64,000 bases of DNA, from contig KE546980.1 in the NCBI GenBank assembly GCA_000442125.1, positions 1,178,001 to 1,242,000 on the forward strand, given 5' to 3'. The notes below the pieces were generated by a model, which did not search any database, was not told the origin of the DNA, and saw nothing but the letters and a program-made list of their open reading frames with translations. This stretch comes from Opeltia flavorubescens (Eukaryota > Ascomycota > Lecanoromycetes > Teloschistales > Teloschistaceae). Positions 1-64,000 of this stretch are shown here, in pieces. The first letter of the stretch is position 1. Each line of letters begins with the position of its first letter. Position numbers and translations under genes: made by a program.

Positions 1-204
1 TGTTCCCGGGTCTCATCTATCGCATGATCAAGCCCAAGATTGTCCTTCTAATCTTCGTCAGCGGCAAAATTGTCCTGACTGGTGCCAAAGTCCGTGAGGA
101 GATCTACCAAGCATTCGAGATGATCTATCCTGTCCTCTCTGGTATGTACCGCATTGGTCCTAGCTCGATGATTACTGACCTTTCCAGATTTCCGGAAGGT
201 TTGA
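1..204 (+). CDS. spt15: TATA-binding protein (TBP), C-terminal exons, 5' truncated by the window edge
   Basis: General transcription factor that binds the TATA element and nucleates TFIID/TFIIIB pre-initiation complexes in the nucleus. The visible part is the end of the second TBP repeat. From base 3 it reads [19 protein letters not shown], then the [10 protein letters not shown] and [15 protein letters not shown] stretches that are nearly invariant in TBP. An intron runs 142-187 (GTATGT...CAG). The last exon, 188-204, finishes the protein with DFRKV and a stop, as in other filamentous-fungal TBPs. Reading through the intron would give a false longer tail. The N-terminal part lies outside the window. 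The identification is very secure. Confidence 0.96.
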
Positions 205-831
205 GGATACTTATCACAGCTAATCCTCGACGACGGGCGATCACCAGAATGTACTGTATCATCAACCGTCTGTATCATAATCTCATGCCGTCACGACATT
301 TCTTCGACGTCGAAGTGCAACAAATTCTAGCTGCCAGACTGAGTCACTAGCCTACTTCCGACACCGGCTTCTTTTCACTATGCATTAAAAGTGGAGTTCT
401 CATTCTTCAGCATTTCCAGGCGTTCATTAGCATAATTCTAGAAAGCTGCATGACCGCCACAATAGGCGGTTGCGTGCGCTGGTCGATGGGTGCAGCCGAC
501 TTTTTCTTTTATTTTCTTGCGGTTCCAATACAGGCAGAACATCTGCACTTTGCAGATTGGGAGTATCACAGACTGTTATCTACTGAGGTTGAACATGGGG
601 AGACCAAAATTCAGGCGAACGTGGTCATCAAGGTTAGGGGTGTGGCCTGGCTTTCCGTCGGATATCGACAATGATAGCCTAGCATCTTTAGGAGATTAAA
701 TGATATCCATCAATTGATATCCATACCTTCTCGTGACAGTGAATTAGTGTATGTATCGTGATTGCTCTGCTTTTGGTCATCGCCGATCGGTTTCTACTTT
801 TAGTCGTGGCTGAATTTCTCTACAAAGGACA
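205..831. other. Intergenic: TBP 3' region and upstream region of the FAD oxidoreductase
   Basis: I see no supported gene here. Short frames around 450-700 lack domain-like sequence and splice support. The last 100-200 bases should hold the promoter and 5' UTR of the oxidoreductase that starts at 832. Confidence 0.5.
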
Positions 832-2158
832 ATGTCATTCTCAACTGCTGATTCTAATCATAACTCGCAGTACAACCCTCCGTCATCGATACTTATTGTA
901 GGAGCTGGAGTGTTTGGACGTATGCTCGAGGACTCCATTCGTTAGTATTCTAGCTGATCCCAAATTGCACAGTCTCAACAACCCTTGCCATCCTATCGTC
1001 GCCCACCTATGCCCAGACATGCGTAACGCTTATCGACCCCGACCTGCCCACTCCTGAGGACACGATCGTTTACCAAGGGAATTCGTATCAGCCTAGCCCA
1101 CACGCTGCTTCCATCGACTCCAGTCGAATTATCAGGCCTGATTATGCAAATCCTGCTTACTCCAAGCTCGCCGCTGAAGCACAAGAGGCATGGCGTCAAG
1201 GGTTTGGAGGAGAAGATGTGTATCATGAAAGCGGGCTTGTGGTCGTGGCCGGCAACAGTGGAAACAAATACGTTGATGCAGCATGTCGAAATGTCGAAGA
1301 AGCTTGTGGCCAAAACCGAGAGGTAGCATTAGCAGCAAGCAGGCTTGGTACTGAGGAGAATGTTAGAAGACTGGCCAACACAGAGGAGATCAAAGCAGCA
1401 GCAGGCCTACCTCCCGTCAACTTTCCAGATGGAAAGACATCTGAAGCAAGCGAACAGCTGGGCTCAACAGGCTATATGAACTGCACCAGTGGCTGGGCCA
1501 ATGCGGAGGGTGCAATGCAGACAATGATGCAGCGTCTCCTCGCTCATAGCAGCAGCTCACGTCTCACACTCAAGCGTGCCCACATTCAGAGCCTTCTCTT
1601 CTCTACTCCCCCTTTGCAACCCAAGGACATCAAAAACAAGAGCGATACCAGCGATCCCAGACCAGCCGTAACTGGCGTCCTCCTTTCCGATTCCTCAGAA
1701 CTTCATGCCCCTCTCACAATCCTCGCTACAGGCGCACACACTCCCTCCCTCCTCGATCTCGGCGGTCACATCCGTGCCACAGGCCAGGAAATCGCCTACC
1801 TCCCCCTCACATCCTCCGAAGCCCATTCATTACGCAACATGCCCGTCCTCTTGAACCTCTCAACAGGATACTTCGTGATCCCGCCCGCCAAAAACGCCTC
1901 GTCACCTCATTCAACCCCCGATCCAAGCACTTCCGTACCCCCGCCCCAAAACCAAGAAGAAGGAACAAAAGGAGAAAGAAACAAAAACCAAGAACCCTAC
2001 TACACTCACCACCTAAAACTCGCCCGCCACTCCCACGGTCTCAAAAACCCCACTCCTGTCACCCTTTCCCTCCCTTCCCCATCCCCATCCAATCCTCCTC
2101 AACACCCCAAAGAAATACACCTCACCCCCTCCCTCCCCACCCCCCTCTCCTCCCTCCG
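832..2158 (+). CDS. FAD-dependent amine/amino-acid oxidase-like protein (sarcosine/fructosyl-amine oxidase family), 3' part lost in the gap
   Basis: Probable flavin oxidase of the DAO superfamily, acting on a secondary amine or glycated amino acid. Exon 1 (832-919) ends just after SILIVGAGVFG, the GxGxxG dinucleotide-binding motif. Intron 920-972 has GTATGC...CAG ends. Exon 2 runs on from 973. It contains SIDSSRIIRPDYANPAYSKL and a YHESGLVVVAG segment, both typical of this family, then TSGWANAEGAMQTMMQRLL. Before the gap the sequence becomes a Pro/Ser-rich, very C-rich stretch (about 1900-2158) that looks like a species-specific insertion. The C-terminal FAD-binding segment and the Cys that binds FAD covalently in fructosyl-amine oxidases are not visible. 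They must lie in the run of Ns, or the gap size is wrong. The substrate cannot be named. Confidence 0.82.
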
Positions 2159-2523
2159 NNNNNNNNNNNNNNNNNNNNNNNNNNNNNNNNNNNNNNNNNN
2201 NNNNNNNNNNNNNNNNNNNNNNNNNNNNNNNNNNNNNNNNNNNNNNNNNNNNNNNNNNNNNNNNNNNNNNNNNNNNNNNNNNNNNNNNNNNNNNNNNNNN
2301 NNNNNNNNNNNNNNNNNNNNNNNNNNNNNNNNNNNNNNNNNNNNNNNNNNNNNNNNNNNNNNNNNNNNNNNNNNNNNNNNNNNNNNNNNNNNNNNNNNNN
2401 NNNNNNNNNNNNNNNNNNNNNNNNNNNNNNNNNNNNNNNNNNNNNNNNNNNNNNNNNNNNNNNNNNNNNNNNNNNNNNNNNNNNNNNNNNNNNNNNNNNN
2501 NNNNNNNNNNNNNNNNNNNNNNN
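2159..2523. other. Assembly gap (365 Ns)
   Basis: A run of 365 N sits inside or at the end of the FAD oxidoreductase gene. The left flank is almost pure C/T on the plus strand and the right flank almost pure G/A. Such a purine/pyrimidine switch could fold as a hairpin and defeat sequencing. The N length may be only an estimate. Confidence 0.98.
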
Positions 2524-3431
2524 GGGAGTGGATGGGGGATGGGAGTAGAGGGGGCGGTGGTGGGGAGTGAATGGAGGGGGGAGGAGTGAGGAGGACTTTA
2601 GGGGTGAGGGGAGGAGGGGAGAAAAAATGAAAATATCTTTGGAGAAGTGGAGGGGTTTTGGGTAGATATTCTATGGACTAGGTGGCGGATGGACTGACAT
2701 TGGATAGATCATATACACAAGATATAAGAAAACGAAGTTTCGCATGTAAAAAGAGGTAGAATCATAAACACAGAAGAACGTCTCCGTGCTACATCCTAGA
2801 GCACTCCTACAATTGAAAAAGTCTGCCGTACAATGCAGTCGAATAGACTAGAGTCTACTTAAATATGAATCAATGGATACGCAAGACTAGAGGTTTCAAA
2901 TTTCGGACAGAAAATTCGAGGAGTGAAACTTCCGTAAACAAACGAGCCTTCTCCTTTTGCGGCTCTTTTCCGTTTTATCTCAACACCAAGTCGAGAGAGA
3001 GGTGTAAATTACTCAATGGCTTTACAAACAGAAGGATGTATTGAGATATTCTAAGCGGAGATCAATAAATGTCAGAATTAGTAGGAAGCCAGCAGATAAA
3101 ATGAATAGATGGAATAGAAAAACCACTCTTATTAATACTATTACAAAACTCTCTCTCGAGCGAATTAAAAGATGCAACCGACAACGCTTCCCAGCGCCTC
3201 GCTCGCTCGCTCATGCCCTATCAAGATGTAGTTGAAAGGAAGAAGTTCGCCATGCACAATTCGCACGCTGATCTCCCCTATCGCAACCACGAATACCGAT
3301 GACCGACTAGAAGAATGTCCAGTAATACATGAAAAGATAAAATCGCCACCAAAGAGAAGCAAGAAACAGCTCTGTAAGAAGCGAAGGAAAAACGCCCTAT
3401 CCGAATGCTTCAAGCAACTCTACCTCATGCC
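2524..3431. other. Intergenic, purine-rich at its start
   Basis: After the gap come about 110 bases of G/A-rich sequence, which might hold the last codons of the oxidoreductase but cannot be assigned a frame. The rest is moderately AT-rich with no supported gene. The last part should hold the 3' UTR of the minus-strand gene ending at 3432. Confidence 0.45.
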
Positions 3432-4247
3432 TTAAAGCACCAACCCCATCGCAGCAAGCAGCCCCACCGCGCCCTTGACTCCCATTTCCGCGCCCACGAG
3501 GATATTCCCACCACTTGAAGGCGCGCCGGAAGTTGTTGTCGCGGCGCCGCCGGTGGCGGTTCCAGAAGCCATTGATGTTGCTGCAGCGGTGCTGGCGGCG
3601 GCCATAGAGCTCGTGCTAGCGGGGACATCAGCGGCCTTGAGGGTACCGCATGTGACGCAGGCCTGGGAGCCGGGGTTCTGTGTGCGGCAGGCCGCGAAGC
3701 GGGCTTGGCAGATGTCGCTCACGTAGGTGTTGGCGTAGGCTCCAAGATCGGGGGAGGTGCCGTTATTGCAGATGCAGGAGTAGGTGGTGGAGGTTGCCAT
3801 CTATAGAATCGAATAATTAAGTATCCGGCGTTTATATGTTTCTAAGGGGTAATAGAATAGGTGGAGGAAGTAGGAAGGGATAGAGCAAGACAGCGAGAAG
3901 TGGGAGCTCTTACAGCAACGCATCGGTTGTCCTTGGTGAATTTCATTCTGTGTTTGAGTGGTCAGTGTCGAATACTGCCGGTTTGAAGGTTGTTGACTTT
4001 NCCCGCCACATAGCTTGGGGCAATTTGTCGTTTGATCATTACAGAATTGAGCTGTTCATAGAATTCAGTTTTAAGCTTAAGATGATATCCCATGAAAGAG
4101 ACACATACTTCTCGCTGTCTGATCAACGTTCGTGTTGGGGTCGAAGTTGGTGTTGTCGGGGCTTGAGCTGCCAGAGCTGCTCGTTGTGTTTTGGGCGGCA
4201 ACAAAGCCAGCCAATAGGGCGACAAAGAAGAGCTTGATTGACAGCAT
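3432..4247 (-). CDS. Small Cys-rich secreted protein with GPI-anchor-like tail (DUF7707-like)
   Basis: Extracellular or cell-wall protein of unknown role. The first exon (4247 down to about 4109) starts MLSIKLFFVALLAGFVAAQ, a clear signal peptide, and continues with NTTSSSGSSS and DPNTNVDQTAR. The last exon (3800 down to 3432) has a six-Cys pattern (TYSCICNNG, SDICQARFAACRTQ, SQACVTCGTL). A Ser/Thr/Ala-rich spacer follows, then a hydrophobic C-terminus (GAVGLLAAMGLVL) typical of GPI-anchored fungal proteins. Between them a small exon near 3947-3914 is bounded by CAG and GTAAGA. With the best donor (GTATGT at 4108) the three exons do not join in one frame. A less usual donor a few bases downstream would fit. 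An N at 4001 lies in the first intron. The family assignment is from memory of the cysteine pattern. Confidence 0.68.
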
Positions 4248-4778
4248 GATGGTGATGGAGGCGATTATTCAATGAAGAGATACAACGGTAGATGGTGAGT
4301 GTGTCTAGATCTATTGCGCGTGAGGAAAAGAGGATGGGAGAGGTAAAAGGAAAATGGGCAATTTCTTGGCGTTCCAGAACTTGTTACATCTGTTACCCTA
4401 GCGGCTCCGGACCGCCTATGCATAGATTGCCATTGAAGCCGAGGCCTGTGGCTAGTGAGATTACAAGAGATCGAAGGCAGAAAGTTGGGATTGTTTGGTA
4501 TTGATCAAAAACACAAAGCCATCTAAAGCGTATGCAACTACTTGCTGTTGTATGCCTTTCCCTTCTGGAGAACTTCCCTCCATGGCAGTATGTCAGTTTT
4601 CAAACCCAATGCAACTATTCAACATCCAACCATCTGCCTCCTTCTTAGCAACCGGACTTCCGAAGCACATCTGTACTTACACAAAAAGCTCACGATACTA
4701 TGCTTGCTATGGGACCTTTCTTGATTTCATAAGAAGAGGAACTTTCCAACGCTGACTGTAGAATTTTCCTCAGGATAC
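4248..4778. other. Intergenic between the small secreted protein gene and the DUF7918-like gene
   Basis: The part next to 4247 is the upstream region of the secreted-protein gene. The part next to 4779 is the 3' region of the following minus-strand gene. Short frames here show no recognisable domain. Confidence 0.45.
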
Positions 4779-6806
4779 CTACAATTCCTCATCCTCGTCT
4801 ACTTCCTTCTTGATCGGCTTGGCTTCTTCTGAAGCGGTACTGATATCTCCAGCTACTATTCCAGCCAAGCCTAGCCCCAGATGATGCCGCGTTGCCTCGA
4901 AATCCTGACCAGAAACACTCGCTCTGGCTNGTTTCAGGGGACTTCCTACCGTCCCGCTGTCAAAACCTCGCGAAGACGCGAAATCAAACGTAGTACTAGG
5001 TAAGAGGCTGGGTAGTGTAGACGCCAGATCTGATGCATGTGGAGGCGTTGATCCTGCCGTTGGTGAATTTGATGCTGGCGACTTTCGTGTCGTTGCTCCT
5101 GAAATCATAGGCTCTGCTGAATGCTGGCGTTTTAACTAAGATAAATATTAGCCTTCTTTAATCATCCTGAAGTATTTATCACAATCAAGACATACTCGAA
5201 TTCTCTTAACCCCTTCGGCCACCTCCGCCGCACGCTTAGCATCATCTGGTGAGAGCGTTGCACCACTCAAATCGTTATCCTCTGTTGGAACAGGCGTCCT
5301 ACTGCCAATTTCTTCGTCCTCATCGCTATCCATATCGCTGTCCGTTTTATTGGCTCTGGATTTGGTGTTACCAGTTGATACAGATCGAGTCCCAGGATCT
5401 CTGTATTCGTAACTTCCCATTGCACCTCCATGCCTAAGTGGCTTCAGGAGGGCAATAGGATCTGGCTGTGATTTTCGTTTATGGCCTGCGTCGGGCGTTT
5501 TGATTTGATCTTTGGGTGATGGGAGAATGTTCATCCTTTCTAGTTGCTCTGCTGCAAGTCAGTATACATGAGTAGCACTAGGAGGATGACGCGTACTCTT
5601 GCCCCTATAAAGAAACGTAAACACTGCGAATGGCTTGTCTGGTCCGTCAATGCCTGTTACTGTTTGTGTGCTGATGGACTTTGGATCCAGCGTTTTGGGT
5701 TTGGCGAAGCTTGTAGTATGATCAATAGCCTCCTCGCTTTCTTGATGAGAGTTCGCCCCATTCTCTCCCTTGGTAGACTCATCGTCATCATCGTGGGCAT
5801 CGAACTGTGGAGAGTATTCGCCGCGTTTAATCTCACCGGACGCTAAGACTCTGAACAAGGCAATCTTGATCTGTCCAGCCGCCTCAGGAATGGGCTCATC
5901 GTCTGTGTCTGATCCCGACAGGAACATGTCGTCCTCGTCGGATAGTCGCTCAAGTGGTAGTCTCTGATCCGTCCCATACCGTAGAACATTTCTGTCTCCC
6001 CTGCTGGTTCCTCCCCACAACGAGGAGGGCTCCTTTTCATCATCGCTTCCCTCCGTTTTGATTTTTCTTCGCCGTCGTCTCTTCTCCATCTTTTGTCTTC
6101 GTCGTTCAATCTTGGCAGGAGCATCCTTGCCCTGTAGATCTAGACCGTTGAGCCATCGCTCTAATCCAACTTCTCGGAATAGGAATTCTCGTTCTGCGAG
6201 GCCTCCTCCCTCAGACTCTGGCACCCCGACCCATCTGGAGTTCACCCAGGTCTCTTCTCCTCTGCGGAGCAGTGTGGCTACCTCTTCCTTTGCACGACCA
6301 TCAAAATATATATACGCAGCAACCGTTTCATTGGGCGAGGTAGTGAGTGGTAGGTAAGGGCTTATGACGCTGCTGTATCGTCCTCGTTCATTAGTAGCAC
6401 TCGGCAATCCACCAACGATTCGAGCCCTCGGATATGGGTCTTCTGGTGTGGAGGCCGGTTGGGAGTAAGGGACCTTAAGGCCTGGTGTCAGGAGGGTGAT
6501 GGAAATAGCAAATGTAGACTGCTCCGGCCTGTTTGTACGGGAATCTTCGGGAACTTTTGCGGGTGGAACGGGGATATAAGCGCTGATACGGGAGAACCTC
6601 GATTGCTTCTGTATGGAGTATTCGGGTAAAGGACCTTCGGGGGTATGAATGCTCACCGCAAGGCCTTTGAAGCAAGGCATCCTCGCGGCGGGGAAAAAAT
6701 CTCGGTTCGGAATGTCACAAGTAATAGTACTTGCCGTGGATAGCTCCAAGGTTAGTGGGGAAGATGGACCTTCAATGTCGGAAGAGAAGAGGTGCTGAGT
6801 AGACAA
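4779..6806 (-). CDS. DUF7918-like conserved fungal protein, 639 aa
   Basis: Function unknown. Three exons: 6806-5597, 5548-5196 and 5135-4779. The joins keep frame and give 639 residues. The N-terminal half is the conserved part. It contains GLAVSIHTPEGPLPEYSIQK, SRFSRISAYIPVPPAK, TVAAYIYFDGR and REFLFREVGLERWLNGL, then an arginine/lysine-rich helix (about residues 230-250) that may be a nuclear localisation signal. Around the first junction the FTFLYRG-K segment resembles the end of the DUF7918 fold. The C-terminal third is acidic, Ser-rich and low in complexity (TDSDMDSDEDEEIG; ends KKEVDEDEEL), so probably disordered. An N at 4930 makes one codon uncertain. A nuclear role is only a guess from the charge pattern. 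Confidence 0.78.
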
Positions 6807-7563
6807 ATAGAAATTGAGAGAATGTAGAAAGCTATTGATTCACCATCTGTTCGGTGTATTGTTGTGATTGAGATCTGCTACCAGGAGAGCAAATGGCTGA
6901 GGGAACCAGCCCAATGGTTTTCAACGTTTGACGTCAAAGTTGGCAGCAAATAAGAAGGGCTTAACGAAGCGCTTCAACCATTTCGAGATGGTTATGAATG
7001 TACATACATGAGTAGTGTGGATATGACCCTCGTGGCTTTGCAGCTCGTGATGTGGGCTTGACAATAGTGTACATCCAAGCGGAGCATTGTTGGACTAGAA
7101 CTTGGAGTCTTAATAGCTTCAACCACTGCAGCACCTCAGCCCTATGGATATGACCGCATTAGGACATCTCCCCAAATAGCAAATCTCCGAAACAATCTCA
7201 GATTTCTGCTAGAGACGAGACGAGGACTGATAATCAACGTCGTTGATCCTATCGCCAACCATATTCCTTTCAAATCAGTTCAGACTAAAATTTCTAACGT
7301 GTCAACTCTCACAAGGCCAGTCACCCAGTCTTATATACGCTGCTTTGACTCCACCTACGTTTTTTTTCGCCGATAGGTGATACGATGACTATAGAAGAAG
7401 TTTGAAATGAAGCCCCATCTTCGAAACAAAGAAAAATATTCCGAACGCCAGTACCTTGCACGACCATTACAAAACCCCATGCTGTTCCTTATATGTCAAA
7501 GCCGTACCAGCGCCTCGCTCAAAACACAATATAGCAGATCATATTACAAGCCGATTGTATACC
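6807..7563. other. Intergenic: upstream of the DUF7918-like gene, downstream of the DUF7820 gene
   Basis: No supported gene. The region should carry the promoter of the minus-strand gene starting at 6806 and the 3' end of the DUF7820 transcript. A run of eight T near 7360 is the only simple tract. Confidence 0.45.
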
Positions 7564-9834
7564 TCACAAGCTTACCCACTCGCATTCGCAGGCGCTCGTC
7601 GCTGAATTCCGTTCCCATATATTCCCTCTTTTCTCTTTGATCGAACTCGGTCGTGGCCTAACATCGTCATCATCTGGTTTATACTCGTTAAGAGATACAA
7701 TGTCCTCGTCAGGTAATGGTTGTGCAGTTCCGTCGTTCATAATCTGCATATGCACACAGTAAGGCTGTATGACATTGTTCGGATCACGTCTTTCTTCAAT
7801 TTTGACATCTCTCGGGTATTCCGCCATTTGCGAGGGATCCACTGCATATCGCCTATTGACCGGAGCCCCTGGTATTGTAGGATCAGACGGTATAGAGGTG
7901 GACGCTGCAGAAGGTGCAGCCTCGTAACCTTCCCAAGAGGCAGCTGCCGTGGTATATAAGTCCCCATAGGGGCTTGACGTGGTGTAAGCTTCGGAGGACG
8001 TTGATTCGGTCTGATCGGATGAGTTCTGAGTAACATAGATGAAGCCTTCTAATACGGTATTATTCCAATAGCAGAACCATGGTTTGGCAGTAATCGGCGC
8101 TATTCCCTGTGGTGAACGATATTCGCCAAAATTGAACCGTCTACTCTTGGGACGACGCTGAGGGAATTTGATCCATCGCCTTTTATACCCTGCATCACGA
8201 TTCCAATCCTGTTCCGAGATGACAACAACCTTGGTGTATTGCTGCTGAAAGAACCAAGCCGGACCCTTTTCCATTCCATCTTTATCACCCATAAGCATCA
8301 AAGATGTGGCCTGGCTCGTTTGTGGTGGTTGTGGACCGAAGTGAATCTGATTGGCCATTTGAGGGTAGCGAGGAGAGACAGAGATTAAGCTCGGGTCGGA
8401 GATGTCCAGCCTTACATCTACTGAGCTTGAGCAGTCCCATGCATTATCATGAAGGGATAGACATGATGTATTGTGAATCGTTGGATTTCGAAGAGGGACG
8501 TAAAAAGTACCAGTTGGCAGAGAAGGTAGGTTTGTAGGAGTAGACGTTAATGGAGTTGCATCGACCAAAGACGTCAACGTGACGACCACAGTAGTAGAGT
8601 CACTATCGAAAGTCAGCAATCCCTCTGGAAGCAGTGATAAAGAAGCTTACGCTGCAGGTGGGGGACCATGCTGATTTTGCGGCTGCATAGATACTGCCTG
8701 TTCCCTTCCGCGTGCCCGTCCTACCACGGCTCCAATGACACCAGCAATAATAGCAACCAATATTACAACCAGGACTGCGACTACCCAAAGAGGTATTGCA
8801 CCGAAACATACTCGTTTCTTGCCTTTCTCTTTGACAAGTTCTTTGAAGTTCCCTCCCTCATCTTCACGATGGCGTGTCTCGTTTTGTGCCATGGCGGTAG
8901 AGTCGGTGGAGTCGTAAATTCGATCGTTGTGAGGAGATGACTCTTGAGATTGAAATGGATCCGCGAGTGTCTCTTCAGACGTTTCCTGTTGCTCCCGCTC
9001 CACACTGAGCACACTTGCGGGACCAGGGCGGCCTCCTTTAGGGGGAATACCGTCAGGATACCGTGTATATGGCGGTAGTTGTTCAGTATAGCCATCAGGG
9101 CCAACAAGATCATCAGCATCTTCTGCATCGGGGCCCAAGGGTCGTCGGTAGTTTTGCAATCTTCCGGGGAAACCGCCAGACACAGGCGGGTGCAGGCTCT
9201 CCATCGGACCAACCCCATCCTCCGGTACGGTGTTTTGCAGATACATGCCATAAGGCTGAGTTGGCCCGTTAGGTCCCGTATATGATCTCTCTCTAGGCCT
9301 TGCGGTAGAAGTGGTGGCGATGCTGGGAGAACGGGTGACGGCAATGTCTTGGGGATACATGCCGTACGGATGACTGGGTCCTGTAGCGCCTTGGTATGGG
9401 CTTTGCGTCCGAGGTATCGTGAGATCTGACACTTGACTGAGGGATCGGTGGATGCTTGACCTTTCGGTTCCGTAAGAGAAGAATGAGGCTCTTACACTCT
9501 GAGGGTGAAACTGCCCAACACTATCGGAGCGTGATGAGATTGATGCATGTCGTTCATTATACCCGTTGTTTCTTGGATCCACACTCCTCCTCATCGAAGC
9601 AGCTGCATTATAAAAGCCACGCTGAGATTGGACGTCCACAGGTTGTTGAGCTTCTCCTGCAGCAGAAACGTGGGGATTGCTATTAGTCTCCGATGGTGGA
9701 GCATCGTCACTTATCGTCAAGTTTTGCAATGCGTATTCGTCGGAGAAGATATCAGGATTCGACCAGCGTATGGATGCTCCTTGAGAAGTCCGTGAACTCG
9801 ATGTTGACGGTCGGGTTGGTACCTGCTCAGCCAT
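7564..9834 (-). CDS. Single-pass membrane protein with DUF7820-type extracellular domain, 740 aa
   Basis: Unknown function, probably at the cell surface. Two exons, 9834-8651 and 8602-7564, joined with GTAAGC...TAG ends to give 740 residues. The first 340 or so residues are Ser/Pro/Gln-rich and likely cytosolic and disordered. Next come a basic stretch (KEKGKKRVCFG) and one membrane segment (LWVVAVLVVILVAIIAGVIG, about residues 350-372). The part after the intron has the DUF7820 look: TGTFYVPLRNP, SCLSLHDNAWDCS, PWFCYWNNTVLEGFIYV, then EYPRDVKIEERR and QPYCVHMQIMNDG. Paired cysteines fit an extracellular fold. The positive-inside rule places the N-terminus in the cytosol. The family name is recalled from sequence pattern, not searched. 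Confidence 0.82.
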
Positions 9835-10380
9835 GTTGGCAAGGGCTTTGGGTTCCTCGCGTTGTCTGTTGCAAATCGATCAAACACCACTGGATGAACG
9901 CTGTCGTTTCATAGTCATCAATTGGACAAGTTCATGTTTGTCTGTGAGACCTGCACTGAGTATAGGACGTTATCGGTGAATGAAGTGATAGCGGACAAGT
10001 CTCTGTAGGGAGAAGAAACGCCAAGCCGGCTTATTGGGCGGGGGTTTGTGGGTTGCCAATAATACTTCTACCGAACAGGACAACCGTGACGAACTTGCTT
10101 GGCTTCCGGGTGCCACTCATTCTATACCATGATCACAACTGATCTTCTAAATTCCTTAAGATAGAGAACCTCGTTACGCACGAATTAATGGTTCAATGAG
10201 TTGATCTATGTTGCATTAGGGAATTTGGAAACCATCCTCCGTAAAGGTTGCATGCAGAATACATTAATATCTCTTTCATCATGTAGGAGCTCGACCTCTG
10301 TGGTGCTTTGGCTCGTAGAGCATCACAGTAAGACCCAGATCTCTATATGTTGAAGATCACAGACCTGGAAGAGTCAAGCT
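9835..10380. other. Intergenic: upstream of the DUF7820 gene, downstream of HMG-CoA synthase
   Basis: No gene seen. The first 200 bases should be the promoter and 5' UTR of the membrane-protein gene. The last part is the 3' region of HMG-CoA synthase. Confidence 0.45.
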
Positions 10381-11938
10381 TCATGCCTTGATCTCATACT
10401 CTCGTCGAAACATCTCGTCAATATTGGTCAGGTAGTACGTGCCGGGAACAATTGCATCGGCGTCACCGCCCGGGGTATAATTCTTCTGCAGGTGAGCCTT
10501 TTCTCTCAAGTTGCACATCTGTGGAAGGTCAGTCCGACACTATGATGGCCTAAAGAGAACTGGAATATACCTCATCGTAAATCTCGGGCTTTACCACACG
10601 CCTAGCTTCCAGCCTCTTGTGTAGATCAACCTTTTCAGCCATCTCGCTGACATCCCCAACGACCCTCAAGCTGAAGAATGAGCTTGCTAAACCACTGCCA
10701 TAGCTGAAGATGCCAACTCGCTTACCAGCAATGTCCTCTCCCTTGACATTGCTTAGCAAGCTCACCAAACCACCATAGACGCTTGCCGTGTACATGTTTC
10801 CACACATCGTCGCGGCCATGATACCGGGCTGAACACGGGCGGTGTATTTCTTCTTCGTGAGCGCAAGGAAAGTTTTCTCAATGGTCTTGTCTGTGATCGT
10901 GGTGGTGTAATCAAGTTGGCGGATTTCAGCTGGCACAGATTCGAAGATAGGGTTTTCTGGGTTTTCAAGGTAATCGTTGTAAAGCATGCGAGCATAGTTC
11001 TTGGTGACTAACTTGCAATTGGGTGCGTGGAAGACGATGTGATCGAATCGATCCAGTGGGGTATATGAGGAATCTTGCTGCTTATGGACACCATTGGTTA
11101 GACCGTTTGTCTGCATCCTTGCTTCACGTTCCCCGTAGCTCTTGTAGCATTTATCAACAGCTTCTGTATAGCATCTGACAGAAAAAGCACCGTCCAGCAC
11201 AGGATACTCAGATGTGAAATCTGGTTTGTAAAAGTCGTAGGCGTGTTTCATGAAAGTACCTCGTTTGCCGGGCTCGAACGCTAGGGGGGCGTTGGGACCG
11301 ATAAGCATAGCGACACACCCAGCGCCACCAGTAGGGCGAGCGTTGCCCTTTTTGTACAGAGCGATATCACCGGTAACGACAATGGCATCTCTGCCATCCC
11401 AAGCTGATGATTCGACCCAGTTTATCGCATTGAAGACGGCGTTGGTTCCTCCATAGCAAGCATTGACGGTGTCGACTCCCTCTATATTTGTGTTGCCGCA
11501 TGGTTCGAAAAGCTGCATCAGTACTGATTTGACTGATTTTGACTTATCAAGGAGAGTCTCTGTGCCAACCTCTAGCCGACCAATTGAGTTTGGGTCAATG
11601 GAGTATTTTCTGAGCAGGGAGGAAACGGTTGTAAGAGCAAGCGAATAGATATCTAGCAGCATGTAAGTTTTGGCAATTGACCCGGGACATCCGACACATA
11701 CCTTCCCGATCGTCGCAGAAGGCCATTTTTGTCTGGCCCAAACCAATGGTGTATTTGCCCTGGCTAACGCCATCGAATTTCTCAAGCTCGGCCTGATCTA
11801 CGCACTGTAATCCAAAGTCAGACAACGATCACTGTATGAGTCTTCGAGGAGGACCGGATCAATTGATCAATTGCTCACTTGGTTCGGGAAATAAATCTCA
11901 ATGGCTTTGATACCAACGTCTTGCGGTCGTGAGGCCAT
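10381..11938 (-). CDS. ERG13: Hydroxymethylglutaryl-CoA synthase, 460 aa
   Basis: Condenses acetyl-CoA with acetoacetyl-CoA to HMG-CoA, the step before HMG-CoA reductase in the mevalonate/ergosterol pathway. Four exons: 11938-11879, 11804-11702, 11652-10571 and 10518-10381. All introns have GT...AG ends and the joined frame is 460 residues, the usual fungal size. It starts [20 protein letters not shown]. The family's catalytic residues are visible: Glu in [17 protein letters not shown], Cys in [10 protein letters not shown] and His in [11 protein letters not shown]. The segment [15 protein letters not shown] near the C-terminus is also characteristic. The last exon encodes the conserved tail with [18 protein letters not shown]. 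It is transcribed divergently from the HAD hydrolase. Confidence 0.96.
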
Positions 11939-12442
11939 GATGATGGGATTGAAGATAGGAGAAAGTGGTTTTCCAAGAGACTTTGTAGTAGGAAACGTTC
12001 AGAGAAGTCGTTGGCCTGCGGTCTAGGCTACAATGTTTTCAAAAGATATCTCGTGGGTGGGTACGAGTTTTTATGCAGGCCAGGTCGGTGTAGGGCTAAT
12101 GCGAGTCGAATCCTCCAAAGCTTTGTGTGGGAGTGCAATCAGGATTAGGGTGCTGAGATAGATTGCTCATGAATGATTGGAGGCGATTAGAGCTTTATGA
12201 AGTCTTCTTGGTAAAGAAAAAATACTGTAAAAGGAGCGGACCTCAAATTAATATCTTATGGGGAAACTCGGTCCTAAAATTTTACTAAGCTGAGAGCTTT
12301 ATCGATCGGCGCTATTCCTATCTCTATTAGCTGTGTAGCGGAATATGTTGTACAGAGCCCTACCTTAGTCGTTTTCACCCTGCAGGTGCTATCTACCGCG
12401 AAAGCAACGAGGGTAATCGATNATACAGAGCAAGTGAAAACA
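11939..12442. promoter_or_regulatory. Divergent promoter region, HMG-CoA synthase / HAD hydrolase
   Basis: About 500 bases separate the two divergent start codons, so this stretch must hold both promoters and 5' UTRs. I did not identify a convincing sterol-regulatory or TATA element. An N lies at 12422, close to the HAD start. Confidence 0.5.
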
Positions 12443-13463
12443 ATGCCAATTAGTCGTAACCGACATCTCGTATTAACATTTGATGCCTTTGGCACACTCT
12501 TCTACCCACGACGGCCTATAGGACAACAGTATGCCGAAGTAGCACGAAGGCATGGATTGTCAGGATTCACAGATCAGGATGTGGGGATAGGTTTTCGAAA
12601 TGGTATGGGAAGGGAATCGATCGTCCTCACCATCAGAAAACGCACAGAGCTAAAGCATGAATAACAGCCTTCAGATCTGAGAAGAAGAAGCACCCAAATT
12701 ATGGCAAAGCTGTGGGCATGGATGCTAATCAATGGTGGGCTAATGTATGGTACCCTATGTATCCCAAATCGTAGATTTGATTTAGAGCTGTACGGGGCAC
12801 CTTCAAAATACTCACAAGTGCAACCGCAATATGGGATATCTGTTCATATTACCTGACCCATTGTAGGTCATCAATGTGACTTTCCGAGCCGTGCTACCGA
12901 GTTCCACGGCAGTACCGAAAAGTCTAGTAGCTTCGTTACTCCATCGGTTTTCCTCTGATGAAGGTTATCAGCTATACGATGATGTTCTCTCATGTTTTCG
13001 ACAGCTCAAACACTGGCGGACTGAGACTGAAAGAGCCACTACCCTCGGACTGGATCGGCAGCAGCTCCAGGTGGGTATAATCTCCAATTCAGATGATCGA
13101 GTACCTGCCATTCTAGCGAGCCTGGGTATCCGTGTTCAGGACCGAAGATATGGTTCAACTGTACCAGTCAGCTCTCCAAAAGTCGGTGATATAGATTGGG
13201 TAATTATGAGTTGTGATGTTGGCTTCGAAAAACCGAATAGAGGAATATTTGATGCCGCAAAGACTTTGAGCGGACTAGGTGCTGGAAGCGATAGCTTGTA
13301 TATGCATGTTGGTGACAACCCAGAGGAGGACTACCAAGGGGCTCGTGCAGCTGGATGGCAAAGCTTGCTTCTGGACCGTAACGGCAATTGCAGTGGTCAT
13401 GCACTCAACGCAGAGACAGTCCCAGATCTAGATTCGCTGCTGCAAAGACTGAAACAGGGGTAA
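12443..13463 (+). CDS. HAD-superfamily hydrolase (HDHD3-like), 277 aa
   Basis: Probable Mg-dependent phosphatase or haloacid-dehalogenase-like hydrolase, substrate unknown. Three exons: 12443-12602, 12668-12744 and 12867-13463, giving 277 residues. Motif I is LTFDAFGTLFYP, where the first Asp is the nucleophile and the second the acid/base. The small middle exon encodes the HPNYGKAVGMDANQWWAN stretch typical of the HDHD3 branch, and the join to VINVTF restores the usual WWxxVIxxTF. Motif II is in VGIISNSDDR, the motif III lysine is in FEKPNRGIFDAAK, and motif IV is HVGDNPEEDYQGARAAGW. The stop lies only 9 bases from the stop of the convergent SR140-like gene. Confidence 0.9.
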
Positions 13464-13472
13464 TGGCAGCGA

Positions 13473-15977
13473 TCAGTCATCGTCCGAATCTGCAAACATA
13501 TCCTCGGCTCTAGGTCTGCGACGCCTCGCTCCAAGACGTTGATCTTTAGACTGGGACTTTTCCGTGTCCACTCCCATCTGGAAGCCCACGGCAGGCTTGG
13601 AATTGCCTGATAGATCTGGTCTGTTATTGGTGTTCAAGTCTCGTGTATTAACAGGATTCGCAGCCGCGACATGGCCAGGATCGCCATTCGACCCGGTGTC
13701 GACCGTCTCGTCCATAGGTTTACCATCTACTTCGTCATCATCGTCCTCCATAGGCACGCCATCGATGTCTTCATCGTCAGTCAAGGGCTCTCCATCGATG
13801 TCCATGGCCATTGTTTCCCCTTGTTGAGCTTCATTTTCAAGCGCCTGCTCATCCGCAGCTTCCTTTGCTTTCTCCTCGACAGTCTTCCATCTTGATTTAC
13901 TCGCTGCAGATGCGATAGCCCTCTCAGCTGCAGCATTAGCTGCCTCTTCTGCTGCAGTCAAAGGCGGGTTGGCGAAAACTGATGCAAAATGCTCCTGTGA
14001 ATCTTGTGGGAAGACACACCACCCTTCCCATAAGGTTAAGACACTTGCAACGCTTCGCTTCCATTTCTCGGCGCGGAGTCGGCCCCACTGCATAGTCTTC
14101 TCAAGTCGGCCAAGATTCTCGAATACCTCCTTCTGCTTTAGAGCGGCTTCGAACAGCTGTCGATATCGCCAAGCGTGACGAACACCACTCGTTGAGGACG
14201 AAGACAAAATGTCGGAAATGATGTAGAGCCCGATCAACATAGAAGCGGAGACATCCTCCTTCTCAGCAGTCTTCTTGTCGTCTTCATTGCCATCTTCATC
14301 CTTACCAACGGCACCATCTTCCATTCCAATTCTTCGGTCGGGATTTGCACTGGAAAATGCAAAAGGTCTCTGAACGTTAGATGTGATCATGTCAACCACT
14401 TCCTCGGCGCCCTCTCCTGCTCGTTGGATTGCAAAGGCTGTCACACGAGCAACATCGCCCCTGCGAAGCTTGGCACTTGTGGTTGGTAGACGAGCCAAAA
14501 CATGAACGAGCTTCGCCTTTTCCAGTGGATTTAAGTACGCTTGTTCTTCACCATCTACGTTGGTACCCTCGGGTGGTGGAGCTCCTCCATGATAATGAGC
14601 ATGACGACGCCGCCCTTCATCTCCTGAATCCTCATCATCAGATGAGTTGTAGTCGGAATCCGAAACAAACTCCTCAAGCCGAGTAGTATACTCGAAAGGT
14701 AAACCTTTTTCTGGTGCAGCCCAAGTAGCTCCTCCATCGAAAAGAACTTGAGATGATAAGTCGGTTTGTCTTCTACCTCGACCCTTCAGCGATGCTCCGG
14801 TCAAGATGTCCCACAAGCGCCAACGGTAATACACCCCACCCACACTCCGCGAATCCCATATCCAAGCCCATTTCTGATCCATTTGCACTTCACGTCGAGT
14901 CATCAACAATGCTTCAAACTCAGGCCCATGGGTCAATAGGGCTTCAAGGGTTTTGTGAATGAGTTTAAGCTGTTTAAGATCAGACGGAGGGCGTACGGTC
15001 ACCTGGACAGGAGGACCTCTCCCATATGTATTAGGGCCGCTAGGAGCGTACGACTGCGGTGGAGCAAAACCACCTCGGTGTGAACCTGGTGGGCGGCCCA
15101 TGTGACCACCGAGACCAGTGGATATTGGTCGTGCTCCAAAAGGTAATGAAGAAGTAGCGGACATAAGGCCAAGTGTCGGCATCTCCGAAGACGCAGCAGT
15201 CGATGAAAAGTGTCGAGAGAGTGAGAGATAGAAGCCTCTTCCAAGGTATTTGTTCTGCAGACTGCTCACAGCAGTATCTATATCAATCGCCGGAGTTTCT
15301 TTTGCCAAAGTCACAATGGCTGATAACGAACGCCGTTCTGTGGAATTCGACGCTCCGGGTGCCGAAGGAGGCGTAATTCGGATCGTGTCAATGTTGAGAT
15401 TGGAAGGTAAGAACGATTTGATGAAGGCTGGAGAAGTACCCGGTGGTAGAGAAGACAATCGTAGAGTTGGCTTTGGAGCTGCCCGTTCGTGGGGTTTCGG
15501 GGAAGCGGCGTTGTCTTCATCATCCAAACTCTGGAAAGCGGATTTGGCGTCGGGCGGTGCTGGGCTTGCATCTTCGAAGGCGAAGAGGCCTTGAGCGGGC
15601 TCTTTACGCTGGGGTTGCGAGCCATCGAATGCTCTCTTCCGTGACAGCGACGGTGGTGGAGGACCTAAGCTACCAGGACCGCTGCTCGCTCGTCCTCCTC
15701 TTCCGCCAGGACCTGGAGGCGCGCCTGAAAAGTGTCTTCGTGGAGGTCCACCACTACTTACGCCACCGAAGCCTGATTTCGGACGGCCCTCAAATGTGTC
15801 TCCTTCGTCGTCAAAGGACTTCACGAAATCTTCGTAGACTGCGGCTGTTTCGTTTTGCTCTCGCTGGCGTTTAGCTTCCGCTTCCGCCTTTTGTCTTTCG
15901 AATAGTGATTTTTTGGTGGGGGCTGCAAGCTTGGATCCAATGTCTGGGAACTCCTTGAATTTACCATTCTGGGCCAT
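13473..15977 (-). CDS. U2 snRNP-associated SR140/U2SURP-like splicing factor, 834 aa
   Basis: Probable nuclear RNA-binding splicing factor that associates with the U2 snRNP. Single exon. The N-terminus (KFKEFPDIGSKLAAPTKKSL) and a Gly/Pro/Arg-rich segment precede an RRM-like region (about residues 165-260; PAFIKSFLPSNLNIDTIRI, NKYLGRGFYLSLSRHF). A SURP module follows (about 325-390; LKLIHKTLEALLTHGPEFEA, then YYRWRLWDIL). After that comes a CID-like helical domain (about 480-690; LVHVLARLPTTSAKLRRGD, RLEKTMQWGRLRAEKWKR, LTLWEGWCVFP). The tail is acidic and ends RRRRPRAEDMFADSDDD, as in SR140 relatives. The RRM, SURP, CID order is the diagnostic feature. It is divergent from the gene at 16241 and convergent with the HAD hydrolase. 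Confidence 0.9.
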   Translation of the reverse strand: MAQNGKFKEFPDIGSKLAAPTKKSLFERQKAEAEAKRQREQNETAAVYEDFVKSFDDEGDTFEGRPKSGFGGVSSGGPPRRHFSGAPPGPGGRGGRASSGPGSLGPPPPSLSRKRAFDGSQPQRKEPAQGLFAFEDASPAPPDAKSAFQSLDDEDNAASPKPHERAAPKPTLRLSSLPPGTSPAFIKSFLPSNLNIDTIRITPPSAPGASNSTERRSLSAIVTLAKETPAIDIDTAVSSLQNKYLGRGFYLSLSRHFSSTAASSEMPTLGLMSATSSLPFGARPISTGLGGHMGRPPGSHRGGFAPPQSYAPSGPNTYGRGPPVQVTVRPPSDLKQLKLIHKTLEALLTHGPEFEALLMTRREVQMDQKWAWIWDSRSVGGVYYRWRLWDILTGASLKGRGRRQTDLSSQVLFDGGATWAAPEKGLPFEYTTRLEEFVSDSDYNSSDDEDSGDEGRRRHAHYHGGAPPPEGTNVDGEEQAYLNPLEKAKLVHVLARLPTTSAKLRRGDVARVTAFAIQRAGEGAEEVVDMITSNVQRPFAFSSANPDRRIGMEDGAVGKDEDGNEDDKKTAEKEDVSASMLIGLYIISDILSSSSTSGVRHAWRYRQLFEAALKQKEVFENLGRLEKTMQWGRLRAEKWKRSVASVLTLWEGWCVFPQDSQEHFASVFANPPLTAAEEAANAAAERAIASAASKSRWKTVEEKAKEAADEQALENEAQQGETMAMDIDGEPLTDDEDIDGVPMEDDDDEVDGKPMDETVDTGSNGDPGHVAAANPVNTRDLNTNNRPDLSGNSKPAVGFQMGVDTEKSQSKDQRLGARRRRPRAEDMFADSDDD

Positions 15978-16240
15978 AGTCGAGGGTGCGTAGAGATGGT
16001 TTGATTGAAAGAGAGGAGTTTATGAAGGTTTAGGTTGAAAAAAGCTTACTGGCGGAGGTTCTAATCTAAAAGCCGAGGTTAGCGATAAGGAGCTGTAGCT
16101 GCCTACGCTTTGCTGCAAGTTGATGCCTCTAAGAAGTGAAGCTTATATATCTTCGTGTCAATGCTTCTTGTGCAAGTGTGTTACGTGACAGAAGTGTGAC
16201 CTTTAATACGAGCCCAATTGAAACATTACTATCGCTTGCA
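15978..16240. promoter_or_regulatory. Short divergent promoter, SR140-like gene / gene at 16241
   Basis: Only 263 bases separate the two divergent start codons, so the two genes probably share a bidirectional promoter. No specific binding site was recognised. Confidence 0.5.
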
Positions 16241-17610
16241 ATGACATCTGTAGCCGAAGTCCAAGCTCTCCTTCGTTTCCTGAGTCAAGATGCCAAAGTC
16301 CCAGTCCCATTGGCCATGTCCAAGGTCAAGGAACTCAAAGAAGCATCTCTGACTAAGTAGGTGTTACATACATTCCCTTTTCTTCCATTGTCTGAAGCTG
16401 ATGTAAATGTAGCCCCGAAAGCCTCTCAAAGACACCTCTACCGAAAATACAATCCATTTTCTCAGATGAGAAACTAGCAAAGCAAGTCCTCTCAGCCGCA
16501 AAGCGAACCTCTAAGAAAAGAAGCTCTTCTTCTACCTCTACGACTTCACCGTCCAAACGAGTCAAGAATGCCCAGCCAAAGCCAGGCGGACAAATTTCAC
16601 CCGCCGACTTCGAAGCCTCTCTCACACTCCCTTCTCCAGATACATCCAACCTGGCTGCACTCGAGGATGAAACCAATAACGCCGTCTTTCACACCAATCG
16701 TGCACCTCTTGTTGTAGCCTTCGTCGTGCAACTACTCAAACACACCATGCCCTCCCAACCACTTTCCTCTCGATTGAGCGTAGCCCAAGCAGTCATGAGC
16801 ATGGGCGCCAAATCCAAAGCCTTGAATCTAGGCATACAATCGGGGAAATCGGCCGAAGATGAAGGCTGGGGGGAAGGACAACCGAAGATCAAAGTGATGG
16901 GACGAGAAGTCCCCATAATGAGGCGATGGGGCTATGAATGGCAGCAAGAAAACGAAGAGAAAGAAGAGAAAGGCCGGACAATAAAACAGGAAGATACAGC
17001 AGCTGACGAGTCTACGAGGCGTAATGTCGTCAACAATGTATCCACGCCCTCCGCCACCATCGAAAGCCAAGAAACAATCAAAGCCGAACCCTCCCCTCCC
17101 TCCTCTCCCCCAAACGTCAATACCTCTACCCCTCATCGAGCACCATCACAAACATCAAAAGACATCGAACCCCCCCTCTGGGCTCTAAACCTCGAAACCC
17201 TCCGCTCCACCTCCAACACCTCCTCCCTCTTCCCCTCCTCATCCAGCACCCCAACCGCAAGCCTCCCAATCCATGACCCCATCTCCGCACGCAACTACCT
17301 TTTGAAATCCTTCGCCACTGCTCCTTCCTCCTCATCCACAAACACTAATCCTCCCCCCTCTTCGCCAGCAAAGACAAAAAAGGGAGCAGCGGTGAAAGAA
17401 AAAGAGGAAAAAGAACATAATTTAGCCCTGTTGCTTCACGCATTGGATATGCTCTTCGCATCTTGGATCGACGTTATTGGAGCGAAGGAGCTGGATCGGA
17501 GGGCTTGGGGGTGGTACGTTCGGGTTCGGCCGGCAGTTGAGAGCGGCCCGGCGGGGTGGGGTGGGAGGGGAGACGTGAGGTTGAAGGATATTTTGGATTT
17601 AAGACGGTGA
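16241..17610 (+). CDS. Conserved-looking fungal protein of unknown function, 437 aa
   Basis: Not recognised. Two exons, 16241-16356 and 16413-17610, give 437 residues. The N-terminus is a short helical module (VAEVQALLRFLSQDAKVPVP, MSKVKELKEASLT). A basic Ser/Lys-rich stretch that looks nuclear follows (KRTSKKRSSSS, SPSKRVKNAQ). The central block looks well folded and is the likeliest conserved core: ETNNAVFHTNRAPLVVAFVV, LSSRLSVAQAVMSMGAKSKA, GEGQPKIKVMGREVPIMRRW. The following 150 residues are Ser/Pro/Thr-rich and disordered. The C-terminus has a last helical piece (LALLLHALDMLFASWIDVIG, RRAWGWYVRVRPAVE). A nuclear role is a guess based on charge. Confidence 0.8.
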
Positions 17611-18234
17611 AAGAAAGAAAGATATTGGGGCGAGGAAGGAATTGCAGGTTAATCAAACCAAAACTCGACTGGGGGAGAACTACGAAGGGAAGGAGATGGC
17701 AGACTAGGTTGTGTGAATATTATACCCCTGAATTTACTTCATGCGTACTACGTTGCCGCCAGCGAATGATCTGTATCTCTATACGCAAAGCTGGCTACCC
17801 GCTACTTCGAGATCGAAAATTCACAAAGTCAATCGGAAACGGCCATTCCGTAAGGAATTTCAGGAGCAATCTTAGCCAATGAAAGCGTATCTCATAACAA
17901 ACCATTTCACAAATAATCATAGAAAAGCTCCAAGCATCATAAGCAGCACAACGAAAATCCCACCAAATAGAAGAAAAAGGTTTTCATTAAAATCTAACCA
18001 TACGTTCCCATCTCCAATTTATACCCATCTCCAACCCAAAAAGTCTATACGTAAAATAATCCCCATCGTCTCCTATCCAGAAAAGAAATTATCCCCCATG
18101 ATTAATTACCCCTTTTCCGCTTTTCCCACCTTTCCCCTGTTTCCCCATTTTCCCCTTCCTTCCATATAAAGTCCCAACCAGAAAGATACTTGCCAAACCC
18201 TCCACCGATCAAAGCTAGCGCTCGCCTTCCTTCC
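17611..18234. other. Convergent intergenic region
   Basis: It lies between the ends of two convergent genes. It is AT-leaning, with C/T-rich tracts near 18100-18170. No gene is supported. Confidence 0.45.
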
Positions 18235-18792
18235 TCACGGAGCGCTGACAGTAGACGCCTGCGAAGAAGTCGACGTAGAAGCCTTAGACGTCGAAATCGT
18301 AGCAATCCCCGCCGAACTCGCCGAACTAGCCACACTGCTCGCCGAGCTCTGCGCCGAAGACACACTACTAGCCACTGAACTCGCAGAACTCATAGAACTA
18401 GACTGCGCCGCAGAAGTCGTAGTCTGCATAGTCGTAGGAAGCGGGTTAACAGAGGAGATAGATTGAGAAGTCGTGCTAGCGACGGAGCTGAGGGAGCTCA
18501 TGACCGAGGAAACGGAGCTCAAGACCGAGGAGATGGAGGTTGGGTTTGCGGTTGTAGTAGGGAGGGGGTTGACGCTTGTCGTGGATGGTGGTGCGGCGGT
18601 GGACGGGGAGGCGGGGACGCCGCCTGCGGGCCAACAGGCTGGGTTGGCAGCTGGCCAGGCGGCGACTTGGCCTTGGGAGTCGGTGGTCGTGTAGGCGGTG
18701 ACGGTGTTGCAGTGGAGGGTTTCTGCGGGAAGGGCTGCGGCCAGGAGAGGCGCGGTGGCGAGGGCCACGGTGATGAGGGTGCGGAGAGACAT
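18235..18792 (-). CDS. Ser/Thr-rich secreted protein, 185 aa
   Basis: Probable secreted, heavily O-glycosylated wall or matrix protein. It starts MSLRTLITVALATAPLLAAA, a signal peptide with likely cleavage after the ALP region. A short segment with two cysteines follows (LHCNTVTAYTTTDSQGQ, AANPACWPAGG). The remaining 120 residues are almost all Ser, Thr, Ala, Val and Pro, with two copies of VNPLPTT and many SSVSS/SSASS units. The end, STVSAP, has no hydrophobic GPI tail, so it is either soluble or an unseen exon adds one. On the plus strand this repeat makes a long arginine-rich false frame. Confidence 0.75.
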   Translation of the reverse strand: MSLRTLITVALATAPLLAAALPAETLHCNTVTAYTTTDSQGQVAAWPAANPACWPAGGVPASPSTAAPPSTTSVNPLPTTTANPTSISSVLSSVSSVMSSLSSVASTTSQSISSVNPLPTTMQTTTSAAQSSSMSSASSVASSVSSAQSSASSVASSASSAGIATISTSKASTSTSSQASTVSAP

Positions 18793-21700
18793 CTCTTTCT
18801 TTTTTTGTTATTAAAAATAGGATTGAGCGAGTGACTGGGGAGAATTAACTTTTGGCAAGGAAGTTTAAGGGATTGAAGGACTGGTTGATATTTCTAGGAA
18901 ACTTGGACGAACGCAGACAGAAATAGGATAATATACCCCTTTACTTCAATAGTCATGACGCCGGCCTGTAAACAGGATCATTGATGAGGCTTGAAACTGA
19001 CGCACATCATTCTGGTGGAAGGCGATGATGATAGGTAATGGAACCACGGGTACCTCCCTTGCCCCTGAGGATCCGGATGAGGTCGACTTTAAGCCTCATC
19101 AGAATTAACTCAGTGGCGCATTCCCACCGAACGACATATATCTCTGCGTTCAGTAATGTTTCGAGATGGCTGAAGCAATACCACGGCTAAAGACTCGATC
19201 CGACTTGAACATATCCTGGCTTTCGCCTCAGCCACTTGTCAAAAAGATTGGTACCTTGATCTCACAAACAATCATCTGGGTGGAGACTGGGACACAGACA
19301 CTATGATAGCACTTGAAACTGAGCTTTCGCGCATACTCAACAACCAGAAAGAGGTAGATGTGGCAGTCCACAAACCACATCGACGTTGTAAAGAATGAGG
19401 GTAGGAGATCATATAGCGTCAAAAGATAGGATACATACGGATATCAAGTAGACTTTACTTACATGATGGCTATTTATTGTAAAGGGTAGGGTATCAAGCC
19501 TCCGTATTCTCGACTGACGGATACTTTTCATCCAAGGTCGATTTGCAAATTAGTATGGTAGAGCGAAATGGCAATCTCACATTACCAACTGAGACACCTA
19601 GCAGGCAGCGGAGGTCTCTCAACCTTTTGTGCTCTATCGCGGAGGGCAGCCGCATTGCACTCTCATCCTCTGCTATCTTACAATGTCAAGATTGAGTGAT
19701 CAAAATCGGGGACGCGTCTATTGATGGCAACAGATGACGTTAATCTCGTGTGAGATTGAAGTATCTGTAACCACAGCGGGGAATGAAGATATTGCGGAAA
19801 GCTCCGGACCGCCTAGTCTACTGCTGGTGTTCCGTTGCAGAATCTGGAAGTTTGCTCCTTGCCGTTCTACGCTGCCAAGAGAAAAGCTTGTGATGATTTT
19901 GACATGATCATGTATGACCGTGCAACGTAGACAGCGTCACAAAATGTCAGCCGCATCGGACGGGAATGCTGGAAACGGCACTTTCCGCGGGAAAATCGCC
20001 GGTCCTTTGATTGATGATTGGATCAGATGTATACGAAAGCTCTGCCTTTTGAAAAGGAAAGGCGATAGCAAATGTAGATCAGAAGACATTGTCGTGAAAG
20101 GCACCAGATGACTACGAGTATGATTCATTAGAAACTCATAAAAAAAAAATATTGAACCTGTTTAATACTGGTGAGGAGATTGTTCGATATTGGTGGAAGT
20201 TGACCTTAATCCTGACAGTACGAGTATTTTGACAGAGTGTAACCAATGTCATACTCGCGCAAGGGTCGGCATGACATCTGGTACAAACTTATGGCGGTCG
20301 ATTTGAATGGACACCGGATAGGTCAATTCCCAATCACAGAGAATCCATAGCCAAGGCAAAGTGCAGCACTGTCGATGCAATGCTGACCGCATGATCTTGC
20401 ATATGATCCGAAATATTGGTTATATTCTGGATATGATCAAAGGTTTTACAGTTTGAGGCGAGCGGCTGGTGCGGTGCATGTAGCTTGAGTATCGAAACTA
20501 GATTATCGAAACGGGCATACGAGGCCCCGGAAGCGCATAATAGGCCATTCCAACCAACCTACCATTTGGCATACCAAGAAGCTTTTGTAAGCGCATAATG
20601 CACTCTTATCCTGGTGTATTCCGTCGAGCGATAGGCTCAGCCTCAGACTGATGCAGGACGCACGGCTGCGTCCTTTGGGGAAGTTGAGTGCAGATCTTCA
20701 AACGGAACGGGCGCAATATATGCACGCCCTTGCGGCATTTCCACTGTTTCGTTGGTGGGAGAGGGCAGCTGTGTGGCTGACAGTATCATAGATGCAATGC
20801 TCCCCACGGAAGTGGGACCCCTACTTCTATGCGATCGCTTGTCGGGAAGTCTATTGGTAGCGAGCAGGTATTATTGTGGTGGTCAGATTTCGGGCCATTC
20901 CAGGCGATTCGCTGTCCAACTTGAATGGGACAAGTAATACTGATCGCATACATCATCTTGACACATGGAGGCGCGGCGTAATACAAGATGTTGCCATCAA
21001 TCGGTGTCAGGCGTAACGCTGGAAGAATGCGGCCCCAGCCGAGTGACTTCACTGTGGGAATGCTTGAGCGTATGGATAGCTGCATAGACCAGTGCTGACA
21101 GGTTTCGGGTCGGAAGGAATACAGCAATCGCGGCCGAGCCTTCCGTAGCGCTGAGAGACATGGATAGGATGATGACGATGCAGGATCAAAACATTGGAAG
21201 CGGAAGGAACGTCAGGATTCTGCGGTCGTGCTCTTGGAAGAGACCTGTTGTAGATCTCGACGAGTAGATGTTGGAACAGACAGCCAAACAATCTGGTGGT
21301 TGTTGGTAAGTCAACGTAAATAGTAACAGCGGTTGGGTTGGATGTAGAGTACGTATCAGATGTCACGCAAGGCCACAGACGAGGCAGATATCCTCCCCCA
21401 CACCAACGCCAGAGAACCGTTGAGGCGGGATCTCAACCAGGATATCGGATGCAACGCTAGATGCATCAGACTGTCCTGGACTCAGCTTGCGACTTGGTAC
21501 CAGAAACCAGAGTGGTGAGAGTACATGTGACAGCGGAAGAAATGGTGGTGTGGTGGTTGATCATTTGTGTTACTGCAACTCCTGCAAGGCAGCCAATCAC
21601 CGCTTTCTGGGTTAGCTGAGGCGCCCCAAATAGCAATCGAGATCTTGATACTTGATACTTGGGAAAAAAGCATACCTGGAGTCGGGAGAATGCAGATCGC

Positions 21701-22434
21701 CCTTGTCACCCTCCGGGATCTATAGCTTTATCGTCATCAACATGCTGTGGCATTCTACAACACGATATGTGAAGTTGCATTCGAGGCCTACGAAGCGTAA
21801 TAACCTTAGACTTGGAGGCATTTCCCAGGGCATGAGAGGGGCACTCATTGCTTCTTCATCAATTTGTAGGCAAGAAAAACAAGCATAAAATAGCAACCGT
21901 GAGGTTGACTTCTCTATTTACATCCTGTAGCCTGGACATGTCCGAAGGACCATCTATGTACAAGTCGAGCAACAGCTGGAAGCTGAGCTTACGTATTTGG
22001 TGTTTAAGAATTCTTCCTATGATTCTCCCAATTGGTGATTGTGCCTGTAAACGCCAGAACAGCTCATCTCATCCATTTTCCTGTGACCCTATCCTAATTG
22101 AGAACACCTGAAAGCCTCCGGGGTATGACGCCAAATAATGCATAAGTGTGCCTCTCTCATTAACACTAGAAAACATCCGAAGAAATTAAAATATGTACAC
22201 GAAGAGAAAAAGATCCCGACCAGAATGGACCCTGAATTTCGTATCCGGGTAAGAATGGAAGGGGTATCTGTTGATGAAAACCGGGTATCTGTAAATTTGG
22301 CAGAAAGTAGTCCCTGGAATTCTTGATCATTTATTCGTTCCAAATAACAATATACACGAAGTGAGCTCTTTAATCATGAACATTTGCCGTCGAATCGAAA
22401 ATTTGAGGAAGGCCTTTCTATTATTGCGCGTAGC
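18793..22434. other. Long gene-free stretch (3.6 kb)
   Basis: No open frame here has a recognisable domain, and base composition is ordinary, unlike the RIP-type block at the end of the window. The right-hand part should hold the 3' UTR of the kinase. Minus-strand frames around 21.0-21.7 kb have Ser/Thr-rich stretches, but I could not join them into a supported gene. A decayed gene or non-coding RNA is possible. Confidence 0.4.
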
Positions 22435-23765
22435 CTAGCAGACCTGAACTGTCGAGAAAATCTGGTGAGAGGCCAAGGGTTTGGGGAGAGGATCCAAAGG
22501 AATAAAACTGCCGTAGAAGTTGACGGGTTGTGAGGGTACGTATTGCGAGGTTGCCGCTGGTAAAACCTCGTCCCCAATCGCTGGCTCGTTGGATGCATCA
22601 GAGAACACGGATCCCTCATCCGAAGAGGCTGAGCGGTTGGAAGAGATTGAATAACCAGGACCTTGGATAGCGATCGGCTGACAAGGTGGAGATGGTGCTG
22701 GAGTGTAAGGTGCCGCAGGATATTGGTAGAAGGGATTGGATCCATCGGAGACGGCCCCAAATCGAGTACCATTGCAACATGGACTTTCCGGAGGAGGCGT
22801 AAGTGGCATTGAGGTGGACCGGCTGGTAAACGATGGGCACCGGATAATCAGATCCCGGAGCTCAGGTATACTTATCCTCTTCCTCGGGTCACATTCGAAA
22901 ATGCGCCTCAAGATCGAGTCAAGCTCCGGGGACAGGGGAAGTATAGAGCTCAAAAATTTAGGGTTCTTCAGATAGGCCCGGAAAGTGGAATCATCAATAG
23001 ATGCGCGCTTCCATGGATTCCGCCCACAAGTGAGGTTCACCAGGATAATTCCGAGACTCCATATGTCGTTGGGCCCTGAAGCGTAGAATGGAGAACCTGA
23101 CGAAGATTGCTGACACTCTGCATTATCGCATGTCAGTACAAACAGTACAGTCGATGGGATGAGTGATGATGCGTACCTGGACTCATGTAAAAGGTTGAAC
23201 CGCAGCCGAAATCCGACGTTATGGGATCCCTGGTAGCAAGGCCAAAATCGGCTATCTTGACGGTCATACCTCCATCGGTAACCAAGATATTTTCTGGCTT
23301 GAGATCCCGATGGTATATTCCAATAGAATGGCAAAAGTGGACGGCATCCAGGACTTGAAGAAAAGCTTGCTTGGCCATCAAATCATTACCCAAATAACGG
23401 CCACTTTCCGTAATACTAGAAAAGAGATCTCCCTCTGGGCAGAATTCAAGTACAACAAAAGTGCAATCGTATGAATCCATGATCTTGACAAGGGACACTA
23501 CGTTGGGATGATGGCTGGCCTCATGATGGAGCTGAATTTCGCGCTGCTGGAACTTGCGTTGTCTTGGGTCCAGTCCAATCTTATTCAAGGCTTTGACAGC
23601 GTACGGAATGTTCGTATGTATGTCGACAGCTGTGTATACAACTCCATAGGCTCCGACCCCAAGGATTCCAGTCAGTTCCAACCGATTAGCAAGTATGAGG
23701 CCCAGCCGATCTTCAGGAGCGCAAGGTCCAAATAGTTCTGGTGATGAAGGTGGTGTCGGCAACAT
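22435..23765 (-). CDS. Ran1/Ksp1-like serine/threonine protein kinase, 423 aa
   Basis: Kinase of the group containing fission yeast Ran1/Pat1 and budding yeast Ksp1, which control the growth-to-development switch and nutrient responses. Two exons, 23765-23177 and 23117-22435, make 423 residues. I chose the start MLPTPPSSPELFG because relatives begin at an equivalent Pro-rich segment; an ATG 60 bases upstream is in frame. The glycine loop is GILGVGAYGVVY, the catalytic Lys is in YAVKALNK, HRD is IYHRDLKPENIL, DFG is KIADFGLATRD, and the activation segment has GCGSTFYMSPECQQ across the intron. Then come NDIWSLGIILVNLTCGRNPW and DPRKRISIPELR. The last 150 residues are a Pro/Ser-rich tail, probably regulatory. 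Confidence 0.93.
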
Positions 23766-26700
23766 AGCAGAGCTTCGAACTGAAGGGCCAAACAAAAGAA
23801 GATGGATAGTCTTGAATTCGTTCAACTCCGGAGGGTGATGGCTTGGATTATCACTTAATAGGTAGATTGGTTCCAGTCCTGGCCGGCGGCGTGGAAGCGC
23901 AAGGGATTAAAAGCTCAACCTCTCAACAGGTGTTCAATGGTGAGTGAAGGAGTGTTAGAATGAGAAGGAGTCGAATGAGAAAGGAAGGCGCGTGGTTGAT
24001 TGGAGGTGTCGAGTGAAGAGTGATGGGTGCAAGGTGAAGGAGTGAGCCCTGCTTGTATAATTATCACGAGCAAAGTGAAGACGGTGGTTGGAGGCGGATG
24101 AGAAGGATTATGATTGACGCATAGCCTGAAGGGTACGCGGACTCTGATACGATGATTCACCCAATGTTAGCATGGCTAAGAAAACTAGGGTGTGACATGT
24201 TGAAGCGAGAAAGGCAGGGCAAATGGTCTCGGATGGCGCCCTAATGCACAACGGGAAGAGGTTGAGCATTGGTACGAGAGCAGGTGGGAAGGGAAGAAGG
24301 CTGCGGCTAAAGAGTGACGAGGATCTGGAAGCGGAGACAGAAGAAAAAAAGGGGAGGCGTGGGTAGCGGACAGAGTTACGACGCTTGGATGCATGGTTCG
24401 CGGAAATACTACGTAGTGAAGGCGGATTGGGTGATGGGGAAGGTGTAGCCTGTCTCTGCTGGGACACATGCAGGAGTAGCCTCATACCGCCCTGAGATAG
24501 AGTAAACAAGGGGACGTCCGTGTGGCAGGGGGTCCAGGTAGTTGCTGCTGGAGCCTGGAGACTATACCGCTTGTGGTAGGGAGAGGTTGGTCAGTCAGCC
24601 GGTGGCGGGACCAATGATCATGCCGATGGCGAATGACAAGGACGTCCTTCGGTTGGTGTCGGAGAGTAACATGCTGGCGCCCCAAGGATTCCAACAAGGC
24701 GGCCGTTGCTTTCCATTGCCTCGTGATGCTAATAATGCCTGTGGCGGTAGAGGCCGGGTTGGGCCAGGAGGATCAGTAACGCCGAAGCTGCATCAGTGCG
24801 GTTTGCAAGCACGCCATGTGTAGCAAAATATGTGACTCTGAAGGCAATCCTTTGGTGGATCATTTCCTCTCTTGCTCTGACGCACTTGGTCGTTCACAAA
24901 AGGTGATGCATGCCCACACATGCATGAGCACCAATGCGGGAGTAGGATGAAGGAAGCTGGTAGGTGGCATCTTGCCCCGAGGATATTTTCTGAGGGCGAG
25001 AAAATGCGATACTTTTCCATACTGGGCTGATGGAGGATTCTCCGTGGTCTAGGCGCGACGGCTGATGCTCAACCTGGGGCCAGTAGTGGGCCACACGGCA
25101 AATTAGACTCGGAGTCGTCCAAATTATAGCCATTGCTTAGCCTCATGACTTGACCTCAAGCCTGCAATTTAGCTGGTCTTTGCTGATGCACGGATTTTTT
25201 GGCTTCCTCTTGTTCCCTCGCTTGAAGCTGTTGTAACTACGGGGAGATCCGACTCCTCCGCCGCTCTTGCGTTAATTTCGCAATCAAGGTGTATACTTGG
25301 ATTAGCATCGTCGATATAAGTTGCGCTAATGATATTTGATGACCACCGTGTGTGCTGTGCAATAAGTGACGATCGCAGCATTGTGCGTTGCTTTGACTTG
25401 GCAGCTGAGATGATCTGACGAATACATCATTAGCTTGGGAAGGCTTAGCTGCGGATCGTAAGCCGGTAACGTGACTCTAGGTGACTTTTTTATGCATAGC
25501 TTGGCAACAGCACAATCTCTGCAAGTCCTTCCGAAGGCTTCCGAAGTCCTAAACATTCGACGCCCAGAAAACGATCAAGTTCAGCCTTGCACATCGGAAA
25601 ATGAGGCGAACAAGATATCCTAAGTGACTGATTGGATAGCTGCAGCGGTTACTGTTAGTGGCACTTCCCCTGTCTGCACTCTGCAGCCACTGATAGGAAG
25701 ACCACTTTATTGCTGGCACTCATTACGTAGCTAATTATGCAGGGTTCGTCGTTTCTGATCTTTTCGCATGTTGTTGCAAGACTCGAAGCTGACTCGACGT
25801 ATGCAACATAGGCAAAGAACCAGCCTCGGCCCCCAACTTGCCCACTCCAACGGTTCGAGACCTCATGGAAAATAATCCAGTTCGGCAACATGCTGGTGGT
25901 GAAGAGCTCGTTACGCTCATCCGGTCCTTACAACAAATACAAGATCCATCCAAACATTGACACCAGCAAAGAGGCCTGAGCACATAGTGCTGTCTGCTTC
26001 GGTTCGAGCGTCAGACGACTCAATTCTCAGTCAAAGACTCGGCCCTTCTTGAAGTNGCATCACCATGCAGCCCCTAAGCTGCCTTTTCCCATCCTCTCGC
26101 CCAATGCGGATCAATGTCGATCATCACCCCCCGCAAAATCTCCGAGCTCTGACCAATGAAAGCTCTTTGATTCGTTGGCTGTCCATCATAAGCAGTTCAC
26201 ACCGCCAGTTCGTCCCGCGACTCCCGCCAGCAAGCACACCTTTTTCGTCTTACCCCTCATCAATTTCATGCGCTCAATGCTCCTCTTGTGCCCCACCAAT
26301 TCACAGGAATAGCTACTCTTCTCGATTGGAGAGCCAAGACCAATTCTCCACCCGTCCCGCCATCGCCGTCTCACTGCCGGAGACTGCTTCATCATAGGAT
26401 CAATCGGTGGTGGAGCATGACCACAAAAGTCCTCCGCGCCTGTGCATCATCAATTGTGGTGTAGGACGTTGAGACCTCCTTGCAGCGGTAAACGTGATGC
26501 CGATCGTACCACGCGTAGGTGCTTCTTACATTTATTGTTGCAGTAGTACGGTCATCAGCCGCAACCTCAATTCGATCTGCTATGCCTAGGCGCTCTCAAG
26601 CGGGCAAACCTACTTACTGATCTCTCTTTTGCTTTGACCTTTTCCTTTATCGTGAGTGTCAATTTCTCCGAGGCTGGTGCGATTTGCCTGACTGCTGCAT

Positions 26701-27350
26701 CTGATGCACGTCTTTCGTTATCGCGCCCTTTCTTTGTGCTCATCCTCTGTCACATGGCCCACAAACGGATGAAAGTTTCCACAATGTCTCCAGCTGTGGA
26801 TTCTTTTGATACTTTTGCACAGCATTGATCCGCCAGATCTGGGCGTCGACCATTATCTTCTTGTGGATGTGTAACTTTCTACCAAGCCAGAGCCTACGTA
26901 CAATCGCTCAACAGAGCGTTCAGTGGATACCCGTGATTTTCCTGATGGATATCTACTCGCGCGTGTGAAGTGTATTCTTGTTTATGGCAATCGTTTCTCC
27001 TGGCTGCAGCATGCAGACATCGTCGTTCGTGAAGAGTCGCAAAATGTGTAGATGGTGCATTGGTCTACTACTTTGAAAGCTTCATCCACCGCAGTATTTG
27101 CCCGTGACTTGAAATGTTGCCCCACGTATGACTGCTCGTTGAATTGGAATCCTCGTCAAGCTAGAGCCATTTCTCGAACCGGCCTAGGGGTTCGTCTCGT
27201 GATTCATGTAACAAAGCCAAGCACAGGAGCACTCAGTGTGGCCGGTGATAGAATTTAGAACAATTGGTAGGATTTTGAATCTCCGAAGTTCTTCATTATC
27301 AAGTTCTTTCGATCTTATGTCTGTCTTCCTATGCAAAAGAAGAATTCCAT
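23766..27350. other. Long gene-free stretch upstream of the kinase (3.6 kb)
   Basis: This is the largest gap next to a regulatory gene. Its left part must hold the kinase promoter and probably a long 5' leader. Around 23930-24050 the minus strand is rich in CACTC/CCTTC units, and several minus-strand ATGs there could be upstream ORFs. Plus-strand frames near 26065-26400 are Ser/Pro-rich without domain character. An N lies at 26056. No gene is supported. Confidence 0.4.
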
Positions 27351-28431
27351 TCACATATTTCGACCGCCAGTGCACTGAACGAAGATATTAGTATTTGGTG
27401 TCGCCCTCAGTCCAATTGGAAGGGTATCGCAGCATCTGCACTCACCATGATCGTCTGCCCATCGACATAACTGAACAACGGACTCGCCACCGCTAGAATC
27501 ACACTCGCAGCTTCGGTCGCCGTCCCCGGCCTCCTCAGAGGAATATCCGTATAGTCACCCCTCGCCTCTTTCTGCGCCTTCGGAATCCCCAACGTAACTT
27601 TCCCTCCATCCGGCGTCGTCACGAATGCCCCTTCCTCCTTCGCAGCTGTCAGCCGCGTCAAGATGTGCCCGAACGCTACGGTGTTGGCGCGAACTCCGAA
27701 CTGCGGGCCCCATTCTTTCGCAATGACTTTTGTCAGGCCGGTGACGCCTGCTTTTGCAAGGCCGTAGTTTGCTTGGCCGGCGTTGCCGTGTACTCCGGAT
27801 GTGCTGCTTATATTTATGATGCAGCGGGGAGCGCCGTCTTTGACGCGGAAGTAGGGAGCAGCGGCGCGGACGAGCCGGAAGGGGGCAGTGTTGTGGAGGG
27901 CAAGGATGGTGTCCCATTGTTTGTCGGTCATCTGTGCGGGGACGAAGAGATGGAGATCAATAAACTGGAACTTCTGGTTGGGGGTAATTGGGTTTCTGCA
28001 TACCTTGTGTATCACCGCATCCCACGTGAAGCCTGCGTTATTGACTATGATGTGGATTTTCCCTTCCCCGAACTCCGCTGCTTTCGCGACCAGAGTGTCG
28101 ATGTGTCCTGCGTCGAGCATGTCCCCGACTACTGCTATGGCTTTCCCTCCGGCTTCATTGATGCTTTGGGCGACGGATTGCGCTTTTCCTGGGCTATAGT
28201 CAGCGGGATGTATTGGTGGTATTGTATGTCGAGAGTGGTAAGTTGGACTTTAAAGGGTGAAGTACCGGCATCGATATCTTGCACAACGACCTTTGCACCC
28301 TCCCGCGCAAACATCTTTGCTGCTTCGGCTCCGATGCCCTGCCCTGAGCCGGTTATTATTGCGACTTGCCCAGCGAGCATACCGCTGGGGAAGAGGTGGT
28401 TGGATATTTGGGCGGCACGTTGGTCGGCCAT
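27351..28431 (-). CDS. Short-chain dehydrogenase/reductase (3-oxoacyl-ACP reductase FabG type), 286 aa
   Basis: NAD(P)H-dependent oxidoreductase, with a 3-oxoacyl-reductase-like role likely but the substrate unknown. Four exons: 28431-28266, 28188-28004, 27931-27446 and 27374-27351, giving 286 residues. The cofactor motif is AIITGSGQGIGAEAAKMF, followed by NNAG in HIIVNNAGFTWD. The Ser-Tyr-Lys active site is in NISSTSGVHGNAGQANYGLA plus KAG. The last exon is only 24 bases and supplies the end (GQTIM joined to CTGGRNM), which restores the usual C-terminal GQTIxVTGG-like motif. Without it the frame would run into an unrelated tail. The second acceptor was chosen at 28189-28191 because it alone restores the D-A-G-K-A-Q frame. 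Confidence 0.92.
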
Positions 28432-28853
28432 CTCTGAAGAGTTGATTGACAAGGAATGGGAGCTTAGAGTAGAGGGCAAATTGATGAGGAGTCTGATTAC
28501 ATGTATCCAAAAAGTTTGTTGCTGTTCGAGTTCGAATTCGAGTTCCAAAAGAGCTTCATGCGGAGAAGCAGCTTGCGTAATTGCCGAGGTACAGTATGAT
28601 ATCATAGGCACTTTCTCCCAATTGATTGAAGATAGCCCCTTTTTTCGCCCCATTCTTGCCCAGAATATACCAGACTATCTGGTATATTGGTTGGCCAGCA
28701 TGATACAACTGTGTCTTGATGTCAAGTTGACAAGTGACAATCCATGCGTGATGAGCCACCAGGGTTGTAAATCAGGAATATGGGTGTGTGCATAGAAGGA
28801 AGGAGCTGCTGCTGGAATTGGTAGAGCACCACGAAGCTGAACTCATTGGATTA
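28432..28853. other. Intergenic: upstream of the SDR gene, downstream of the PCI-like gene
   Basis: Both neighbouring genes are on the minus strand, so this holds the SDR promoter and the 3' end of the PCI-like gene. No other feature is seen. Confidence 0.5.
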
Positions 28854-29780
28854 TCATTTCCTCTTCACCTGCTTTATGATAACTGTCTCTCCATCCAACG
28901 TCCATGAAATCTTTTCCAATCTCTTGAGATCCTCCCAGTACATAGCCGTACATCGTTCCACATACGCCTTCGGAACACTCAAATAGCTCTTCCCAAGACA
29001 CTGCAAAGCATGCTTCGCCATTCTTTCATCCGCCCAGCCCATCAGTCGTTTCTCATACTCATTCGCTCTCTCTTTGGCCCACCAAAATGATTCCCAATTC
29101 CCATGCACCAAAGCACTCAACACTAGATCGACTTTCCAATCCCTGTAATCGTACAAATTGCGTATTCGAAAAGCGGCCGCAGAATCCTGCTGTCGACATG
29201 CCAGATCCAGAATATAGTACCCAATACACTCCGTCTTTTCTTTAGCGGACAATGATGCGAATGGGCGTAGATGGTGGAATAGATATAGTAATGCTGGATG
29301 ATAGGACTCCGGATGGCGTAGTAGGATCGTGGTGCGAATGATGAATATGTATACCTCTTTGGCGAAATCATCGGTGCGAGTGGAAGCAACGATCGCTTCG
29401 CGAAGCTTGCGCATGGCGATAAGGATTGTGGAGAGCTCGGCAGAGGGAGTGGTCCGCGGAGCCTTGCCTGAGGTTCCATTGTTGTTCGTTGAATTGGTTG
29501 ACTTGCCAGAACCACGGAGCGATAGCGAAGCTAGGTCTGTGGCCAGGGCGTCTCCATCCTCCGCCCCAGTCTTGGAGGAGCTGGTAGAAGCTTGGTATTG
29601 ACTTCTGATGAGCTCAAAGTAATTCTCTTGTGTCCTATGATCCAACAGACTAGGCAAAGTTATTAGACCGGGTTTTTGAGCGCGGTGGACATGGGATTAC
29701 CTAGTGTCGCCTTTGGACACGAGTCCATATCTGTCGAGAGGGTCGATGCATGCAGGCTTCAGCCTGCTGGGTCTCTGCAT
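28854..29780 (-). CDS. PCI-domain protein, CSN8/PSMD8/EIF3K-like, 291 aa
   Basis: Probable scaffold subunit of the PCI class (proteasome lid, COP9 signalosome or eIF3). Which complex is uncertain. Two exons, 29780-29701 and 29649-28854, give 291 residues. The first exon supplies the real start (MQRPSRLKPACIDPLDRYGL). The later segment has no ATG near its 5' end, which supports the intron. The N-terminal third has a Ser/Thr/Asn linker. The helical PCI-like core begins near residue 125 (DFAKEVYIFIIRTTILLRHP), then YHPALLYLFHHLRPFASL, AAAFRIRNLYDYRDWKVDLV and ALVHGNWESFWWAKERANEY. The end is a winged-helix-like strand part (SWTLDGETVIIKQVKRK). Confidence 0.8.
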
Positions 29781-30406
29781 CTGGAGAGCGATTGCAACCA
29801 CATAGTCGTGTAAGTGGAAGGCAAAGGGCACTTGCCGGACTTCATAGAGAGCAACGCAAGGATTTCAGATCACTACAAACGGGGGTTGATTTAGTCGGCT
29901 GGTTAAAATGAGGAGGATCTAGTAAAGGTCACCCCAATCCTTAGCTTCGTCGATCTATTGGATCTCGACTTCTAGTTAATCTGTCCCTCAACACTTTATG
30001 GCAGCAGATTGTACGGAGTCATTGCAATCGATCAAGACCCCTACTCTGATCTGTTGTTTAAATCATCATGATACCCTCGCAATTTATTCAAATGTTAAAG
30101 TAAGTTTCTTGCTGTAGAAAAGCGCCTCGAGGTCATAGCACATGTTTATGTTTCGGCCATTTGCTATTCTCCTCTGTGGATGCTCAACTTCTGCAACTCT
30201 CAGCTCAAGCCTCCTTCTCATCCGGCATCACCTGGAAAAATCTCATCTGTTTCCTTAAGAGGTGAAATCGAGTCCTGCCATATTGAGATGGGAAAAGTTT
30301 GCCGTCGAAATGTAGAGAATGACCAGCAGGCGCAAGAGCAACGGCACAATCGCAGAACGAGAAAGGATAATAATCCATTTTGACTTCAGAGATCAATGCT
30401 GCCCAT
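29781..30406. other. Intergenic between two minus-strand genes
   Basis: It holds the promoter of the PCI-like gene on its left and the 3' region of the coiled-coil gene on its right. A small plus-strand frame at 30180-30383 has no domain character. Confidence 0.45.
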
Positions 30407-31302
30407 TCAGTCCACATCATCGCTGTTCTCTACACCTCGCTGCTGGTATACCCTGTTGCTGAGCGTTATTGCATCGTTGACAAGTCTAGATCTTGACGAC
30501 CGGGTCCCAGTGCCAAATTCGGATGTTCTAGCTCTGATATCCTTGATAGCCTGCTCGTTCTTCGTACGACGTTTTTCCAATATCTCAATTGCTCCTTTTA
30601 TCGTCGTCTGGTCCTGCTCGAGACTCCTTAGATCTGCCCGTGCATTTCCGGCCCGTTGGAATTGCCGGCTCATTGAAGGATCCTGAGGAGTTCGATACCT
30701 GGGCCGACGGCTGCCCTTGCTAATGTGGTGGTTACGCATTTTTTGCTCTCGCTCTCTGATCATCTTGGTCTCAGCAAGCTCTTGCTTGACATCATCAAGG
30801 TCGGTCTTAGTTTTAGCGATCTCATCCTTGACTTCCTTGTAGTCGTTCTCTCGTTTTAACATATGATCGAGGAGGGTTGCTGCTAAGCTCTGATCGAAAG
30901 GGGATTGGTCTGGTGTGAATGGTACCGACGTCGGCTGTTGCTGGTGGGGGAAAGTCGACGAAGCATTGGGTTGGCGCCATGAACTTGAAACGCAGTTCGG
31001 GCAATTAGATGGTAAGGATCCGTACATCCGAAAATACTTGCCAACGGTTGATCCATCAAAGCATGAGCGGTGGGGCTCGTGAGCCAAACACTGAGGCTGC
31101 ATTGTCGTATGGATCTGCTGTCGCTTGTTTTGTGGTGGAGATCTGTGGTTGCTGCCGTGAGCTACAAAGTCATCACCGTGCTCGTTGACTTGATCTATCA
31201 GCTACCCTCTTTATTGACGAGATATCGTTCGCAGTAGGACTCACATGTAAATGAGTTGAGGTCATCTTCTACGTCGATGTAGTCCATACTGTTGTCAGTC
31301 AT
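30407..31302 (-). CDS. Coiled-coil protein with N-terminal Cys/His cluster, 270 aa
   Basis: Not recognised. Two exons, 31302-31245 and 31161-30407, give 270 residues starting MTDNSMDYIDVEDDLNSFT. Residues about 40-80 hold CLAHEPHRSC and CPNC, a Cys/His arrangement that could bind one zinc ion. A Gln/Pro/Ser linker follows. Then comes a long charged helix predicted to coil (KEVKDEIAKTKTDLDDVKQE), a basic patch (KGSRRPRYRTPQDPSMSRQF), and a second helix (TIKGAIEILEKRRTKNEQAI). There is no signal peptide or membrane segment. Such lineage-specific coiled-coil proteins are common in Leotiomycetes. No function can be given. Confidence 0.72.
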
Positions 31303-33110
31303 AGTCCGGTGGGTCCGCAACAAATCAGGTAGAAGATTGAGTGGCTGTGAATAGAAAGGGTTGGAAAAAGCGAGGTGGATTTTTCGTTATTCTCACAGTG
31401 AATTTCACGCAATACATCACATCCAGAGCCACCAAAAGTCAACAAAAATATAAGGTCCCATGCTTCGCTTCACCGCTTCACCGCACAGTGCTACCATGCC
31501 CTCAAAACACTATCAATCCGTCAAATCTTCTCAATCTCCCCTCTTCCAGACCTACCCAATCAATGTCACGAGCCAAACACCACAAAAGCCCAATGCCGCA
31601 AGAAAAATCTAGAATCATAGCATGAAATAGAGATATCCAATTGATATAGCAACCGTTTTTACATATTCCTAAGCACAGTAGCCAGACACCAATATGATAT
31701 CATTCCTCCGGCTTGATTTGTAATTAGATATCGAAAGGATGGTCCCACATGTAGGGGAACACAAGAGAAAAACTAGCACATTCGGGCTTCAACAATGATT
31801 ACCTCACCTCAAATTTTTAATTGCTCGGAAGCTTAAAATGGATGATGTGAAGAAGGGCGAGCTTCCAACGTGAAGGTTACCCACCAGCAAAATATATTTA
31901 CTATCTAGCGCTTCGGTCATCAGGAGAATGAGAGCTCGATAGACGCCGTGGTGGGTATTAAAATGCTGCGGAGCTTCTCCCACATCGCGCTCGGCATGGG
32001 GAATAATTCTTCTAAGATGCATCACCGCACTGTTTGCGACGAGAGGTGTGACTGATTAGAACAGCGGCCTCACCCGACACATTCGAGCTTTGCTGTCTCT
32101 GCTGCACCCTCGATAGAAGATCGATTTGACTCCTCGAATCATGTGAGAGCTGTTCATGACGTAATAGTGTGGCATGAAGAACTCTTCCAGAACCTAACTC
32201 GCACCATGCGCCTACTAGTTCAACTATCGGATTGACTAAGGCGGCGGCAATTGAGCCGCATCAACGTCTTTAATTTCGTTGAATGCGTAGTCCAAAGAAC
32301 TCTCGCAGCTTGATAATTCAATGGCAGGAGCTTCAGCGTTTACTGCTATAATGAAGAGGTGAAAAATGAGAGACAAATCGGCAATGACAACGACAGTACG
32401 CGATGCATCGTCACATCTTTCGGACCAATTACAATTGAGTAAATATAGACCCAAATGAAGGCGCCTTCTATTCTGAATTACATTTTCGATGCCAAAATCT
32501 CATCTCATCATTTGGGAGTAACGCCAGCGGGTTTTTTGCTTGAGTCATGGTGTTGTTAGATTAGATCCTGCGGTCATTGTCCTTTATGGCGCAGCGTCTA
32601 CCTGATTGGCAACAAGTATGTGCCGGGCTGTCCCTGGCTTGCTTTTATGATTGAGCCATTCTTTTGAACAACTGCCACGAAGTCGTTATGAAACAAGTTT
32701 GAGAAGAATGACGAGACTTTAAGTCCATTCACTTTAAGCGAGTGTTAATCTGCGATACGATTGCCATGACTGACGCCCGGCAATGTCTATGTGCAGCTTT
32801 CTTTTCGGCTTACTTCCCTGCTTGAATATTCTGATTGGACAAAGTCGGAATTGACTGGGTGGGAGAAGATCGACGAGGCTTCCAATCATTTCCCACATGC
32901 AGTGCCTCTGCAGCTGCGACGCCCGACCTCTGCTTATCAACGTAAAAGGAGTTCTCATTACTTGCCGAGAAAGATAAGCCTCATTTCCTCCGGTGACTGG
33001 GAGCGGGGTAAATGGGCTTCATAGAATGCTGCAGGAAGATATCACCCCTATTTCTGCCGTTATCTGGTGCAAGGCTGAGTATACAATAGTTGGCGAGCGA
33101 GGAAGCGCCC
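31303..33110. other. Intergenic, 1.8 kb, left flank of the amyloid-motif gene pair
   Basis: No supported gene. The left end is the promoter of the coiled-coil gene. The right end must include the promoter of the effector gene starting at 33111. The start there is the ATG of MSGIETLGIL; the upstream in-frame extension has no ATG. Confidence 0.4.
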
Positions 33111-34215
33111 ATGTCAGGAATTGAGACACTTGGTATTCTTGCAAGTGCTACTCAACTTGCCGCCTACAGCATCAAAATCGTTCTCCATCTTGACGAGACA
33201 TACACAGCGGTCCAGAAAACATCTACCCGAATCACAAGATATTTCAACCAGGTCAGAGAATTGATTGAGATAACTACCTTGATCGAACAACAAACATCCC
33301 TCTGGTCGTCAAAAGTTCACCGCCAGCTTCAAGCTACACTTTCAGAGGCTCAATCTCTCTACGATTTACTTCGGGAGCAAGCAGACAATTACAAGCAAAG
33401 TTCAATTTGGAAGTATTGGTCCATATTGAGAGGCATTGCGGAAACGGAGATTTTGAGCAGTCTCGACAGCTTGGAAAGAGAGAAGAGCACGCTGCGAATT
33501 TGCATTGATACTGTTCACATCGATCTTCTTCTCGATATAAAGGGAAGTATTGATTCATTTTCGTGTACGAGAATGTGGGGGAAGCCTCCCTTTCCTCAAA
33601 ATACTGTGAGCGTTGCGGTAAGTACAGGTCTGTTGATATACGATCTGTGACCTCATGCTTCCTCTTCAACCATGAATAAAGCTGAGGAGCATCTAGGACA
33701 AAGGCTCTGGCAATACCATCAATTCAAAACCTCCAGCCACATTGAAGGGAAAAGGAAAGGAGATTCCGAACTCGCAGAGTACGTAGCCCCACTGTTGCTC
33801 CAAATCGACACTGATTTGTCAATCTAAAGCCGCAATGGTCCATGTCCAAGCAAGCAGCTCCACCGCTGCGGGCGGCTCTCAAGAAGGTCATCGTTATAAG
33901 GGTAAAGTTTCAGTCGACAAAGAGTCCTCCCAGCACGCAGGCGATCAGGGAGCCAACCCCAAAACGGTCAAATTTACAACAAGCAGCTCCACCGCTGCGG
34001 GCGGCTCTCAAGAAGGTCATCGTTACATGGGTAAAGTGACAGTGGACAAAAAGTCCTCCCAGCACGCAGGCGATCAGGGAGCCGACCCCAACTCCAAACG
34101 CCACACGTATGAGAAGGACGCGTCTTGTCAAAATAAAAGTGTTCAAGTTCTTGGGAACTTGAACGATGCACAAGCGATAGCTGGGTGGGCTGAGCATATC
34201 AAAGGACGAAAATAA
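33111..34215 (+). CDS. HET-s-like effector: helical SesA/HeLo-like N-domain plus two C-terminal amyloid motifs
   Basis: Probable prion-forming signalling or cell-death effector. Exon 1 (33111-33617) encodes about 169 residues of helical domain starting MSGIETLGILASATQLAAYS, with VRELIEITTLIEQQTSLW, VHRQLQATLSEAQSLYDLL and LDSLEREKSTLRICIDTV. This is the pattern of the N-terminal domains on fungal NACHT/STAND proteins (SesA-like; a HeLo-like fold is the alternative). A short middle exon lies near 33687-33778. The last exon (from about 33830-33858 to 34215) carries two motif copies, GHRYKGKVSVDKESSQHAGD (33886-33945) and GHRYMGKVTVDKKSSQHAGD (34015-34074), 43 residues apart. The second junction is not resolved. 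The plainest acceptor, before 33830, does not keep frame with the middle exon, while one at 33857 does. The next gene carries a matching single motif. Confidence 0.75.
33852..34109 (+). repeat. Two tandem 129-bp units encoding the amyloid motif
   Basis: Units 33852-33980 and 33981-34109 align without gaps. Over the first 108 or so bases I count seven differences, about half silent. The period is exactly 43 codons, so frame is kept. Beyond that the linker ends differ (TVKFTT against SKRHTY). Confidence 0.9.
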
Positions 34216-34640
34216 GATTGCCTACTTTTGAAACACGTAGGAGATATTGTCACGGTTCAAAGCAAGTTCTTGTTGTGGTCATTCGGGCGTCTCCGGGGTA
34301 ATGACAACAATTGAAAAAATATGGTTCGATTCTTTGCATGTCTTGCGAGAGTCTGAGGGTCATAAATGAGTACTTGATCACCGTTTATAGCGTTCAATGA
34401 TGACATAGAGTGCTTTGCTGCCTCTTCACGTAGCAGATCATTCGCTCACGATACCGTGTCTACTGAGGCTACGTGATGTAGAGTAGCTGCCGAGGATCAT
34501 GTAATTTTTGTCAGGTGATAACACCTGCAACGTATTCGGATAATTTGAGCCGCAGGTCATATTCAGATACATATCTGCCATAACCGCCCTGATCTGTGAA
34601 GACGTCCTTGATCATCAACTAGCTCCAGGCATCAGTGACC
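34216..34640. promoter_or_regulatory. Intergenic between effector and ankyrin receptor-like gene
   Basis: It is 425 bases between two same-strand genes and must hold the effector 3' UTR and the receptor promoter. No specific element is recognised. Confidence 0.4.
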
Positions 34641-36000
34641 ATGGCTGACGGCCCATCGTCATTTAAAGGCCATAGATTCGGTCCCATAACTTCCAAAAGT
34701 GGCTCGTCATTGCACGCGGGAGACATCAATGGGGACGTCAAGACACGTTACTGTAACCACCCTTGCATTTCCATCTCAAGAGTTCTCGAGGCTAATCCAG
34801 TCACTCAACGTAGACTACGAGGAACAGCGAGGCAATCGCTTCTTCAAAACCGAGCCAGGGAAACGCCAGCAGTATCTTCATGAGTTCGCTCGGACAGGAG
34901 AAATGACTAGGCTGCAAGAGCTTCTAAAACTCAACGTGGATTTGGAAACCGGTGATGGGTCTGGTAATGGAGCGCTTCACATAGCTCTCAAGAATGGTCA
35001 GATCGATTGCGCGAAGCTCTTGATTGAGAACGCTGCAAATCCCAACGCTCTCGACGGAGCGAGCCGTACGCCATTGATGATAGTCCTAGACGAGCTAGGA
35101 CAACTCAACCTCCCAACCCAGTTACAAAGATACAACGACCTACGCGATTTCGCTAGACTGCTGCTCAGCAATGGCGCCAGAGAAAGCATCAATGAAGCAG
35201 ATAGTCGAGGGATGACCGCCCTTCTGATTGTCTCTCAAAGCAGACTCTGTGAGATTGCATGCATCCTGCTTGACTGCGGAGCCAAAGCCGATAATTCCAA
35301 CAAGGAGGGGTGCACAGCGTTGATGTACGCTGCAAGTCGTGGAGACATAGAACTCGCCCGCCGCCTCCTTTCTACGAACCGTGTTGATCCGAGACAACAA
35401 GTTAAAGGAGAGAAAACCCCAGACTCCCAACAATGGACGGCTTTGATGAAAGCTGCCGACTATGGCAGCGTTGAAATGATGGAATTACTAATGTCAATAG
35501 GGGCGGACCCAAGTGCGGTGAATAGAGATGGAGAGACAGCCCTGATGATCGCTGCTAAGAGTGGACGTCACGACGTTGTACACTGGCTCACTTCTCCTAC
35601 CAGAATCTCAAGTGCATCCAAGGGAGACAAAGAGGGGCGAACGGCTCTTATGTGGGCCGTCATTGGGGACCATTACTCGGTTATCCCGCGATTAGCGAAA
35701 ACCTCTCCTGAGAGCGTAGCACAAACAGATCACATGGGACGAACGGCGCTCATGTGGGCTGCTCAACGGGGTTTCCTACGAACAGCCAAATGGTTGGCGG
35801 AATCCTATCCACAAACTTTAGCAATAACAGATAATGAAGGACAGAAAGTCGACGAGATAGCGTTCAAGTATGGAAACAAAAAGGTTGGCGAAATGCTACA
35901 GGAGAAGATTAAGGAATCGAACGCGCCCTCTGTTCCCCTCAAAGAACATAAATCACACTTTGGATGGCTGCATGGCAGGAAAAAGAACAAAAGTGGATAG
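34641..36000 (+). CDS. Ankyrin-repeat protein with N-terminal amyloid motif (putative receptor of the pair), 437 aa
   Basis: Exon 1 (34641-34736) encodes only MADGPSSFK followed by the motif GHRFGPITSKSGSSLHAGD and INGD. An intron at 34737-34782 (46 bp; GTCAAG...GAG ends) joins to FSRLIQSLNVDYEEQ. A 34-bp alternative (34747-34780) also keeps frame but would be unusually short. From about residue 70 the protein is ankyrin repeats: NGALHIALKNGQIDCAKLLI, RTPLMIVLDELG, MTALLIVSQSRLCEIACILL, CTALMYAASRGDIELARRLL, WTALMKAADYGSVEMMELLM, ETALMIAAKSGRHDVVHWL, RTALMWAVIGDHYSVIPRLA, RTALMWAAQRGFLRTAKWLA. The C-terminus is basic (KEHKSHFGWLHGRKKNKSG). No NACHT or NB-ARC P-loop is present. By analogy with NLR receptors the single motif would template the effector. 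That role is inferred. Confidence 0.82.
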
Positions 36001-37500
36001 CTATTATGGGTGGCACAATAAAGCAACGAGACTGGCCTTTTCATTTCATACACATTTCTTTTGAGAACCTGGTCACCCAACCACAGTTGAGAATCTATGA
36101 TTACGAACTTACGACGGAAAACATATGATTAATGAATTTCAAAGGTTGAATTTGGTAGAATTGAAAAGAGGAGTGGAAAGAGATGACAAAGGAATGACAT
36201 CCGAATTTCACCCATTGCGCTAATCTTCTTTCATTCATTTTCTGCCCTTCGTCTCCAAGACAATGGCATTGATTTCTACGGTTTGTGCATCGACACATCG
36301 GTTTCGCTTGTTCTGAGGTTTCGAACTCAAAAGATACATACGGTATACCTTGGTGTCAGCAGCCAAATCAACCCATATTTTGCCTTGAGTCATGCCCTCT
36401 GCAGTATCTCTTGCTACAGAATCTCCGTCCAACAGTCCGGAACTTGTCTTACTCGGTGTGCCACATCTCCAAGTTGGTTGCTATATCTGAATCTAATTGT
36501 AATACCGTCAGCATTCTTATCCCTTTGGTAGACAATGCACTTGCAAGCAGAATAACGGTCTAATGTGTATTTCCCTCTTGGCCACGCTTCAACCTCGCAT
36601 TTTACTTTTTCCAACCGAATCAACGGAGGTGTGTGTCACGCAAAATTGATATCAAAGGTGTTGACTACTTCTGACTAATACGTCTTTCAACGTCGAAAAA
36701 ACCCTCTGCCATCTATAAATACATTGTCCCCATCTTGGAGATATAATCTTTTGATACTGTCATCGAAAGTCAGCTCATCCGTTCGGTTCTTGTAGACAGA
36801 CCAACGGCTGAAGTCCTTACTCTTTTTGAATAGGTAGGCTTCCTTAAGACTTTCATGCTTCCCTAGCTACCATTGCGCGTGACTCGGGTTGGACATGGAC
36901 AAGGGATATCCACCAATTGCATGTCCCTCTTTTGAGAGAAAAGCATAGGCTTCGTTCCGGCTTCCTGTAATTATGATGAGAAGGGAGTTTCCATAGATTA
37001 GATTCTATGATCGATGTAGCTTCGATATTGTTTTTCTATGTTCACTTCTGAATGATAATGCGGACTTAGAAGTGTCGCTCGTCGATTCCATTGCGTCAAA
37101 AGTGGCATGGTATCTTATATGATTTGGAAACATCGTATTTATTTTGAAGAGCTACATTTCCTTTTTCTTTTCAGAAGGGCTATGCGTGCCTTGAACAGGT
37201 TGAAATGGATTACGGACTCTCCCAGAGATCCTGTGAGATAGCTCAAGCCAACACATCGACATCCGCTTGAGCCTTCAATTCAGCGACCATCAATTATACC
37301 AGTGATGTTTTCAAGCGTTGTCTCTAGATAATATGTTTTCGTATCCTAGCTGTGGAGATCGAGATCTTGCCGGCGAACCAAAAACTCTCGTTGACCCAAA
37401 GTTTCCGGCTGGAATATAAGAACAATGACAAACATGTCGATCTCGTAAGCATTCTAAGCGGTGAGATCAAGTATATAATTTGCGGATTTAACGGTTGACT
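36001..37500. other. Convergent intergenic region, 1.5 kb
   Basis: It lies between the ends of the ankyrin gene and the minus-strand gene ending at 37501. It is AT-leaning. No gene or RNA is supported. Confidence 0.45.
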
Positions 37501-38706
37501 TCACCTCCACACACCCACAACCCCTTCATCCCCCACCCCCCAAACCCCATTCTCAACCCTCTCCCTCCACATCCCCAACATCTCCGCCAATCTAACTCCG
37601 TTCGCTGCCAAACCCCACGGTGATCTCCCCCTCCTCTCTCCCCACTTATCCCTCCCATCCTCCTCAAGCAGAATCACCGCATCCCCAGCCCCAACATACG
37701 GATCGGGATACAAATACACCCCTGCCCTCCTATCAAGCGTGAATTTCCCGAACCCCCATTCTTGATCAAAGTGAGCGGCATCATCGCCCTGCGTTGGATT
37801 ACTGACAACGCGGATAGCGGAATCATCCTGGGGATTTTGGGAAGGGAAGAGGAGGATGGGGGTATTTTCAATTTCGAAGCCGCGCCGGGAGATGTATTGC
37901 TTGCGGGCAGAGGAGGCGGGCTCGTTCTCTACGTCGGAGCGGAAGGATGTGGGTGTCCATGTGGTGATTGTGGGTGCGATGTATTTTATCTGGGGTGGGA
38001 GTGAGCGAGCACGAGAGAGGAAGGCAGCGGCGAAAGGATGAAAGTTTGCATTCTCCAGTTGGGAGAGCGGGAGGATCGGGGAAGTTTCATTCAACGAGAG
38101 ATTGCTGATAGAACCGGTATTATGGGGCAGACGTGTAACGATAGCGTTTATCAATGCGTCCCAAGCGCTCAACGCCTCTCCGACGTCTTTGGGGACCCAG
38201 GACCGGATATTTGGAGTAAGAGCCCCTTCCTCGAAATGGAATTTCCCATCTTCCCATAGTTCGAGCCATTTACTCAGGATAATCGGCAGAGGAACCCACT
38301 CGTCAGGATTTGGCCATGGCGGAAAGTGAGCCCATGTTGCGAGATCAGTAGCGGCGTCATATATGACGCCTCCATTATTCCCACTCTCTGCATCTGGGTA
38401 GAGTAGGACGTGGTTTGGATTCTGTTCGTCGAGATCATTTTCTCGGTACCATAAAAAAGCTTGAGGGTCTGGCTTTCGGACGTGGGGCGTCAAGTTGTCG
38501 AAATTGCTGGTGGGGTCGTAATTGTCGATCAAAGAGAGAAACTCGAGAAGTTGAGTACCTTGCAGTTCTGTAAAGAGTTCTGGATTTTGGGCTTGGAGGT
38601 TTGGGATCAAATCTCGTCGAATTGAAGCCTCAATCCCAGGGATATGGCGGACAATACGGTTGTGAAGATCAGCGCATGTTTGCGCGTATGAGGGTTGGGT
38701 GGTCAT
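37501..38706 (-). CDS. Hypothetical fungal protein, 401 aa
   Basis: Not recognised. It is a single exon. I start it at MTTQPSYAQTCADLHNRIV. An in-frame ATG 27 codons upstream would add a hydrophobic stretch (LIVFPHLLSLSIDIFILFLL) that could instead be a signal anchor but reads more like 5' UTR. The body is globular-looking, rich in Trp and Pro. It contains RHIPGIEASIRRDLIPNLQA, GVIYDAATDLATWAHFPPWP, SKWLELWEDGKFHFEEGALT, FHPFAAAFLSRARSLPPQIK and GVYLYPDPYVGAGDAVILLE. No catalytic motif or known repeat was seen. The N-terminal part with acidic-residue and tryptophan spacing faintly recalls fungal SMI1/KNR4-like proteins, but I would not assign it. Confidence 0.7.
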   Translation of the reverse strand: MTTQPSYAQTCADLHNRIVRHIPGIEASIRRDLIPNLQAQNPELFTELQGTQLLEFLSLIDNYDPTSNFDNLTPHVRKPDPQAFLWYRENDLDEQNPNHVLLYPDAESGNNGGVIYDAATDLATWAHFPPWPNPDEWVPLPIILSKWLELWEDGKFHFEEGALTPNIRSWVPKDVGEALSAWDALINAIVTRLPHNTGSISNLSLNETSPILPLSQLENANFHPFAAAFLSRARSLPPQIKYIAPTITTWTPTSFRSDVENEPASSARKQYISRRGFEIENTPILLFPSQNPQDDSAIRVVSNPTQGDDAAHFDQEWGFGKFTLDRRAGVYLYPDPYVGAGDAVILLEEDGRDKWGERRGRSPWGLAANGVRLAEMLGMWRERVENGVWGVGDEGVVGVWR

Positions 38707-39285
38707 GTCGAGGGCTAAGTATGACAAAAGGAACAGAATGAATATATCAATTGAGAGACTCAGCAGATGAGGAAAGACTATTAACATTCAAAGAGTTTTT
38801 CTGCATGTGTGACTTCATTCAATTGGCAAATTACAGTGGTTTAGCTGGGCGTTGAAAATCTCTGCCTACCACGTATATATAGCGAAGTTTCTACGATCTA
38901 ATCACTGTAATCTTAGCAATTCGATTGCAACTAACCTGATGTGGTAGGGACACTTCCCTTCTTGGACCGCTTTCGCACACATGCACTCATTGTCAATGGC
39001 TGATCTTGCGGCTGAGGAGGAAGGGAGAGGTGGTGGGAACACAGCGAACTGGATCTATTCCTCTTTTGTTTCGCTCGATATTAATGTAGAAAATTTACGT
39101 CAATCTACTTATCAAGGAGAGCAGGAGTAGGCACTCGTCATTGTCAATCCGACATGTACTCCTCCCGAATGGTAGAAACAATGTTACGCCAGAACACTCT
39201 TCAGGCTTATACAAAGCATTTGCCGATGTTACACTATAATATACACGACCTTTCTCGCTTTATACTATGAAACAAACGAAAGGGT
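38707..39285. other. Intergenic
   Basis: It holds the upstream region of the hypothetical gene and the 3' end of the LysM/ChtBD1 gene. No other feature is seen. Confidence 0.45.
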
Positions 39286-41935
39286 TCACGTGGATAGACA
39301 TGCCCCACTATAGCAGTTGGCCTTGGAACCTATGACATAAATGGTCAGCATCATCAAGTAAAATAGAATACAAGGCTTTCGTTGAAAGCACTCACAGTAA
39401 TCTGTCGTCGATCCACAGTACCCGTAATTACTGCAACATGTCCCAAAGCTTGTACCCGTACATGTTTTGTTCCCTGCGAAATTAGGGCCGCAGGATCCAT
39501 CTGTGCTGGGACCGCCAGGGTTGGTATTGCAAGCCCCGCTGACACAATTCCCGGGATCGCAATGAGCTGGTGTGTTCCCACCTGTATGACCAGTGTCAGC
39601 ATCTACTTTCTCACTTTGCTGCGCCCTGTGAACTTACAGTAGCCAGAAGTTGAGCAGCATTTGCCCCATGTCGAGTCACCACACAACCAGCCATGGTTTG
39701 CTGGTCTTTGAAAACGTGACAAATCAGCTTCGGCGTCATCATAGTCACAATCATTCTTCACTCACCCGCAGGTACCGTCTTGAGTGATACCTTGTTGAGG
39801 ACCCGTGCATGCTAGATGGTGCGTCAATGGCAGCCATGGTAGTTGAAGCCTTGTTTGCTTACCTCCAGAATAGCAGTTCCCGGAACCGCAATACGCTGTC
39901 GTACTCCCACCTGCATATACGTTCAGCATTGACAGTGGTGTAGGCATATCGATTCAGCTTACAGTAGCCACTGTAGGAACAGCAGTCGCCAAACCCTGTC
40001 CCGTTACAGATCGCTTGATTGCTGCTGGGCCCACAACTGCCGTCTGTGCTCTTCGGAGGTTGAGTGACTTCAGGCAATCAGTAAAGCCATGAGCGATAGC
40101 CTTCCTAATTACTTACCACGAGCAACGCAGTACGAGTAACCTAGCCAGAGGTTGGTACAGTCTGTGTTGATTTGTGTGTTGAAGGTGCGCATATCCCCAA
40201 ACGTGATCCCGCTAAGTTGTCTTGTCAGATATCTCTTGCGTAGTATTCAATTCAACATTACACAAGACTTACTATCTCAAAGCAACCGAGTTGCATGTGT
40301 CACCACTTGCTACGTCGTGGTATCGACCACAGTCCGCAATGGTACCAGTGCTTGTCGGCTGAGCATGGTTCGCTAAGTCTCTGTTAGCTTCCACCTGCAG
40401 CTGGACCATATGACAAGCCTCGCACCAGTACTATAGTAGGATGAAGCCGCTGTTGGGGCGTACACCGGAGGTGGTGGGGTGTAAACTCCACCAGGAGGCC
40501 TGGAGAAATTGAGATATTAGCTTTGACGCGTTCACATGCAAACGACTGCTCCGCTCACCCTTTACAGATATACTGATCCCCCCGGACAGCGTCACATTTC
40601 CCAACGATCCTCCAATTCCACGTCGAGAACTGTGTTGTCGTTACGTTGTTGCTTGTTGTGGATATTGACTTCCGAAGTGACTCGCTAGAGATCATCAGTT
40701 TAGGCGCCATAGTATGCCTCACAATGCTCACCAGGTCTCTCCCCAGCCTATCTTCATTGTGTCACACGACAAAGGAGCACATATCGGGCTAGATATCTGA
40801 CATTGCCAGTCTTTTGTCAAGATAATCAAATCACCTGTAGTAACGCCATACTGCAGAGATAGTGTATGGCACGACTGAGTTTTTGCTGGAACGGGAATAA
40901 TTTGTCCAGCGCATGTTGTCGATGGGGCAGCAGCGCTCGACGTGCCTGTGTCGGCAGCTGCGGTGGTTGTTGGCACCGTCATGGTTCCTAATACCAACGA
41001 AGTAGATGCAGTAGTCAACGCCATACTAGTAGTGCAATAACTCTGGAGATCACTATATTGACCAAGCAGGTAGGTCGTATAATCGGCACCGGCTGCGAGG
41101 AACGGAGAAGAAAGTCGAAGGTTCAATAGTTTGATGAAGCAGTCACTGCACACCTAGATTATCTAGATTAGCCTTGATACCGGTTCCTACATTCTCAAAT
41201 GGCAATACTTACTGTTGTCTTTGGGTAAAGATTTCTCAGCCGGATATCGTCAGGCTCAATTGCCGTCTGATCAAAACCGGGAGTGAAACAAATATCCGCA
41301 TCCCAAGTACTGTTCCCTGCAAAGTATTAGGAAGGAATTATCAATGAAATTAGAGCACCCACCTGTCTCGCAAAGATCTTTCGGGTACCTCCTCATGTCC
41401 ATGCCCTGCCATGCTTGGTTCTCCAGCCAGCACCATCCGCCCGCACTGTAGCATGATCAGCCTGGGACAAAGGCCGACATTGACAAAGAGTTTTACGAAG
41501 ACTTGAGACATGCAAGATCGTATCCTCTCTTGTACATGAGTGGAATGGTCTTGGCGAGAACTAAGTAGCCCTCGTTTCGAAAAGGTTGAGTGCCACAAGC
41601 GGTCTGGACATTGGTGATCCAGCTGCTGATGGCACTGGAACATGTCGAAGTACATGATGCTGTCAGATTGGACGTTGTCCATGGGTATGATTCTATATTG
41701 GCTACTCGGGGGAGAAAGGCATTGTCACAGCTCAGTGTCTGGTTCCTGTGAGAGCTCGTCAACAGCTGGTGATGTTGAACCCTTTTATTCCTCACATTGC
41801 TTGCATGCATGCCGTTGTGACGCCTCTCTCCGCAGCAAAAGAGGTCAAATTACGTCCGCCATAGAGAACGAAGGTCTGTAAAGAGGGGGTGCAGAAAAGA
41901 AGCAGTAAGGTAAGTAGTGCCGTAGGATGGAACAT
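39286..41935 (-). CDS. Secreted chitin-binding protein with three LysM and three ChtBD1 domains, 630 aa
   Basis: Secreted protein that should bind chitin oligomers, as LysM effectors and wall-protecting lectins do. Fifteen exons join in one frame: 41935-41796, 41754-41503, 41445-41363, 41316-41213, 41153-40732, 40684-40559, 40499-40426, 40372-40273, 40211-40117, 40067-39963, 39910-39863, 39811-39766, 39705-39638, 39581-39396 and 39329-39286. The signal peptide is MFHPTALLTLLLLFCTPSLQ. LysM pieces are SCHTLSLQYGVTTGDLIILT, CESLRKSISTT to GDQYICKGPPGG, and DVASGDTCNSVALRYGITFG to GYSYCV. ChtBD1 cores are CNGTGFGDCCSYSGYC, CGDSTWGKCCSTSGYC and CTGTSFGTCCSNYGYC. The start faces the chitinase gene across 1.6 kb. 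Some donors (GTCTTC at 41502) are weak, so individual small exons could differ. Confidence 0.87.
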
Positions 41936-43577
41936 TGTAAGACAAAGTCGGTTTAATGACTTGACAACTAACGAAGTAAGAAGGCAGTTAAAAAGATGTT
42001 TTCTACAAAGAGCGATTAACTAGCAGGTAGTTGACTGGTGAGGAAAAGAGAGTGTGAAGGGGGACTTGGAATCAAGAGAAGGTCGACGTGCACTACTAAT
42101 GTCCAGAATTCCTCCTGTCAATGGCAGCCGCCGTCCACGACTGACGACCATCATCTTACGATCAGAGAACGATGCGTAGCTAGCTCGGGAACTCCGAGGA
42201 TCTCTCATGTCCTGAGTGTGACCAGTCCCTGAATGGTGCAGCAATCGACTGTCACAAACACTCGAAGGATTTATCGAAAATTCGTGATGGGTGGAGAACC
42301 ATAGTAGAAGTAGCTTTGCTAGCTCGAGAGGAGGTACCTAGAGAATAAGCTATCTCCATTCATCGAAGATGGCGGTGATCATGCAAGTACGTGGGTGCTG
42401 TATGTTGAAAGTGACTTGATATACTTTGTTCTGATGGCGCTAGCCATCGTGCTTGTGTTTCCCTCTCGGTTGCACACTGTCGAAAGATGTGTGCACACAT
42501 CAATGCCGATAATTATCGTGATCTCAGCCACTTCGGACGGAGACCAAGAGTCTTCGTCCAAAGCAGCATTCGAGCTCTCGATTTCAGCAGGTCCACAGAG
42601 ATTCTAGTACTGACTAGGCATGCATTTAGTACGTCTTACCACATCTAGAGCTTGCTTCTTTCCATCATCCCCTGGTGATGCATAAGGTAGTCCGCTAGGA
42701 TCAATCTACGGCTTGCTGCTGCAGGTACCCGGCGTCCGGCATATGTCAGATGGATTCCACGAGCGGAGTTCCCCACGCAAAAATGCCGATTATCCCACCT
42801 GCGAGAATTAGAGTCGGCATCTCGGTTAATCCTTGATCCTATCACACGCACACTGCGGTACTCTTCTCACTATTGATTTACTGCTTTCGTTGACACTTAC
42901 TACTATCAAAATGGGCGAAAGAGTGATACTCGGTGCCTACTCTCCGATCATACGAACAAAGTCAATGGAGAAGTGCTAAATCATCGCCGGTGAAGGTGCA
43001 GGTGTTGTTGTTGAACTACCGAGGTTAAACCCTGAGCCTTGCTTTAGCGCGACCCGATTAGATTGATCTGCTCAGCTCTTGCACAACATCTATGCGCCTT
43101 CGCTTCGAATACCTCAGAGTCGAGGGCCTCGCCTCCAAGGACATACTCCATTTGTCCACGGTAGCCGGAAGGATTATCACGGCCGTCGAGCATGGACTCA
43201 TCACGCTTCGGGGCACTAGCTTCGTGCCATAACGCCCTTATGGCTTGTGCCTTGCGTCTCGTGCTCAAATATGGACTCGGTAGTATAATTCATCCTGTAT
43301 ATCTATCACATCGCAGTGCTAGCGTCGCTCACGAAGGAAGCGAAGTCGACATGAAGCACACCATTCGATCCATGGGCCACTGGCAGGCAGATCCCCTCGA
43401 ACTTTGTCCATGTCGTAGATTGTACTTCTCCTTTTCTCTTGGATCCGATAAGTATGTCTTTCTCCGTGCCACCATTTTCCTTCCTTCCACCCCCAGTCAT
43501 TCTCTTGGAAAACATTGTTGCGATTACTGTCCTTGACTACAAAATATATCTGCTATTTCTATTGATCAGTGCCCTCA
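41936..43577. promoter_or_regulatory. Shared divergent intergenic region, LysM/ChtBD1 gene and chitinase
   Basis: The 1,642 bases between the two divergent starts hold no supported gene. Co-regulation of the pair from this region is plausible. I did not find a binding site I would name. Confidence 0.5.
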
Positions 43578-46500
43578 ATGCAGGCTTTTCATTCCTTCAA
43601 GCCCTTGATATTGGCTTTTCTTTACTTGATTCTAATATCATGCACCACGCTCGCGGATGCTTCGACAGTACGAGAACATGGCGATGAAGTACATTCATCA
43701 TCTGGCCCTTTGGTTCATAGGGCGGCCAATAGAACCTTGTACAAACCTTTATTTCAGAAGTCGTCCAACTCGACACCTCGCTTCCTCAACTTGACTCGCA
43801 AGGAAGTCAATCCCCAGAGGATCGCTGCGGCAAAAGCTCATGACCATAGCCCCAGAAGTCTTGATCTCTTCAAGCGGCAATCGGGGCCATCGGGTACCGG
43901 TACATGTGCTCCTGGTAGTCCATGCTCCAACGGAGCCTGCTGCAGCAATAGTGGCTTTTGCGGCTACTCCCCCGATTTCTGTGGTACTGCCAATTGTATT
44001 TCCAACTGTGATGCCAAAGCACAATGTGGAAAATACGCGGCGGCAGGAAAGCAAAAATGTCCTCTCAACGTTTGCTGCAGTCAATATGGTGTGTCTACCG
44101 TCGTCTCTCTCCTTTTCTTCTTCTATTTTTCAGTCGCGAACTGATTTGTATAGGTTTCTGTGGCACTACAAAAGATTTTTGTGGAACTGGATGCGATACT
44201 ACGGGTGGGAGCTGTGGAAATGCGCCAAAGCCAAGTGGCTCTGGCGGTGATTTTGCGCGTAGTATCGGATACTATGAATCATGGTAGGTCACCTAAGTTG
44301 CCGGGGTATGTTCCTATACTAATGTAGATATTAAGGGCGAGTAAGCGACCCTGTGATAAAATGGTAAATCACTTCAATGAACCCTGAGACGACATAATGA
44401 CTGAACAATGGCAAAATCTAGAAACCTGAAGATCTTGATACGACTGGATTCACTCATATGAATTTTGCATTCGCCTTTTTCCACCCTACTACATTTCAAA
44501 TAACGCCCATGGATGCCAATGCGGGCAGCTTGCTCGAGAGTTTCACCAACTTGAAAGAGAAGAACCCCCGACTCCAGACCTGGATCTCGGTTGGAGGGTG
44601 GTCTTTCAATGACCCTGGCAATAATCCTGAGTACGTGAGTCCCCGTGGAGTGGATGTGGTAGACTAAAGATGTGATAGCACCCGAAGCGCATTCAGTGAC
44701 ATGGCAAGCTCCGCTACCAATCGTGCCAAATTCATCTCCTCGCTCATGTCATTCATGCGTAATCATGGCTTCGATGGCGCTGATATTGACTGGGAGTATC
44801 CAGCTGCAGATGATCGGGGAGGAAAAGACGCAGATACGGCTAACTACGTCTCGCTTGTCAAGGAGATGAAAGCGTCGTTTGGTCGCAAATACGGTCATAC
44901 ATTCAGGCCCAAGGTTTTACATCTGCTGACGTATTACAGGTTTGAGCGTTACACTCCCAGCCAGCGTAAGGAGTCCGCAAGCGATGGTGAATTCGTTACT
45001 GAAATATTTGGTAGTACTGGTATCTGCAGCATTTTGATGTCAAGAGCATGCAGAGTTATATTGACTGGTTCAATGTGATGACCTACGACATCCATGGTCT
45101 GTCCAAATGTCTGAAGCGCTGAGGAATGGTGATGACTGATGTTCGATATTCAGGTGTTTGGGACTCGTCGAATCGGTTTACTGGTCCTTACGTGAGGTAC
45201 ATTGTCTGTTGTGTGACATCGAAATGATCAGAACTGATTCATTATCTAAGACCGCACACCAACCTGACCGAGATCGACGACGGACTGTCACTTCTTTGGC
45301 GAGCGGGAGTTTCCTCATCCAAAGTAGTCATGGGTCTAGGCTTCTACGGTCGTGCTTTCAAACTGACTTCAGCTTCTTGCACCAAGCCGGGCTGTACATT
45401 CAGCTCCGGCGCTACAGCAGGAGCATGTACTGGCGCATCCGGAATTCTTTCCCTTGCAGAGATTGGTCGTACCATTGACAAATATAGCTTGACGCCATCT
45501 TATGATTCAAAAGCCGCGGTCAAATGGATTACGTTCAATTCGGATCAATGGGTCTCATATGACGATGATTTCACCTTCCAGCAGAAGATGGATTATGCCA
45601 GAGGCTTGGGCCTCTCTGGGACCATGGTCTGGGCCGTTGACCAGTCTTCTACCGGATCCACCAGTTCTGGAGGTGTATCTTCCAATGATGCCTACACCGG
45701 AGCAGCTTTCTATCAGAAGGCGACCGGGATATCGAAGGCAGAGATTACAGCATACCAGACGCAAGCAGATGCTCAGGACAGTTGCTACACTTCTTTCTGT
45801 GGTAAAGAGTGTGCACCAGGCTACACTCCGGAACCTTACACAACGAAGGGTATAGTCGGCGAGCTTGGATCTGGTAGCGCATGCAAGAATGGAGAGGTAC
45901 AGCAAATCTGCTGCAAAACTGGAACTCTGACGGGAGAATGCGCGTGGTATGGTTATCGTGGTCAAGGGCTGAGCTGTTACGGAGGCCAATGTCCTTTCGG
46001 CGACACCTTGGTGGCCATGAATACTAACCATTACTTCAAACAACCAGAAGTCAGTTATGTCGAAGACCGAACTTGCAATGTAGGTGTCAAGATTTTATGA
46101 ACAAAGTGAGTTCGTTGGCTTACATTATTTACAGGGCGGCTCTCAGATCTACTGCTGTCGTGGATTCCGAGCATCGATGCAGCTCGGCCGTGACGCTGAT
46201 CTTCTCCAGATCGAGGACACCGAGACTACTGATTACACGACGTTAGCTAAGAGGGACTTCAAGACTTGTGCAACGTCAGGCCTCATCACCGCTGGCGTCT
46301 TAGCTTTGGGTGCGATAGTGCTCCCCGTTATCGGCCCCTTAGCTCTCGCTGCTGGAGGAGCCACCACTTTGATAACGGTATGTTGTCGACCAATCGAGAT
46401 GGGAAGTCTACTAAACAGTATGTCTTAGGGCTTATGCTTTGCAACGGAGAACGAGGTAGCGCCAATGTCGCTAGTCGGATATTCTGGTCCCTTGACCCGA

Positions 46501-47916
46501 GGTCAAGCTTCTGGAAAGGTGGTTGGCATCGGGAATCTTGGCTTGCCTACGCCCCAAACACCAAAGGGTACTCCTAAGAACCCTACGAATGGTGGACCGA
46601 AGATGTACGGACCGTATGTAATTTTATGCTCAACCGTTGTCACTCTGTCTGACTTGCCCTGCAGATATGCTGCAATGACCTTTACACAAGGCCAGACCGA
46701 CTGTTCGTTAACCTACACCTGTTCATACGGCAAAGGCTTTGATCAGGTGAGCAACAATGAGCTATGGACTCTTCCAGACTGGATCGTCACACTAACACCA
46801 CTAGGTATGTGATAATCAGAAATATGGTCTCGACCTTGCCACGAACCCGATCAACGTCTTCACCTATGACAAAGGAGGGTCTCGCGCCGGACGAATGAAA
46901 GCGAGCTGGAGTCCAGCACATAACGGAGCTTACCGACCAAACTTTTCTCCTCCTATAGCAGGTAGTGGTCGCGCTCGTTGTGAGATAGACGAATTCCCGT
47001 TGAATTCCCTGAGAGAGTCATCTGGCGGCGCTCAACAAGCACTACGTGCCCTCGATGGGGGAGAGAATGGGAGGCAAGGTATACGTCAATTTCCGTCTAG
47101 ACGACGGTACGACTGACTAAAGTATGCAGGCTTGGACTGGCAATTTTGGCTCTCGGCAAGCTGGGAACCCTGTTCGGCCCTCAGAAAGGCTGCTCCGCCT
47201 GTTACCTGGTCAATCGGCAAACCTACTAAAGTAAATGATCCGAGGACTACGGGTATGTTCATCACTATATAGTGTCCTCAATATTGTTGCGCTAATATGA
47301 TCAATCTAGCTGCTCCTTCCAAGACAATCGCGCATTACGGCGTAAGTAGTGTTCCCCTGCAAATGCTGTCCGGGTAGCTAACTCTAATTCTCACTAGTTC
47401 GATTCGGTATCTGGCAAAGATCAATGTTGGGCCACCTATTCTATTGATGGCGGAGCTGCGACCACCGTTAAGGATCATGGCTTCCGCGTCGGTAGGGGTG
47501 ATCCTCTCTTCGTCATTGCACAGTGGCCATCTCAGAACTATTACTCCGCGCCCTCAGCGAGCGCGCACCCCACCGATGTTACCAGCGCCCAGTACCTCAA
47601 AAAACGATGGGGCATGGAGCAGTGGGAATTCGGAGACATGACCGTACCAACAAGGACTGCGGAAGCTACACTCATGACCAGTACTGGTGGTGAGGATCAG
47701 GGTGTGCCAACAAACACGGCCACGAAAGAGGAACAGCAGCATGTGTCACCTGCGGAAGATCAGGGCCAGCACCGTGATACCTCCGCGCAGAAAGATCAGT
47801 CCGGAACGGATGCGGCGAAAGCAGCTATTACGCCAGCGCCATCAGTACAGCATAAAGCGCATTTTATCAACCATGCCCACGGCCATGGTGCTCATAAGTA
47901 TGGACGTGGGCTGTGA
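43578..47916 (+). CDS. Large GH18 chitinase with ChtBD1 domains, killer-toxin-like (subgroup C), 1,176 aa
   Basis: Secreted endochitinase. Sixteen exons join in one frame: 43578-44088, 44154-44283, 44336-44363, 44422-44630, 44679-44893, 44940-44965, 45015-45096, 45154-45196, 45251-46079, 46135-46377, 46429-46613, 46665-46746, 46805-47078, 47130-47252, 47310-47341 and 47398-47916. The signal segment is KPLILAFLYLILISCTTLAD. Two ChtBD1-type Cys blocks follow (CSNGACCSNSGFCGYSPDFC; CPLNVCCSQYGFCGTTKDFC). GH18 has ISVGGWSF, the catalytic GFDGADIDWEYP and VMGLGFYGRAF. The 26-bp exon restores YGLSVTLPASYWYLQHFD. The C-terminal half has a Cys-rich part (CYTSFCGKECAPGY, ICCKTG), a hydrophobic stretch (GLITAGVLALGAIVLPVIGP), ENGRQGLDWQFWLSASWEPC, and a His-rich end. 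Length and layout fit subgroup C, which often pairs with LysM genes. Confidence 0.92.
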
Positions 47917-48743
47917 GTTTCCGCGCTTGATGTGGACCGAATTGAGGGGAAGGGGCAACATGATGGCGAGAAATTTTAATTCTCTAAGGCTTGCTACGTG
48001 CATCGATGTATCGATTCCTTCTAGGATGTATTATTACTGTAATTTCCACATGATTGTCGTTTTCTACTTGATTGCTAGAATGCTGCTAGTAACTGGTCGA
48101 AGCAAGAGAAAGGCGTGGTATATAAGGATTGAAATTATTACCTGCAATAATGCCCTTATAATCAATTACTTGTGCTTTGATAAGGAATGTTGGATATGGA
48201 AGGCAAGATAGTGCCTGTTCGTGAACAAGAGAAAGAATGTATATGGCTTGACGAAAGACCTATAGAGTCCGCCCACGATAAAGACCACAGAGATCTTAAA
48301 ATCATGATCATGTCATGCCTAAGGCTTGAAGGCATGAACGCGTCAATAAACAAGCTTCTGCAGGCAGGGATTAAAAGCGTGCAGGCGCGGGCCCTGGAAT
48401 TTCGCGTCTTGTTTCAGCCTCGCTTCAACCTGCTCGATGATGTTTCAGTCAGCAACCTTCTCCCGCGTCGTCCAGTCGTCGGGAATAATTAACAGATTCT
48501 TGTATCTCAGGGGAAGCTATCAACAATAATATTCATGTACATATCAAAGGAGTTTTTAGGGTTGTCAATAATTCCATGTAGACATTTTGAGTCTTTGTCT
48601 TTCATTCCAACATTCACTTGATCCTCTTTGTTGCTTTTTAAAGACCACTAATTCCCTCGCCGCTCGCGAACTGCATAGTGCCAGTGCCACCCCAACCTTT
48701 GTCTGATCTGCAGGCTTGGATACCAAAATCGGTCCCGCATACC
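47917..48743. other. Intergenic
   Basis: Between two plus-strand genes: chitinase 3' UTR and promoter of the next gene. Small frames at 48187-48492 are without domain character. Confidence 0.45.
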
Positions 48744-50745
48744 ATGTGGTCTTCCCGAAAGCGGCTTGATCATTCCGACAGTACTTCTTCTCCTCCTACT
48801 CAGACTTCCCCTGCCGAACCGTACGTTCAGCGTAACGAACCCCCAACTCTCGTCACTAATCTCAATAACGGCTCCTTCAGCCTCAGCTCCAGACCAGCAT
48901 TTGGCAGGAAGAATACAGGAGATGTACTGAAGGGTCTACCTGCTCTCCCATTGTAAGTCAAGCTCGCATTGACGTCGCGTCTAAGCTAAATGTTGGAACA
49001 GCAGATCCCTGGATGTTCCCCAAACAACTTATCTCAGACCTGTCTCAGACGCCGAAACAGCTTCCTCCGTATACTCACAGCCTTCCCCAGAGATGCAAAG
49101 CTCCTACATTCCCGAACGATTACATATACCCAATAAGCCCAATGGACAGTTCCACGATGTTTCCCCACCAGAATCATTACTAGGGCATGAAGCGAACCAG
49201 AGCAACAGTCGGAGGAGCAGTCCTGATGTTTCGCCTGTGACCGAGAATTCCAGTCCAATATTCGAACGTCCACCAGTCAATGGTAAGCATACAAGCAGCA
49301 TCCCCGTGCTCAAGAAGACGCAGAGATTCGGCAGCGCCAGTAACAAGTGGTCAAATTGGAGAGGAAGAGCAGCAGAAGTCAAGACACCAGATGACGAGTC
49401 ACGTTCTCCCGCAGGCACTCGGTGGGATGATTATTCTGGAGAACGAACTACTAGTGAAAAGGGCAAGCCAGGGCAGGTGACTCCAGGCTCCGTCCCTTTT
49501 GTCTCAAAACCCGGTCAAGTGGTGCGGCCTCCAGCATTCGGCAACACAACGACAATAACCGGTGGACATGCCCCAGTCCGGCGGAAACGAGTTCCTAGCA
49601 GGGAGGAGAACTTTACACCAGCTGTTCGGGAGGAATGGAAGGGAGCAAGTGGGAGACATAAGATCATCAATCCCTTGGTGGATAAACCGCTACCACCAGG
49701 GATAACCGCAGTCTTCCCAACTGGTAGTCGGAGACTTTCTGAAAGCCCGACCGAGATGAGGCGAACAAGAGATGCGATTTCGCCAACCTCGGGCCTAGCG
49801 CTATCTGCCATCTCGGATGAACCGACCCCCACTCAGGAGAAGTTCTTTCATCCCTCAATCAAGGTCGACGAGGATGACCGGAACGAGTCCCCTGGTTCAG
49901 CGGAGATTGCATCACCTATAAGTATAGTGACACCACTCAATCGCCAGCCTGAACCAACATTACATTCCAATCCCATTCCAGAGATCGACATGATGTTCCA
50001 AAACCAACCTGAGCCAACGGCGAACTCATTATCACCTCTAGATAGAAGGTCTCCCTTAACAAGTCACCCCAGCTCGGAGGCAATGAAGCAGAAACCTCAA
50101 CCGCCAACCCCAGATGCCACACCAAACGGTAGAACCGAACATCAAGACCCGCCCAATGTCGAATCTGATTTCCGATCGAATTTCCAAAACCTAAACCTCG
50201 CAGATCAGCCCCCAAGTCGTTTCAGCGCCACCACCTATGCAACCACAGCCTACAACAGCCCTCCCGCGACCCCAGAAACTACCCACGAAAGCCCAACGCA
50301 AACACCCCCTTCCTCCATCCTCAACCGCAAACGCCCCGTTCCTGTCGCCGGCATCCCCGCCAAGCGGAAACCTACTCCCTCCGCCGAACAAGCAGCCAAA
50401 GAATCCCGCCACAACAAAACCCTCCCGAAATCTCCTCCCGAAGTCGAAGCCCAAACGCGCGTCGCTAGTCTCCAAGCCACCCTCGACAGTCTCCGCCGGC
50501 GGAAAACTAATATCCAGACTGTGCTGCATGAGCTTACGAATGTGGTGCAGCCGAGTTCCGTGGCGTATGATATTGCAGCCAAGAAGGAGATTAAGAGGAC
50601 GGTGGAGGGTTTGGAGGGGGAACTGGCGGAGATAAGGAAGGAGGAGCATGAGACTGGGTTGAAGTTGCATAGGGCTTGGAAGAGGGCGGATGGGGAGGCG
50701 GCGTTTGAACCTACGACGCTTTGGGTGAGGAGGGTTACGACTTGA
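48744..50745 (+). CDS. Disordered protein with C-terminal coiled coil, 650 aa
   Basis: Not recognised. Exons 48744-48952 and 49002-50745 give 650 residues. I use the ATG in ACCATGTGG (MWSSRKRLDHSDSTSSPPTQ). An in-frame upstream extension has no ATG. Most of the protein is Ser/Pro/Thr-rich with many SP/TP sites (possible phosphorylation targets). Conserved-looking islands are FGSASNKWSNWRGRAAEVKT and REENFTPAVREEWKGASGRH with IINPLVDKPLPPG. The last 110 residues form a likely coiled coil (ASLQATLDSLRRRKTNIQTV, IKRTVEGLEGELAEIRKEEH) ending FEPTTLWVRRVTT. This suggests a scaffold or adaptor, without further evidence. Confidence 0.78.
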
Positions 50746-51255
50746 GCTTTGGGTCTCCTTTTTTTGGCAGAGGGGGGGAAGGGGGGAGGGTGGATTAAAG
50801 CGGTCTTACGGTGTGCTTTTCAGGCGCTTCTGTGGGTGAAGTCTACCAGACATGGAGTTGACGGAGCGAGGGCGAGAGGTCATCTTGCTACGTCTGCGTG
50901 CATAACGAGGAGCGGATTTTTTGATTGTCGCTGGAAGATAATGTGTATGTGTATGAGTGGCATCATGGGATTTCTCACCAGAAGATGGAAGAAGGTTATT
51001 GTGGAAGAAGAAAACCTTTTATCGAAGACATTTTGTATGATAATTCATGATGCATTCAATGATCAAATGTACACACATGCCTTTCCAACTCCTTCGCCGT
51101 GAACCCTCCGTAAGGAAAGAAGTAGGAATTCATCAGTGTCCCCTCCCTCACTCCCCCTCTTCTCCTCTCCTCTTCAATCCTTCTTCTCCCACTCTATCCA
51201 TCCCCTATAACAGACAATCCCCCCAATCCTCGTCGTACTCAGCATAGAAAGTGGT
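50746..51255. other. Convergent intergenic region
   Basis: It lies between the end of the disordered-protein gene and the end of TMA7. C/T-rich tracts occur near 51140-51230. No gene is seen. Confidence 0.5.
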
Positions 51256-51688
51256 TTATTTCTTCCCACTCTTCTTGATCCCCTGCGCGCCCGTGTTCAT
51301 CGGTCCCTTCCCCTTGGCTTTTTCCGCCATTTCTTTGTTGGCTTTTGCCGCTATTTTCATTCGTCAGCTGGGCGGGCGGGCAGGAAAGAAGTGCGAGGAG
51401 CAAGAAAGCAAGGGCAAGGGGAAGGGAAGAAAGGATGGGGGAAAGGAGCGGGAAGAGGGAGGATAGATACCGGCTTTCTGCTTCTCGGCAAAGGCGATGT
51501 CGTCTTCATCCATTTCTTTGGGGGCTTTTTTGGGGGCTTTGAGGGGTTTGGCTTTTCCGCCTGAAGAGAGAAGAGTTAGTAGGGTTCTGGTTTGGAGGGA
51601 GGGGAGAGGAGGGGAGAGTGAGGGAGGAGGGGACAGAGGATGGGCGATTGGGGGTGGGGAAGATACCGGCTCGGTCTGTGCCTCCCAT
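51256..51688 (-). CDS. TMA7: Translation machinery-associated protein 7 (TMA7), 68 aa
   Basis: Small ribosome-associated protein of the TMA7/CCDC72 family. Three small exons (51688-51667, 51560-51471, 51350-51256) make 68 residues, which ordinary ORF scans miss. It reads MGGTDRAGGKAKPLKAPKKA, then PKEMDEDDIAFAEKQKAAAK and ends GPMNTGAQGIKKSGKK. The GGKAKPLKAPKK start and the KGPMNTGGQGIKKSGKK-like end are the family hallmarks. Both introns lie after GCC-G and have GTATCT donors with CAG/TAG acceptors. Intron 1 (51561-51666) is almost pure C/T on the coding strand. The gene is divergent from PRP4 kinase. Confidence 0.95.
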
Positions 51689-52170
51689 TTTGGGTATCTG
51701 GTGTGTGGAGTTGGGAGAGCGGAGATGGATGGGGTGATTTCAAGAGGATATTTGAAGAAAGATATGAAGGTGGATTTTGAGGTCGAAGTTGGGAGCGTAG
51801 AAGAAAGAATAGCAAGCAGATTGACGGTGTGGGGTCTTCGAGATCAAAAATCATAGGGCTGAATACGGCGCTAGTAATCCCACTTTTATGCCGCCTTGTC
51901 AAGTCAATTTGCTTAAGATCAACCTCACCACATGAACGAGGCTCCGTCTCCTGGCTTTGCCCGATATTCTCCTCAGACTACCCTCATCAGTCTAATGTAG
52001 CGTCTGATGGTATCTTGATACGAGAGGACTGTGTTAAGGCGTTTGGAGGAAAGATATCCATCGGTGGCTTCCACCAAGCCCACCACTTTGACGTTCAGTG
52101 GCTAATCAATACCCACCAACGGAGGTCTAGGTATCTCCGTCTCTTCTGATCGAACCAGATCCAACTTAAG
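51689..52170. promoter_or_regulatory. Divergent promoter region, TMA7 / PRP4 kinase
   Basis: About 480 bases hold both promoters. No element is recognised. Small frames here are leader sequence. Confidence 0.5.
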
Positions 52171-54984
<2,814 letters not shown>

Positions 54985-56004
54985 CGGGTGATGTGGGGGA
55001 TGGGTGGTTTATTTTGAAGAAAGAGGGGGACGTAAATTTGACATGAGCTGGGTGTGTGATTGATGTATATAGGGTAGGGACTTGAGTATTCATTTGCCTT
55101 TTGTCGGTGACATTAAAGTAAAGTCGGCAACTCTAGTTTCGGTTTCCTAGGATCGTAGATATACACAACGGCCATAGTGTAGACACTGTAGGCTTTTCAC
55201 TAAAGAGTAAATTCCCACTCGCATACGGCCCAAAAAAGGGGGGAAGTTTAAGCTTGCCGGCGGGATAGATATGGCACATTTATAGTGAAAAGTAATGTCT
55301 TTTTCAAAGACAAAAATCAGACGAATCTGAGATAGGTTGGAAACCCCCCCCCNCCCCCCTCGCCCCTGGCTTGATAGTGTTTTTTTCTTTCACATAGATA
55401 CAGATGAAAGTAATACATAGGATGTTTTTGGTTTGTTTTTGTTTTTTTCTTTTTGTACTTTAGTGGAGTGTGTGGCATTCCCATACAGGTGGTACTGGGT
55501 ATTTATTTTGGCGAATTTGATAATATCATTATCTAGATGGGGTTGAGGAGAAGGTTTTATAAAGAGCTGATATGAAGCTCATGAGATGGGCAGCGGTATG
55601 ACTAAGCTGTCTCCTGAGTAGGGTCCTTTTGGGAAGAAGTTATATCATACGTGTCTTTGGCGATATTTTACCCTGATATGATTGTAGTATTTAATTCGGG
55701 GCTTCTCATGTCCCCTGAGGTTTGGTACAGGGGCTCGTGATTAGAACGCCATAAGCTTTGTAACACCAAAATCGCAGAATAGCGCACCTTGTTCATGGAA
55801 ATCACTTGCCTCTGTGAGATTCATTCGGACCCAGTATCAGGGAGGGACTTTCCTCCACCTCAAGACCATGATTCAGGAGTAAGGTAAAAGCAAAAGAAAA
55901 AAAAGTCTCAAGAGAGAAAAGAAATTTCATTCTTCCTTATAAACATTTTCTATCCAACTATTATTAGTTTTCCTCGAATCAACTTTCTCTCGCACCAGGC
56001 CCAA
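54985..56004. other. Convergent intergenic region with a poly-C tract
   Basis: It lies between the ends of PRP4 and the F-box-like gene. It contains a C homopolymer with one N (55344-55358) and T-rich runs around 55380-55460. No gene is supported. The GC content already falls towards the repeat block. Confidence 0.5.
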
Positions 56005-56403
56005 TCATCGAACTTTTAGCAAACCACTCGCATATAAACTCTCCATCATCCAGTCAACCCCTTCAATCCTCCGCACCTCTTCCCTCTGCAGGGAGTTCGC
56101 CTCCACCAGCCACGAAACAATGCAGCCGTTGTTGGGGTTTACATCCACATGCAGGTTTTCGATTCCCGTGATCCTTTTCAATTCTCTTTCTATACGCAAA
56201 CAGGCTTCCCCGTCGTGACCGTTGCGAGGGAAGATGAAAAGTTCTGTTTTCTTATTGGCTGGGATATGGAACTGGCGTTTTAGACTTGGTGAAGTGAGTT
56301 TTTGGTGGATATGACGGGAGGTGAGAGGGAGGTTAGTGTTTAGACATGCTAGGAAGATGGATTGGAAGATCTCTGTGTGTAGTGTGTCTAGAGAATGAGA
56401 CAT
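56005..56403 (-). CDS. Short F-box-like hypothetical protein, 132 aa
   Basis: It begins MSHSLDTLHTEIFQSIFLAC and LNTNLPLTSRHIHQKLTSPS, an F-box-like helix pair seen at the start of many Leotiomycete F-box proteins, where it recruits SKP1. The remainder (FHIPANKKTELFIFPRNGHD, RELKRITGIENLHVDVNPNN, EVRRIEGVDWMMESLYASGL) is not a known repeat, and the protein is shorter than most F-box proteins. It is the last gene before the AT-rich block, so it may be a shortened copy or simply a lineage-specific gene. Confidence that it is coding is moderate. Confidence 0.55.
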   Translation of the reverse strand: MSHSLDTLHTEIFQSIFLACLNTNLPLTSRHIHQKLTSPSLKRQFHIPANKKTELFIFPRNGHDGEACLRIERELKRITGIENLHVDVNPNNGCIVSWLVEANSLQREEVRRIEGVDWMMESLYASGLLKVR

Positions 56404-57117
56404 CGAACGGAGGCTTCCTCGTTATCCTTCCAAGCCTGACATTGGGGTACCAGTAGAGAACGTAAATATTACATGTTCTTATTTACATTTTTGATTGTGG
56501 AATATAAGATTCAAATATGACGGGAGATTATCTTATTTTATAAACACGTTATTTACTTTTTTTCTTTATCCAATTTTATTCCTTTCTAAAGTAAAAGCAG
56601 CAAGGATAGATATTATAGATGAACGCCTATTGCGTCTAGCGCGCCTAGATCTACTTTATATAATCTATATATAAAACGCCCCTACCTATAAAACACGCTA
56701 AAGATTTTCGTACGGACTTTATACTACTTTAAAAAATAGAATCGAAGTATTTATTTTTTTAAATAATTTATTAATATTTTATAAAATATATTATATTTAT
56801 TTAAATTTTATATTTTTTAAATTTTTCGTTTAATATAATATTTATATAATTAATAAAACTATATTCTAATTAATTAATTTATTTTTTATTATTAAATATT
56901 TAATTTATATTTTAAAACTAATCTAAAAATTATATTAATATTATTTTTTTAAGTATATAAAATAAAATTAGCTATAAAAATTTTATCTACTAAATTTATT
57001 TTTTTTATTTATTTTTATAGTAAATTTAATTTTTATTAATATACTATAGCTTTTAAAGCTTTAGAAAAAGATAAAAAAAAAAATAAAAAATAAAGTTTTT
57101 ATTAAGTTCTGCTCCGG
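56404..57117. repeat. Left edge of the AT-rich RIP-type repeat block
   Basis: Composition changes from ordinary at about 56,450 to almost pure A/T after 56,740. A short GC-richer island (56,620-56,720; it contains CTAGCGCGCCTAG) marks the edge and may be the end of an older element. No gene is visible. Confidence 0.7.
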
Positions 57118-57524
57118 TAGAATCAGTTTTTAAAGGATTGATTTTATTAAAAGTCTATAAGCTTAAAATATAACGGGCGTTAATTATTAAGTTATATAAA
57201 GAAGGATCGTTTTAATATTATAGCTTAATTAAAAAATAGAGTTAATTAATAAATTAAATATAATATTTTAAAAGTATTATAAAAGAAATTTATATATTTA
57301 ATAAAATCCTTTTATATTACCGCGTTAATACTATTACTATAATATTAACTCGTTGTCGCTATCGCTACGTTAATACTAATATTAAGACGTTATCCTATTA
57401 TTATTATCGCTACGTCGATACTAATACTAAAACGTTATTTTATTATCGCTGTAAATAACTATTCCTAATACTATTTAAATATATAGATTTTATATTAAGC
57501 GGCTGCCTATTAGATTTATAATAC
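57118..57524 (-). repeat. LTR, left copy (3' LTR if the element is on the minus strand)
   Basis: It matches 63128-63534 along its whole length in the same orientation. Shared landmarks are ATAACGGGCGTTAATTATTA near the left end and GCGGCTGCCTA-like sequence near the right end. Differences are mostly transitions. The ends are approximate to a few bases. Confidence 0.85.
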
Positions 57525-60500
57525 TATCCCTTCTTTTTTTAAAGTTCGTTCTAAACTTTTATTATATTTTTTTATAGAAATAACCTTCGCCTTAAATTAT
57601 ATTAACGTATTTATTCTCGCGGTATTATTATAATAGTATTTTATATTTATTATACTTATTTATAAAAGAAATATTATTTATTTTTATTATCGAAAAATTA
57701 TACGGAGTATATTTACTTAAAAAAAAAATATAATCTAGTAGAATTAGTAGTTAATTTTTTAAATATTAATAGAGCTTTAAAAAAATTAGAATATAAAAAA
57801 ATAAAAATTAAATTAATTTAAAAGGCTATAAACGAGTTAGTTTATTTAAAGTAAATAAAGCTAAAATATTTTCGGTAATAAAAACGTTTTTTAAAAAGTT
57901 AAAAATAAAAAATATTTAATCGGGGTTTAAATAATATAAAGAAATTTAAATATTTAAAGAAGTTTAAAAAGGTTTTTAAAGTAATATAAATTATAGTATC
58001 CGTTTTTATAATAAACGAGTTTTTTTTTTTTAAATCTTTTTTCTCTAGGACCTTTTTTTAGTTAAACTAGGTTTTACCTATTAATAGAACTACTATAATA
58101 TTTTTAAATAGTTTATAAGGTGTTTTTTAGATTTTTATATATTTTTTAATATAAAGTATTCTTTCTATTTAATAAAATACTACTAATTTTATTTTTCTAA
58201 TATCTTTTTAATAATAAACGTATTTTTTTTTTCAATTTTAAAATTAAATATCTTCTAAACTAGCGTTTAGAAATCGGCTAGTTCTAATAATAATATATAG
58301 AATACTAAGTATATTTTAATATTTTTTAATAAATTAAAGTAGTAATTTTATAATTTTTTAATTTCTTTTATAAAAAATAGTCCGACTTTTATATAATCTA
58401 ATTTTTTATTTAGTATTCTAGTTTTTAGATTTTTTATAAAAAAATATATTTTATCCCTTTTTTTTAATAGAAATACTATTTTTCTTTTTTTATTTTAATA
58501 TATACCCGATAATTTCTATATATTTATAATATTATTATAAATTCTTTTTAATATTTTTACTCGCTTTATAATTAATTCGGTTAATTAATATAATAGTTTT
58601 ATTTTAAATAGATTTAAATTTTTAAAAAAGTTTATAAAAAAAGGAGTTTTTTTTATAATATTTAATTTTTTTACGCTTAAAGCGAGTTGCGCTATTAATA
58701 GTAACAATATTTAATTATCTTATATATTATTAATATAGTAGTATAGGTATTATTTTAATATTTAATTCGTATACTCTATTTATTTATTTATTATTAGATA
58801 AAATACTATTAATATCTTTAATTTAATATTTAGTAAAGGAATTAAAATTTTTTAGTAATTCGAAATAAATAGTTTATTTTTATTATTAATAATTATTACT
58901 AGTATCCCGTAGTATTAAATAGGTCTATTTATAATAATAAATCCTAGTTATTCTATAGTATATATTTTTTTAAATAATATTAAATAAGAGTATTTTATAA
59001 ATCTATCTATAATAATAAATATAGCGTTATATTTTTCTCTTATAATTAGGTTTTTTAATTTTAGTAATTTAATAATAAAATTTATAGCGATTTTTTTTTA
59101 TAATAAATCCGGTGGTTTTTAATATTAAATTTCGCTATAATAAATATAAGTAGTATATTTATTTTATTAATAACTAAAATATTTTTTAATATATATCTTA
59201 ATATATTACTTTATATTAAAAAACTAGTAGTTTTATTATAAAAATTATATCGTTTTTATTATATCTAGATATTTTTATAATAGTTTATTATAGTATTTTT
59301 TAATATATTTATCGATTTTATTTTTTAATATATTAAATTTTCTTTTTTCTATTAAAAACTATTTTTTATTATTTTTTAATATTCTTAACGTTATATTTAA
59401 CTAGCGGTTATTCTTTAATAGTAATCTATTATAATTAATCTTTAGAATACTATAATTAAAGATTTCTTTAGTTTTTATATAATTACTTTTTTAGTTTAAA
59501 ATATCAACTTTTCTATTTTTTTTTTTTAATATATAAATAATTCTAAATTTATATTATTCTAATAGTTTTAATTATCGTATTTATCGTCGGTTTAGCTATT
59601 TAATTATAGTAAAGCTAAATAAATTCTTATAATTTATATAGATTATTAAGCTTAGTAATTCTTCTATATAGACTTTTTAGATTTCTAATATTATAACTAT
59701 TACTAGTAGTTTTTTATTATAAATATCGTAGTTTTATTTTACAGGCGATAATTTTTTTAATATATATACTATCGAGTATTACTTATTATTATATTTTTAT
59801 ATAAAATATATACTAATAGTTAAATTTAATACGTTTATTTTAATTTTAAATAGTTTTTTTAAATCGAATATTTTATATACTAAATCCTATAAATATATTT
59901 CCTTAAATTTATCGAAAGTATATTATTTTTTTTTCCTTTAATACTATTTATTTAATATTTTAGTTAGTTTAATAAATAATATTATAATATAAAAGTATTT
60001 TCTAATAAACTTTCTATTATAGTTTATAAAGCTAAAAAAGCTTTAAGTTTTTTTAATATTTTATAGTTCTTTTTACTATTTAACTACTTCTAATTTAATT
60101 AGATTTATCCTAATTTTATTCCTTTTAATAATAAATTCTAGAAAATCTACTTTTTTTTTATAGAATTTATATTTTTTTAGTTTAAATTATAGATTTTTAC
60201 TTTTAAAATAATTAAAAACTAGATTAATATATTATTAATATTCTTTAAATATTTTTAAATAGATTAAAATATTATCGAGGTAAGTAATAATAAAATAGTC
60301 AAAGTGTTTTTTAAATATATTATTAATTATTTTTTAATATATTATTAGAGCGTTTATTAACCCGAATAATATAATTATATATTTATAATATCTCTACCGA
60401 GTTTTAAAAGCTATTTTTTATTTTTCCCCTACTTTTATTTATATTAAATTATAGGCTTTTTATAGATCGAATTTCGTATAATATTATATTTTTATAAATC

Positions 60501-63127
60501 GATTTTAAAATTTAAAGATATTAAATAATAAATACCGGTTTTTTATTATAATTTTATTTAACTTTCTATAATCGATATATAAACGGAGTAATTTATCTTT
60601 TTTAAATATAAAAAGGATTAAATATTTTACTAATAATTAAAATTTTTTAATAAATTTCTTTTTTTTATTTTCGTCTAGATATTATTAAAATACTAATAGC
60701 TTTTTTTTTAAAGCGCGTAAATAAATTTAAATATAAACTACTTATTTAATTTAAATTTAATTTTATAATCCTATATTTAATAATTAAATAGTATTTTTAT
60801 AATTATTTCTTTTTAAAATAGATACTTCTATTTTTTATATATACCCGGAATTTTTTCTAATAAAATTTTTATAAGTAATTTAAGATTTTTAAAAGATTTA
60901 TAAATTTTTTTTTTTATTTTATTTTTTTAATCTAATTAACCTTTACTAGTATTTAATAAACCGGATATTTTTTAATTATTTTTATTTAAAATTATAAATT
61001 CGCGTTTTATATTTAACTTTTTATCTACCCTTAAACGCTACTAAAATATAGATTAGGTATTTTTTATATAAAAATATCGCTTAAACTTAAATACTTTTTT
61101 TTTTTAATTAATTTTTAGATTATAATTTTTTAATTAAAAGCTTTCTAATACTATATTATAATTAGCTATAAGTATAATATTAAATTAAAGTTCCTTTTAA
61201 TACCGGTTAATAATTATTTTTAATAATAATATTTCTTTTATTATTTCTAGTAATAATCCGCTATCTATCGCCGTATATAAATATAAGATTTTTTTTTTAA
61301 TATAAAGTAATCCTTTCCTTTTTACTAAAAATTCCGATATATAATTTCTAATTATATTTAAATCGATTATTACTTAAATTTTTTATAATTTATCTTTTAT
61401 TATTATTATTATTAAATAAATAAAAGTATATATATAACTAATTAAGTATTATTATTTAAAGACTGTTATTATATTATACTTTTTTAATTCTTCTTTTATT
61501 AAAAAGTTTAGTTATTTTCTAATCTATTTTTTAAAGATAACGCCTAATTAAAGATTCCTCGCTAATTTTATTAATATTATTTTTTATTATATTTATCGAA
61601 GGTTATATATTTATATTTTTTTTTTAATCGCGTATAATACTTTTATAATTATTATAAAAAGAAACCCGATTTATTTTTTAAAGAATAATAAATTCTATAA
61701 TAATCGTTATAATAGAATCTTTAATTTAATTAATTATAAGTATATTATTTTTCTAATAATATAGTATTTATATATTATAATATTAGGTTTAAAATAGCCT
61801 TTTTTTTTTAATACTAGTCCCGATTTATATATCGAATAAGTTTATAATTTTTATAACTTTCTATTTTTATTATTCGTTTTAAAAGTATAATTATATATTT
61901 ATTTATTTATAATAGTTATTTTTATATTACTCGAATTTTTATTAATAGCTTTTTTTAAATTTATAAAGATACGGATTTTTTAATCGGGCTGTATATATAT
62001 TATAAAGGTTTTCCTTTTCTATTAGTACTTAATAGGCTCTTTTAATATTTATTCTATTAAAATTTATTCTATTTTCTTAAATAGCTTATTTTAGTAATTC
62101 CTTATTTTCTACTAATAAATAGTTATCGTTCGAAGTAGTTTTTAAAATATTAGAATCTTTTTTATAAATATCTTTATTATTAATTTCTACCTATTTTTTA
62201 AATTTTTTCTTTAATATAGCGTTAAATTATTAAAGTAATATTTTATTTCCTCAGTAATTTCTCGCGAAATAGTCTAGTTTACTATAGTTATAGTATATTT
62301 TAAAAGTTTATCTCCCGGTTTTTTTTTCTTTCTTTATTCCTTTAAAGTTTCTTTCTTTACTTTATTAGGTAAAGCCTAATTTTATTAATATAGGTCTATA
62401 GTAGCTACTTATAGATCTAGTATTATTTCTATAATAATTTTTTTTTAAAAGCTAGTTTAAATAGCGTTTTATACTATTTAACCGATTTTTATTAAAATAT
62501 TTTTCTAATTATCGTTCGTATAACTTATTATTAAAATTAATAGCGATTTTTATAATATTATTAAATATTTTAATTATTTATCTATCTTTTATAAATTTAT
62601 TTTTTATACTATTTTTAAATCTCTATATAAATATAGTAATAAAGGCGTCGTTGTTCTATTTTATAATAAGTAAATATTTTTAGAATTTTACAGTATAATT
62701 TAATACTAAAATTATTTATTATAAATATTATATATATTATTCCGCGGTAGACTATTTATTAGATATTTTAAAAATTTTATATATTACTATTTTAAAGGCT
62801 GGAAATACGTTAAATATATATTTAAAATCCTTTTTTTTTTTTAGATATTTATTAAATAATAGTTTTATCTAGTATTAAGCTCTCCCCTTTAAATATAAGG
62901 CGGCGAAGAAAATCTTTTTATTATATTATATTAGATAAAATACGAAATATATTTCTAGTTAAATAAACTAATTATCTAATTTATATCGGTTCCTACTAAA
63001 AGTATTAGGCTTATTAACTTTAATTCCGGACTGGTTACTAGTTAATATAGAAGTATTTAGGGTAAAAATATTATATTAACCTAAGATAGATATTTTAAAG
63101 GTATTTAAAATATTAAATCCTACTTTA

Positions 63128-63534
63128 ATAGGATTAGTCCTTAAAAGGTTAATTTTATTAGAAATCTATAAATTTAAAATATAACGGGCGTTAATTATTA
63201 AATTTTATAAAAAGGAATCGTTTTAATATTATAGTTTAATTAAAAAATAAAATTAATTAATAAATTAAATATAATATTTTAAAGGCGTTATAAAAGAAAT
63301 CTATATATTTAATAAAATCCTTTTATATCGCCGTATCGATACTATTATTATAATATTAACTTGTTATTATTATTACTATATTAATACTAATATTAAAATA
63401 TTATTCTATTATTATTATTATTACGTCGATACTAATATTAAGACGTTATCCTATTATCGCTATAGGTAACCGTTTCTAGTACTACCTAGGCGTATAAATT
63501 TTATACCGAGCGGCTGCCTACTAGGCTTATAATA
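63128..63534 (-). repeat. LTR, right copy (5' LTR if the element is on the minus strand)
   Basis: Direct repeat of 57118-57524. This copy keeps slightly more G and C (CTACCTAGGCGTATAAATT, CCGAGCGGCTGCCTACTAGG), so it may be less decayed. The ends are approximate. Confidence 0.85.
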
Positions 63535-64000
63535 GTTTTTTATAAAAAATATATATAAATAGCTTTTAAAATTTTTTATAAAGTTTAAATAATATATAAT
63601 ATTTTATAAATTATTAATTATTTTTTAAAAATACAATTTATTATAGTAGAAAATTATTTATAGATATAATATTAATTATATTACTTTAAACCGTTAAATT
63701 AAAGGTAATAAATCGAAATAAAAAAAATTTATTAAATTATAATAGTTTATTTAAAAAAAAAAAGAAATAATTATTAAATATATATATTAATTAGCGGAAT
63801 AGCTTTTTTTTTTATATTATAAAGATTTAATTTATAGCGGAAATATTATTAAAATCGAAAAAGGATTTAATATTTTTAAAATTTAATTAATAATAAAAAT
63901 TTTTAAATTATTATTAAAATTTTTAATTAATTTTTAATTTTATTAAGAATAAAAAACGAATAAATATTACTTTTAATATAATTTTTAAATAATTTTAAAT
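63535..64000. repeat. AT-rich repeat sequence continuing past the window
   Basis: Nearly pure A/T with no gene and no visible link to the LTR element. It may be an older repeat into which the LTR element inserted. The block runs off the window end. Confidence 0.65.

Follow-up and report, generated by a model that had tools for sequence, protein, structure and literature searches.

A candidate HET-S/NWD2-like gene pair with an ankyrin-repeat receptor in the lichen-forming fungus Opeltia flavorubescens

Fungal amyloid signalling receptors, as described in the portions of the literature available here, are NLRs. The nucleotide-binding domain of an NLR is thought to gate its oligomerisation. In the HET-S/NWD2 system of Podospora anserina (HRAM1, the HET-s prion-forming domain), the effector joins a helical executioner domain to a disordered C-terminal tail that bears the motif twice, and a neighbouring receptor gene encodes one N-terminal copy. 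The HELLF/FNT1 system of the same species (HRAM5, HeLo-like) follows the same gene-pair logic with an NLR as partner (PMC7889193), and in 98 of 155 published HRAM systems an NLR gene encoding a single N-terminal copy lies next door (PMC4518210). The sigma motif of SESA/HET-eN and SESB in Nectria haematococca spans ~40 amino acids with submotif repeats, again with an NLR partner (PMC5485727). Fungal gasdermin-protease clusters likewise consist of two adjacent genes, an executioner and a protein able to bear ANK, TPR or WD repeats, the latter with a putative protease domain (PMC10197012).

Within a 64,000-nucleotide stretch of O. flavorubescens contig KE546980.1 (the window), we found two adjacent plus-strand genes, separated by 425 bp, that share the HET-S/NWD2 and HELLF/FNT1 arrangement and differ in the receptor. 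The upstream gene (effector A; 33111-34215, three exons, 324 aa) begins with an N-terminal helical domain in exon 1 (33111-33617; MSGIETLGILASATQLAAYSIKIVLHL...), likely a SesA/HeLo-like helical-bundle executioner as judged from its open frame and splice model, its homologues and a predicted structure. Exon 2 (33697-33778) encodes a short low-complexity linker, and exon 3 (33830-34215; frame, splice model and AlphaFold2) a tail predicted to be disordered, in which two motif copies precede a conserved C-terminal segment. The splice model requires introns at 33618-33696 and 33779-33829, both supported by splice signals and by the similar three-exon layout of a paralogue; the protein database search turned up no copy of effector A itself, its best match being 50% identical. 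The downstream gene (receptor A; 34641-36000, two exons, 432 aa) bears the single N-terminal motif in exon 1 (34641-34752), and exon 2 (34814-36000) encodes a segment of ~50 aa conserved among paired receptors and then ankyrin repeats from about 34963. Its one required intron (34753-34813) is matched by database protein P0002 (longest contig 1,647 bases), which is identical to the model over all 432 aa and joined exactly at the predicted splice site.

The preliminary description had seen a 20-residue motif twice at the end of the upstream protein and once, in diverged form, at the start of the downstream one, and both observations held, in place and in frame. Copies r1 (GHRYKGKVSVDKESSQHAGD, 33886-33945) and r2 (GHRYMGKVTVDKKSSQHAGD, 34015-34074) lie in effector exon 3, and r0 (GHRFGPITSKSGSSLHAGD, 34668-34724) in receptor exon 1, all on the plus strand. 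A plus-strand 129-bp tandem duplication (33834-34091; units 33834-33962 and 33963-34091) holds r1 and r2; its units are 88% identical over 129 bp by repeat search, with 93% matches by TRF, and differ by 3 synonymous and 12 nonsynonymous bases. Because recent duplication or homogenisation of this unit explains the likeness of r1 and r2, that likeness is not independent evidence. The conserved C-terminal segment (YEKDASCQNKSVQVLGNLN, 34108-34164, plus strand), which aligns with that of the paralogue, itself alignable with Letrouitia and Pyrenula, is a possible third, weakly supported copy; shuffles reached or exceeded its real profile score in 62 of 3000 cases for effector A, 38 for effector B, 990 for Letrouitia and 171 for Pyrenula, and given this weak test we do not claim it.

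A paralogous effector-receptor pair (pair B) lies on a second contig (C13), unlinked to the first. Its layout is that of the window pair, with the genes head-to-head (locus L013, 6057-7255 on the minus and 8242-9794 on the plus strand). Database protein P0128, the C13 effector, matches three pieces of this locus exactly, giving the same three-exon layout as effector A, and both P0128 and P0146 (receptor B), identical to the proteins of the locus apart from one masked residue, span the introns exactly. A genome search with the effector domain (E ≤ 1) yielded these two loci only, each with a motif-bearing ankyrin gene beside it. A match on contig C7 to the C13 effector tail was weak and was rejected, the open frames there (L018) holding no motif by eye.

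Profile searches linked the effector and receptor copies of the motif. A profile built solely from six effector copies (window pair, C13 pair and Letrouitia) was run against 143 proteins, 119 of which were other ankyrin proteins among those listed in the receptor search. It ranked receptor A first (13.3 bits) and receptor B second (6.3 bits); a Pyrenodesmia gene model came third (1.6 bits), weak by itself with the next protein at 1.2 bits. When the first 45 residues were shuffled 3000 times, no shuffle reached the real score for either receptor, and 5 of 3000 did so for the Pyrenodesmia stretch. In the six-frame open frames of 25 aa or more taken from the window and the 9.9-kb C13 locus (1,796 in all), the first exons of the two receptors followed directly upon the four training copies (16.5 and 12.1 bits; next 7.9). 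A receptor-only profile, conversely, recovered the effector tails. The motif is short and rich in serine and glycine, properties that would favour chance or low complexity as the source of the likeness; these controls and the second locus contradict that account, which is very unlikely given a second pair in the same genome and to which we give next to no credence.

Pairing probably extends to two other lichen genera. The protein database search returned 24 effector homologues, five with an organism name: Pyrenodesmia, Letrouitia, Blastenia and Dirinaria (Lecanoromycetes) and Pyrenula (Eurotiomycetes), so that an earlier placement in Leotiomycetes finds no echo among them. Only three (P0125, P0128 and P0141) have a full tail of their own, and the copies in P0141 are far diverged; by reading, 19 end in or near the first intron with no tail and are uninformative on the motif. 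The remaining two (P0122 of Pyrenodesmia and P0143 of Dirinaria) are gene models in which the effector domain runs into ankyrin repeats, and for that reason the effector alignment does not include them; their pre-ankyrin segments are closest to those of receptors A and B. Effector-ankyrin models in these genera suggest that the adjacency seems to be conserved. A protein search with the receptor region found only receptor B from the same genome (one protein from 26 candidates) and no separate receptors of other species, a search in which intron-unaware protein calls would miss the short motif exon. Searched whole, receptor A matched 3,044 proteins (E ≤ 0.001); apart from the exact match, the 120 listed were ankyrin proteins of a general kind, at most 34% identical.

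We compared the nine copies of the motif with the HRAM pattern, of which it shares only some features. The HRAM glycine at position 19 is present in nine of nine copies, as is a polar residue at position 3 (N, Q or H in HRAMs), here always H, a state described for HRAM3 (PMC4518210). Hydrophobic positions 5, 8, 10, 16 and 18 are occupied at three to four of five per copy, counting A and T as hydrophobic: position 5 is aromatic throughout, position 8 is V or I in five copies, and position 10 is V or A in three. The window r0 fits positions 3, 5, 8, 16, 18 and 19 without a gap; both effector A copies need one residue inserted in the first arch. HRAM5, the motif of HELLF/FNT1, is described with Q at position 16 (PMC4518210), and five of the six effector copies here have Q16; in the receptor copies this position is L, L and A. 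Charged residues are fewer in r0 than in r1 and r2 in each of the two complete pairs (3 versus 7 and 6 in one, 1 versus 3 and 3 in the other), a point shared with HET-S/NWD2 and in line with the tendency published for HRAMs on the receptor side (PMC4518210).

Other features set the motif apart from HRAMs, and the family membership suggested by the preliminary description was not borne out. Position 15, where HRAMs prefer R or K, holds neither in any of the nine copies; the loop between effector copies is 23 aa in A and 45 aa in B and Letrouitia, as against 6-18 aa in 154 of 155 published HRAMs (PMC4518210); and the neighbouring one-copy receptor has no NLR-type match, ankyrin families alone being listed for it. 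A match to the amyloid-motif profile PF11558 also failed to appear among the matches listed, in one search with no control genome responding, which shows nothing alone; since PF11558 recognises just 38 of the 155 HRAM proteins published (PMC4518210), its absence is not decisive. Searching PDB sequences with the motif profile returned no HET-s-type chain, and no PDB chain matched the effector tails by sequence, a point of difference from HELLF/FNT1. AlphaFold2 placed no beta structure in the motif region of either effector tail, at low confidence and from shallow alignments; the two-copy tail had a mean pLDDT of 44.7 with 2 sequences, too few for a fair test.

These observations bear on an alternative without amyloid: a short linear motif, homotypic or adaptor-binding, that brings receptor and effector together either by a folded contact or via a third protein common to both. 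Activation would then come from proximity, with no cross-beta templating. The copies are polar and strong hydrophobics are scarce (position 8 is polar or charged in four of nine, position 10 is S or T in six); G, H and the late G are invariant in all nine and HAGD is kept in six, and the unmatched amyloid families and unpredicted beta structure point the same way. Yet the layout, in which the sensor bears one N-terminal copy and the bundle protein encoded next door bears two in its disordered tail, is that of the known fungal amyloid pairs described in PMC4518210, and the window r0 fits six HRAM positions gap-free. We regard this alternative as unlikely, though worth keeping in view, and infer that the motif is the contact between sensor and effector and that this contact would be amyloid-like, with templating.

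The reading of the genes as an NWD2/HET-S-type pair was supported for the layout and not for an NLR partner. The strongest Pfam match of receptor A was Ank_2 (5e-75), and the matches listed for receptors A and B comprised ankyrin-type families only, with no NACHT or NB-ARC match or remnant. Of the 22 NACHT matches listed for the genome, none comes nearer than 124 kb to pair A or 153 kb to pair B, and none of four NB-ARC matches is on either pair contig. No protease domain of the kind in the gasdermin partners described in PMC10197012, and no sigma-family match, is among those listed for these proteins. One might suppose a worn-down NLR system, in which a canonical motif-NACHT-ankyrin receptor lost its nucleotide-binding domain and signalling with it; some NWD2 homologues do have ankyrin arrays instead of WD repeats (PMC4344463). 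Against such decay, there are two intact paralogues, for both receptors and one effector the database contains a protein that runs across the splice junctions, the pre-ankyrin segment is kept in four receptors, and no NACHT or NB-ARC remnant is among the matches listed; we think it highly improbable.

The effector N-terminus is predicted to be a helical bundle. AlphaFold2 of the paralogue P0128 gave helices over residues 3-156 with pLDDT mostly 80-94, and VIA-align top matches of this bundle include MLKL, Rx-CC and NRG1 CC-R, recalling the executioner domains of MLKL/RIPK3 (RHIM) necroptosis and of plant CC/RPW8 proteins, at scores not clear of unrelated bundles; no HeLo, SesA or HELLP name is among the structure matches listed, which excludes nothing. 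Pfam accepted no family on the effector. SesA (PF17107) was the family most often touched, a likeness to SESA/HET-eN and SESB that stayed below the gathering cut-off (5 of 23 scanned effector members, best E 0.011; 13.8 bits against a cut-off of 26.3 for the Pyrenula member), and DUF3730 and similar weak matches were dismissed as chance. SesA, PigL_N and HeLo searches of the genome listed these domains elsewhere and none at the two pair loci. Nothing credible came from PDB sequence searches, whether started from the effector alignment, from the motif alignment or from the tails, RAG2 matches of the motif alignment covering only the first part of the motif.

The adjacency of an effector with C-terminal copies and a receptor with one N-terminal copy, as first described, gains from the paralogous locus, the profile tests, probably the two other lichen genera and the predicted bundle. 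Together, these data lead us to favour, somewhat above even, a receptor-effector pair working like HET-S/NWD2: a two-gene signalling module of an ankyrin sensor and a helical-bundle executioner. The downstream protein would be an intracellular sensor, one N-terminal signalling motif on an ankyrin-repeat array that may do the sensing, and the upstream protein an executioner, a membrane-targeting bundle of SesA/HeLo/MLKL type with two copies in its disordered tail. Ligand binding would cluster the ankyrin sensors and let their r0 motifs order into a stack, which would recruit and template r1 and r2; the ordered tail would then release or oligomerise the bundle, and the freed bundle may damage the membrane and so kill or arrest the compartment in defence against non-self or a parasite.

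The ankyrin protein could instead be an inhibitor or guard whose motif caps the effector tail, keeping the bundle silent until the ankyrin protein is lost or modified (poison-antidote). Tight linkage of the two genes at two loci, and one copy facing two, would suit capping. However, NWD2, which acts on HET-S and is the fungal precedent for motifs so arranged, is an activator (PMC4344463), and a tail predicted to be disordered fits a silent rest state needing no inhibitor, which makes this arrangement distinctly improbable in our judgement.

With the activating, HET-S/NWD2-like reading, a broader proposal can be put tentatively, at a little under even: a NOD-free signalosome class in lichen-forming fungi, in which ankyrin-only sensors and a self-templating motif family distinct from HRAM1-5, PP and sigma directly seed MLKL-like executioners, with two paralogous pairs in parallel. 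If true, prion-type immune signalling could do without the nucleotide-driven receptor wheel; a motif on an ankyrin-only sensor would be a minimal version of the fungal amyloid signalling receptor and would make it possible to ask whether clustering by a ligand is enough by itself to nucleate such a fold. The pair would also locate amyloid-type signalling in lichen-forming fungi.

A genome with two paralogous pairs, their motifs diverged, would be a natural setting in which to ask whether, and how, two such channels remain insulated. Judged from sequence, pair-specific matching of r0 with its own effector is not clear-cut. An A-only profile run on the 1,796 frames placed cognate receptor A at the top outside the training frame (7.9 bits; next 5.8), and receptor B was absent from its first seven matches. 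By plain identity, the r0 of receptor B shares 10 residues with each A copy versus 9 and 6 with its own effector copies. A profile of B and Letrouitia copies, run on the same frames, ranked cognate receptor B first at 13.6 bits, ahead of the two effector A copies (13.3 and 11.0) and then receptor A (8.9).

The effector-receptor pair and the motif common to its products, as proposed in the preliminary description, are real: both hold in profile and shuffle tests, and a second locus exists on contig C13 of the same genome (34.4 Mb, 23 contigs; the window is contig C16 1178001-1242000). Nine motif copies were compared, namely the two C-terminal effector copies (r1, r2) and the single N-terminal receptor copy (r0) of the window and of C13, r1 and r2 of Letrouitia, and r0 of Pyrenodesmia; G, H and a late G are invariant throughout, and HAGD occurs in six of the nine. 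A profile of the six effector copies run on 143 proteins ranked the three receptors first to third (13.3, 6.3 and 1.6 bits; next 1.2), with the Pyrenodesmia copy, at 1.6 versus 1.2 bits, weak alone (5/3000 shuffles reached the real score). Among 1,796 six-frame open frames, the effector-copy profile placed both receptors as the top matches after the training copies. Conversely, a three-receptor profile recovered the effector tails of pair A (the window) and pair B (C13), the real score being reached by 0/3000 shuffles for each, by 9/3000 for the Letrouitia tail and by 5/3000 for Pyrenula, where the matched part is a C-terminal segment, not a full motif copy. With single-locus profiles, the top score beyond the training frame fell to the cognate receptor; because the margins are small (A, 7.9 versus 5.8 bits; B, 13.6 versus 13.3), plain identity fails to match receptor B to its own effector, and there are only two loci, a matching of effector to receptor is at most tentative. 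A conserved S[LV]QV[IL]GN.N segment closes both effector tails (window 34108-34164; residues 308-327 of P0128, effector B) and may represent a third, GN-type copy of the motif, with weak statistics.

The effector domain has exactly two genome matches at E up to 1, and the second, on C13, adjoins an ankyrin gene. As we read this locus (stretch L013), the effector B exons lie at 6057-7255 on the minus strand, head-to-head with receptor B (8242-8350, 8422-9794), a 493 aa protein that starts MTPHQEPQGHIYGVNASYGQSMLHAGD and equals P0146 apart from one masked residue. Pair B spans 6057-9794 (C13 about 251556-255293), with ~1 kb between start codons, and its motif has diverged in all three places. 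The count of two pairs is based on the effector domain, not on receptor first exons: first-exon queries of receptors A and B each match themselves alone in the genome, and since neither finds the other, queries this short leave room for further motif receptors.

Receptor A (plus strand, exons 34641-34752 and 34814-36000) encodes 432 aa identical to P0002, and ankyrin families alone were matched in Pfam. P0002, P0128 and P0146 are joined exactly at predicted introns, whereas long-contig records of the same source (P0123 and P0124 among them) appear from their sequences to run into the first intron. From the exact joins we infer that the three derive from transcripts, but the longest contig of P0146, at 8,254 bases, is long for a transcript.

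Organism names accompany 5 of 24 effector matches: Pyrenodesmia, Letrouitia and Blastenia (Lecanoromycetes, Teloschistales), Dirinaria (Lecanoromycetes, Caliciales) and Pyrenula (Eurotiomycetes), all lichen-forming. These named matches, from Lecanoromycetes and Eurotiomycetes, lend no support to the earlier placement in Leotiomycetes. Letrouitia P0125 is 71% identical to P0128. In Pyrenodesmia P0122 the effector domain is followed by MTDNQPSFGGHEFKEVYSSGSSTAHAGD and then by ankyrin repeats, the start of MTDNQPSFGGHEFKEVYSSGSSTAHAGD being similar to the receptor's own start, MADGPSSFKGHRF; in Dirinaria P0143 it leads directly into the pre-ankyrin segment, without the motif. For both, a gene model that merges two neighbouring same-strand genes is probable and a true fusion possible; merged or fused, they place effector and ankyrin parts side by side. 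In the pre-ankyrin segment, with B residues 29-90 or A 30-90 as query, A, B, Pyrenodesmia and Dirinaria outrank all other proteins compared, the margin over the next (P0017) being 15.0 versus 13.0 bits for A 30-90; with A 30-130, P0017 was placed above Dirinaria.

Copies r1 and r2 of effector A are carried by a 129-bp exonic tandem duplication (window 33834-34091), whose units show 15 base differences, 12 of them in residue-changing codons; such duplication is a likely route for gain and homogenisation of motif copies. Three changes fall within the motif: K to M, S to T and E to K, the last giving, in a single case, opposite charges at motif position 13 (our numbering), a position where a salt bridge is described for HET-s (PMC4518210).

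Set against PMC4518210, the pair resembles a HET-s-related amyloid motif (HRAM) pair in layout, as had been suggested, and our comparison leaves HRAM membership unsupported. Alike are G19, polar H3, gene adjacency, one copy versus two and fewer r0 charges, and the hydrophobic positions are partly alike; by contrast, the pair lacks K/R15, the HRAM loop length and an NLR partner, and the motif, earlier likened to the HET-s family, has no PF11558 match. Q16, in 5/6 effector copies, is reminiscent of HRAM5, and HRAM2 and HRAM5 are on record there in the lichen fungus Cladonia grayi. In search listings of the open literature, and in passages from PMC4518210, PMC5485727, PMC9815663, PMC12881547, PMC12261475, PMC4344463, PMC10197012, PMC7889193 and PMC12258605, neither a receptor made of ankyrin repeats and an amyloid-type motif alone nor the present motif itself is described. 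Activation of the putative membrane-active bundle by the ankyrin sensor would likely be driven by clustering and probably be amyloid-like, with amyloid formation, killing and a ligand as presumed steps.

In six-frame searches, which give minimum counts, the 22 NACHT matches listed came no closer than 124 kb to pair A and 153 kb to pair B, and the four NB-ARC matches were all on other contigs; elsewhere in the window, no NLR was found in 20 Pfam-scanned open frames (19 of the 35 listed of at least 170 aa, and one shorter). On C4 (1657778-1659112), SesA-domain and NB-ARC matches lie side by side on one strand, probably as parts of a canonical SesA-NB-ARC receptor of the same genome. Chitin-binding and GH18 chitinase-like open frames (39289-39633, 43566-44141, 45228-46097) lie 3-9 kb downstream of the window pair, and 10553-11797 is an HMG-CoA synthase open frame, an ordinary housekeeping gene.
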